38,487 bases of DNA from a virus. The number at the start of each line of letters is the position of its first letter. Position 1 is the stretch's first letter. The stretch covers positions 1 through 38,487 of IMG/VR virus record IMGVR_UViG_3300035667_000104. One strand, 5' to 3'. Below, one piece after another: positions 1-38,487 of this stretch. The notes beneath the pieces are model-generated. The model saw nothing but the letters and a program-made list of their open reading frames with translations, was not told where the DNA came from and made no database searches. Both the position numbers and the translations under genes were made by a program.

Positions 1-16
1 CTGTCACGCGTGACAG
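1..16. repeat. Perfect 16-bp palindrome at the left end
   Basis: The first 16 bases, CTGTCACGCGTGACAG, are a perfect palindrome. Its right half contains the GTG start of the first gene. The heptamer CTGTCAC also occurs in the 26-bp palindrome at 6081-6106. It could be an operator acting on the early operon, but no promoter can be seen because the sequence begins here. Confidence 0.5.
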
Positions 17-294
17 GCCCGCCGCTGTCGGGGCACCAGCGGGCTGTTGGAGAACTGCGGGAGGCGTTCGAGCGCCACGGGGTTCCCGCTCCCGAACCGT
101 CGTTTTTGGCGCTCCTCCTGCGAAACGTGATGGGCGATTCGCGGGCCGCTGGCGAGTTGCTCGATGGCCTGGCAAAGGTCGATCGACAGGCGCTCCGCGA
201 CAAGGGGCGGGTGCGGGGTTGGTTCAAGGTCGGCGCCCCGGCGACCCGGCCAGGCGTCGAGAATGCGACCCTGGAGGCCCTCCGTGGACTTTGA
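10..294 (+). CDS. Hypothetical 94-aa early protein upstream of helicase loader
   Basis: Starts at GTG 10, directly after an in-frame stop if the window is circular. It is mostly helical and charged, with no recognised motif. The end overlaps the helicase-loader start at 284 by 11 bases, and the loader's ribosome binding site (GGAGG at 273-277) lies inside this gene, so the two are probably translated together. The position just ahead of loader and helicase genes suggests a replication accessory role (initiator or primosome part), but nothing in the sequence proves it. The true start may lie upstream: a GGAGGAA at the very end of the window is well placed for an ATG at 38484, but that ATG is in a different frame. 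Confidence 0.6.
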   Translation: MTGPPLSGHQRAVGELREAFERHGVPAPEPSFLALLLRNVMGDSRAAGELLDGLAKVDRQALRDKGRVRGWFKVGAPATRPGVENATLEALRGL

Positions 295-1036
295 TCTCCC
301 AGCCCTCGTCGAGCCGGAGATGTGCGCGCGGTGCAAGGAGCGGTTCCGACCGAAGGATCTCCTGGAGCGGCAGTGCTTCGACTGCCGTGGCAGTGGAAAA
401 TCGACGGCCGGCTTGGAGCGAATTCGCTCGAATCGGGCGGAAGACATCCCGTCGTTTCTCGCCGGAGTGGGTGTGCCCGCCAGATTCCAGCGCTGGCGTA
501 CCCGGGCCGAATGGTGCGAGAGGTTCGACAGCGCCTGGCCGGTCCAGTTAAGCACCGATCCCTGGCTTGGGCGCCCGGAAATGGTCTACGTGCACGGCCC
601 GACCGGCACCGGCAAGACGGGCCTCGGAACTCTACTCCTGTTGGAGCGGGGCTTGGCTGGGCTCGGCTGTCGATGGATTGCGGCGGCCGATGTCCTGGCC
701 GGCTTGCAGCAAGAGTTCAACGAGCCCGGACCGCGGAGTCTTTCGCAGTCGTTACGCGCGGTCACCGTGCTCGTGATCGACGGGCTCTGGGATGGCAAAG
801 GCGTCGCCGGGGACCGGCCGAGCGAGTGGCAGCTAGAGGCGTTGAGCGGGCTGCTCGATGCTCGGTGGAGGGACATGCGAGAGACGATCGTGACGTCTAA
901 CTGGACGCCGCTGCAGATCGGAGCCCTGGCGCCGGCGCTGGCCTCGCGCCTGGTCGATCCGGATGGCGGGGAGCTCGTTCAGCTGGGCGGCGCCGATCGG
1001 CGGATTATGGCGCGCAGACAGAGGCGAGCGGAATGA
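284..1036 (+). CDS. DnaC-like helicase loader ATPase
   Basis: A 250-aa AAA+ ATPase of the DnaC/IstB type, which loads the replicative helicase onto DNA. The Walker A motif GPTGTGKT is at residues 105-112, the Walker B is VLVIDGLWD, and a sensor-1-like IVTSN follows. The N-terminus carries two CxxC pairs (CARC and CFDC, about 17 residues apart) that look like a zinc-binding knuckle, as found in some phage and Firmicutes loaders. GTG 284 was chosen because GGAGG lies 6 bases upstream; an ATG at 164 would add an Arg-rich stretch that is clearly out-of-frame shadow of the preceding gene. It overlaps the DnaB-like helicase gene by an ATGA, which fits a loader-helicase pair. Confidence 0.88.
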   Translation: MDFDLPALVEPEMCARCKERFRPKDLLERQCFDCRGSGKSTAGLERIRSNRAEDIPSFLAGVGVPARFQRWRTRAEWCERFDSAWPVQLSTDPWLGRPEMVYVHGPTGTGKTGLGTLLLLERGLAGLGCRWIAAADVLAGLQQEFNEPGPRSLSQSLRAVTVLVIDGLWDGKGVAGDRPSEWQLEALSGLLDARWRDMRETIVTSNWTPLQIGALAPALASRLVDPDGGELVQLGGADRRIMARRQRRAE

Positions 1037-2400
1037 GCCGGCAGCTGGCCCTACCGCACTCCGAAGAGTCGGAGCGCGCAGTACTGGCGGGCGTGATGCT
1101 CGACAACTCCCTCCTCGCTGTCCTCGCCGCGCGCTTACAGGTCGAGGACTTCTACGGCGAGCGGCACCAAATTCTCTACCGGGTGATGCTGGAGCTTCAG
1201 CGGGACAAAACGGGGATCGATCAGCGCACTGTCCAAGCGAAACTTGAACAACAGGGGCTCTTCGAAAAGGCCGGCGGGATCTCGTATCTCGCCAACCTCG
1301 ATCTAGACCTTCCCGACCTTGGAAGGTTGGAGGCGTACGTTGAGATCGTCAAAGAGACTTCGATTCGCAGGCGCCTGATTGAGAGCGCCGGGCAGATCAT
1401 TCGCGACAGCCTGGACGGAGGTCTCTCGGCGAGCGACGGATTGCAGGTCGCGGAGTCAACGATCCGCTCGCTCGCCGCGGAAGCGATCACGCGGCCGGTG
1501 GCGACGATCGGCGAGCTGGTCATTTCGAGCCTCTCCGAGATCGAGGACAGGCCAGCCGGACAGACTGTGCTTGGGTTGGCTACGGGCTTTGCGGACCTGG
1601 ACGACAGAACCTCGGGACTTCATCGCGGAAACTTCATCGTGCTCGCGGGCGCCACGGGGATGGGCAAGTCGAGCCTCGCCATGAATATCGCACAGAACGT
1701 GGCGATCAGGCAGCGCAAAGCGGTGGGAGTCTTCTCGTTAGAGATGAGCGGCGCAGAGCTTTCGTTGCGGATGCTCGCCTCCGAAGCAGACGTGCCCTTC
1801 GACCGACTGAGGGCGGGCACGTTATCCCACAACCAGTGGGGGCGCGTGCACTCAGCAGCAAGACTCCTTAGCGCCGCCCCGATTTACATCGACGACGGCG
1901 GCGGGCAAACGATTCTGGCGATCCAAAACAAGGCCAGGCGCTGGCGTGATGAGTTCGAGATCGAGCTGATGATCACCGATTATATTCAGTTGGTGGGAGG
2001 TGTTGGCAGGTTCAACAGCCGGGACGAAGCAGTCGGCTCCGTCTCGAGAGGTCACAAGCTGATCGCCAAGGAACTAAACATTCCGGTGATCGGTCTGAGT
2101 CAGTTCAGCAGAGCCAACAAAGACCGTAGCAATAAGCGCCCTTTGTTAAGCGATCTACGCGAGAGCGGCTCAATCGAAAACGACGCCGACGCTGTGGTCG
2201 GAATTTATCGGGAAGAGTATTACGAACCGACCAACCCGGATGTAAGGGGCCTGGCGGAAGTGATCTGGCTGAAGCTACGGAACGGCGAAACAGGCACCGA
2301 CGAGATGGTCTTCATCGGCCAGAACACGACATTCAAGTCGCTGTCTCGCCAAGCCGACCCGAACGCCCCCGCAAGGACCGCGAGAGACGCTCCCTTCTGA
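1033..2400 (+). CDS. dnaB: DnaB-like replicative helicase
   Basis: A 455-aa protein with full DnaB architecture: an N-terminal helical domain (residues about 8-110) and a RecA-type core. Walker A is GATGMGKS at 206-213. The Walker B strand reads ELMITDYIQLV, and a conserved GLSQFSR segment and a RESGSIENDAD segment follow, all typical of the hexameric 5'-3' helicase that unwinds the replication fork. The length matches the family (about 450 aa). The start ATG overlaps the loader stop (ATGA), and the end overlaps the next start (TGATG). With the loader upstream, the phage appears to bring its own primosome and to recruit the host polymerase and primase. No phage polymerase or primase is visible in the window. 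Confidence 0.97.
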   Translation: MSRQLALPHSEESERAVLAGVMLDNSLLAVLAARLQVEDFYGERHQILYRVMLELQRDKTGIDQRTVQAKLEQQGLFEKAGGISYLANLDLDLPDLGRLEAYVEIVKETSIRRRLIESAGQIIRDSLDGGLSASDGLQVAESTIRSLAAEAITRPVATIGELVISSLSEIEDRPAGQTVLGLATGFADLDDRTSGLHRGNFIVLAGATGMGKSSLAMNIAQNVAIRQRKAVGVFSLEMSGAELSLRMLASEADVPFDRLRAGTLSHNQWGRVHSAARLLSAAPIYIDDGGGQTILAIQNKARRWRDEFEIELMITDYIQLVGGVGRFNSRDEAVGSVSRGHKLIAKELNIPVIGLSQFSRANKDRSNKRPLLSDLRESGSIENDADAVVGIYREEYYEPTNPDVRGLAEVIWLKLRNGETGTDEMVFIGQNTTFKSLSRQADPNAPARTARDAPF

Positions 2401-2720
2401 TGCGACGCCTCGCGATCGAGCCAGCGGAGCTGGCTGCCCTAGAAGTGTTGCGGCAAGTGAAACTGTCTTCACGACAGATCGCAGACTTGCGAGGTTCTGA
2501 CCTGCAGCTCTTACCGAAAAAGGTGCGGGTGATCGTAGGGCGAAAACACTTAAAATCTGGCGTGGTGGAAGTCCGCGCGGTTTTCATTCCGCGCACCCTA
2601 GCCGGCCCGTTGCTGGCCTACCTCGCCATCAATCCCGAACGGGACGGACGACTGTTCAGCGTCTGCAAGGGTGGGGCGCTTCGCACGCGCCAGAGCCGAG
2701 CCCGGCGGTTGCAACGGTGA
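2400..2720 (+). CDS. Short tyrosine-recombinase-like protein, catalytic residues missing
   Basis: A 106-aa protein starting at the ATG that overlaps the helicase stop. Residues about 20-90 follow the pattern of the first half of a tyrosine recombinase catalytic domain: a helix ending in ADLRGSDLQ (compare the usual LRWSDL), a beta hairpin with KSGVVEVRAVFIP (compare GKGxKxRxVP), and a helix ending in GRLFSV. Where the first catalytic Arg (GLR) should be, the sequence has Ser (KLS), and the protein ends before the HxxR and Tyr boxes. It therefore cannot be an active recombinase. It may be a DNA-binding remnant or a repurposed regulator. The assignment rests on pattern similarity only. Confidence 0.6.
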   Translation: MRRLAIEPAELAALEVLRQVKLSSRQIADLRGSDLQLLPKKVRVIVGRKHLKSGVVEVRAVFIPRTLAGPLLAYLAINPERDGRLFSVCKGGALRTRQSRARRLQR

Positions 2721-2893
2721 TCCTCAGGGACGATCTTTTCGGTGACTTTTCTAGTAGAGAAGAGTTCAACACGTTGATCAATGTCTATCGGCGGCCTTCG
2801 TTTTGGGACTACGTCTGGCTTTGGGTCTGGCCTACCGTAGGGGCTATCAAACGGACGGCGGCGGCCTCACTCCGCAGGACCATCAAATCTTGA
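2717..2893 (+). CDS. Small 58-aa protein with Trp-rich hydrophobic segment
   Basis: Starts at GTG 2717, overlapping the previous stop (GTGA), and ends at TGA 2891-2893, overlapping a TTG start of the next gene (TTGA). The N-terminal half is acidic (MILRDDLFGDFSSREEF); the middle, FWDYVWLWVWPTVGAI, is hydrophobic and could sit in or at the membrane; the C-terminus is basic. No family recognised. It is supported by the consistent overlapping start and stop pattern of this operon and by the absence of another frame that covers 2721-2800. It may be missed by gene callers because of its size. Confidence 0.5.
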   Translation: MILRDDLFGDFSSREEFNTLINVYRRPSFWDYVWLWVWPTVGAIKRTAAASLRRTIKS

Positions 2894-3576
2894 TCGCACT
2901 CTACTTGCTCGTCGTCGAAGGTGTGGAGTCGATCGAGCCGACCCTCTCCCGTGTCAGGGACCTCGCCGCCCATCGAGAAATTTGCATCGACCAGGAAATC
3001 GTAGAGCTCGTTCGATCTCTCGCGTCTCGGCGGCCGAGGCTCGATCAACTCCTCGCACGCGTTCGCGCGGGCGAGGTGAGCGGGATCGTTGGTTCCCAGT
3101 TGTCGGACTGGTTTCGCTCGACGCCGGCAGCGGCGGCGGCCTTGAGCGAGTGGTTTGACCAGGGACTCATCGTCTACACACTCGACGGGATCGCCAGCGA
3201 CTTAGCCGGCAGGGCCGAGATTTCGGCGGCTCTACAGTGGTGGCACCGGCAGCAGGATCTTAGGGCGTCGCGATCGATCCGCGCGGGCATCGCCCGACGC
3301 CGGCAGGGCCGATCGACTTGGGGTCGTGGCCACGCTCGCGTTCCAGTCTCGGAGCGCGAGATCGTGGAACTGGCCGAACGCGGTCTCTCGACCGCGGAGA
3401 TTGCGCGGACGCTCGCAAAGCGCCGTGTTGCGGTGGGTCGAGAAACGGTGCGAAAGCACGTAAACGATTTATTGGCCGGGGGGCGAGTCGACCTCACCAA
3501 ACGGGCGACGGCGATCGCCGAACGCGGAGGCGCTCCGAAAGGTGGCCGCCGGCCCAGAAAGAGAGTGAAGGGATGA
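2890..3576 (+). CDS. Serine-recombinase-like protein with C-terminal HTH, probably inactive
   Basis: A 228-aa protein. Residues about 45-150 follow the resolvase/invertase fold: RPRLDQLLARVRAGEVSGIV matches the helix before the catalytic core, and SQLSDWFRST sits where active enzymes have LDRLxRS, so the first of the two Args is replaced by Asp. A long helix and basic linker follow, then a helix-turn-helix (residues about 170-210) with GLSTAEIARTLAK and RETVRKHV. The N-terminal strand with the catalytic Ser is absent. A TTG at 2803 would extend the frame, giving YRRGYQT in that place, still without Ser. Start 2890 was chosen for its TTGA overlap, with AGGA about 10 bases upstream. It is likely a DNA-binding regulator derived from a recombinase. 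Confidence 0.6.
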   Translation: MIALYLLVVEGVESIEPTLSRVRDLAAHREICIDQEIVELVRSLASRRPRLDQLLARVRAGEVSGIVGSQLSDWFRSTPAAAAALSEWFDQGLIVYTLDGIASDLAGRAEISAALQWWHRQQDLRASRSIRAGIARRRQGRSTWGRGHARVPVSEREIVELAERGLSTAEIARTLAKRRVAVGRETVRKHVNDLLAGGRVDLTKRATAIAERGGAPKGGRRPRKRVKG

Positions 3577-3839
3577 AGACCGACGCTCATGCGCGCCGCT
3601 GCTCGACTTCAGGATGGATGCCCTTCGAGGCGTACGGCTGGTTCTGGTGTTCCGTTGAGGTCGATTCCAGTTCTTATAAAGGTCGGATTCGCCTGTCTCT
3701 TCTACTGTGGTGGAACGAAGATTCCATCGATGGTGGTTGGTGGGTCGGAGGCGCCGGCAAGACAGTTAGTTTGAGGTGGCTACTACCGACTGCTGTGGTT
3801 GTAGGGATCTCTCACGAAGGGATCCCGGTGAAGCGGTGA
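3573..3839 (+). CDS. Hypothetical 88-aa Trp-rich protein
   Basis: ATG 3573 overlaps the previous stop (ATGA), and the stop overlaps the GTG start of the next gene (GTGA). The protein is unusually rich in Trp (YGWFW, LLWW, GGWWVGG) and ends in a hydrophobic stretch, LLPTAVVVGI. No family recognised. The segment GGAGKTVSLRW looks superficially like a P-loop, but the preceding strand and following helix are wrong for an ATPase and the protein is too short. Its place between a DNA-binding protein and a membrane protein gives no clear function. Confidence 0.55.
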   Translation: MKTDAHARRCSTSGWMPFEAYGWFWCSVEVDSSSYKGRIRLSLLLWWNEDSIDGGWWVGGAGKTVSLRWLLPTAVVVGISHEGIPVKR

Positions 3840-4498
3840 GGCGAAATCTCGGTCTCTGGCTCTCTTTGGCGGCCGTTGCGGCAAGCGGCCCACGCCTGGT
3901 GCTCCTATTTCTGTCCGCCGACCGGATTGACCTTGGAGCAACATGGTCGCGTGCGTTGCTCGGTCTGAGTGGCGTGCCGACCGCCGTCGTGATGACGCTC
4001 GGTGCTTGCTACCTCGGACATCGCTCAGTCGCGTCCAGGAGCTGGGTGCTCGGGTTGAGCACGATGCTGGTGCTCGCGAGCACGGCGGCGCTGCTAGCCC
4101 CGTTGCTCGTTGCTCAGCTCGGTGCTGAGCAGATTCATGACGTCCTCAGCACGAGTCGTGCGCGCTGGTGCTGGTCGGTGCTCGCGGTGCTCGCTCCGGA
4201 CTTGGTCGCGGTGCTGTGCGCGATCGCCGGCAGCCTGAGGGAGGGTGCTGCGGCAGAACACGAGCAACCAAGCCGGCAGCTCGGCGCCAACGAGATGGGC
4301 TTGGCCGGAGCCTGGAGCACGCAGGCAGCTCGGCCAAGAGCAGTCGCGGCGCGACGGGTGGCAGCGATAGCACCCCGCACTCAGACCGAGCAAAATCCGG
4401 TCGGAGGCGAGTCGTGCGTGCGCTGCGGGCGAACCGATTTCTCCAGCCGTAAGGCGGTGGCCGGCCACCAGCGGACTTGCCGAATTCCGCTCCCCTAG
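3836..4498 (+). CDS. Four-helix membrane protein with C-terminal C2H2-like zinc finger
   Basis: A 220-aa protein from GTG 3836 (GTGA overlap). Four hydrophobic segments can be seen at about residues 5-27, 36-60, 70-92 and 110-134, then a charged cytoplasmic tail of about 85 residues. The tail ends in a zinc-finger-like motif, CVRCG then 14 residues with GHQRTC, giving C-x2-C ... H-x3-C spacing. The layout recalls Spd-type membrane proteins of actinobacterial plasmids (several helices plus a soluble tail), but I cannot confirm homology. It is the last gene of the early run before a 579-bp gap. Membrane tethering of DNA, superinfection exclusion or regulation are possible roles; none is shown. 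Confidence 0.65.
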   Translation: MRRNLGLWLSLAAVAASGPRLVLLFLSADRIDLGATWSRALLGLSGVPTAVVMTLGACYLGHRSVASRSWVLGLSTMLVLASTAALLAPLLVAQLGAEQIHDVLSTSRARWCWSVLAVLAPDLVAVLCAIAGSLREGAAAEHEQPSRQLGANEMGLAGAWSTQAARPRAVAARRVAAIAPRTQTEQNPVGGESCVRCGRTDFSSRKAVAGHQRTCRIPLP

Positions 4499-4588
4499 GC
4501 TTTCCCCTAATCGCGAGGGAGTTGATCCGAGGCTCCACGGAGGGGGGGTGGGCCTAAGGATTTCGCGAGGCGACAAGCTCCCGGGTCC

Positions 4589-4621
4589 GGCGCGCGTACC
4601 TCGCGCCCTGCGAGGCGCGCC
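4589..4621. repeat. GC-rich hairpin past the early operon
   Basis: The arms are GGCGCG...CCTCGC and GCGAGG...CGCGCC, with a 5-base loop (GCCCT) and a small bulge on the left arm. It sits about 90 bases past the stop of the membrane-protein gene. There is no T-run, so it is not a classical Rho-independent terminator. It could still stop or stabilise the early transcript, or the integrase transcript coming from the other side. Confidence 0.4.
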
Positions 4622-4746
4622 CAAGTGGCGGGCGTAGAGCGACTGGCTCGGCTCTCCCCCGTACCCATTTAGTACCCACACCTCGAACGTGGCTTGAGTC
4701 CCCACTCAACGGCGCTCAGAGGAAAAGACTTACGGCGTTTCTAACT

Positions 4747-4778
4747 GATCTGAGATCATGATCAACGGTCATGTGACC
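4747..4778. repeat. Cluster of three short palindromes
   Basis: Within 32 bases there are GATCTGAGATC (4747-4757), GATCATGATC (4754-4763, sharing GATC with the first) and GGTCATGTGACC (4767-4778, arms GGTCA/TGACC). Such clusters are typical of protein-binding sites: integrase arm sites, excisionase or repressor operators. It lies about 300 bases from the integrase stop codon. No binding protein can be named. Confidence 0.4.
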
Positions 4779-5077
4779 CACAATCGACCCCTGTTTCATG
4801 GGCAGGTTTTGACACACCGCGATCCAGACAAAACCCATGCCAGGCTTGGCGAAAACGAAAATCCATAATTCCGTTTCGCCAGGGCGAGGGGCCGGGCGGG
4901 GCGCGGGGCGACGGACGGCGACCGAGGAGAATCGGACGGAACGCGAGGATCGGCGCAGGTTTTCGGGAGAGGTGGTTGGCGGGCGTGGGGATGGTGCCGA
5001 CACTCCCCAGAATCAGTGTTACGTGGAGTAGGGGCAGCCAAGGGCGCCTAGAGGTCAGGAGCCGGGAGCATTGCTAG

Positions 5078-6184
5078 CTACTCGTCGGAGAGAGAAGACA
5101 GACCGGCGTGGAGTTGCCGCAGGACTTCGATGCTCGCCGCCGCGACCTCGGGCCGCCGCGACCGACCGCGCAGTGGATGGTGACGTTCGAGTAGCAGCGC
5201 ACGGTTGGCGCCCGTTGCCGCGTGGGCGTAGACCTGCGTCGAGCTCGGAGACCTGTGCCTCAGGTGCTCTTGCACCTCGCGGAGATGAACGCCCGCCGCG
5301 ACCAGGTGCGTAGCGATCGAGTGGCGCAGGATGCGGGCCGAGAGGATGCGCCCTTTAGCTTCTATCCCTTGCTCGCGGCAGCGACGCGCGACGATCTCAC
5401 TCACGCCCCATCGCGAGATCCCACCCACCACACGCGACCCTCGGAACGACGGGAAGAGCCAAGGCACCGCGCCGGGGCCGAGCAGCTTCTGGCGCAGAGC
5501 AAGGTACGCCTCCAACACGCGCGAAGCATCGCCCTCCAGGTACACGCACCGGTCCTCGTTGCTCCACTTCGCCTCCCGCACGATCAAGGCGAGCAGACGG
5601 TCCACCCGAGAGCCTCGGGGAATCTCGACAACTTCGACGTCCTCTGGGAACCGTAGCGCCCCGACCTCGCTGGGGCGCAGGCCTGCGTAGTAGGAGCACG
5701 CCAGGATCGCTCGGTCTCGCGCCTCGACGGGGTCGCTACTGGTGAGCGGACCGGACGCCCCGTACGACAACAGGCGCTTGACCTCGGCCGTAGTTAGGTG
5801 CTGAGCCTGGCGGCGATAGCGGCGAGGACCGCGCAGTCCGAGAGTTGGGTTGCGATCGAGTTGGCCGTGATCGGCTAGCCAGGCGCCAAACGAACGGACC
5901 GCGGCCACCGCTTGAGCAATCACCGCAGATCCCCGACCGCCCAGAGAGAGACGATGTAGGTGTCGCTCGATCCCCGCCAGGTCGAACCCTCCCTGGTCTC
6001 GGACAAGCCGCTGCACGAGGAACGCGTACCGGCTGCAGGTCGAAGCTGAAAGGCCCCGCGATCCAGCCAGGGCGCCGAGCCATTGTAACAGGTACCTGTC
6101 ACAATGTTCAACAGTAAACCCAGCAGAATCAACAACTTGCGTTTTACGGGACTTGTCGGTTGCGGATTGCCGTGGCCTGCTCAC
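5078..6184 (-). CDS. int: Tyrosine site-specific integrase
   Basis: A 368-aa phage integrase that joins attP to attB through a tyrosine-DNA intermediate. The N-terminal SAM-like core-binding domain covers about residues 28-115, with the catalytic domain after residue 128. Catalytic residues visible: R170 (YYAGLRPSE), K206 (REAKWS), R287 and H288 (ILRHSIATHL), H310 (HLRHRS), and nucleophile Y319 (TQVYAHA). The first His of the HxxR box is Arg (R284), a tolerated variant. The open frame runs further upstream, but that part reads as shadow of the terminase gene. GTG 6184 is the last in-frame start before the core-binding domain. Its start is only 14 bases from the divergent terminase start, so the start call is weak. 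It is the single leftward gene between early and late operons. Confidence 0.93.
   Translation of the reverse strand: MSRPRQSATDKSRKTQVVDSAGFTVEHCDRYLLQWLGALAGSRGLSASTCSRYAFLVQRLVRDQGGFDLAGIERHLHRLSLGGRGSAVIAQAVAAVRSFGAWLADHGQLDRNPTLGLRGPRRYRRQAQHLTTAEVKRLLSYGASGPLTSSDPVEARDRAILACSYYAGLRPSEVGALRFPEDVEVVEIPRGSRVDRLLALIVREAKWSNEDRCVYLEGDASRVLEAYLALRQKLLGPGAVPWLFPSFRGSRVVGGISRWGVSEIVARRCREQGIEAKGRILSARILRHSIATHLVAAGVHLREVQEHLRHRSPSSTQVYAHAATGANRALLLERHHPLRGRSRRPEVAAASIEVLRQLHAGLSSLSDE
6081..6106. promoter_or_regulatory. 26-bp near-perfect palindrome inside integrase 5' end
   Basis: The half-sites CATTGTAACAGGT and ACCTGTCACAATG match as an inverted repeat with one mismatched pair (A versus G). 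The site lies about 93 bases upstream of the small-terminase start and inside the integrase coding region. On the minus strand it contains TACAAT, a near-consensus -10, with TTGAAC 18 bases upstream. A regulator bound here could control the late operon, the integrase, or both. That the late promoter should be nearby follows from the lack of space between the divergent genes. Confidence 0.55.
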
Positions 6185-6198
6185 GGGGTGACCGTACC

Positions 6199-6840
6199 AT
6201 GTCAGAGACCAACGAACCGCCGAAAAAGAGGGGCCGCCCGAAGGGCAAGCCGCTCTCTCCGGCCGAGCGCGCGCAGCGGCGAAACGCGCCGCGGCGGCAT
6301 GGTCTCTATGCGACCACGGCGGCGGGTCAAACCCTGCCACCGTGCAAGCGAAAGGCATGCCCCGCCGAGGCTTCGGACCGCGGCGGGTTCGATCGTTGCG
6401 AGGTCCGGCGCGCCGTTCAGTCGCGCGGTGGCGCATTGGAGGGCTGTATCGTGGCCCTCGTAGCAGATTCGGCCGTCCTTGCCGCCTACACCAAGGCTCT
6501 CACCACCGGCGATTTGGCCGAGCTCGGACAGCTCGAAGCGCACACCTTGGCCAAACTGGCCACGCTTCGAGACCAAGAGCTCGACAAGATCCACGACGAG
6601 GGCGGGCTTGCGATTGATCAGTCCGTTTTCGACGGTGAGGGTGAAGAGACCGGCTCGCGTAAAGTTGAGAACCCTCGCGCGAAACCGTTTCTTGCGCTCA
6701 ACCAACAGGTAGGGTCGACGGCGAAGGATAACGCCATCACGCCGTCGTCCAGGGCCGAGAAGGGCTTGAACGAAGGACTCACCGACGCCGCCCGCCGTGC
6801 CTGGGTCGACAAGATGCGTCTCGGCGTGGAGGCGGAGTGA
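6199..6840 (+). CDS. Probable terminase small subunit
   Basis: A 213-aa protein immediately ahead of the large terminase, with a GTGA overlap. The N-terminus is very basic (KKRGRPKGKPLS, then RAQRRNAPRRHGLY), like the DNA-binding or AT-hook-like start of many small subunits. The middle is helical (residues about 85-140), and the C-terminus is polar. The small subunit recognises the packaging start site and feeds the DNA to the large subunit. Assignment rests on position, size and basic N-terminus, since these proteins are poorly conserved. ATG 6199 was chosen over an in-frame ATG at 6160 because the added residues look non-coding. Confidence 0.65.
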   Translation: MSETNEPPKKRGRPKGKPLSPAERAQRRNAPRRHGLYATTAAGQTLPPCKRKACPAEASDRGGFDRCEVRRAVQSRGGALEGCIVALVADSAVLAAYTKALTTGDLAELGQLEAHTLAKLATLRDQELDKIHDEGGLAIDQSVFDGEGEETGSRKVENPRAKPFLALNQQVGSTAKDNAITPSSRAEKGLNEGLTDAARRAWVDKMRLGVEAE

Positions 6841-8792
6841 TCGCCCCTCTCGTCACGTTGCCGATCCTCGGTCTGCTCCACCCCGGTCTTGAGCCGGTGA
6901 TCGATCATCTGATCGGCGCAAACGGCTGGAGCTGGGACCAGGTGCAAGCGGGTCGCGCCGAGGTCGACGGCGCGCCCGTCACCTTCCTCGACTTACAGGA
7001 TTGGATCGTCGACGAAGACCCGATGTTTTGGGCGGAGACCTATCTCGTCGACACCGACCTTGACGGAAAACGGGCGCTCTGGAAGTTCTTCGACTATCAG
7101 GTCCCGAGTATTCGCTATGTCGGCCACCTGGTACATCGGGACGCCGCGGAGGTGGGCAAGACGCGCGAGATCGCGGTGCTCGCTCTCTATGGTGCCATTC
7201 GCGGCCGCGGCGACGTGCTGATCACCGGGAACCTCGACGGCGACTTGGATGAGATCTGGCGAATGCTGCTACGACAGCTCGATCAGAGCCCTGTGGTCTC
7301 CGCGGCGGTCAAGGGCAAGAAAGAGAAGCCGTACCGCCAGATGGAGATGCGAAACGGCTTTCGGATTGTGTTGCGCCCGAGCGGGCATGACGGAAGCGCG
7401 CTGCGCGGCATGCACGTGGGCGGCTACCTCTTGCGCGACGAGGCCGCGAAGTCCAAGAACGAGGGCTGCTGGTCGGAGTTCTGGCGCGCCGCGCTGCCCG
7501 GATGCCAGATCCGGATCTACTCGGTGCCGGATGGGGACCGCACTTCGCAATATCACAGGCTTTGCGAAGCGGCGGCCCCGCTCGACAGGGTTGCGCCAGA
7601 CTTGACCAGCTCGCAGGCCATTCTGCGCCAGATCAGCCTGCGCCGCCAACCGAGCCGCGCCGGCGGGCGGAAGTTCGGTTTAGTCGTCTGGCCGAAATCG
7701 GTGATGCCCTTCCCCTTTTGGTCTGCCGATCGCGAAGCCGAGCTCGTCGAACAGTTCGGCGGCCGCCACACCGGCGGATTTCAGCGCAACGTGCTCGCCC
7801 TCAACGGCGACGCCACCGAGAGTCCGTTCCCCTGGCGGCTACTTCAGCCGATGCTTCGGCCGCTGCCGGAGTATCGCTCGTACGCCATCGATCGCGATCC
7901 GAGCGCGGCCCGCCTCACGTGTCGGGTCAATCGGCCGAACCCTTCGTACGCGGTGGACTTGGAAGACGACGTCGATCTCCTAGAATCGGGCGTTCGGCCC
8001 ATGATTCCGGCTGGCCAAGAGTCCCTGGATCTCAACGGTTGGACCTCGCTCCCGTTGCCGGAAAAGAAAGCCAAGGTCGCGGCCTGGGTGCGTCAGTTCC
8101 TACAACCGGTCGAGGAGGGTCCGCTCCTGATCGGCAGCGACGTGGGGTCCAGCACCCTGACCGAAATCCTCATCCATCAGCGTCGGCCGAACTGCCTCCG
8201 CCTCGTCGCCCGCGTCCAGTTACGCGGTTGCGATTGGTACGTACAGAAGGCGATCGTCGAAGCGATCGACGAACAACTCTCCCCTCAGGGTTGGGCGATC
8301 GACGCCTCTGGCGTCGGTAAGGTGCTCTATGACCTGTTGCTCGCCGAGCCACGGTTCGAGGGTCGCCTGATGGATGTAGTTTTCAACCGGCGAGTCCCGG
8401 CGATCGACCCACGTACCGGTGAGGAGCGCCTGCACCCGCAGACCAAGACGCCCTTGACGGTCGGCGCTAAAGAGCAAGCCACCCAGTATATGGAGCTTGA
8501 CTTCCAGGCTGTGAGCTTCGAGCTTCCGGGTGACCCGGAAGTACTACAGGCCCTCCAGTCGCACGTTCCCGACTCGATCGGCAGTAACGGGGAGCGCATC
8601 TGGCGGAAGCACAACGACCACATTCCGGACGCCTTCCGCGCGCTGGTCATGCGTGCGCACGCCGACGCCTTTTTCGCGCCGCGCGAGATCGTCTTCCATA
8701 CGGGCTCCCCCGCCGCCGCCTCCAGCGCAACCACCGCGCTCTTCAACCAACACGGCGCCCCGCAGAGCGGCGCTCTCCTTGAGGGCTACTGA
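6837..8792 (+). CDS. terL: Terminase large subunit, Mu gp28-like
   Basis: A 651-aa packaging motor. The ATPase half has a non-standard Walker A (RDAAEVGKT, residues 101-109), as in many large terminases, and a Walker B-like GGYLLRDEAA near 195-202. The nuclease half has an RNase H-type acidic set: D in LIGSDVGSS (about 434), D in WAIDASGVG (about 487) and D in HIPDAFRAL (about 597). It pumps DNA into the procapsid and cuts concatemers. The downstream DUF935-type portal and Mu F, I and T homologues point to the Mu gp28 branch. Start GTG 6837 overlaps the previous stop. Confidence 0.9.
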   Translation: MIAPLVTLPILGLLHPGLEPVIDHLIGANGWSWDQVQAGRAEVDGAPVTFLDLQDWIVDEDPMFWAETYLVDTDLDGKRALWKFFDYQVPSIRYVGHLVHRDAAEVGKTREIAVLALYGAIRGRGDVLITGNLDGDLDEIWRMLLRQLDQSPVVSAAVKGKKEKPYRQMEMRNGFRIVLRPSGHDGSALRGMHVGGYLLRDEAAKSKNEGCWSEFWRAALPGCQIRIYSVPDGDRTSQYHRLCEAAAPLDRVAPDLTSSQAILRQISLRRQPSRAGGRKFGLVVWPKSVMPFPFWSADREAELVEQFGGRHTGGFQRNVLALNGDATESPFPWRLLQPMLRPLPEYRSYAIDRDPSAARLTCRVNRPNPSYAVDLEDDVDLLESGVRPMIPAGQESLDLNGWTSLPLPEKKAKVAAWVRQFLQPVEEGPLLIGSDVGSSTLTEILIHQRRPNCLRLVARVQLRGCDWYVQKAIVEAIDEQLSPQGWAIDASGVGKVLYDLLLAEPRFEGRLMDVVFNRRVPAIDPRTGEERLHPQTKTPLTVGAKEQATQYMELDFQAVSFELPGDPEVLQALQSHVPDSIGSNGERIWRKHNDHIPDAFRALVMRAHADAFFAPREIVFHTGSPAAASSATTALFNQHGAPQSGALLEGY

Positions 8793-8794
8793 CC

Positions 8795-9826
8795 ATGAAA
8801 CTTCGCCGATCTCTATGTGCCATGGCCGTGTGTGCGCTCTCCGGCGCTACGGCCCTCGCCCAACTGCCCCGTCCCGCGACCGGTTACCTCGGCACCAGCG
8901 GCCTGCGAGACTGGGCGCGGACATCGAAGTTTTCGCGGGTACTCACGGTCGATAGCGGCGGCCGCGGCGATTACACGTCGATCAGCACCGCGCTCGCGGC
9001 GGCTGCGGCACTCTCTCCAGCGCCCTCACTGGCCGCTCGTGCAACCGTGTTGGTCTATCCAGGCAACGCGCCGATCAGCGGTTTTTCCGCCTACTCCGAG
9101 GCTACCGTGGCGGTCCCCGACTACGTGACGCTGCTCGGGATCGTTCCGGCGTCCTCTGGCGCTGGTGCGTTCAACGGCAACGTAACGGTTGCCCTGACGT
9201 CCACGTCTGGAACTCAGGTTTCCGTGGGCGTGAGCAGTGTAATCGCCCATCTCGATTTTTACGGTTCCGCCGCTCTGACGGGCGCGACAACCTTGTTGGG
9301 CAAGACCTCGACGGGAAACTCCACCGTCATCGACAGCACGTTGTACGGATCGGGTCTCGCGGGCGATTCGTACGCGTTGGATCTCGCGAGCTGTTCCGGG
9401 TCCGGTGCGTTATATCTCGAAAACGTCGCGCTCCTCCGGCTGGGGACGGCAACTCTCACTCGCCACCTGGTGTCGGCGTGTGCGGCCGGAATCTCGCACT
9501 ACAGGGGACGGATGAACCCAGGCGAATCGCAGGCGGTGCTGGTGGAAACCACCGGCAGCGGCGTGCTCAAGCTCTGGTCCTCACGGATCGACGAGGGCGC
9601 CACGTGCGACCTCAAGGCGGCGGGGGCCGGATCGATCTCCGCCTACAGCACCGAGTATCACTCCGCTTGCGGGGCAGGGAGCGTCAGCAACGCGGAGACA
9701 TTCGAGCATGCCTTCGCATCGCCGCCGTCGGGCGCGTGCCCATCCGGCATGAAGGGCTATGACGGTTCCTACGTTTACATCTGCGTCGCCTCCGGGTGGC
9801 GCAAGATCGCTCACGCGGCGCCGTAA
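8795..9826 (+). CDS. Secreted beta-helix-like protein inside the packaging/head operon
   Basis: A 343-aa protein with a clear Sec signal peptide: basic MKLRRS, a hydrophobic core, and a probable cleavage after ATALA. The mature part opens with VLTVDSGGRGDYTSISTALAAA, the usual first strand of pectin-lyase-fold (right-handed beta-helix) proteins such as pectinesterases. Gly/Ser/Thr/Val-rich repeats follow, consistent with beta-helix rungs. The C-terminus, YVYICVASGWRKIAHA, resembles a short end motif seen on some surface and tail proteins. No catalytic residues identified. It lies between the large terminase and the portal, where a secreted protein is not expected. It may be a lysogenic-conversion gene acting outside the cell, or a virion protein with a signal-like N-terminus. 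Confidence 0.75.
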   Translation: MKLRRSLCAMAVCALSGATALAQLPRPATGYLGTSGLRDWARTSKFSRVLTVDSGGRGDYTSISTALAAAAALSPAPSLAARATVLVYPGNAPISGFSAYSEATVAVPDYVTLLGIVPASSGAGAFNGNVTVALTSTSGTQVSVGVSSVIAHLDFYGSAALTGATTLLGKTSTGNSTVIDSTLYGSGLAGDSYALDLASCSGSGALYLENVALLRLGTATLTRHLVSACAAGISHYRGRMNPGESQAVLVETTGSGVLKLWSSRIDEGATCDLKAAGAGSISAYSTEYHSACGAGSVSNAETFEHAFASPPSGACPSGMKGYDGSYVYICVASGWRKIAHAAP

Positions 9827-9830
9827 CCGC

Positions 9831-12254
9831 ATGCTCGACGCCCTCACCTCCGAGACCCCTTCGCGCGCCGCGGCGATCCTCGCCCGGTACGGCGGGGAGG
9901 ATCTCGCTTCGGAGAGGGCGACCTCGATCCTTCCGAGTGTTTCGTCTGGCGCTCTGTTCGAGGAGTGGCGGCATCCTGGGGAGGCGGTCAGGGCCAACCC
10001 GGGGAAGCGCCCGGGCGCGCTGTTTACGGCTCAAAAGAAGCGCAGCCTGGTGCTCCCGGGGCTGTTCCAGAAGCGCGCGGACGCGGTGGCGGCGTTGCCG
10101 CGATCGATCGAGCCGTTGGACGGCAGCCGCGAGGCCGTGGAGGTGGCGGATTTCGTCCGCGCCGCTTTGGGGGCGATCACCCAACGGGCGACGGTGATCG
10201 CCAAGCAAACGGAGATCTTCTACTGGGGCGTAATGCCCTTCGAGCTGTTCTGGGGCCGGCCGACCAGCGGGCCGCTCACCGGCAAGCTGACCGTGATGGA
10301 CGTGAAAGACCGTCCGATGGATCGGTTTGCGTTCGACCGAAAGACCGGAAGTCTCCATGTTCGCCGCTCCGGAGTTCTGCGTCCGGAGCTTCCGCCGCCC
10401 GGCAAATTCTGGACCCTTCAGTGGGGGACGCGCGACAACCCTTGGGGCGAGCCGCTGGCCGACGATCTGTTCTGGCTGTGTGAACTGGAGCGCGTCGTCA
10501 ACCGCTCGTGGTGCGGTCAGTTGGACCGCTTCGGCAGCCCCTGGACGATCGGTAGATATCCCTCGCGAAGTGCCGGTGACGAAAACGAGTCGGCGAACCA
10601 GCGTGATATCGCGGTCCTGCTCAACGCGATGATTGCGTTACGGTCAAACAAGTCGATCGCGCTGCCGGAGCACGTAAATCTGAGCCTTCTGGAGTCGACG
10701 CTGTCGGGCGGCAACTTCGGCCAGTTCTTACAGCTCCTCCTCCGCGGGATCGCCATCTGCGTTCTCGGCGAGGTCGACACCTCCGGGCTGGCGGAAGGAC
10801 CGGGAAGCTTCGCGAAATTGCTCGTCACCAACGATGTGCGCTTCGAAAAAGTCGCGCGGGACGCCCACTTCGGCCAGACGGCAGAGAACGACACCCTGAT
10901 CGAGTGGCTCGTTCACTTGAACTACGGGCCGGACGCTCCAAGGCCGCGATCGATTTGGCGGATCGAAGAGCTGCAGGATCGGAAGACCCGCCAAGAGGGA
11001 GTGACAGGCGCCCTTGCGATCGGCTTGCCTGTGGCGGAGCACCAAGCCCGCCTAGCCTTCGGCGTACCTAGCCCCCGCCCGGGCGAGGCGGTGATCGAGC
11101 CGCGCGCCGCCGCCGAGCCCGCGCCGCCGCCGACACCCGCTCTCTCTTCGCGCGGCGGCCGCATTGCACTCGCCGCGAGCGAGTCGGTGCCGGACTTCGA
11201 CGCGATCGCGGAGGAGCGGCTGGCCGCCCTAGATGAAGTCGCGGACGCCTTCCTGCCCGCGACGTTCGCGCACACGGGGCAATTGCAAGCGGAGATCGGC
11301 AGGCTTTTCGGCGAGGGCCGCGTGGCCGACGGCACGGCGCTCTCGCAGCTCGTCGCCCGGTTGGACTTCGTCGGCCCGGCCGAGGCGTTCCAGGCCGCGC
11401 TGGTCCACTCGTGCGGGCTCGCCCTGAGGTCGCTGCGCGACGACGGCGGCGAAGGGCTCCTCTCCCTCGCCTCGGGCGTTCCGTTCGCGCAGGCGACCAC
11501 GCCGCAGGCCGCGGTGACGTTTTGGGAGCGGCTTTTGGGTCTTTCCAAGGATCTGTTCAGCGAGCTCCTCCCTCGGCTGCGGCGGCTGGCCTTCGCCGTC
11601 CAGGGAGTGCAGGACGCGACGCTCCTGCGCTCGCTCCAGTCCCTCCTCGGCCGAGCCGTCGCCGAGCAGATGGGCGGCGAGGAGTTCACCGTCGAGTCCG
11701 GCCGCCTGTTCGAGCAGATGGGGGTTACGCCCCTCAGCGACTGGCACGCCCGGCTCGTCTGGTCGAACGCCGTACGCACGGCTTCGCACGCGGCGCAGTG
11801 GGAGCGCACGGTCGGCAACCCGGCCGCGCACCGGATCTTCCCGTACCTGCGCTGGACGACGCTCGTCGACGACGAGGTGCGCGATCGCGCACTCCATAAC
11901 CACCGCGTGATGGCCGGCTTCGTAGCGGCGATCGGCCATGCCATCTGGCGCACCTGGTGGCCGATCGCCGGCCACGCCTGCCGCTGCTACGTGGCGGTGA
12001 TTACCAAGGGCCAAGCCCAGCGCTTCGGCTACACCGGAGCCGAACCCGTCGGCCCGTGGCCCACCGACCCGCTCACGGGCCAGCCCGCCCAGCCGGACCC
12101 CGGCTTCGCAGGCGCCCCGACGTTCCAGCAGCTCGCCGAAGACGAGGAGGGTCGCCTCACCGACTTCCTGGATTCGGCCAACGCCACGGGCTCGGCGGAT
12201 CTCCGCGCTGCGCTCGATCTACTCATCCGCGCGCTCGGACTCACCGGGAGATAA
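9831..12254 (+). CDS. Portal protein (DUF935) fused to Mu F-like head protein
   Basis: An 807-aa protein. Residues about 1-460 match the Mu gp29/DUF935 portal: a helical region reading EVADFVRAALGAITQRAT, then YWGVMPFELFWG and WTLQWGTRDNPWGEP. The portal dodecamer forms the DNA gate. After a Pro/Ala-rich linker (about 420-450), the C-terminal part ends in a Mu F/SPP1 gp7 domain: RWTTLVDDEVRDRALHNHRV (about 672 on) and GHACRCYVAVI (about 713-722). MuF proteins enter the head and bind the portal. In Mu these are two genes (29 and 30), so this is a fusion. ATG 9831 lies 4 bases past the previous stop; an upstream in-frame extension was rejected as it overlaps the beta-helix gene. Confidence 0.88.
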   Translation: MLDALTSETPSRAAAILARYGGEDLASERATSILPSVSSGALFEEWRHPGEAVRANPGKRPGALFTAQKKRSLVLPGLFQKRADAVAALPRSIEPLDGSREAVEVADFVRAALGAITQRATVIAKQTEIFYWGVMPFELFWGRPTSGPLTGKLTVMDVKDRPMDRFAFDRKTGSLHVRRSGVLRPELPPPGKFWTLQWGTRDNPWGEPLADDLFWLCELERVVNRSWCGQLDRFGSPWTIGRYPSRSAGDENESANQRDIAVLLNAMIALRSNKSIALPEHVNLSLLESTLSGGNFGQFLQLLLRGIAICVLGEVDTSGLAEGPGSFAKLLVTNDVRFEKVARDAHFGQTAENDTLIEWLVHLNYGPDAPRPRSIWRIEELQDRKTRQEGVTGALAIGLPVAEHQARLAFGVPSPRPGEAVIEPRAAAEPAPPPTPALSSRGGRIALAASESVPDFDAIAEERLAALDEVADAFLPATFAHTGQLQAEIGRLFGEGRVADGTALSQLVARLDFVGPAEAFQAALVHSCGLALRSLRDDGGEGLLSLASGVPFAQATTPQAAVTFWERLLGLSKDLFSELLPRLRRLAFAVQGVQDATLLRSLQSLLGRAVAEQMGGEEFTVESGRLFEQMGVTPLSDWHARLVWSNAVRTASHAAQWERTVGNPAAHRIFPYLRWTTLVDDEVRDRALHNHRVMAGFVAAIGHAIWRTWWPIAGHACRCYVAVITKGQAQRFGYTGAEPVGPWPTDPLTGQPAQPDPGFAGAPTFQQLAEDEEGRLTDFLDSANATGSADLRAALDLLIRALGLTGR

Positions 12255-12258
12255 CCCC

Positions 12259-13365
12259 ATGCCCACGGACCGAATCCTCCTCGCCATCCCACCCAGCCTC
12301 GCGAGCGGCCGCCTGCTGTTGCTTGCGGGAGACAACGCGGATGGCCGTTGGTCGATCGAAGCACCGTTTTTGCGCCCCATCGACCTCCGCGATTACCACC
12401 GCCCGATCACGGCGGAGGTGATCGCGGAACTTCAGAGCAGCTACGACCCGGCGGGCGTGTACGAGGCCCAATTCAACTTCGACCACTCCTGGGGCGGTCC
12501 GAGCCGGGGCGCGATCGAAGGCCTCGAAGTGCGCGGCGAGTGGCTTTGGCTGAAGGGGTGGGTCAACAAGGAGGTCGGCGACGCCGTACGCCGAGGCGAG
12601 TGGCCCTACCTGTCGGCGGAAATCGACCCGAATCACGCCGCGACCGGAAAGCACTACCTGACCGGCATGGCCCTCCTAGGCAGCTGTGAGCCGGCCGTCT
12701 GGGGTCAACCCAAGCTCGCGGTGGGAGAGCCGGCGCCCGCGCGCCTCGCGCGCCAGGGCGGAACCGGCTACCTGTCGGCGCCGCACGAACTACTACTGCT
12801 CGGCGCCGCCGAGCGAAAGGAGGCCACGATGGCCGCAAAGACCCGCGCCGTAACAGTCCCGGAGGACCCCGCTTCCGAACCCGCAGAATCGCCGGCCGCC
12901 GAAGAGAGCGTGCAACTGTCAACTACGGCGCGACGGGTCGCTGATCTCCAGCGGGAAACGCAACAGTACCGGCGCGAGCTGGCGATCTCGCGGGCCGAGC
13001 TGCGCCTCAGCCGAGACCTCCACGCGCTCGAAGCGCAGATCACCCCGGCCGTGCTCGGAGTGGAAGGTTTTCGCGATCTGCTCATGGAACTGGCGGCGGA
13101 GCCTGAGACCCACAAGATCCAACTCGCCGCCGGCAAGGGAAGCACGGCCGAGAGGACCCTCCCAATGTACGACGTTCTCGTCGCGGCCTTCCAAAAACTG
13201 CCGCGATTCGCCGCGCTCGGCTCGCCAGAGCTGTCCGCCGAACCGACCGAGCAGGACGGCGAGGTCGCGACGCCGACCGCTTACCAGGCTTCCGCAGGGA
13301 TGACGCCGGAACGCCTTGCGGAAATTCGACGGCGGATCCCCGGATCCCACGCCAAGGTCAACTAA
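12259..13365 (+). CDS. Head maturation protease/scaffold, Mu gpI-like
   Basis: A 368-aa protein. The N-terminal half (residues about 1-160) resembles the Mu I protein protease region: a segment YEAQFNFDHSW with a candidate catalytic His, then LKGWVNKEVGDAVRRGEWPYLSAEID. The C-terminal half (from about 200) is a charged, helical, coiled-coil-like scaffold (LQRETQQYRRELAISRAEL). This arrangement builds the procapsid and then digests the scaffold. A second start inside the gene at 12829 would yield the scaffold alone, as for Mu gpZ. It lies between the portal-MuF gene and the decoration and capsid genes, as expected. Confidence 0.82.
   Translation: MPTDRILLAIPPSLASGRLLLLAGDNADGRWSIEAPFLRPIDLRDYHRPITAEVIAELQSSYDPAGVYEAQFNFDHSWGGPSRGAIEGLEVRGEWLWLKGWVNKEVGDAVRRGEWPYLSAEIDPNHAATGKHYLTGMALLGSCEPAVWGQPKLAVGEPAPARLARQGGTGYLSAPHELLLLGAAERKEATMAAKTRAVTVPEDPASEPAESPAAEESVQLSTTARRVADLQRETQQYRRELAISRAELRLSRDLHALEAQITPAVLGVEGFRDLLMELAAEPETHKIQLAAGKGSTAERTLPMYDVLVAAFQKLPRFAALGSPELSAEPTEQDGEVATPTAYQASAGMTPERLAEIRRRIPGSHAKVN
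12816..12823 (+). promoter_or_regulatory. Internal ribosome binding site for nested scaffold
   Basis: AAAGGAGG lies inside the protease gene, 5 bases before an in-frame ATG at 12829. It is one of the strongest Shine-Dalgarno matches in the late region, where most genes depend on overlap coupling. Its position at the protease-scaffold boundary argues that it is used. Confidence 0.7.
12829..13365 (+). CDS. Nested scaffold protein, Mu gpZ-like
   Basis: A 178-aa product predicted from the in-frame ATG at residue 191 of the protease gene, using the AAAGGAGG site 5 bases upstream. The sequence begins MAAKTRAVTVPEDPASEP, is acidic and then coiled-coil-like, and ends in the same residues as the full protein. 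Mu, lambda (C/Nu3) and many other phages make their scaffold in this nested way, so that scaffold outnumbers protease. The product is inferred from the translation signal and family precedent. Confidence 0.68.
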   Translation: MAAKTRAVTVPEDPASEPAESPAAEESVQLSTTARRVADLQRETQQYRRELAISRAELRLSRDLHALEAQITPAVLGVEGFRDLLMELAAEPETHKIQLAAGKGSTAERTLPMYDVLVAAFQKLPRFAALGSPELSAEPTEQDGEVATPTAYQASAGMTPERLAEIRRRIPGSHAKVN

Positions 13366-13390
13366 ACCGAAAGGGTAAGAGGCAAGAGCC

Positions 13391-13837
13391 ATGGCCGCAT
13401 TGAGCACCAACAGTACGCGCGTGAATCTCTCGCACGCGCAGGATCTTCTCGCCCTTCCGCTCGCCGCCGGGGCCGTCGTCTACGCCGGCTCTCTGACTGC
13501 GGTTGCAACCGCCACGGGCCTCGCAGTCCGCGCCACGGACACAGCCGGTTTGATTGTCCAAGGCGTTGCGATCGAGGGTTTCGACAACACCGGCGGATCG
13601 GCAGGTGTTGTCGCCGCGAATGGCTCGGCGCGGTTCGTCCGGGTCGATCGAGCGATCTTTCGCTTTGCCTATACCGGAACCGCCCCGAAGGTCGGCCAGG
13701 CCTGCTTCGTGGTCAACGACAACACGGTCACCGTGGAAGCGACGACGAACAACATTCTGGCGGGAATCATTCACCGGCTCGACGAGACGGGCACCGTGTT
13801 CGTCGACCAAACCACGCTGCGCCACCAGGGCGCGTAG
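13391..13837 (+). CDS. Probable capsid decoration/cement protein
   Basis: A 148-aa, mostly beta-stranded, Ala/Gly/Thr/Val-rich protein placed between the scaffold and the major capsid gene. Its order of short strands (LPLAAGAVVYAGSLTAVA, then VGQACFVVNDNTVTV) and its size recall phage head decoration or cement proteins of the DUF2190/Mu gp35 neighbourhood, which bind the outside of the expanded shell. AAGAGGCAAGAGCC precedes the ATG. The identification rests on position, size and general pattern, not on a diagnostic motif. Confidence 0.6.
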   Translation: MAALSTNSTRVNLSHAQDLLALPLAAGAVVYAGSLTAVATATGLAVRATDTAGLIVQGVAIEGFDNTGGSAGVVAANGSARFVRVDRAIFRFAYTGTAPKVGQACFVVNDNTVTVEATTNNILAGIIHRLDETGTVFVDQTTLRHQGA

Positions 13838-13846
13838 GAGATCGCG

Positions 13847-14794
13847 ATGCCCATGGATCGCGCGGCAGTCATCTCGGCCCTTCGAAGCGGCCTCATCGAA
13901 GTCGAACCGTTCATGCTCGACTTCTTTCTCAAGGGCGAGGACGCGAGCTTGCTCCCGCGCTTTGCCAAGATCATTCCCAACCCTGGGCGGATGAAATCCC
14001 AATCGTTCAACTACACGGCCGCCTTTCCGCAGCTCAACCACTGGGTTGACAAGCGGAAGGTCCAGGAGGTTTTCTCGAAGGAGTTCTTTCTGGAGTATTC
14101 CAAGTTCGAAGGGACGTGGGAGTACAACACTGACGACATCGAGCGCAAAGACACCCTTTGGAAGCTACAGGATCTAGCTCAGGAGATCGGCGCGGCGATG
14201 CCCGGGGAGAAGGTTCGCTTGGCGCTCGCGCCGATTCGCGCCAACGCCCTGTGTCCCTATGACGGCCAGAACGTATTCGACACCGACCACGCCCAGCCCG
14301 ACGATACGACCTTCTCGAACATCGTTGAAGTAGGCATGGCCGGAGCTGCTCCGACGCCGACCGAGGCGTCCGCGATGCTGAAGGCCGTAAAGATGAGGCT
14401 CCTGGCCAATCGACTGATGAAGCAGACCCTGGTGCAGAGCTCCAGCTTTGACAGTGGACTGATGATCGTTACCTCCGACGAGGGCACGTACGCCGTTCTC
14501 GACGATCTCCGCACCAAGGACGTGATCGACGCCACCACCAACTCCTGGAAAGGGCGCTTCGAACTGCTGATGGATTTCTCGGCCTACGAGGGACCTCAGC
14601 AAATCTTTGATGCCTACCTCGATCTGCCAGGTCTTCCCAAGGCGGTGCTCTTCGGGGTCTCAAAGGACGTTGGAGGGCTCGAAGGGGACACCAAGGATGT
14701 CTTCGACACCCGGATGGCGAAGATCGGCGTCGACGCCGAATACGCGGTCTATCCGGGACTTCCTCACGCGGTCTGCCGCGCAACGCCGGAATAA
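13847..14794 (+). CDS. Major capsid protein, Mu gpT-like
   Basis: A 315-aa protein matching the Mu gpT major head subunit. The segment HWVDKRKVQEVFSKEFFLEY is followed by WEYNTDDIERKDTLWKLQDL (the family's conserved IEDD-like stretch) and then a conserved aliphatic region with LANRLMKQ. The fold is expected to be HK97-type. It starts at ATG 13847, 9 bases after the decoration gene, and its ribosome binding site (GGAG) precedes. It is followed by connector genes, as in Mu-like heads. Confidence 0.87.
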   Translation: MPMDRAAVISALRSGLIEVEPFMLDFFLKGEDASLLPRFAKIIPNPGRMKSQSFNYTAAFPQLNHWVDKRKVQEVFSKEFFLEYSKFEGTWEYNTDDIERKDTLWKLQDLAQEIGAAMPGEKVRLALAPIRANALCPYDGQNVFDTDHAQPDDTTFSNIVEVGMAGAAPTPTEASAMLKAVKMRLLANRLMKQTLVQSSSFDSGLMIVTSDEGTYAVLDDLRTKDVIDATTNSWKGRFELLMDFSAYEGPQQIFDAYLDLPGLPKAVLFGVSKDVGGLEGDTKDVFDTRMAKIGVDAEYAVYPGLPHAVCRATPE

Positions 14795-14807
14795 GAAGGA
14801 GCAGCTC

Positions 14808-15131
14808 ATGGCAATCGTTGTCAAGTGCTCGCCCGAGGTCGCAAAGCTCGGCCGAGGAAACTCGGGAGTCCGTCGGCGTACCTACACGGACGGCAACGGA
14901 GAGCGCCGGACGGTAGATTTCCCGCTTGCAGGCGTCGAACTCGACGAAACGGAAGTGCCCGCCGAGATCGCAGCGGACCCACATCTGGTGGTCGTATCTG
15001 CGACCACCGTCGACCTCTTCTCGAATGTTGCGAAAGCGATCGTCGAGGGAGCCAAGGCGCTGCGTTCGAAGCCCAAGGCCAACTTAAGAGCCCGGCCGAA
15101 GGCAAGCCTCAGCGCGAAGCCAAAGGCCTGA
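14808..15131 (+). CDS. Hypothetical 107-aa head-region protein with basic repeat tail
   Basis: Starts at ATG 14808 after AAGGAGCAG. The first 80 residues form a small compact domain (MAIVVKCSPEVAKLGRGNSG, with an acidic stretch VELDETEVPAEIAADP). The last 25 are basic near-repeats of the type KPKANLRARPKASLSAKPKA. It occupies the slot of Mu gene 35-like small proteins between capsid and gp36. The acidic domain plus basic tail is similar in layout to the 93-aa protein at 16600. Role unknown, perhaps a head or connector accessory protein. Confidence 0.65.
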   Translation: MAIVVKCSPEVAKLGRGNSGVRRRTYTDGNGERRTVDFPLAGVELDETEVPAEIAADPHLVVVSATTVDLFSNVAKAIVEGAKALRSKPKANLRARPKASLSAKPKA

Positions 15132-15136
15132 AAGCC

Positions 15137-15586
15137 ATGCCGCCCCTCTTCGCCACCCGTGCCGACCTGGAGTCGACCTACAGCCCATCGCGGGTTGCGG
15201 CCCTCGTGTCGGTGAAAGGCGGCGACGCCGACGAGGCGATCACCGCGGCATTGATCGCCGCGTCGGAGCTGGCGGTCGGGTACCTCAAGTCGAGATACCC
15301 GACGATCGACATGCTCTCGGCGCCCGAGTGCCCGGCCACGTTGCGGGTGAACGTGGCGAAGCTCGCCATGCACCAACTCGGGTTGGGAAGTGATCACCTG
15401 TCCGACGACGTCGGCCTTGAGCGAGACAGCGCGGTGCGATTCCTCCGCGACGCGGGCAAGGGTGCCGTCGACCTGGGTCTGCCGGGCGCGCCTCCGGAGG
15501 ACCGCAGTGCGATCGGCACCATCCTCACAGACGCCTCGGGGGAGGTCTCCGAGTTGAGTGCCGTGGTCGCGGGGTGGCTCGGGTGA
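15137..15586 (+). CDS. Head-tail connector, Mu gp36-like (DUF1320)
   Basis: A 149-aa protein with the DUF1320 pattern: LFATRADLESTY at the start, an all-helical body with AALIAASELAVGYLKSRYP, then ATLRVNVAKLAMHQL, and VRFLRDAGKGAVDLGLP near the end. Members form the ring joining the portal to the tail. It sits between capsid and tail-completion genes and overlaps the next gene (GTGA). The shadow frame around it is longer, but ATG 15137 is the natural start. Confidence 0.83.
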   Translation: MPPLFATRADLESTYSPSRVAALVSVKGGDADEAITAALIAASELAVGYLKSRYPTIDMLSAPECPATLRVNVAKLAMHQLGLGSDHLSDDVGLERDSAVRFLRDAGKGAVDLGLPGAPPEDRSAIGTILTDASGEVSELSAVVAGWLG

Positions 15587-16074
15587 TCGAACTGACGATC
15601 GACGGAGCGGAGGCTCTTGGCCAGCGGTTGCGCGGTATCGCCACGCGACTGGAGGGCTCCCCCCGGGTGCTTTTCGAATCGGCCGGCGAGCTCATGAAGA
15701 CCTTCTTCCGCGATCACATCGAGAGCGGCGGCGAAGGCCTCGGCTGGCCGGAGCTGAAGCCGGCGACGCGGGCGATCCGCAAGCACTACGGCCACGACGG
15801 CAAGAAAACCTTGGTGCGCGGCGGCGATCTCCTCCAGTCGATCGACGTCCGGTCTGTCGACGAGTTCGGTGTCACCGTGGGCACCGATCTCACCGGCGGC
15901 CCCACCGGCGACGTGCCCGTGGCGCGCATCCTTCAGGACGGCGGCGAAGTCACCGACGATCACGGCCGGCGAACGGTGCAGGCGTTTCCGTTCATCGTCC
16001 TGTCGGACACCGAGCTGACGGACCTCGGCGATCTGATCACCAACTTCTACGCGGACCTGATCGCCGATGCTTGA
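15583..16074 (+). CDS. Virion morphogenesis/tail completion protein, Mu gpG-like
   Basis: A 163-aa protein with the PF05069 pattern: LTIDGAEALGQRLRGIA, then GLGWPELKPATRAIRKHYG, then LVRGGDLLQSIDV (the usual L-x-G-x-L-x-x-S stretch), a beta strand with VTVGTDL, VARILQDGG, and QAFPFIVLSD at the end. These proteins act in the head-tail joining step. Start GTG 15583 overlaps the preceding stop; another GTG lies 9 bases upstream. Confidence 0.83.
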   Translation: MIELTIDGAEALGQRLRGIATRLEGSPRVLFESAGELMKTFFRDHIESGGEGLGWPELKPATRAIRKHYGHDGKKTLVRGGDLLQSIDVRSVDEFGVTVGTDLTGGPTGDVPVARILQDGGEVTDDHGRRTVQAFPFIVLSDTELTDLGDLITNFYADLIADA

Positions 16075-16603
16075 GCCGCCGGCCTACTGCCCAGAGATCC
16101 CGTGGAGCGTCGACGCGCTCCTCCTGCGAGCCGTCCACGCCAAGCTCGCGGGCGACGCGATCCTCTCGACCACGCCTTTTCTGGCCGGCGGCATTCACCT
16201 GATCGACAACCCGGAGCTCTGGGTGCTCGGCACCTGGACCGGCCCCGGCGCGCTGACGGTGGACATCGAGTCATCGCTGGAAGTCGTCGTCGGTAACGCG
16301 GGTAAGGACCGACTCGACACCACCATCCGCGTCGGCCTGTACACGATCACGCAAGAGACCGCGCCGGCGAACGATCAGGTCCGCTCTCGGGTCCTCAACC
16401 GCGCCAAGGGCGTGCTCGCCGCGGGCGACGATGGCCAAGGCGTCTACCTCGACTCGGACGGCCGGGCGCTCAACCTCCCCATTCTCCGCTTCCTCACCGA
16501 CACCCGCTCGGGTCGGCTTCGCAAGAAGCCGAGCTGCCTCTACAACGAGCTTCGTCTCATCCTTTCGTCGGACGTCCATGCCTACACGAGGGTCTACCTA
16601 TGA
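16067..16603 (+). CDS. Probable tail terminator/completion protein (Mu gp37 position)
   Basis: A 178-aa protein starting inside the end of the previous gene (8-base overlap). It has a helix (DALLLRAVHAKLAGDAIL), then a strand-rich central part (LTVDIESSLEVVVGN) and a long polar region. Size, strand order and location between gpG-like and tail-tube genes match the minor tail or terminator proteins of the gp37/DUF1834 type, which cap the tail tube. No single motif makes it certain. Confidence 0.6.
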   Translation: MLEPPAYCPEIPWSVDALLLRAVHAKLAGDAILSTTPFLAGGIHLIDNPELWVLGTWTGPGALTVDIESSLEVVVGNAGKDRLDTTIRVGLYTITQETAPANDQVRSRVLNRAKGVLAAGDDGQGVYLDSDGRALNLPILRFLTDTRSGRLRKKPSCLYNELRLILSSDVHAYTRVYL

Positions 16604-16881
16604 CCACGATCCGCTACGCCAAATCCGCACCTCTCGGCCCCAACCCGATGTCGGAGTTGCCCGGTAACCGCAACGTCCTTTGGACCCCCGACCGCGAGGT
16701 CGACCTCGACGACGAGGACGCCCGACGCCTGCTGAAGAGCGGGGGCTCGGCCTTCGAGGTTGTTGAGGCGAAGAAGGCGGCGACCCCGCGCCCGCCGCGC
16801 AAGGCAGCCCCAAGACCGTCAAAGGCCCGCAAGGCAAAAACCACCACGCCGCCTGAGGGTGGCTCCGAGGAGGTCGCCTAA
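16600..16881 (+). CDS. Hypothetical 93-aa protein with Lys/Pro/Ala-rich tail
   Basis: ATG 16600 overlaps the previous stop (ATGA), and its own stop overlaps the next ATG (TAATG). Residues 1-60 include VDLDDEDARRLLKSGGSAFEVV, a small acidic domain of the kind often found ahead of tail-tube genes. Residues 60-85 are KKAATPRPPRKAAP-type basic, low-complexity sequence. No function recognised. Confidence 0.6.
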   Translation: MTTIRYAKSAPLGPNPMSELPGNRNVLWTPDREVDLDDEDARRLLKSGGSAFEVVEAKKAATPRPPRKAAPRPSKARKAKTTTPPEGGSEEVA

Positions 16882-18242
16882 TGTCCACCCCCGCAACCGG
16901 CACGCGCGTCGCCGTGGCGCTCGCTCGCGAGAGCCACGGCTGGAACCGCGGCGGCGCCGAGCCGCTGTCGGCCTACCGGCCGAACCTCCCGGTGAGCTTC
17001 CTGTTGACGCCCACCAACACTCCCGGCGGCCTGGTGCTGCAATCCCAGACGACGCCGGCCGATCTGCCGGGGCCGATCACCGGCGCGGCCGACTTGACGA
17101 TCCGCGCGACCACCCGCGAGCTGCTCGTGTTCCTGGAGCACCTCTTCGGGAAGGTGGTGAAGACCACACCCACCGCCGGGGTGAAGCAGTACGTGTTCAC
17201 CTGGCGGCCGGACGAGGCAGTTTCGTCCTTCTGGGGATTTTCCAGCCTGCCGCCGGTGATCCGTCAATACTTCTACGGGTTGCGGTTCGGCAAAGCCGAC
17301 TTCGCATTCCAGAGCGGCCAAGTCGTCAACATGAAGCTCACCGGGTTCGTGTCGCAGGGCAGCACGCTCGAGCGCGCCGACCAGGAGACGGGCACCGGAA
17401 CCTACGCGCTTGGCCCGTGGGTGCGGGGGCCGTTGCTCGATCCGGACGAAGGCGGCCTCTGGTTCAAAATCATCGTGGCGAGCGACGGCACCACCGATTC
17501 GACGTTCAAGGTGGTGCAAAGCCTGGACACGCCGGACGCCGGGGACTGGACCGCCGCGCCCACGCACACGATCTACATCCCGTCGTCGACGGGCGAAGGG
17601 GATTGGCAGGACACCGGCTTCGGCATCTTCGAGGCCGCCGACAAGAACCTCCTCGAGGTTCTCTGGCCAGGCGCCAAGGCGGATCACTCCGACCTCGTGG
17701 CCGGGGACATCTTCAAGTGCGAGGCGGTGATTGAAGACCCAATCCTGACTTACCCCAGCAGCCTGCAAACGGCGTTCGGTTTGCAGCATCTGGGGCTCTT
17801 CCGCCGCGATCTCGGGGCTCCGGACTGGGAGTCGTTCTCGGCGACGTCGTCGACGCTGTCGATCGATTCTCCGATCACCGCCCGTGGTGGAAACGGCACG
17901 CTCTACTACGTCGGGCTGGACCGGCTTGGATCATTTCTGCCCACAGGCACGATCGTTCGGGAGTTCGGCGATACCTGGTTCGAGTCGCGCCGCGAGCGCC
18001 GCAAGCTGATCGAGCTCCGGCAGGAGCTGGTCGGGCCGCAGATCGGCTCAACCGCGTTTCGCCACACGGTCCGGGTCGACTGGGCCGCGGCCGAGATCAC
18101 CGCCCAGACCCGGCCCGCCGGCAACGCGGGACTGGTCTCCGAGACAGTCACGTTCGCCGGCCGATCGGATGACTCGGGGTCGGACCCGGTGACCGTGACG
18201 GTGATCACCGACTACGGCTTCACCCTCTTCGCCGACCTCTAG
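16881..18242 (+). CDS. Probable major tail tube protein
   Basis: A 453-aa beta-rich protein lying directly before the tape measure, where siphophages encode the tube. It contains GADLTIRATTRELLVFLEH-type and VVNMKLTGFVSQGSTL-type segments, matching the strand-helix-strand layout of tube proteins, and a long C-terminal region that repeats tube-like strands (SETVTFAGRS), possibly a second or decorative domain. At 453 aa it is longer than simple tube proteins (about 150-250). Unlike lambda-type phages, no tail chaperone pair lies between it and the tape measure (12 bases). Assignment by position and fold impression. Confidence 0.65.
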   Translation: MSTPATGTRVAVALARESHGWNRGGAEPLSAYRPNLPVSFLLTPTNTPGGLVLQSQTTPADLPGPITGAADLTIRATTRELLVFLEHLFGKVVKTTPTAGVKQYVFTWRPDEAVSSFWGFSSLPPVIRQYFYGLRFGKADFAFQSGQVVNMKLTGFVSQGSTLERADQETGTGTYALGPWVRGPLLDPDEGGLWFKIIVASDGTTDSTFKVVQSLDTPDAGDWTAAPTHTIYIPSSTGEGDWQDTGFGIFEAADKNLLEVLWPGAKADHSDLVAGDIFKCEAVIEDPILTYPSSLQTAFGLQHLGLFRRDLGAPDWESFSATSSTLSIDSPITARGGNGTLYYVGLDRLGSFLPTGTIVREFGDTWFESRRERRKLIELRQELVGPQIGSTAFRHTVRVDWAAAEITAQTRPAGNAGLVSETVTFAGRSDDSGSDPVTVTVITDYGFTLFADL

Positions 18243-18254
18243 GCTCCGCACGCC

Positions 18255-21200
18255 ATGTCAGACCCCGAAGTCAGCGCCAAGCTCAAGGTCACCCGCGAGG
18301 GTGACCCGAAGGCGTTCACCGAGGTCGGCGACGCCGCGACCGACCTCGCGTCGAAGGTGCGCGACCTGAAGCCCGCCCTGGAGGCCGGGGCCGATGGTCT
18401 CGATGATGTGGCGAAGGCGGCTAAGGCTTCGGCGCCCGACGTCGCGGAAGCCACCCAGGCGCTAAGTGATGGCTTTCGGGACCTGGCGCGCTCCTCGTCG
18501 GCCGGTGAGATCAAGACCGGACTCAACGAGATCGTAGATGCCATGCAGCAGTTGGGTGATCTGGGTTCCGACGCCACGGGAGAGCTGCAGGACAGCCTGA
18601 AAGACATACCGGGCCTTCTGGACAAAGCGCGGGAGGCGGCCGAAGGCATCGAAGAACCGCTCGAACGAGCGGCAGCTGCTGCCGCGAAGATCGAAGTGCC
18701 AGCCGCCACGGCGACCGGTGTGCAGAACGTGGCGACGGGCGTCGATCGGCTGCGGGATGCGGTGGGTCAGATCGAAGGTCCGATAGGCAAATTCAGCGGC
18801 ACGATGGACGGGCTCCAGCGTCCGCTGTCCGAAAGCGCCCGCGGCCTGGGCGAGGTGGCGGCGAGCGCCCGCGAAACGTCACCAGCGGTGGCTTCCGCGG
18901 CCGAGGAGGTCGCTAATGCCCTTCTGCGCCTCGGTCAGAGCGAAGGGCTGGACGACTTACAGGAAGGGCTCGCCGCGGCCCGGGAGGCGATGGAGGATCT
19001 GAAGGCCAAGGGGACCGAGAGCGTCGAAGGGCTCGGGGATGCCCTCGAAGGTCTGGACAGCCAGCTCGGTCACCTGAAAGCGACCGTCGAACGGCTCGCC
19101 GATCCCTTAGCGGAGTCCTTCGACCGGGCGTCCGAACGGGTCGGCGAGTTCAGTAAGAAAGCGGACGCCGGCCTCGCCGGAACGAAGGCCTCCGGTGCCG
19201 CGGCTCAGCGGGCGATCGCCGATTTGGAGACGGAGATCGCTCGGCTCCGGGCCGCCGGCGAGCATGTCAGCGATGCTCAGATCCAAGGGCTTGAGCAACT
19301 CAAAGCCGCTCACCACGCCGCTATAGAAGAGGTCGCGAAAAACACAGCGGCGCAAAAAGAGTTTGCCAAAGAATCCGAGGAAGCTGGCCGCTCGGTCTCC
19401 GGCCAAGTGAAGCCGATCCATGATTTCGGGGACTTGCTGGAGGGGCTCGATCCACGTCTGGCCAAGGCCGCGACGCGGGTAGGTTTGCTCTATGGCGCGC
19501 TCCAGGTGGCCGACGAGACCATGGAGAAAACCCACGAGGTTCTCCTCGGTCTGTCCCAGGCGGTGGGTCTTACGGATGAGGCTTTCGAGAAGTGGTGGAA
19601 CCGGATTCCCAACGGCAAGAACATCCTGACCGCTCTCGGCTCGACGATCGGGGATTCCCAAGGGACTCTCGAGGAATTCCAGAAAGCGTTCGGTCTCTAC
19701 CGCGAGGACACGCTCGAACTCGCGAATCTGTACCGGTTCCTACGCCAACAGGGTATCGATCCCACTAACCTGAGCTTGGATGAAGCACGGGAAAAATACG
19801 ATCAAGTCAATCTAAGGGTGCGGGAGAGCCAGGCCGAGCTTCAAAAGCTCACCGATAAAATCGCTGGCAGCACCGCCGAATGGGAACGCCACGTCAAAGC
19901 CGTTCAGCCACTCGAGAACCTTTATCAGACGACGGCCGGAATGGCCAGCGGACAGCTGGCGCCGCTCAAGAAAATCTTGCAGGAACTCGCCGACCAGGCG
20001 ATCGCCACCGGCCGCGAGTTGCCACTCGGCCTGCAGTTGTGGGCGCGCAGCCTCGGTGTTGCAACCACCGAAGCGGAACAGTTCGCCGCCGCGCAGAGGA
20101 AGGTGGCGGACAGTCAGCATCTCACTCTCGCTTCCATCCGCGAGGAAGCGCAGGGTGCCCGGGCGCTGATCGCCCAAGTGATCAAGGCTAACAAAGACGT
20201 GATGGATGACGCTGATTTCGGCAAGCTCCTAAAGAAGCCGATTCAGGCCGTAATCGACGACGCCGAAAAACTCGGACTGACAATCGAGCAAGTCTCGCCC
20301 AAAATGGCCGAGTGGGCGAAGCATTGGAACATCGTTGGCACCGCGGCGGAGGCGGCGGCGAAAAAACACGATGCCGCGGTCGCCATCATCCTGGACAAGG
20401 TGGTCGGAATCACTACGGGTGGCAAGGCGCTGAAGGAACTGGCCGACCAGTTGACCGATGTCGTGAAACATCTCGGCAACCTGGACACCCTGAAGATCCG
20501 CGAGCCCGAAGCGTTCGAGCGGCTGCGCGTCGAAGTTCAGGAAGTGATCGATGCCTTTCTGGCCATGGGGCAGAAAGTGCCCAAGGCCCTCACCGACATC
20601 GGCGACAAGGTCGGGGTGTACGTCGGAAATCTCGACCGCGCCGTCACCTCGCAAACCGCGTTCGCCGGCGGGGCGGAGAAGGTGGGCAAGGCTGCCGAGG
20701 GCTCGGCGAAGTCGATCGAGATCCACAAGAGGTTCGTGGAAGCGGACGCCGAGGCGCTCGACAAAGCCGCAGGGAGTGCGGGTAACAGCGCCGCCGCTAC
20801 GGTCGCGGCCGACAGTGCCGTCCAGAAATCGGCCGGCACCAAAAAGGTCGTGCTCACCGAGACCGCTGGCGGCATCGTCAAACAATACGAGGAGGTGGCG
20901 ATCGCCTCCGAAGACTCCGCGGCCCGGGCGGTCATCGCCAATGCCAGGCTTGCCGATTCCGCCAAGGGCACCGGCATCGAAATCAAGCGCCACGTTGCCG
21001 AGCGAAAAGAGGCGGAGGAGTCGGCCGCCGAGGGCACCGAGAAGTCCGCCCAGAAGTCGGTACTGGCAAATGCCTTGGTGAAGGACTCGGTCGAAGCCAC
21101 GGGCATCGTGATCAAGCGCCACGTTGCCGAGCGCAAAGAGGCGGAGGAGTCGGCTGCCGACGGGACCAAGAAAGCCGCCGACAGTATCGTCGCCAGCGGG

Positions 21201-21779
21201 CACCTGGTGCGCGACTCGGCCGAGGCGACGGGCATCAGCATCAAGCGCCACGCGGCCGAACGGAAAGAGGCCGAGGAGTCCGCCGGCAAGGGGGCCGCTG
21301 ACGCGGCAAAAGACGTGGAAGCTGCCGGGGACAAAGTTGCTGCCGCGGGCGAAAAAGCCGCGACCGGCGCGGCTGGCTTCGCGAAGGTCGGCGATGCCGC
21401 CGAAGGCGGCAAGAAAATCGGTGAGGTTGGCGAGCAGGCGAAGACCGCCGGCGACGCGGTCAAGGAGGGCGGTGAGGCGGCCGCCGGGGCCAAGGAAGGC
21501 TACGACGCTGCGGCCGAGGGGCTGGTCAAGTTCGGCAACGCAAACGCCGGCGCGGTGGCGTCTGTGGCCCCGCTCAAGTCGAAGGTCGACGAGCTGAACG
21601 GCAGCTTGGAACTGCTGTTGACGACGACGGCTAAGTTGGGACCCGCCCTCGACGGGCTCAAGCAATGGACGGGCGTGATCGACGGTGTGATCGGCGACCT
21701 GGGGCGATTGAAGAAGGCCCTGGACGAAGTCGAAGGCGAGGCGGGCGCGGTCGGAAACGCCGCGGCCACGGTCCACTGA
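18255..21779 (+). CDS. Tape measure protein
   Basis: A 1174-aa protein, the longest gene here. It is Ala/Glu/Lys-rich, almost entirely predicted helix and coiled coil, with frequent ADLxxxVRDL-type heptads and LDGLDSQLGHLKAT-type segments. It is placed between tail tube and tail-tip genes. The tape measure sets tail length at about 0.15 nm per residue, which would give a tail near 175 nm. The C-terminal part contains three 43-residue tandem repeats (residues 896-1024, each with IKRHxAERKEAEESA) and further Ala/Gly/Lys-rich sequence. No lysozyme or peptidase motif was seen in it. No sheath gene precedes it, supporting a non-contractile tail. Confidence 0.9.
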   Translation: MSDPEVSAKLKVTREGDPKAFTEVGDAATDLASKVRDLKPALEAGADGLDDVAKAAKASAPDVAEATQALSDGFRDLARSSSAGEIKTGLNEIVDAMQQLGDLGSDATGELQDSLKDIPGLLDKAREAAEGIEEPLERAAAAAAKIEVPAATATGVQNVATGVDRLRDAVGQIEGPIGKFSGTMDGLQRPLSESARGLGEVAASARETSPAVASAAEEVANALLRLGQSEGLDDLQEGLAAAREAMEDLKAKGTESVEGLGDALEGLDSQLGHLKATVERLADPLAESFDRASERVGEFSKKADAGLAGTKASGAAAQRAIADLETEIARLRAAGEHVSDAQIQGLEQLKAAHHAAIEEVAKNTAAQKEFAKESEEAGRSVSGQVKPIHDFGDLLEGLDPRLAKAATRVGLLYGALQVADETMEKTHEVLLGLSQAVGLTDEAFEKWWNRIPNGKNILTALGSTIGDSQGTLEEFQKAFGLYREDTLELANLYRFLRQQGIDPTNLSLDEAREKYDQVNLRVRESQAELQKLTDKIAGSTAEWERHVKAVQPLENLYQTTAGMASGQLAPLKKILQELADQAIATGRELPLGLQLWARSLGVATTEAEQFAAAQRKVADSQHLTLASIREEAQGARALIAQVIKANKDVMDDADFGKLLKKPIQAVIDDAEKLGLTIEQVSPKMAEWAKHWNIVGTAAEAAAKKHDAAVAIILDKVVGITTGGKALKELADQLTDVVKHLGNLDTLKIREPEAFERLRVEVQEVIDAFLAMGQKVPKALTDIGDKVGVYVGNLDRAVTSQTAFAGGAEKVGKAAEGSAKSIEIHKRFVEADAEALDKAAGSAGNSAAATVAADSAVQKSAGTKKVVLTETAGGIVKQYEEVAIASEDSAARAVIANARLADSAKGTGIEIKRHVAERKEAEESAAEGTEKSAQKSVLANALVKDSVEATGIVIKRHVAERKEAEESAADGTKKAADSIVASGHLVRDSAEATGISIKRHAAERKEAEESAGKGAADAAKDVEAAGDKVAAAGEKAATGAAGFAKVGDAAEGGKKIGEVGEQAKTAGDAVKEGGEAAAGAKEGYDAAAEGLVKFGNANAGAVASVAPLKSKVDELNGSLELLLTTTAKLGPALDGLKQWTGVIDGVIGDLGRLKKALDEVEGEAGAVGNAAATVH
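20940..21326 (+). repeat. Three tandem 129-bp repeats in the tape measure gene
   Basis: Units start at 20940, 21069 and 21198, exactly 129 bases apart (43 codons). The best-conserved part of each unit encodes TGIxIKRHxAERKEAEESA. DNA identity between units is high in that core and drops between. Copy-number change by recombination would lengthen or shorten the tail in steps of about 6.5 nm. Confidence 0.85.
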
Positions 21780-22456
21780 TGCGGCCGACCACGGGCACGC
21801 CGGCGATACCGGCGGAGGCGTTGTTCGACGGTGAGCCGATCCCCACGGCCGGCGTCCTGACCCTGGAGCGGCAGCCGCGGCGGGTGATCACCCCGACCGT
21901 CCGGCGCCGCGAGCAGATCGCGTACACCGGCCCGGGCGGCGAGGCCAACCCAGTGCGCCGGTCCTGGAAGCTGTCGTGGTCGCACCTCGGCGCCAGCGCT
22001 CCGCTCGTCGATCGGCTGCTCGCCCGGCCCGGGCCTCACGAGCTCGAGACCTGGCAGAACGAGGCGCTCGTGTTCGCCGGCGACGGTGGACGGACGCAAT
22101 GGCTTTTGCCCTGGAGGCACGCCTTGGACGTCCGGACGCCGCCGGGTGTCGCCGACCCGAGCCACTTCGATCCGGAGCTTCGTTTTAGCGCGAGCGGTCC
22201 TCCGGTCACGATGCTCCGCAAGAGCACCGAGGATTACGACGCGGGCGACCCCGGCGCCGACGAGGTGTGGTTCGAAGTCGTCACCAATCCGGAGGCGGCG
22301 GTGCGCTGGAAGATCCTCGAGCCTCCGGACAAAGGCACCTATCTGTGGGTGGACGTGGTGCCCGCCTTCGCCGTCTTCGCGGACGGCAGCTCCGAATCGC
22401 GGTCACACCAGGCCCCGATCGCGCAGCCGCGCTCGGTCACCTTGGTGGAGGCGTAG
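21779..22456 (+). CDS. Probable distal tail protein
   Basis: A 225-aa protein whose ATG overlaps the tape-measure stop (TGATG). Position directly after the tape measure, and a beta-rich N-terminus with LTLERQPRRVI and RRSWKLSWSHLG (an Arg-rich loop), fit a Dit-like or Mu gp43-like protein that joins tail tube to tip. The rest is beta-stranded and acidic. No motif is diagnostic. Confidence 0.55.
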   Translation: MRPTTGTPAIPAEALFDGEPIPTAGVLTLERQPRRVITPTVRRREQIAYTGPGGEANPVRRSWKLSWSHLGASAPLVDRLLARPGPHELETWQNEALVFAGDGGRTQWLLPWRHALDVRTPPGVADPSHFDPELRFSASGPPVTMLRKSTEDYDAGDPGADEVWFEVVTNPEAAVRWKILEPPDKGTYLWVDVVPAFAVFADGSSESRSHQAPIAQPRSVTLVEA

Positions 22457-22460
22457 CCGG

Positions 22461-24614
22461 GTGCTCGCGATCGTCACCAACGCCGCGCCGCCGGTGCCGC
22501 CGGTCGCCGCGATCTTCCGGGCGCACGTGGTCAACGACGACGCGCCGGAGGCGACCTGGCTCGCCGAGGTCGCCCGCGACTTGATCGAGTCCTACGACGC
22601 GCCGTCCATCCAGGTCGGCGTGCGCGTCGTGCTCAACGGCCTCGAGGTCGGAGATGACGAGCTCGCCGGGCCGGTGATGATTCGCTCGGCGATCGACAGC
22701 CCGGTGGGCACCGCCGACTTCACTCTCTGGGGCTGGGGTCGCTGGCACCCGTTGGAGACCCGGGCGACCTGGACCCGCGTGCCGATCGAGATCTGGCACC
22801 GCCAAGGCCCGCCCGGGCGCACGATCGAGCGGCTGAAGTTCGCCGGGGCGGTCCGGCCGGGAGGCGCGCAGATCGGCGCGGATGGCCTCGTGCACGTGCA
22901 AGCGAGTGACGCCGCGGGCGCGTGGGCGGAGTGGGCGGTGTGCGACGAGCTGCCGCCCTACAGCGGCCTCCGGCGCGGCCAGATCGTTCGGCGCTGGGCC
23001 GACGCCGCGGGGATCGTCGATGTCGACGTGCCGCCCGGCGCGCGGCTCGATCTGCCGGTCTCGATCGACGGCACCAAGCTGATGACCCTGCTCGGCGAGT
23101 TCGGCGCGCCGGAGGGTTGGGTCTTCCACTCCACGCCGGCCGGCGCCTTGGTCGGCTGGGTGCCGCGGCTGAAGGTCTACCCGGAGCCGCCGGACCACAT
23201 CTGGGAGCGCGACGACGTCGCGTCGCTCACGCTCTCCGCCCCGACCGGGGCGCACCACCGCGTAATCCTCCGGTCGCACGCCGCGGCGCCGCTCGACGCG
23301 GGCCTGCAGACCGACCGTTCCACCGTCGAGATCCGGGGCGTCTACGCCGTCGGGACCTGCCCGGCGCGGCAGAACAGCGATGGCACGGTGAGCGCGTCCG
23401 GCATCGCCTCGAACGAGGCGCGCGACCAGGTCGTGGCCCGGATCGAGGAGGAGGTCACGCGCTCCGGGGGTCGGGTGGTGTCGCAGGAGTCGTGGGTCTC
23501 CACCTGGTACAACCCGGTCGCCGCCGATCGCGAGTTCACCAGCGGCGGACCGCTCTTCCGGACGGTGTACCTCGATGAGGACGACGAGTTCCGGGCGTGG
23601 GGGGGCGAGCAATTCGCCCGCACCAGCGGCCGGCGGGTGCTCTACGCCTACGACGGCGATGAGCTGGTCGAAACGCGGGAAGAGCGGTACGAGCTGGGGA
23701 TCATCCCCTACGCGCTCACTGAGATCGACAGTAGCGACACGATCGTTTCCTACTTCGGCAACCGGTACCTCTACGGCGCGGGGCAGTCGTCCAGCCGGAC
23801 GCACTACAGGCTGCTCCGGACCTCGGAGCTGGTCACCACCGGCGTGTTCGACCCGACCTCTGGCGCCCGGACGGCGGAGCGCCGGCAGAGCTGGGGCTAC
23901 CAGGCGACGCCGATCGCAGACGGCGCGCATCGCGCCCGCTACCGCTACGGCGACGGTTCGACCGCGGCCGAACCGGTCGCCCCCTGGCGTGTGGTCGAAG
24001 ACACCACGGACCAGCATCGGCTCGACGCCAGCCGCCGGGTGAGGCAGACGGATTCGGCGCTCCGCAGGGTGGCGGCGCGCCGGAACTTCACCGGGCCGTA
24101 TGAGATCGAAGGGCAGGCGACCGACCAGGAGATCGCATCGCTTCGCCGCGTCGGATCGTCGGCCAAGATCTACGAAGAGCGCGGCGATGACGGGCTCGCC
24201 GTGGTCACCATCTCCGGAGGCACGACAACGGTCGAGCTGCAGAGTGGCCGGGCGCCCTTGCCAACCTTCCAGGATTCGGTGTGGACGCGCCTGGTGCTCG
24301 ATGCTCTCGAAGTCGAGCACAGCGACGCGACGCTGCTCGCTTGGTTCGGCGGCTCGAAGTCGATCGGCGACAGCCCGTGGGCGCAATCGCTCGGCGAGCT
24401 CGATCGCATCCTGGGCACCCTTCGCGCGTCGGACCTCAGCTTCAAGGCGAGCGTGGTCCGGCCGGAGACCCTGGCGAAGATCGGCGACACGGTCGAAATC
24501 CACGACCCCGAGCAACGCCTATGGACGCGGTTCCTGGTCAAACAGGTCGTGGCGCAACGCGACCCGCAGACCGGTGCCGCCAGCGCCACCTACGATCTGG
24601 AGCACCGCCTGTGA
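22461..24614 (+). CDS. Probable tail hub / baseplate protein (Tal-like)
   Basis: A 717-aa protein from GTG 22461; the longer open frame upstream is out-of-frame shadow. It begins with beta-rich sequence and has a hub-like core: VPIEIWHRQGPPGRTIERLKFAG, then PPYSGLRRGQIVRRWADAAGI and TKLMTLLGEFGAPEGWVFHS, which resemble gp27/gp44-type hub domains. The C-terminal part (from about 530) has ASVVRPETLAKIGDTVEIHD and a closing FLVKQVVAQRDPQTG-type strand pair, similar to the end of hub proteins. The hub closes the tube and holds the tape measure end. It overlaps the next start (GTGA). Confidence 0.65.
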   Translation: MLAIVTNAAPPVPPVAAIFRAHVVNDDAPEATWLAEVARDLIESYDAPSIQVGVRVVLNGLEVGDDELAGPVMIRSAIDSPVGTADFTLWGWGRWHPLETRATWTRVPIEIWHRQGPPGRTIERLKFAGAVRPGGAQIGADGLVHVQASDAAGAWAEWAVCDELPPYSGLRRGQIVRRWADAAGIVDVDVPPGARLDLPVSIDGTKLMTLLGEFGAPEGWVFHSTPAGALVGWVPRLKVYPEPPDHIWERDDVASLTLSAPTGAHHRVILRSHAAAPLDAGLQTDRSTVEIRGVYAVGTCPARQNSDGTVSASGIASNEARDQVVARIEEEVTRSGGRVVSQESWVSTWYNPVAADREFTSGGPLFRTVYLDEDDEFRAWGGEQFARTSGRRVLYAYDGDELVETREERYELGIIPYALTEIDSSDTIVSYFGNRYLYGAGQSSSRTHYRLLRTSELVTTGVFDPTSGARTAERRQSWGYQATPIADGAHRARYRYGDGSTAAEPVAPWRVVEDTTDQHRLDASRRVRQTDSALRRVAARRNFTGPYEIEGQATDQEIASLRRVGSSAKIYEERGDDGLAVVTISGGTTTVELQSGRAPLPTFQDSVWTRLVLDALEVEHSDATLLAWFGGSKSIGDSPWAQSLGELDRILGTLRASDLSFKASVVRPETLAKIGDTVEIHDPEQRLWTRFLVKQVVAQRDPQTGAASATYDLEHRL

Positions 24615-25162
24615 CGCCGGCCGAGCGCCTCGCGCGGGAGATCCAGCGCCTGGTCGGTACGGAGACCCGCCGCACCGCGGACCTCCGCTCGGCGACGGTA
24701 GAGGGGCGCAACCGCGACGGCACCACGGTGGTGATCCGCGACGACGGCGAGTGCCCCGTCCGTGGGCCGAAGACCGGCGACCAGCTGGGCGACCAGGTCT
24801 ACCTCACCGGCGCGCGGGGCGGCCGGCGGGGAACCACGTCCGCCCCGATCCGGACGACTCCCGGCGATCCCGGCAGCGGCTCGCCGCCGATCGCCACGCT
24901 GTGGGTCGAGCGCCTCACACCGCACCGATTCAGCCGCGGCGAGTCGGTGACCGTGCTCGTCGAAGGCGACGGCTTCTCGCCCCTGACTCAGTTTTGGTTC
25001 TTGGACCCGGACAACCCCGAGGTCCCGAATCCGGACGTCGCGCTCGCGGAGACCCGCTACCTGTCGCCGAACGAGGTCGAGATCGACCTGGTGATCGCGG
25101 CCGACGCGCGGGTGCTCGACGGCGCGGCGCTTCGCTACGCCGACGCGGGAGCGGTGAGCTGA
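24611..25162 (+). CDS. Tail-tip protein with IPT/TIG-like domain
   Basis: A 183-aa protein starting GTG 24611 (GTGA overlap). Residues about 20-60 form a small beta barrel-like region (ATVEGRNRDGTTVVIRDDG, then GDQLGDQVYL), similar to baseplate OB-fold stretches. From about residue 100, PHRFSRGESVTVLVEGDGFS is the typical first half of an IPT/TIG immunoglobulin-like domain, common in phage tail and surface proteins that touch the host envelope. It lies between hub and fibre-like genes. Confidence 0.6.
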   Translation: MTPAERLAREIQRLVGTETRRTADLRSATVEGRNRDGTTVVIRDDGECPVRGPKTGDQLGDQVYLTGARGGRRGTTSAPIRTTPGDPGSGSPPIATLWVERLTPHRFSRGESVTVLVEGDGFSPLTQFWFLDPDNPEVPNPDVALAETRYLSPNEVEIDLVIAADARVLDGAALRYADAGAVS

Positions 25163-26172
25163 TGGCCGCCCGCAAGCGCAAGGAGCGCGCCTACGGCATC
25201 GGCCCCGCCGCCGGGTCGCCGGTCGCGGCGATCGACGCCTACTTCCAGCTGTTCGGCGACTCGGCGATCGCGGCGGCGACCTACACCGCGGACGGCGCCT
25301 ACATCGCGGACCGGGGAACGCCGGCACCGTTCGAGCCGATCACGCCGCGGACCTTCGCGGTCTATTCGGCCACACTCGCCGGGCCGGCGATCGGCTGGCT
25401 GCCGCTCCGCCTGGACTTCGACACCGCGGAGGAGGTGGCTCCGAACGGCCTCCGGATCTGGTCGCCGAGCGATGGCGCCGAGGGCGAGGTGTTCGCCTAC
25501 GACCTCGACGGCTGGGTCCTGCACGGCGGCGGATACGATCCAGCGGGCGATCACACCTGGTGGATCGAGCGCGAGGCCGCCGCGAACCAGATCGGCGCCG
25601 GCTGGTTCACCCGGTTTCGCCTGCGCCGCTCGGGACCGAAGTTCGGCGGGGTCACCGCCACGATGCGGGAAGTCAACCTGCCCCACCCGGGCGGCGCCTA
25701 CGCGACCTTTTCCGCATGGGAGGCGTGGGTCGGCACCGGCGGTTTCCAGCTCGGCGCCTCGGCCGCGCGCTTCGACCATCGCTGCTACACGTCGGGGACC
25801 GAGCCGCACGACTTCGCGATCGTCTTTCCGCTGGCCGGCGATCTGCCGAGCAGCTCGTTCGACGACGACACGTTCGGCGCGGTGAGCGGGCTCTACTACT
25901 TCGGCACGCCCGGGATCGGCGCCACGGTCGGCCGCCTCAGCGAACCGGCCGACCTCTACCGCCTGGCCCTCGACGTCGACGGCGCGCCCACGCCGCATCT
26001 GGAAAGCGTCATCGGCTGGAACGTCTATGCGGCGGACCAGATCGCGTATTGGACCGGCACCGGTCAGGTCCTCGCCGGCGGCGCGCTCGGACTCGACGTG
26101 ATCGAGACCATCACCGTCGAAGACCATCCGGTCTACGGACAGCCCTCGTTTGTGTTTCGGAGGCCGACATGA
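25162..26172 (+). CDS. Hypothetical tail-tip or receptor-binding protein
   Basis: A 336-aa protein from ATG 25162 (TGATG overlap). A basic start (MAARKRKERAYG) is followed by a beta-rich, aromatic-rich body: TFAVYSATLAGPAIGWLPLRL, DHTWWIEREAA and YATFSAWEAWVG. This composition fits a receptor-binding or baseplate protein with jelly-roll domains. No homologue recognised. It overlaps the next gene by ATGA, and belongs to a run of tail-tip genes that are all translationally coupled. Confidence 0.6.
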   Translation: MAARKRKERAYGIGPAAGSPVAAIDAYFQLFGDSAIAAATYTADGAYIADRGTPAPFEPITPRTFAVYSATLAGPAIGWLPLRLDFDTAEEVAPNGLRIWSPSDGAEGEVFAYDLDGWVLHGGGYDPAGDHTWWIEREAAANQIGAGWFTRFRLRRSGPKFGGVTATMREVNLPHPGGAYATFSAWEAWVGTGGFQLGASAARFDHRCYTSGTEPHDFAIVFPLAGDLPSSSFDDDTFGAVSGLYYFGTPGIGATVGRLSEPADLYRLALDVDGAPTPHLESVIGWNVYAADQIAYWTGTGQVLAGGALGLDVIETITVEDHPVYGQPSFVFRRPT

Positions 26173-27665
26173 GTTTCGAAGTCCTCACGCCCGCGGGCGA
26201 TCCCTTCAACGACGCGGCCGCGCCCCCCTGGGCGGCGGGGACCGAGACGGACGTGCTGGAGGCCCGGGTCTGGTGGTCGCGCACGGACTCGTCGCCGTCG
26301 CCGGCCGCGGACGTGATCGTGATGTTGGAGATCGAGGATCCGGGCGAGCCGGGCACCTGGCTGTCGGCGGGGCTCGCGCCGCTCGACGAGAGGTGGGCCA
26401 GAGTCCGGGTGGTCGACGAGGTCACCACGGCGCATCCCGAGATGGGCGCGCAGCGAACGGACTGGACGCCGCTCGGCGGCGGCGCCGTGTTGCGGCTCGA
26501 TCCGATCTCGGCCGGCTGCGCGCGGGCGCTGGAGGTCAAGTGGATCATCCCCGGTTTCGCCCAGCCGGCGCCCTACCGGGTGCGGTTGACGCCGATCGGC
26601 AACGCGCGCGCCATCGCGTTGCCCGCCGGGGTGACCGACGTCGACCGGGGCATCCTCACCGGCGTCGGCGACCTCTCGTGGTCCGGCCTGGTGCGCGGCG
26701 GCGAGGTCACCCCCTCCGGCACGCCCGATGACGAGCTCCACGTCGCCGCGCTCCAGTACCTGCACCGCGGCCGCCTGCTGGGCCTGCCGCAGACGACCGC
26801 GACCTTGGACGATGAGGACGTCGACGGCGATCCGCTCGCCGCGGGAGAGGCCTACATGGCGCTCCTCAGCCTGGACGCCGCCGGGCTGCTCGTCACCAAG
26901 GGCACCAAGGCGATCAGCCCCGTGCGCCCCGCCCTGGCCGCGGGGGACGTATTTCTACGCTGGGCCGTCGTCCGCTATACCGGCGGCGCGCCCGAGATCG
27001 CCGGCACGGACCTGGAGGGGGAGACCCTCTACGACCGATTCATGGCCATCGCCGGCCCCGGCCGGGCCGTGGCCATCCACCCCGGCCGCGCGATCGGCGG
27101 CGGCACCCTCCGCCACCGCGGAGACCGCGAGACGATCGCCCTGCCCGCCAGCGCGACCCGGTGGATCTGGCAGCTGGCCACCGGCGCCTACGACCTCACG
27201 ACGGTGGACGTCGCGCCGGAGAGCACGGCGATCGCGCTCTGGCAGGTCACGACCAACGCCACGGACGTGACCGCCCTGGTCGACCGGCGCCTCTACGCCG
27301 GCGGCGCGTCCGTGTTCAACCTCGGCGGCGAGGCGCCGGGCTCGCCGGGGGAGGTCGCCTCGCAGCTTGCGTGGGAGGGGCGGCTGTGGATTGAGCGGGT
27401 GCTGTGGCGGGTCGACACCCACGGCGCGGCCACGGCCGGCGCGTCGACCTTGGCGGTGTTGGTCGACGGCGTCTCGATATTTTCCGGAGCGGGATCCCGA
27501 GTGCCCGCAATTGCATGGGACGCGGATCCGCTCTACGACAACGGCGCGCTGCCCGAGGCCTGCGAGATTCGCGCCGGCCAGATCGTCTCAGTCGAGACGG
27601 CGACCTACCCGACTGGCGGCGCGCCTGGGTGGGTGGAGTGCCTGCTCGTTTGCCGGAGGGGATGA
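26169..27665 (+). CDS. Hypothetical tail fibre / tail-tip protein
   Basis: A 498-aa beta-rich protein from ATG 26169 (ATGA overlap). It includes RVWWSRTDSSPSPAADVIVM, an ALPAGVTDVDRGILTG stretch and a C-terminal part, WRVDTHGAATAGASTLAVL, that looks like a small head domain on the end of a fibre. This end pattern (beta-sandwich with IQVGQRVSVETA-like strands) is frequent in fibre C-termini. It is the last big structural gene before the holin-like genes, where fibres usually lie. No hydrolase motif seen. Confidence 0.6.
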   Translation: MSFEVLTPAGDPFNDAAAPPWAAGTETDVLEARVWWSRTDSSPSPAADVIVMLEIEDPGEPGTWLSAGLAPLDERWARVRVVDEVTTAHPEMGAQRTDWTPLGGGAVLRLDPISAGCARALEVKWIIPGFAQPAPYRVRLTPIGNARAIALPAGVTDVDRGILTGVGDLSWSGLVRGGEVTPSGTPDDELHVAALQYLHRGRLLGLPQTTATLDDEDVDGDPLAAGEAYMALLSLDAAGLLVTKGTKAISPVRPALAAGDVFLRWAVVRYTGGAPEIAGTDLEGETLYDRFMAIAGPGRAVAIHPGRAIGGGTLRHRGDRETIALPASATRWIWQLATGAYDLTTVDVAPESTAIALWQVTTNATDVTALVDRRLYAGGASVFNLGGEAPGSPGEVASQLAWEGRLWIERVLWRVDTHGAATAGASTLAVLVDGVSIFSGAGSRVPAIAWDADPLYDNGALPEACEIRAGQIVSVETATYPTGGAPGWVECLLVCRRG

Positions 27666-28030
27666 TGACGGATGACACCGAGTTCCGCTTGCGCACGCTG
27701 GAGACTGGTCTCGTGGCGCTTCAGACCACTCTCAAGCTCTTCATGGAGGACAGTCGCCGCCTTACCGAAAGGATTGAGGCGGTCCTGGTGGGCCGCTCCG
27801 GGGAGACGGAGCGCGATCAGACGGCGCGACGTGACATCGATAGTGCGCACGAAAAAATTCGCGCGATCGACCTGACGGTGTCCGCCCAAAACTTGGCCCT
27901 CAACCAGAGGGCGGACCGGGCCGAGGCTCGTTTGAACCGGCTTTATTGGTTCGCCCTCGGGGGCATCGCGGTCCTGAAATTCCTGGGAAAGGTTGTCCCC
28001 GATAACTGGCTGCAAATCCTGGCACCGTAA
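27662..28030 (+). CDS. XhlA-like membrane-anchored coiled-coil lysis protein
   Basis: A 122-aa protein. A coiled coil spans residues about 5-85 (FRLRTLETGLVALQTTLKLF, then RDIDSAHEKIRAIDLTVSAQ). A single C-terminal membrane segment, YWFALGGIAVLKFLGKVV, lies at about 98-115. This layout matches XhlA/haemolysin-type accessory proteins that work with a holin. ATG 27662 overlaps the fibre stop (ATGA); a second ATG follows directly. It is next to the holin-like gene, supporting a lysis role. Confidence 0.65.
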   Translation: MMTDDTEFRLRTLETGLVALQTTLKLFMEDSRRLTERIEAVLVGRSGETERDQTARRDIDSAHEKIRAIDLTVSAQNLALNQRADRAEARLNRLYWFALGGIAVLKFLGKVVPDNWLQILAP

Positions 28031-28042
28031 AAAGGAGATCCC

Positions 28043-28333
28043 ATGAACGTGCTCAACATCCTCCTCCGCGTCCCCCGGTCCGGCCTCGGACTGCTGCACC
28101 GGCAGTACTACCGCGTGTCCCGCGAAAAGGCCACGCTGTTGGTCGGCGGGTTGATCAACCTCGGCCAGGCGTTCGGCTGGATGCACCTGTCGCCCGAGCA
28201 GTTGATCGCCGTGAACACGTCGATCGCCGCCGTCTTCGGCGTCTTCTGGCGCGACCGGACGGCGCAGGAGACCGCGGCGGTGGCGGACTCGGCCGAGGCG
28301 GTGCAGGGGCTGAAGGCGGAGCGGATTCAGTAG
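28043..28333 (+). CDS. Holin-like small membrane protein
   Basis: A 96-aa protein with AAAAAGGAGATCCC upstream of ATG 28043, a strong ribosome binding site. Two hydrophobic segments (residues about 30-46, KATLLVGGLINLGQAFGW, and 51-68, LIAVNTSIAAVFGVFW) are separated by a short polar turn, followed by a charged tail. Size, topology and position after an XhlA-like gene suggest the holin that forms holes in the inner membrane at lysis. No family is certain, and no endolysin lies next to it. Confidence 0.6.
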   Translation: MNVLNILLRVPRSGLGLLHRQYYRVSREKATLLVGGLINLGQAFGWMHLSPEQLIAVNTSIAAVFGVFWRDRTAQETAAVADSAEAVQGLKAERIQ

Positions 28334-28369
28334 CCGCCGCTTCTCGTTTCTTCATTTCACTTGCGCCCC

Positions 28370-29422
28370 ATGCCCAGTCGACTCCAGCGTCTCTACGCCC
28401 TCGGCACCGCGGCGCGATCCGTCACGGCGGATCTCGTCGCGCTCCAGCAGGTTGCCGACGGCGTGGAGACGTCTCTCGCCAACCTGTCCAGTTCGAAAGG
28501 GAGCGGCGCCGTGGATGCCGTCAGCCAGCTGCGCGGTGCTCTATCGTCGGCGAGCGAGGGGTTGCAACATCACCTGCAGAGCACGGAATCGATGTTGCAC
28601 AGCGAAGCGCAAAAACTCCTCGGCACCGGGGGCGATATCCTCCGCACGCTCGTGGGTTTGGTGGGTACGCTGGCCCAGGTGGCGGGCAGCGGCGGCGGGA
28701 TCACCCCAAGCGGGGGGCAACTAACCACGGGATCGCAGGGCCAATGGAGTTTCACCGGCGGGGCAGGCGCGGCCGCGGGCAACCTGTATGGGGCTGGTGG
28801 GGGCGGTTTAGGTAATGCACCCCCACCCTCTGGCAGCGGAACGGGCGGCGGGGGGAGCGGTGGGAGCACATCGGGTGGTGGTGGCGCGACCGGAAGTGGC
28901 GGCAATGGCGAGCCACTCTTCTATCAAACCGGTGGGGGGTACGGCACAACGATCGACCCCAAGTTTCCAACCCTGGGAAACGCTGGCGCTGACCTCAATC
29001 TTACGGGAGCCCAACTCCCGCCCCTGCCGGGTCTCTTCGACGAGATTCGCGGCGGCATCATAAACTTTGAAGAGTTCCTAAGCGACTACGCCTCGCAGCG
29101 AATTCCCAGCGGCGTGAACGCCATTCAGGACGCGCTCTCGAAGCTCAACCCCAGGGAGTACGAGCAGAAGATCCTCGAGATCGCGCAGGCCCTCCGCAAG
29201 GGCCAACTCCAAATCGACGAGGTCTTGGAGTACCTGGAGAAGACGGGATCCAAGGTGCAGGCTCAGTTTGCCGCGATCATCAAGGCCTTCCGGGAAGGCA
29301 ACATCTCGATCGAGGTCTTGAAGTATCAGCTCTCGCTGCTCGCGATCAGTCTGCCGGAAGGCGCTTTCACCGCGCTCGCTGAGGAGCTGGCCGACCAGGC
29401 TATACAACAGGGGAACCGGTGA
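28370..29422 (+). CDS. Hypothetical 350-aa protein with Gly-rich linker
   Basis: Last gene of the late run. The N-terminus (residues about 10-95) is helical with QLRGALSSASEGLQHHLQST. Then comes a Gly/Ser-rich low-complexity linker (about 105-185, with GGGGSGGSTSGGGG) and a C-terminal helical domain (about 230-345) of heptad type (EILEIAQALRKGQLQIDEVL-like). Two helical parts joined by a flexible linker suggest a structural or host-attachment protein rather than an enzyme. It takes the place where an endolysin might be expected, but no catalytic motif could be found. Start ATG 28370; a TTG at 28361 is in frame. Confidence 0.6.
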   Translation: MPSRLQRLYALGTAARSVTADLVALQQVADGVETSLANLSSSKGSGAVDAVSQLRGALSSASEGLQHHLQSTESMLHSEAQKLLGTGGDILRTLVGLVGTLAQVAGSGGGITPSGGQLTTGSQGQWSFTGGAGAAAGNLYGAGGGGLGNAPPPSGSGTGGGGSGGSTSGGGGATGSGGNGEPLFYQTGGGYGTTIDPKFPTLGNAGADLNLTGAQLPPLPGLFDEIRGGIINFEEFLSDYASQRIPSGVNAIQDALSKLNPREYEQKILEIAQALRKGQLQIDEVLEYLEKTGSKVQAQFAAIIKAFREGNISIEVLKYQLSLLAISLPEGAFTALAEELADQAIQQGNR

Positions 29423-29485
29423 ATCCCGATACGGCGTCGGCGCAAGCTGCTTGGGTTTTGACCACCCCCTACGACCAGAAATAAT

Positions 29486-29902
29486 TCAGTTAAAAACAAA
29501 CTCAGAGCCGAACTGCTCCCGGTGCGCTACCAGGTAGGCGTCCACGAACTTCTGCGGCGGGCAGGGCGCAAGTTCCGAGTGGAGCCTCTCTCGGATATCG
29601 TCGTCCATCAGGTTGACGACGGCGTCGAAGGGCTGGGATCTCCCGGCGATTTTGACTAGCTGAGGACGGCCACCGAGGAGACCGTTTCGCCGCGATGCCT
29701 CGGCTTTGACTTCGCTCGTCGCCTTGCCGCCCTCGCTGCCCAACTGGGCGGCAAAGCGGTAGGACTCGACGGCACTTTTTATGGTGGCGAAACCGACGCC
29801 GTCTTGCGTCGGCTCCCTGCCGTCCGGCGCCGTCGCCCGGAAAACCCCGTTCTCATGTTGCCACAACACATAGGCTCTCTCACGCCGAATAATCCGCCAC
29901 AT
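29486..29902 (-). CDS. Hypothetical protein with GGRP motif; second gene of leftward pair
   Basis: A 138-aa protein. Residues 48-80 carry the motif FAAQLGSEGGKATSEVKAEA then SRRNGLLGGRP, a GGK...GGRP pattern I know from short bacterial proteins of unknown or regulatory function. The C-terminal 50 residues (NLMDDDIRERLHSELAPCPP on) look like a compact helical domain. It starts 1 base past the stop of the upstream gene, so both form one transcription unit controlled from 30346-30375. A toxin-antitoxin-like or anti-defence pair is a possible reading; the sequence does not prove it. Confidence 0.7.
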   Translation of the reverse strand: MWRIIRRERAYVLWQHENGVFRATAPDGREPTQDGVGFATIKSAVESYRFAAQLGSEGGKATSEVKAEASRRNGLLGGRPQLVKIAGRSQPFDAVVNLMDDDIRERLHSELAPCPPQKFVDAYLVAHREQFGSEFVFN

Positions 29903-29903
29903 C

Positions 29904-30338
29904 TCAGACTCCCCGCCCTGGCAACGAAATCATGATCGAGCCGTCCTCGAAACCACCCTCAATCCTAGGCCCGAGATCATGAACGTCGGCTCCTGTCAGT
30001 TCGATCCGAGTTGATCCCGTCTCTGGATTAACCCATAGACGCGCACGAACCTGCCGCCACACAGCCCCGGGCGGGAGCGATCCGAACAAATCGTCACCGC
30101 GGCCCGGGAGCACTCCAAACTGTGGGGTGATGGTCACACCCATCTCAAACCACCCATCGCTGCTCTCGCTGGAAATCAACTGCGCATCAACAGTGATTGA
30201 TCCGTACGACTCAGGAGCGAAAGGGATATAGGGGCGCCCAAAACGATCCTTGATCAAGGGAGCAATCAAGGCGTGCTCCCACGCATTGTCAGGGGCCACG
30301 GCGAAGAGGTCGGCGGCAACGGTCTGTAGGTATCTCAT
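29904..30338 (-). CDS. Hypothetical 144-aa protein; first gene of leftward autoregulated pair
   Basis: Starts at ATG 30338 (MRYLQTVAADLFAVAP); a GTG at 30347 is in frame but lies upstream of the predicted transcription start. The protein begins helical and then is beta-rich (GSITVDAQLISS, FEMGVTITPQFG). It has no helix-turn-helix, so any operator-binding role would rest with its partner or with an unseen fold. Unknown family. A promoter with a 19-bp palindrome in its spacer lies directly in front, and the mRNA would begin at or next to the ATG, giving leaderless translation. Confidence 0.7.
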   Translation of the reverse strand: MRYLQTVAADLFAVAPDNAWEHALIAPLIKDRFGRPYIPFAPESYGSITVDAQLISSESSDGWFEMGVTITPQFGVLPGRGDDLFGSLPPGAVWRQVRARLWVNPETGSTRIELTGADVHDLGPRIEGGFEDGSIMISLPGRGV

Positions 30339-30345
30339 GGCCGAC

Positions 30346-30375
30346 ACAGTAACCCAAGGGCCTTGGGTTTGTCAA
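30346..30375 (-). promoter_or_regulatory. Leftward promoter with operator palindrome in its spacer
   Basis: On the minus strand, TTGACA (30375-30370) is followed after 18 bases by TACTGT (30351-30346), about 7 bases before ATG 30338. The spacer holds a perfect 19-bp palindrome, AACCCAAGG-N-CCTTGGGTT, at 30351-30369. A protein bound there would block RNA polymerase, the usual arrangement for an autoregulated operon. Confidence 0.65.
30351..30369. repeat. Perfect 19-bp palindrome (operator candidate)
   Basis: AACCCAAGG, one central base, CCTTGGGTT. It lies wholly between the -35 and -10 elements of the promoter for the 29486-30338 gene pair and is not found elsewhere in the window by eye. Confidence 0.75.
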
Positions 30376-30422
30376 GGGGCGAGATCGCTATCCACCGTGC
30401 CGGGGTTCTCTCCCATCACTCA

Positions 30423-31145
30423 CTACCCCTCCCACCTGGCACGGGGACGCACGGTGATCGACCGGCCGTAAATGTTCAGCGGGATCGAGACGTCGTAGGG
30501 CGTGTAGGTGCCCGCCTCCACCTGAACTGAGACACGCTTGGAAGTCGCCACGCTGCCATCTACGACCAACTCAAGGATGGCGATCCCAACCACCTTGGTC
30601 GAGCTGCCGTTGTAGACGCGGCCAATCAAGCGGTAGGTCCCGCCGATAACGCCTGTCGGGAGGATCGCGGGCTCGGGCAGGTAGGGCTGATACGCCGCCA
30701 CCGTCGCGCCGTGGCGCGACGCCTGCAGAGCGAGCTCGATAGCGTTGCGGTAGTACTCGTTCTGTGCGATCGCAGCGTTGAGGTTTTCAGCCACCCGCAC
30801 ATAGTTAGCCTTGTACTCTTCCGAACGCCCGCGTTCTGTTGCCAGGGCCGCCTCGAGGTCCGCGATGTGCGTCCGTAGATCCGCCTCAGAGCTACCTTCG
30901 CTGAGGGCTGTGCCTTCCGCGCCCGAAGACAGCGCCGGTTCGCTGACGAGAGGCGGTGCGCTCACCGGCAGGGGTCGCCGTGGCAATTGGGGGCGATCCG
31001 ACGTGGCGCTGACTGTCGGTACCGGTTCCGAGTCCCGACCAAGGGTGAACCATAGCCCCGCAACGACGGCCAAAATGACCAGAGCGCCGGCCAGCCACAA
31101 GCCATAATTTGGAGTCTCTCTCGCCGCGTAGCCCTGTCCCGTCAT
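30423..31145 (-). CDS. Membrane-anchored protein with coiled coil and FxLYD-like domain
   Basis: A 240-aa protein with one N-terminal membrane segment (residues about 15-36, LWLAGALVILAVVAGLWFTL), a Pro/Ser-rich linker, a coiled-coil stretch (about 88-135, with DLRTHIADLEAALATERGRS), and a C-terminal beta domain (about 165-235: LIGRVYNGSSTKVVGIAILE, then VQVEAGTYTPYDVSIPL) that resembles FxLYD-type beta sandwiches. Most of the chain would lie outside the membrane. GGAGGT lies 8 bases before the ATG. It may be a lysogenic-conversion protein, or a spanin-like protein, but length and domain make the latter less likely. Confidence 0.72.
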   Translation of the reverse strand: MTGQGYAARETPNYGLWLAGALVILAVVAGLWFTLGRDSEPVPTVSATSDRPQLPRRPLPVSAPPLVSEPALSSGAEGTALSEGSSEADLRTHIADLEAALATERGRSEEYKANYVRVAENLNAAIAQNEYYRNAIELALQASRHGATVAAYQPYLPEPAILPTGVIGGTYRLIGRVYNGSSTKVVGIAILELVVDGSVATSKRVSVQVEAGTYTPYDVSIPLNIYGRSITVRPRARWEG

Positions 31146-31250
31146 TGGCTGACCTCCACAAACTATTCGTGGTTCTCGCGTTTCTTACATATCACAGCGG
31201 TCCTACCCCGTGAGCTTAGCCGCACTGTGCTTTTACTGCCGCTCGCCCGG

Positions 31251-31267
31251 TGCGCCGAGTCGGCGCA
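31251..31267. promoter_or_regulatory. Perfect 17-bp palindrome upstream of peptide gene
   Basis: TGCGCCGA-G-TCGGCGCA, 30 bases before the ATG of the 33-aa gene at 31298. It could be an operator for that gene or a hairpin in its leader. It lies in the 152-bp gap between the divergent membrane-protein gene and the peptide gene. Different in sequence from the palindromes at 32921-32974. Confidence 0.55.
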
Positions 31268-31297
31268 TCGCCATGGTCGGGCGGTTTTGGAGGACGT

Positions 31298-31399
31298 ATG
31301 TCCCTGATCGACCTGATTCAAATCATCCTGGGCCGGCCGCAACCGCCGATCACCAACGGAGGTTGTGATCTGAACCCGGATGGCAACTGCAAGCCCTAA
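31298..31399 (+). CDS. 33-aa cysteine-containing peptide, candidate signal peptide
   Basis: ATG 31298 has TTGGAGGA, with GGAGGA 3 bases before the start. The peptide opens with a hydrophobic stretch, SLIDLIQIIL, then GRPQPPIT, then NGGCDLNPDGNCKP with two cysteines near the end. It ends 45 bases before the stop of the facing TPR gene, with a terminator between. Too short for default gene callers. No homology claimed. The layout (hydrophobic start, processed-looking C-terminal part, next to a TPR and HTH gene) suggests a secreted or processed signalling peptide. A small toxin or regulatory leader peptide is also possible. Confidence 0.6.
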   Translation: MSLIDLIQIILGRPQPPITNGGCDLNPDGNCKP

Positions 31400-31408
31400 G
31401 CGGGCCTT

Positions 31409-31444
31409 CGCGAGGGGCTGCGTCCCGCGGCTCCTCGCGTGTTT
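31409..31444 (+). terminator. Strong hairpin terminator after peptide gene
   Basis: A 13-bp stem (CGCGAGGGGCTGC at 31409-31421 with GCGGCTCCTCGCG at 31427-31439; two G-U pairs in RNA), a 5-base loop and TGTTT after. It ends the short rightward peptide transcript and probably also the leftward TPR transcript, whose stop codon is at 31444-31446. Confidence 0.7.
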
Positions 31445-32475
31445 CACGCCCGGCGAATCAACCGTCTCGCCTCAACCGCGAGAGCAGCGAGTAGGCCCGT
31501 CCCTTTGTCCGCGCGTTCACTGGCGGCCCGGAGGATTGCCAGAGCTAGACCAGTCCTGCAGACGCCCGAATTGACCAGCAGCGTCTGCGCTTCAATGGTG
31601 ACCCTTCGCGCAACGATCGGACGCCCCGCGAGGGTTTCGATGGCTGCCAAATCCAGACTGGCCAGTGCCGCATTCTTAAAGTCTCCGATGACAGAGAGCC
31701 CCTCCCGCGCCTGTTCCATGTGTGCTCTCGCCGCTGAATATGCCTCTAGGCCTGCCAGGACTCGGCCGCGTAACCAATCCAACTGGATCGCAGCACGCGG
31801 CCCACCGGATTCGATGAGATCCTCGCGAGCAGATAGTGCCGCCAAGATCTCAACCGCTCTGCGGCTGTCACCCGTGTCAGACAGCGCGGAGACCGTCGCA
31901 TGCAGCGCCGCAAGGACAAGCACGGGGCCGTCGACGCGGTTCAGTGCAAACCTCAGGAAGGGGAGGGCGCCAGCAGGCTCCCCGGCGTACCGCAGGACAA
32001 TGCCGGTTGAGAGGGCGACCTTACCCTGCCCTGCCGTGTCGCAGAGTTGCTCTCGGCGCCTCATAGCAGATCGCGCGGCCGTCAGCGCGGCCGTCCAGTC
32101 CTCGGCACCCTCATGTATCCAGATTGAGAGTTCTTCTGCCAATGCGCGCGTGGGATCCGCTTGCTGCCCGGCGCGGTCCAGCTCCAACTTCGCCGACGCC
32201 ATTTCGAGCCGCGCGGCGCGGATGTCGCCGGCGCAGCGGTGGGCGTTGGCGAGATAGGCCCGGGCGCGGCCACGAATTTCATGGCACTCATGCCCTTCAC
32301 CTAGGTTGGACGAGAGGGCCAGCGTGACAGCTCGCGCTGCCAGTGCCTTCATTTCCGCGATGTTCGAATGTCGCTTTGAGTAGGACAATTCGAGGAGTGT
32401 TTCAATCGTCTCTAGCCGAGCCGCGATCGCGCTAGGTCCCGCTGTCGGCCGGTGGGCGAGGCGAGCGGCCCTCAC
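31444..32475 (-). CDS. TPR-repeat protein, partner of XRE repressor
   Basis: A 343-aa all-helical protein made of degenerate tetratricopeptide repeats: MKALAARAVTLALSSNLGEG, then IRGRARAYLANAHRCAGDIR, GKVALSTGIVLRYAGEPAGA, LHATVSALSDTGDSRRAVEI, and RGRVLAGLEAYSAARAHMEQ. The helix-turn-helix pairs of about 35-40 residues with A/G at the usual contact positions support TPR. GTG 32475 overlaps the XRE stop (GTGA), so the two proteins are probably made together and bind each other. TPR domains of this length form the peptide-binding part of RRNPP receptors (Rap, PlcR, AimR), but there HTH and TPR are in one chain. No HTH or catalytic motif seen. Confidence 0.75.
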   Translation of the reverse strand: MRAARLAHRPTAGPSAIAARLETIETLLELSYSKRHSNIAEMKALAARAVTLALSSNLGEGHECHEIRGRARAYLANAHRCAGDIRAARLEMASAKLELDRAGQQADPTRALAEELSIWIHEGAEDWTAALTAARSAMRRREQLCDTAGQGKVALSTGIVLRYAGEPAGALPFLRFALNRVDGPVLVLAALHATVSALSDTGDSRRAVEILAALSAREDLIESGGPRAAIQLDWLRGRVLAGLEAYSAARAHMEQAREGLSVIGDFKNAALASLDLAAIETLAGRPIVARRVTIEAQTLLVNSGVCRTGLALAILRAASERADKGTGLLAALAVEARRLIRRA

Positions 32476-32897
32476 GTCTCTTTCCTCTTGCGCACCCGCC
32501 GCTTTGGGTCGCCGATCCTGTCAAGAGCATCGAAAGCTGCTCGTTCGACGCTCTGGCCCTCACCTCGGCGCTGCCCTCCGACCACCTCAAACAGCTCTTC
32601 CACGACTTCACCAAACCGCTGAACCAATCTCTCTTTAATTACGTCGTCGGAGGGCTCTTTGTCCTTGCCCCTGCGCCCCTGAACCTTCCCTAGTTCGGCA
32701 GCCAAATCCTCGACCGTTGCGCCCATGGCCTCCAGTACCCGCCCCAGAGTGTCGGCTGTCGGGTTCTCGCGGCCGGTCATGTATCCGCTCAACATGCCAG
32801 GAGAGATCTCGGCGCGCTGAGCGATCTCTCCATTCTTGAGGCGCGACACCCGCCGTAGCTGCTGGAGGGCCAAGTGGAGGCCTGCAAACGCGTTCAT
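32472..32897 (-). CDS. XRE-family HTH repressor (lysogeny regulator)
   Basis: A 141-aa protein with an N-terminal XRE/Cro helix-turn-helix at residues about 8-68 (LKNGEIAQRAEISPGMLSGY, then ENPTADTLGRVLEAMGATVE). The C-terminal half is charged with a helix (QRFGEVVEELFEVV) and ends basic. It lacks the LexA-type peptidase domain of CI repressors, so SOS cleavage is not expected, and release could depend on the coupled TPR protein. ATG 32897 lies about 3 bases past the predicted start of its mRNA. It is divergent from a Cro-like gene, the classic phage switch layout. Confidence 0.85.
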   Translation of the reverse strand: MNAFAGLHLALQQLRRVSRLKNGEIAQRAEISPGMLSGYMTGRENPTADTLGRVLEAMGATVEDLAAELGKVQGRRGKDKEPSDDVIKERLVQRFGEVVEELFEVVGGQRRGEGQSVERAAFDALDRIGDPKRRVRKRKET

Positions 32898-32906
32898 TTG
32901 CCGCGA

Positions 32907-32935
32907 CTTATAGACCAATGTTGACGGAGCGTCAA
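32907..32935 (-). promoter_or_regulatory. Leftward promoter for XRE-TPR operon
   Basis: On the minus strand TTGACG (32935-32930), an exact 17-base spacer, then TATAAG (32912-32907). Transcription should start near 32900, only a few bases before ATG 32897, so the repressor mRNA is probably leaderless. The -35 is part of the palindrome TTGACG-GAG-CGTCAA (32921-32935), so a protein bound there blocks this promoter. Confidence 0.7.
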
Positions 32936-32974
32936 GTTTCCTCGTGGATATGTTGACATACCAGAAAGTTTCTG
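32921..32974. promoter_or_regulatory. Operator cluster of the lysogeny switch
   Basis: Three different inverted repeats lie between the divergent genes: TTGACGGAGCGTCAA (32921-32935), TATGTTGACATA (32949-32960; arms TATGT/ACATA) and CAGAAAGTTTCTG (32962-32974). They overlap the two promoters and are natural binding sites for the XRE and Cro-like proteins. Three unlike sites suggest more than one binding protein. Confidence 0.6.
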
Positions 32975-32982
32975 CGACTATA
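32953..32982 (+). promoter_or_regulatory. Rightward early promoter before Cro-like gene
   Basis: TTGACA at 32953-32958 is a consensus -35. The best -10 is ACTATA (32977-32982, 18-base spacer), which is weak. The predicted start is near 32988-32990, on the ATG of the Cro-like gene, which would make this transcript leaderless as well. The -35 lies in one palindrome and the spacer covers another. Confidence 0.5.
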
Positions 32983-32987
32983 TCGAC

Positions 32988-33278
32988 ATGGCGATTCGGA
33001 TTCTGACGGTTGGTCAACAAGCATTCGCGGACGCCTGCTGCCGCGTGGGCTTGCCGAGCGTCGCCGAGAGTCTCGGGGTTTCGGTGGGCTACGTTTCGAA
33101 GCTCGCAAACGGCCTAGGCAAGCCGAGCGGGGAGTTTCGAACCAAGATTCTCGAAAGGCTCAAAATTAGGCCCGAACATTGGGACGCCGTCGTCGACACA
33201 ATCCGCATCAAGCCCCGTCCGTCCCCATTGCGGGACGCCAAAGAGCGGAAGCGAGTAGCCGCCGGGGGTGCCCAATGA
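32988..33278 (+). CDS. Cro-like HTH regulator, first gene of the early operon
   Basis: A 96-aa protein with a helix-turn-helix at residues about 18-55 (LPSVAESLGVSVGYVSKLAN, then GEFRTKILERLKI) and a basic C-terminus (RDAKERKRVAAGGAQ). It faces the XRE repressor gene across a 90-bp operator region, as Cro faces CI in lambdoid phages. ATG 32988 lies at the predicted transcription start. The stop overlaps the next ATG (ATGA). Confidence 0.78.
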   Translation: MAIRILTVGQQAFADACCRVGLPSVAESLGVSVGYVSKLANGLGKPSGEFRTKILERLKIRPEHWDAVVDTIRIKPRPSPLRDAKERKRVAAGGAQ

Positions 33279-33364
33279 ACGGCCCCCGGCAGCTCTTGGC
33301 CTTTGAGTGCTCGGTCATGACCGCGGAGATGCGTTTCGCGTCCCAGAAAGAGGGTGTGAATTGA
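33275..33364 (+). CDS. 29-aa peptide in the early operon
   Basis: ATG 33275 overlaps the Cro-like stop (ATGA), and its stop overlaps the next TTG start (TTGA). It encodes MNGPRQLLAFECSVMTAEMR and a short polar end. The chain of overlaps on both sides supports translation, if only as a coupling step. No family recognised. Confidence 0.4.
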   Translation: MNGPRQLLAFECSVMTAEMRFASQKEGVN

Positions 33365-33624
33365 GCCCCGCCTTCTGGTGGAACGTGCTCCACAACCTGG
33401 TGATCCATCCGTTGCTCGTCTCTCAGCTCCGTTGGGCGGAACGCCTACACGAATGGTCCAGTGATCACCTCTTCGACGCGGTCGAACCGGACGGCCCAGA
33501 ACCCACCGTAGCTGATGCCTTTCTTGGCGGCGTAATCCTGACGGTCCTGGCCGGGCTGTTGTTGACCGGGGCCGTGGTCTGGGTTGAGCGCCTAGTCGCG
33601 CTGGTGTGGAGGGGTGGCCGGTGA
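33361..33624 (+). CDS. Small membrane protein with N-terminal His/Trp motif
   Basis: An 87-aa protein from TTG 33361 (TTGA overlap). The N-terminal part, FWWNVLHNLVIHPLLV then WAERLHEWSS, is a pattern I recognise from small phage and bacterial membrane-associated proteins. One membrane segment follows at about 50-76 (ADAFLGGVILTVLAGLLLTG), with a short basic end. Function unknown. Stop overlaps the next start (GTGA). Confidence 0.6.
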   Translation: MSPAFWWNVLHNLVIHPLLVSQLRWAERLHEWSSDHLFDAVEPDGPEPTVADAFLGGVILTVLAGLLLTGAVVWVERLVALVWRGGR

Positions 33625-33875
33625 GCACCGTTGCCCAAACCTGGCTTGCCCCATCGGGCGCGTTGATGCTCGTCTGGCGCGTCGACGGTTCCGTGCTGGG
33701 TGAGACGGTCCTCGGACCGTTCGCCGGCACAGCGGCCCTCGTAGATGGCGGGCACCTCTGGGTCGGGGGCTGGCCCACGATCAACAGCGCCGCGATCGCG
33801 CTCACTCACACCGAGCATCTGAGCCATCTGGATGCCGGAGTTCTCGCCCGCCGGGTGTGGAGGGGGCGGTCGTGA
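33621..33875 (+). CDS. Hypothetical 84-aa protein
   Basis: GTG 33621 overlaps the previous stop (GTGA). A small beta-rich domain (LMLVWRVDGSVLGETVLGPF, then GGHLWVGGWPTI) is followed by a helical end. Third codon positions are about 80% G+C, the normal level for this phage, so it is a real gene. No family recognised. Confidence 0.6.
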   Translation: MSTVAQTWLAPSGALMLVWRVDGSVLGETVLGPFAGTAALVDGGHLWVGGWPTINSAAIALTHTEHLSHLDAGVLARRVWRGRS

Positions 33876-34261
33876 GCACTCTCCACGGGAAAGAACGGGC
33901 GGTCGCTCGTGGACGCTTGCGTTCACGAGCGAGGGTCTTGCCAACATGGAAGACGGCCCTCTCCGGCGAGAGCCTCGGTATTTCTGCCCTGGCCGCGGTC
34001 CTGCGCCGAATACCGGGACCGCGGCCACGCGGTGAAGTTGAGCGGGACGTCGCGGCTGTACTCCGCCCCGAGTGTCTCGAAGACGGATTCCGCGGCCTCG
34101 ACTGGGTCGAGGTACTTGTAAGTGCACTGCGCCAGCATGTTCTGGTGGAGGGACCCGAGGGGCTCTGGAGCGCGGGTGTCCATGTGGGAGACGCGCCCTC
34201 TTCTGAATTCGATGCCCGCGCTCGCCTTGTAATTTACGCCCCATCCCGAAAGGAGAAGACC
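33876..34261. other. Ambiguous 386-bp stretch between early genes
   Basis: A plus-strand frame is open from GTG 33872 (overlapping the previous stop) right through into the 54-aa gene at 34262, which would make one 184-aa protein. But codon-position composition counted by hand over 34031-34261 (about 80/45/62% G+C at positions 1/2/3) fits the minus strand better. The first half (33872-34030) shows no clear period in any frame. It is either a decayed gene, a leftward gene, or regulatory DNA ahead of the two strong-RBS small genes. Confidence 0.4.
33923..34183 (-). CDS. Possible leftward 86-aa gene antisense to the early operon
   Basis: On the minus strand an open frame runs to 33923 with a start at 34183 (earlier starts exist back to 34339). 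Over 34031-34183 its third codon positions are about 80% G+C, as in real genes here. The protein part HQNMLAQCTYKYLDPVEAAE followed by SVFETLGAEYSRDVPLNF looks natural; the last 25 residues do not. An opposing gene inside an early operon is unusual, and the frame may be a chance result. Confidence 0.3.
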   Translation of the reverse strand: MDTRAPEPLGSLHQNMLAQCTYKYLDPVEAAESVFETLGAEYSRDVPLNFTAWPRSRYSAQDRGQGRNTEALAGEGRLPCWQDPRS

Positions 34262-34426
34262 ATGACCATTGCAGTGGAGATAGAGCATTCCGCGACGCCC
34301 AAACAACCCACGCCAACCTGGGTCATACAGGAGATCCAACTGATCAGTGCCGATCCGGATATTTATCGGATCGCGTTTCGGAACCGAGAGACCGGCGAGT
34401 TGGTCGACTCGGATATCAGTTTTTAG
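34262..34426 (+). CDS. 54-aa hypothetical protein with strong RBS
   Basis: CGAAAGGAGAAGACC precedes ATG 34262, almost the same leader as in front of the RiPP-like gene at 34460 (CGAAAGGAGCAAGCC). The protein is mixed alpha/beta (WVIQEIQLISADPDIYRIAF, then NRETGELVDSDISF), acidic and probably cytoplasmic. Third positions are about 65% G+C, lower than its neighbours. The reading frame is open upstream, so a longer form cannot be excluded. The shared leader suggests that both small genes belong to one cassette. Confidence 0.55.
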   Translation: MTIAVEIEHSATPKQPTPTWVIQEIQLISADPDIYRIAFRNRETGELVDSDISF

Positions 34427-34459
34427 GACGGATGTTCAACCGCTCGAAAGGAGCAAGCC

Positions 34460-34684
34460 ATGAAGGTCAGTGGGAAAAAAAGAGTTTTGACACTGAACCG
34501 AGAAACCTTGCAGTCGCTGGACCAAGACCTCACGGGGGTTGCGGGAGGGGTCTCGCATTACGGTGAGGTGTGCAACACGACCTCCACTCGTTCCGTCGGT
34601 GACTGTACCGGGTATTGCCCCAGCTACTTCACTTGCGCCCCGGATTGCATCATCTACGTTCGTCCCGCTCTCAACACGCCCTAG
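34460..34684 (+). CDS. Lanthipeptide-like RiPP precursor peptide
   Basis: A 74-aa peptide. Residues 1-30 form a leader of the class I lanthipeptide/GG-leader type: basic start, LTLNRETLQSL, acidic helix, then GVAGG as cleavage site. The core (31-74) has five Cys (38, 49, 53, 59, 63) and nine Ser/Thr before the last Cys, with CNTTST, CTGYCPSYFTC and CAPDC. That is what dehydration and lanthionine ring formation, or other Cys crosslinking, would need. GGAG lies about 8 bases before the ATG. No LanB, LanC, LanM, radical-SAM or transporter gene is in the window, so maturation would depend on the host. A non-modified Cys-rich small protein is the alternative. Confidence 0.7.
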   Translation: MKVSGKKRVLTLNRETLQSLDQDLTGVAGGVSHYGEVCNTTSTRSVGDCTGYCPSYFTCAPDCIIYVRPALNTP

Positions 34685-34790
34685 ATCGTCGACGGTAGCC
34701 GCTCGTTCCTCCGGGCGGGCGGCCTCCGCGGACGATCAACGTAACAAACTGTTTCCTCTGGCCCGCATGGCCGGAATGGAGGCGCAAGCG

Positions 34791-35093
34791 ATGGACACTC
34801 TCCGGGGCGAAAGCTCCGCTAGCGACGAACCCAGGGCCACCAAGCCGTGTCCCTTTACTCCCTGCACCGCGATCCTCCTGGGTGCGCAGGAGATCTTCTG
34901 CTGGAAGCATTGGCAGAGAGTGCCCAGCGACCAGCAAGGTCCCCTCCGCAAAGCCCACGCCGAGATGCAGTCGCAGCCCCACAACCCCATGCCGCGTCGC
35001 AGGTTTCTCGATCTCCGCTTAAAAGCCATTGGCTCTATCGCGAAGGCATTGGCAGCGGTCGCAGCGCCGACCTTTCGGAGGAGATCCGCGTGA
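34791..35093 (+). CDS. Small zinc-knuckle-like phage protein
   Basis: A 100-aa protein from ATG 34791, with GGAGG 8 bases upstream; ATGs at 34767 and 34776 are in frame but lack such a site. The motif CPFTPCTAILLGAQEIFCWKHW gives a C-x4-C ... C-x2-H arrangement, and RVPSDQQGPLRKAHAEM follows. This CxxC..HW..vP pattern occurs in many small phage proteins. It is a relative of the protein at 35583 in this window. The basic C-terminus (FRRRSA) may bind nucleic acid. Confidence 0.6.
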   Translation: MDTLRGESSASDEPRATKPCPFTPCTAILLGAQEIFCWKHWQRVPSDQQGPLRKAHAEMQSQPHNPMPRRRFLDLRLKAIGSIAKALAAVAAPTFRRRSA

Positions 35094-35272
35094 GCATGAG
35101 TGAGTTCGACTGCCAACCCTGCGAGGGCAAAGGCGAGGTGCTCGCCTGCGGCGCCGGCGAGTTCGTTTGTAACCAGGGCTGCGACAGCCTAGACAAGTGC
35201 GTGCGCGGCGCCGTTTGGGTGACCTGCGTGGACTGCGACGGAAGCGGCGCGGCGCGGAGGCCGGTCCAATGA
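35090..35272 (+). CDS. 60-aa zinc-ribbon protein with DnaJ-type CxxCxGxG motifs
   Basis: GTG 35090 overlaps the previous stop; GGAGGAG lies just upstream. It contains CQPCEGKGEV near the start and CVDCDGSG near the end, with CNQGC in between, the motif type of DnaJ zinc-finger regions. These small early proteins may act as chaperone-like or nucleic-acid-binding factors. Stop overlaps the next ATG. Confidence 0.6.
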   Translation: MSMSEFDCQPCEGKGEVLACGAGEFVCNQGCDSLDKCVRGAVWVTCVDCDGSGAARRPVQ

Positions 35273-35586
35273 GGGTCAAGACTCCCACCGGCGTCTGGAT
35301 CGACTGGTTTCCCAGTCTCGCGGCCGCCGTGGAAGTGCATGCTCCGGTGAGCATCCAGTGGGAGATCCCGTGTGTCCGCACCCAGCCGGAGCCGATCGCC
35401 ACCCAGGTCGAAGCGATCAAGCGGCAGCCCTGCGCCGTCGCTGTCGAGAAGGGAACCGTCTACCGGCGCCTCTCGCCCACGGTGCCGCGGGGCTCGGTGC
35501 TCTGCTACTTCATCGGCGCCGTTGAAATTGACCTCGGTGACACTCAAGAAATAGGCACCGCGCTCGCGGCGGAGGTTTGCCCGTGA
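35269..35586 (+). CDS. Hypothetical 105-aa early protein
   Basis: ATG 35269 (ATGA overlap). The protein is beta-rich: VKTPTGVWIDWFPSLAAAVE, IQWEIPCVRTQPEPIATQVE, then GSVLCYFIGAVEIDLGDT. Not recognised. Stop overlaps the next GTG. Confidence 0.58.
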   Translation: MRVKTPTGVWIDWFPSLAAAVEVHAPVSIQWEIPCVRTQPEPIATQVEAIKRQPCAVAVEKGTVYRRLSPTVPRGSVLCYFIGAVEIDLGDTQEIGTALAAEVCP

Positions 35587-36062
35587 ACACCGACCGGACC
35601 TGTCCCTACCCAGGCTGCGGGAGGACGATCTCGTCAGAGGTCTTCGCCTGTAAGCCACACTGGTTCAGACTCCCGCAGGAAGCCCGCCGGCGGATCACCT
35701 CGACCTGGTTCATCCGCCTGGCCAACCCCGCGGGTCGCGAGGAAATTGAGGCCCATGAAACCGCGAAGGCGGCCGCGGTCGCTCTCTTCACAATCGGCAC
35801 CAAGTTTCCTGTCTGCCCCGCCTGCGGCCACGAAGACCACGCCGCCTTCGAGATGGAACTCGTGGTGGGCGAGGTCCAGTACGTTCAGTGTGAGGCGTGC
35901 ACGCGTCCTTACTTTGTGGTTCGTGGCCCAAGACCCGCAACGTACACCACTAGCCACTTCTCCGATGAACCCGACGCGCGTCCGGACTTTCCGACACTTC
36001 GGGGCGCAGCGGAGCAGCTCCAGCGTAGCTCGGGCCAGATCGCCGAACGGGAGGACCACTAG
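35583..36062 (+). CDS. Zinc-binding early protein with two Cys clusters
   Basis: A 159-aa protein from GTG 35583. Residues 7-30 read CPYPGCGRTISSEVFACKPH then WFRLPQEARRRI, the same CxxxC...CxxHW..lP pattern as the protein at 34791, but with a second cluster CPACGHEDHAAF and CEACTRPYFVV further on, a four-Cys zinc ribbon. This suggests a nucleic-acid- or protein-binding early factor. The ORF is well covered on both sides by overlaps. Confidence 0.62.
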   Translation: MNTDRTCPYPGCGRTISSEVFACKPHWFRLPQEARRRITSTWFIRLANPAGREEIEAHETAKAAAVALFTIGTKFPVCPACGHEDHAAFEMELVVGEVQYVQCEACTRPYFVVRGPRPATYTTSHFSDEPDARPDFPTLRGAAEQLQRSSGQIAEREDH

Positions 36063-36188
36063 GTGGCGGCCTGGCTCGCGATCGCGGGCCTCCGCGCGCG
36101 CCCCTTCGAGCGCGAGCGCGACGCCAGTTTCTGGCTGGGCGCCGTGTTCGGCGCGAGTTTCGCCACCAGCGCGATGGGTGGCCCCTGA
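36063..36188 (+). CDS. 41-aa small early protein
   Basis: GTG 36063 follows the previous TAG directly; GGGAGGA lies 8 bases upstream. The sequence is MAAWLAIAGLRARPFERERD with an Ala/Gly-rich hydrophobic end (FWLGAVFGASFATSA). It may associate with the membrane. The stop overlaps the ATG of a 19-codon frame. Confidence 0.45.
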   Translation: MAAWLAIAGLRARPFERERDASFWLGAVFGASFATSAMGGP

Positions 36189-36247
36189 TGGGCGCCGAGA
36201 GCGACCTCCTCGCCGACCTAGGCCGCGCCGCCGCGGGGGAGCGTTGA
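36188..36247 (+). CDS. 19-aa micro-ORF
   Basis: ATG 36188 overlaps the previous stop (TGATG) and encodes MGAESDLLADLGRAAAGER. It has no own ribosome binding site and may exist only to couple translation to the next gene. Real expression is uncertain. Confidence 0.3.
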   Translation: MGAESDLLADLGRAAAGER

Positions 36248-36250
36248 GCC

Positions 36251-36382
36251 ATGCCCGCGGCACCGACCCCCGATCAGTTGCTGGCCGGCGCCGTGGCGCT
36301 GCTGCTGGCCCTGCTCGCTGTCGTGGCGCTATACGCCTACTGTCCGCGGCGCCCGCGGCCCCAGAAACGGAGAGACGCGTGA
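36251..36382 (+). CDS. 43-aa single-span membrane peptide
   Basis: ATG 36251, with GGGGGAG 11 bases upstream. After a short polar start comes one strong membrane helix (residues about 9-30, LLAGAVALLLALLAVVALYA), then a basic Pro/Arg-rich end (CPRRPRPQKRRDA). The layout (outside N-terminus, positive inside end) is typical of small phage membrane peptides, sometimes lysis or inhibition factors. Stop overlaps the next GTG. Confidence 0.5.
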   Translation: MPAAPTPDQLLAGAVALLLALLAVVALYAYCPRRPRPQKRRDA

Positions 36383-36582
36383 GCGCCCGCCTGTTCGCGA
36401 CCAAGCTCGGCCGCCGGTCCGCTCTGGTCGACGAGTCAGGACACCTCGTCCAGATTGGAAATAGCCACGCAGCCAATGCCCGGTGGGCGGCCAAATTCAG
36501 CTACAGCGTGGCGCCGCTGAGCGAACAGCCGGAGCAAATCCCTCTGTTTGACGCCAGACTCCTGGCAGGAGCGAGCCAATGA
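36379..36582 (+). CDS. Hypothetical 67-aa early protein
   Basis: GTG 36379 overlaps the previous stop, and its stop overlaps the next ATG (ATGA). A small beta-alpha domain: SARLFATKLGRRSALVDESG, then WAAKFSYSVAPLSEQPEQIP. Not recognised. Confidence 0.55.
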   Translation: MSARLFATKLGRRSALVDESGHLVQIGNSHAANARWAAKFSYSVAPLSEQPEQIPLFDARLLAGASQ

Positions 36583-37307
36583 ACAAGCAGAAGCAATTCA
36601 CCGAAATGGATGGGCCGGTTACACGTGTCCTCTACTCTCACCCCGTTTTCAACGCGCCCGAGCCGCCGAACGATCCGGTAGCGACCTCGTTGTCGCTCTA
36701 CAGCTTGGGCAGTCTGGTCGAGTACCTCAAGCAGAACCCGGACGGCTTGGACCGCACCAAGGTCTTCGTGCGGGTGGTCAGTCCGTCGTCGGTCACCCTG
36801 CACAGCCCCCTGTTTGGGCGAAAACAGCGCGAGTCCCTGATCGCCGCGGCCTACCTCTCGCCGCTCGAAAACTTCCTCGGCAGTTTTCACTCGCTCACCG
36901 ATTTCCGAATCGGCCTGGGCACTCGCTTCCAGGGCGGCCGCGAGGACGATCGGGAGCAGATCTTGGACGTTCTGGCGCGAGTGAGGGCCGAAAATTCCGA
37001 GCTGTCCGACGACAACGGCCTGAGCCAGACGATTACCGCACAGAGCGGCGCCATTACGTTGTCTCGCGAGCAGATCCAAAACCCCGTCCGCCTGTCGCCC
37101 TACCGGAGTTTTCCGGAGGCCGGCGAGCAGGTGACCTCGGAGTTTGTCCTGCGCTTGCAGCAGGAGAAGCAACCGGGCACCGTCGCCCGGGCTGCTCTAT
37201 TTCTCGCGGACGGCGGGGCGTGGGAATACACCGCCCGGTGGCAGGTGGCGGACTTCCTTCGCACGAAACTCACCGAGGCGGAAGTCAACGTCGCGGTGTA
37301 CCACTAA
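36579..37307 (+). CDS. Conserved-looking phage early protein, possibly DUF2303-like
   Basis: A 242-aa protein. LYSLGSLVEYLKQNPDGLDR, then a strand-rich middle with VVSPSSVTLHSPLFGRK, DDNGLSQTITAQSGAITLSR, NPVRLSPYRSFPEAGEQVTS, and EFVLRLQQEKQPGTV. The NP-x-x-L-x-PYR-x-F-P/E stretch and the general layout recall DUF2303/YfdQ-type phage proteins found beside recombination and early genes, but I cannot be sure. It lacks nuclease or ATPase motifs. Confidence 0.6.
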   Translation: MNKQKQFTEMDGPVTRVLYSHPVFNAPEPPNDPVATSLSLYSLGSLVEYLKQNPDGLDRTKVFVRVVSPSSVTLHSPLFGRKQRESLIAAAYLSPLENFLGSFHSLTDFRIGLGTRFQGGREDDREQILDVLARVRAENSELSDDNGLSQTITAQSGAITLSREQIQNPVRLSPYRSFPEAGEQVTSEFVLRLQQEKQPGTVARAALFLADGGAWEYTARWQVADFLRTKLTEAEVNVAVYH

Positions 37308-37314
37308 GGCTTCG

Positions 37315-37638
37315 ATGTCGACCGGTTTCGAAATCGAGCTCGGAATCCTGGGCGTTCCAAACGCTCCGGGCTCCGAGCCGTTTGAGCGCGCCCGGCGCGC
37401 CCTGGAGACCGCGTACCAGAGGGGCCAGCGCGACGCTCAGCCCGCGGTCGATCGCATGCGCTCGACGCTTCTTGCCATGTCCGGCGCGGTCCACCAAATG
37501 GCTCAGCAATCTGCGGCAACCGCCCTGGCTTCGCTCCCGCTGGCTGGGGATCGAGTCGAGGCCAGCTTCCGCGAAGTCATTGCACGGTTGGATCTGGTGC
37601 GGCGGCTCGTTGATTCGATGGTCATGGAGAGTCGGTAA
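37315..37638 (+). CDS. Hypothetical 107-aa helical protein
   Basis: ATG 37315, 7 bases past the previous stop. Almost all helix: FERARRALETAYQRGQRDAQ, then AVDRMRSTLLAMSGAVHQMA and a leucine/valine-rich last helix (VIARLDLVRRLVDSMV). It may form a coiled-coil dimer. The next gene starts on the following base. Not recognised. Confidence 0.55.
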   Translation: MSTGFEIELGILGVPNAPGSEPFERARRALETAYQRGQRDAQPAVDRMRSTLLAMSGAVHQMAQQSAATALASLPLAGDRVEASFREVIARLDLVRRLVDSMVMESR

Positions 37639-38487
37639 ATGTCGATCGAGTGGACCGACCAGGTCCTCAATCCCGTCCGCGCCCACCGCGACATGGGCGA
37701 CGGCTCGACGATCGTGGGGCACCACTGCGAGAAAGTCTCTCCTGGGTGCCTCCACTGCTACGCGGAGACCATCAACCTAGGCGGCCGGTTCGGCCCCGAC
37801 CGCGGCACCCGCCTCCCCTTCATGCGATCGAGCCGCGACCGGGTTGAGATCCGCTTGGAGCCGAAGGTGCTCGATACGCTGCGCAAGGTGCGGAAGCCCC
37901 GGCGGTTCTTTGTCGGCTCCATGACTGACTTGTTCGCGGACTTCGTTCCCGAAGAGATGCTGCTCGAAGTCCTGGAGGCCTGCCACGCCGCGGCGCTGCG
38001 CGGCGCCGTGGTGCAGCTCCTGACCAAGCGTCCGGAGCGAATGGTTCGGACCCTTCAGCAGAATCGAGCGCTGGCACACCCTAACCTCTGGACGGGGGTG
38101 AGTGTCGAATCGTCCCGAGAGTTGTACCGCATTGACTTGCTCTTCTATGTGGCTGGGACGACGCGGTTCGTTTCGTACGAGCCGGCGTTGACCGCGATCG
38201 ACTTCGGCCTACGGCTGGACCGTGTCGCGTGGTTAATCGTCGGTGGCGAGAGCGGGCCAGGCGCTCGACCCTTCCACCTGGAATGGGGGCTTGACGCCTG
38301 TCGCCAAGCGATCGCCGCCGGCTGCCCACCTTTCGTCAAGCAGGTGGGGTCTAACCCGTGGTTCCGGGGCAAACCCTTGCCGTGCAACGCCGCGCGGGGT
38401 GGAGACATGGGCGAGTGGCCCGAGAAGCTTCGCCTGCGAGGGTTCCCACAGATCAACACCTACCTCGCGGAGGAATCTGCTTCATGA
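37639..38487 (+). CDS. DUF5131 / Gp37-Gp68 family protein
   Basis: A 282-aa protein of the phage Gp37/Gp68 (DUF5131) family. It opens with IEWTDQVLNPV and the family's cysteine motif, CEKVSPGCLHCYAE, with Cys at 30, 37 and 40, which looks like a radical-SAM-type cluster site. Then come RFFVGSMTDLFADFVP, QLLTKRPERM, NLWTGVSVES, WLIVGGESGPGARPF and PPFVKQVGSNPW, all family signature segments. The enzyme's reaction is not established. The gene ends on the last base of the window, so nothing after its stop can be seen. The start ATG follows the preceding stop directly. Confidence 0.93.
   Translation: MSIEWTDQVLNPVRAHRDMGDGSTIVGHHCEKVSPGCLHCYAETINLGGRFGPDRGTRLPFMRSSRDRVEIRLEPKVLDTLRKVRKPRRFFVGSMTDLFADFVPEEMLLEVLEACHAAALRGAVVQLLTKRPERMVRTLQQNRALAHPNLWTGVSVESSRELYRIDLLFYVAGTTRFVSYEPALTAIDFGLRLDRVAWLIVGGESGPGARPFHLEWGLDACRQAIAAGCPPFVKQVGSNPWFRGKPLPCNAARGGDMGEWPEKLRLRGFPQINTYLAEESAS

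Follow-up and report, generated by a model that had tools for sequence, protein, structure and literature searches.

A putative class I lanthipeptide precursor gene carried without modification enzymes by a temperate phage

The Precursor Gene and Its Surroundings

The window, i.e., the whole stretch of 38,487 nucleotides analysed here, is the record of a temperate phage, with genes for an integrase, terminase, portal, capsid, tail, DnaB, and a DnaC-like ATPase. In its rightward early region lies a small gene whose features, with those of its neighbors, are collected in Table 1. The initial annotation, made from the letters alone, had placed here a 74-aa product with a GG-type leader, a core with five Cys and many Ser/Thr, and a ribosome-binding site of its own, and these points were all confirmed. 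Translation of the window gives a frame that opens with an ATG at 34460 and closes with a TAG at 34682-34684; the leader, KRVLTLNRETLQSLDQDLTGVAGG, ends in VAGG, and the 44 aa that follow contain ten Ser/Thr besides the five Cys. The AAAGGAG motif is a strong ribosome-binding site, 6 nt upstream of the ATG.

Table 1. Features of the precursor locus and of the adjoining immunity region
Feature	Position	Strand	Basis
XRE-type repressor, immunity region, likely start 32897	32472..32897	-	PF13560/PF01381
Cro-like regulator, first gene of the rightward early region holding the precursor	32988..33278	+	PHROG 35, 7241
54-aa gene just upstream of the precursor, similar ribosome-binding site, same direction	34262..34426	+	sequence
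Ribosome-binding site AAAGGAG	34447..34453	+	sequence
lanA-like precursor gene, 74 aa (MKVSGKKRVLTLNRETLQSLDQDLTGVAGG, then VSHYGEVCNTTSTRSVGDCTGYCPSYFTCAPDCIIYVRPALNTP)	34460..34684	+	translation; leader-profile scores
Precursor leader, residues 1-30, GG site at end	34460..34549	+	alignment, profiles
Precursor core, residues 31-74 (5 Cys, 6 Thr, 4 Ser)	34550..34681	+	sequence
Strong hairpin from the precursor stop codon on, no U tract	34684..34737	+	-39.2 kcal/mol, z -5.0

When aligned with its family, the leader keeps all of the invariant residues (L..L..ETL..L...GG). Each of the five core Cys has a Ser or Thr at most eight residues on its N-terminal side, and the reading frame combines a GG cleavage site with a core whose Ser/Thr and Cys are able to form rings. 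As for the signals around the gene, no sigma-70 consensus promoter was found near it, and the hairpin that begins at its stop codon has counterparts elsewhere: the 70 nt 3' of the stop reach -34.9 kcal/mol or lower in 23 of 61 precursors, the one in the window being counted in, versus 5% of random 70-mers drawn from host loci. Strong hairpins are thus enriched 3' of host precursor genes too.

The 54-aa gene upstream matches no family, and two nearby early genes (34791-35093 and 35096-35272) also encode small, Cys-containing proteins. Other genes deserve a mention in their own right. Among the leftward genes beside the repressor is one (29486-29902, minus strand) for a protein of 138 aa that in its C-terminal part matches the anti-CRISPR family AcrIC5 (PF22147, E 3.8e-19), a possible counter-defence gene. 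The gene that overlaps the repressor gene (31444-32475, minus strand) encodes a 343-aa protein with no Pfam family, apparently helical and repeat-rich, that may be part of the immunity switch. A weak serine-recombinase match (PF00239; 2803-3576, plus strand) occurs besides the tyrosine integrase (5078-6436), and a DUF5131 protein (PF07505; 37639-38487, plus strand) occupies the right end of the record. No tRNA suggesting an integration site was found in the window.

The initial annotation had also proposed that the phage has no modification enzymes. This agrees with the domain searches: LanB, LanC, and C39 domains are absent from the window record, which is linear, so that a short stretch between its ends may be missing, and Pfam scans of most of the window proteins revealed no RiPP enzyme. 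Modification and export genes beside the precursor, the arrangement of the sublancin type, were therefore not found in this record.

Is the Leader Match Real?

Lanthipeptides are small peptides that bear rings and in many cases act as antibiotics. The leader family in question is NF038153 (lant_leader_L1a), the NCBIfam model of a class I lanthipeptide leader. The precursor reading frame falls below this curated model, and nothing meaningful was returned for it by NCBIfam, Pfam, PHROGs, or PADLOC. No curated model is reached by the reading frame itself, and its tie to NF038153 runs through its host relatives. A match to CglD (E 0.02) was taken as chance, as it is confined to a small part of a model of 1124 positions.

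The seeds of a first leader profile had been chosen by the motif of the window itself; being partly circular, this profile gave way to an independent one made from 32 host leaders at loci found with NF038153, with the carriers of the window motif left out. This profile gave the window precursor 25.4 bits (E 3.3e-7 among 672 window reading frames), while the runner-up in the window obtained 4.5 bits, and the top score among 5000 composition-preserving shuffles was 5.7 bits. Since the score lies far above both the shuffles and the other reading frames, the match stands clearly apart from chance. A profile of 15 precursors, the window protein among them, gave E 8.4e-19. It should be kept in mind that the alignment used in this search (A1) takes in the window protein and that of viral contig G500, so that their two E-values are not independent, while the proteins of contigs G499, G504, and G505 lie outside it.

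How specific is the motif? A scan for LTLNRETLxxL in one genome per species (84,980 species) gave 31 matches, only four of which are short reading frames that have a start, a double-Gly site, and Cys in the core. These four all belong to Acidobacteriota, and each of them matches NF038153, two exceeding the curated cut-off and two falling short of it. A tblastn search with the precursor in phage and plasmid records returned matches at chance level only. Taken at the level of sequence, the assignment to the class I lanthipeptide precursors, suggested in the initial annotation, is well supported, and the profile search revealed a clear similarity to a RiPP leader family.

Likely Host and Phage Relatives

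Which bacterium does the phage infect? Isolated phages are distant (32% identity in TerL, about 25% in the portal), and a TerL search in the phylum gave distant relatives only. The portal search then led to syntenic prophages: the portal shows 41% identity to proteins of genomes G003 and G032, where prophage fragments share the order of the integrase, TerS, TerL, and portal genes with the window, and in G003 the synteny extends to the protease and capsid genes as well. The search for relatives found no integrated copy of the window phage. Its closest relatives are thus prophage fragments in one class of Acidobacteriota, and this distant synteny (about 40% amino acid identity) makes an Acidobacteriota of the Thermoanaerobaculia/UBA5704 kind the most likely host.

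The window has structural genes in common with three viral relatives, G501, G502, and G503, and with G502 DnaB as well. In G502, DnaB, integrase, and terminase follow the same circular order as in the window; the window is therefore probably a permuted and possibly slightly incomplete genome. None of the three has the precursor gene, which for this reason is best seen as accessory cargo, not needed by the lineage.

Precursors and Enzymes in the Host Group

The initial annotation had expected the precursor to rely on host enzymes, and the genomes examined argue in favor of this idea. G003 (Holophagales UBA5704), which harbors one of the syntenic prophage fragments, has 11 precursors of the family together with LanB, LanC, and C39, so RiPP enzymes do occur in a host of related phages. 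The survey was based on the class of genome G001 (Thermoanaerobaculia MAG GZL_HYHR_2_bin.39), which comprises 149 genomes. NF038153 leaders were found in ten of these and LanB in 22, and all ten leader-bearing genomes are among the 22 (hypergeometric p 6e-10). LanC is likewise present in all ten, and so are C39 exporter-peptidases, which are widespread and hence less telling. The enzymes absent from the phage are thus found in every leader-bearing genome of a host group that was itself assigned through distant synteny. On a single 10-kb contig of one genome (G089, C255), C39, six precursors, LanC, and LanB stand side by side, and this neighborhood places the leader family with the class I lanthipeptides.

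Most host precursors are found elsewhere. Of 61, only 13 have a LanB gene at a distance of 10 kb or less, and 48 do not. In G001, G002, and G092 taken together, 45 of 46 precursors have no LanB that close on their own contig, a count that is weakened for G001 and G002 by their short contigs; the contigs of G092 are longer, and there 17 precursors are spread over 14 contigs, one precursor being near LanB. Because most host precursors are solitary, a precursor without neighboring enzymes is the usual state in this group. In the host genomes, the precursors are dispersed away from a few shared enzymes, the pattern of modification in trans known from prochlorosins. Full-length LanB proteins, with the N and C domains of Lant_dehydr, are encoded at L174:4618-7956 (G092:C75) and L177:5879-9193 (G003:C101), both near a gene that reads, by eye, like chorismate synthase; it is as if one LanB at a fixed chromosomal place served scattered precursors in these two genomes.

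Precursors on Other Viral Contigs

Is the window phage alone in this respect? Searches of viral contigs with the single sequence of the precursor or of TerL gave no matches, and neither did the first leader pattern or its KETLR variant. It was with looser leader patterns that other phage precursors emerged from the viral contigs. Lone precursors occur on two contigs unrelated to the window phage, and the records of both are devoid of LanB, LanC, and C39. The first, G499 (64.7 kb), encodes MRRLTLSRETLRNLTESSLRRVVGGESNQDGCTTTDWCTETCNNTNCNCPTGVFTVCGHVDSAARTGCI, which obtains 40.1 bits with the independent profile; its gene, which has an AGGAGG site, is located 3' of the tape measure gene and is preceded by a terminator and by a TTGACA-18-TATTGT promoter. 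The second, G500 (53.2 kb), encodes MRKTTKLILDRETLRSLETVRMQEVRGGSPDASQNTDCATGSTQAPYACPSDACPTMGPCDLSFGPCV, with 29.5 bits; on the same strand, at a distance of a few kb, are genes for recT and an exonuclease. Their NF038153 scores are below the cut-off.

G499 has in addition a leader-only reading frame, MSRKLKLTRETIRLLAVQALD, at about L178:12622-12687, preceded by GGAGGATAGC before the ATG. Its ribosome site is good and a core is absent, so that it could be a decoy or a decayed precursor. Two further contigs, G505 (L259:2396-2536, minus strand, and L260:5869-6009, plus strand) and G504 (L261:8564-8785, minus strand), hold short reading frames with RETL/KETL leaders and Cys-rich tails. These are possible carriers as well, and weaker candidates, for they have no clear GG site and, as they were picked up through pattern matches, their scores are less independent. 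With at least two unrelated phages besides that of the window, the borrowing of host peptide-modifying machinery by phages looks like a recurring theme.

Proposed Function and Alternatives

What does a phage do with a precursor and no enzymes? The reading we favor, and consider probable, is that a temperate phage carries a class I lanA gene alone and that LanB, LanC, and C39 of the host mature and export its product in trans. The phage would provide the substrate only. A host LanB would read the leader and dehydrate Ser/Thr of the core, LanC would join the five Cys into thioether rings, and cleavage after VAGG and export of the product would fall to a C39 exporter-peptidase. An infected or lysogenic cell would in this way gain a new peptide from enzymes already present, the precursor being accessory cargo. 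We infer that the window peptide undergoes modification and export, and that antagonism or signalling would be the gain. The position to the right of the cro-like gene points to expression early in the lytic cycle, which is less in keeping with a bacteriocin of the lysogen. This substrate-only cargo is the most economical reading, and a decoy comes next.

As a decoy, the precursor would occupy LanB and LanC early in infection and so blunt an anti-phage lanthipeptide of the host, with no need for a useful product. The early-region site beside the immunity genes would suit such a role, as would the leader-only reading frame of G499, and according to a review (PMC12360287), actinomycete lanthipeptides, including those of Streptomyces, block the late transcription of phages. 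However, the window gene has kept VAGG and a full core, with a Ser/Thr before each of the five Cys as in host precursors, and a decoy needs neither. Moreover, we know of no anti-phage lanthipeptide in the host group considered here, and on balance we regard a decoy as unlikely.

Perhaps the gene is simply a relic or a neutral passenger, a host precursor acquired by chance and without a role for the phage. The related phages that do not have it, and the GC contents of the gene (0.56) and of its 54-aa neighbor (0.53), both lower than that of the window (0.66), point in this direction. The intact frame, ribosome site, leader invariants, and core, along with lone precursors in at least two other phages, speak against it and make it improbable. 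A signal or regulator of the lysis-lysogeny decision, by which a matured and exported peptide would report on infected neighbors, accords with the adjoining repressor and Cro-like genes; it is nevertheless quite improbable, as Pfam scans of most window proteins recognized no receptor or peptide importer, and the precursors of the other phages lie in tail or recombination regions. That the product is an ordinary small Cys-rich phage protein (e.g., zinc-binding) with a leader match by chance, as its two small Cys-containing neighbors and the silence of the curated models might suggest, is largely refuted by a leader score far above the shuffles and all other window reading frames, and is very improbable.

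Relation to Known Systems and Outlook

Prophages are known to encode maturation enzymes together with the peptide in clusters of the sublancin type. The window phage differs from these in carrying the substrate alone, and such carriage is consequently missed by cluster-based searches, which recognize enzymes. The likeness is that a temperate phage encodes a peptide, in the window case a putatively modified one, that can benefit the lysogen: sublancin is encoded by prophage SPbeta (PMC10516654), and a passage of PMC7616364, citing Dragos 2021, refers to prophage bacteriocin clusters. In Synechococcus, prochlorosins derive from many precursors with conserved leaders and variable cores that are handled by one promiscuous enzyme (PMC10783134). 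Scattered precursors served by a shared enzyme are also the situation suggested for the Acidobacteriota host group, but prochlorosins rely on the class II enzyme ProcM and a Nif11 leader, whereas here the enzymes are LanB and LanC of class I and the precursor is phage-borne.

The nearest counterparts are the NF038153 precursors of Acidobacteriota, which, like that of the window, have an L.L.RETL..L....VAGG leader and a short core rich in Ser, Thr, and Cys, and are often solitary genes. The window gene differs from them in being located on a phage and below the curated model, and its leader carries additional residues ahead of LTL and is one residue shorter in the stretch leading to VAGG. A literature search, not an exhaustive one, found no report of enzyme-free lanthipeptide precursors on phages.

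A broader proposal can be put forward tentatively: phages of lanthipeptide-rich bacteria might commonly carry enzyme-free precursors and reprogram in-trans LanB and LanC for peptides of their own specification, either to arm the lysogen or to counter a defence by anti-phage lanthipeptides, leader-only decoys like that of G499 included.

Known phage-borne bacteriocin clusters have been recognized by their enzymes, and a phage that brings the substrate only is invisible to such searches. The reading favored here would show how mobile elements can supply one enzyme set with new peptides, and it would make a role of lanthipeptides in defence and counter-defence testable.
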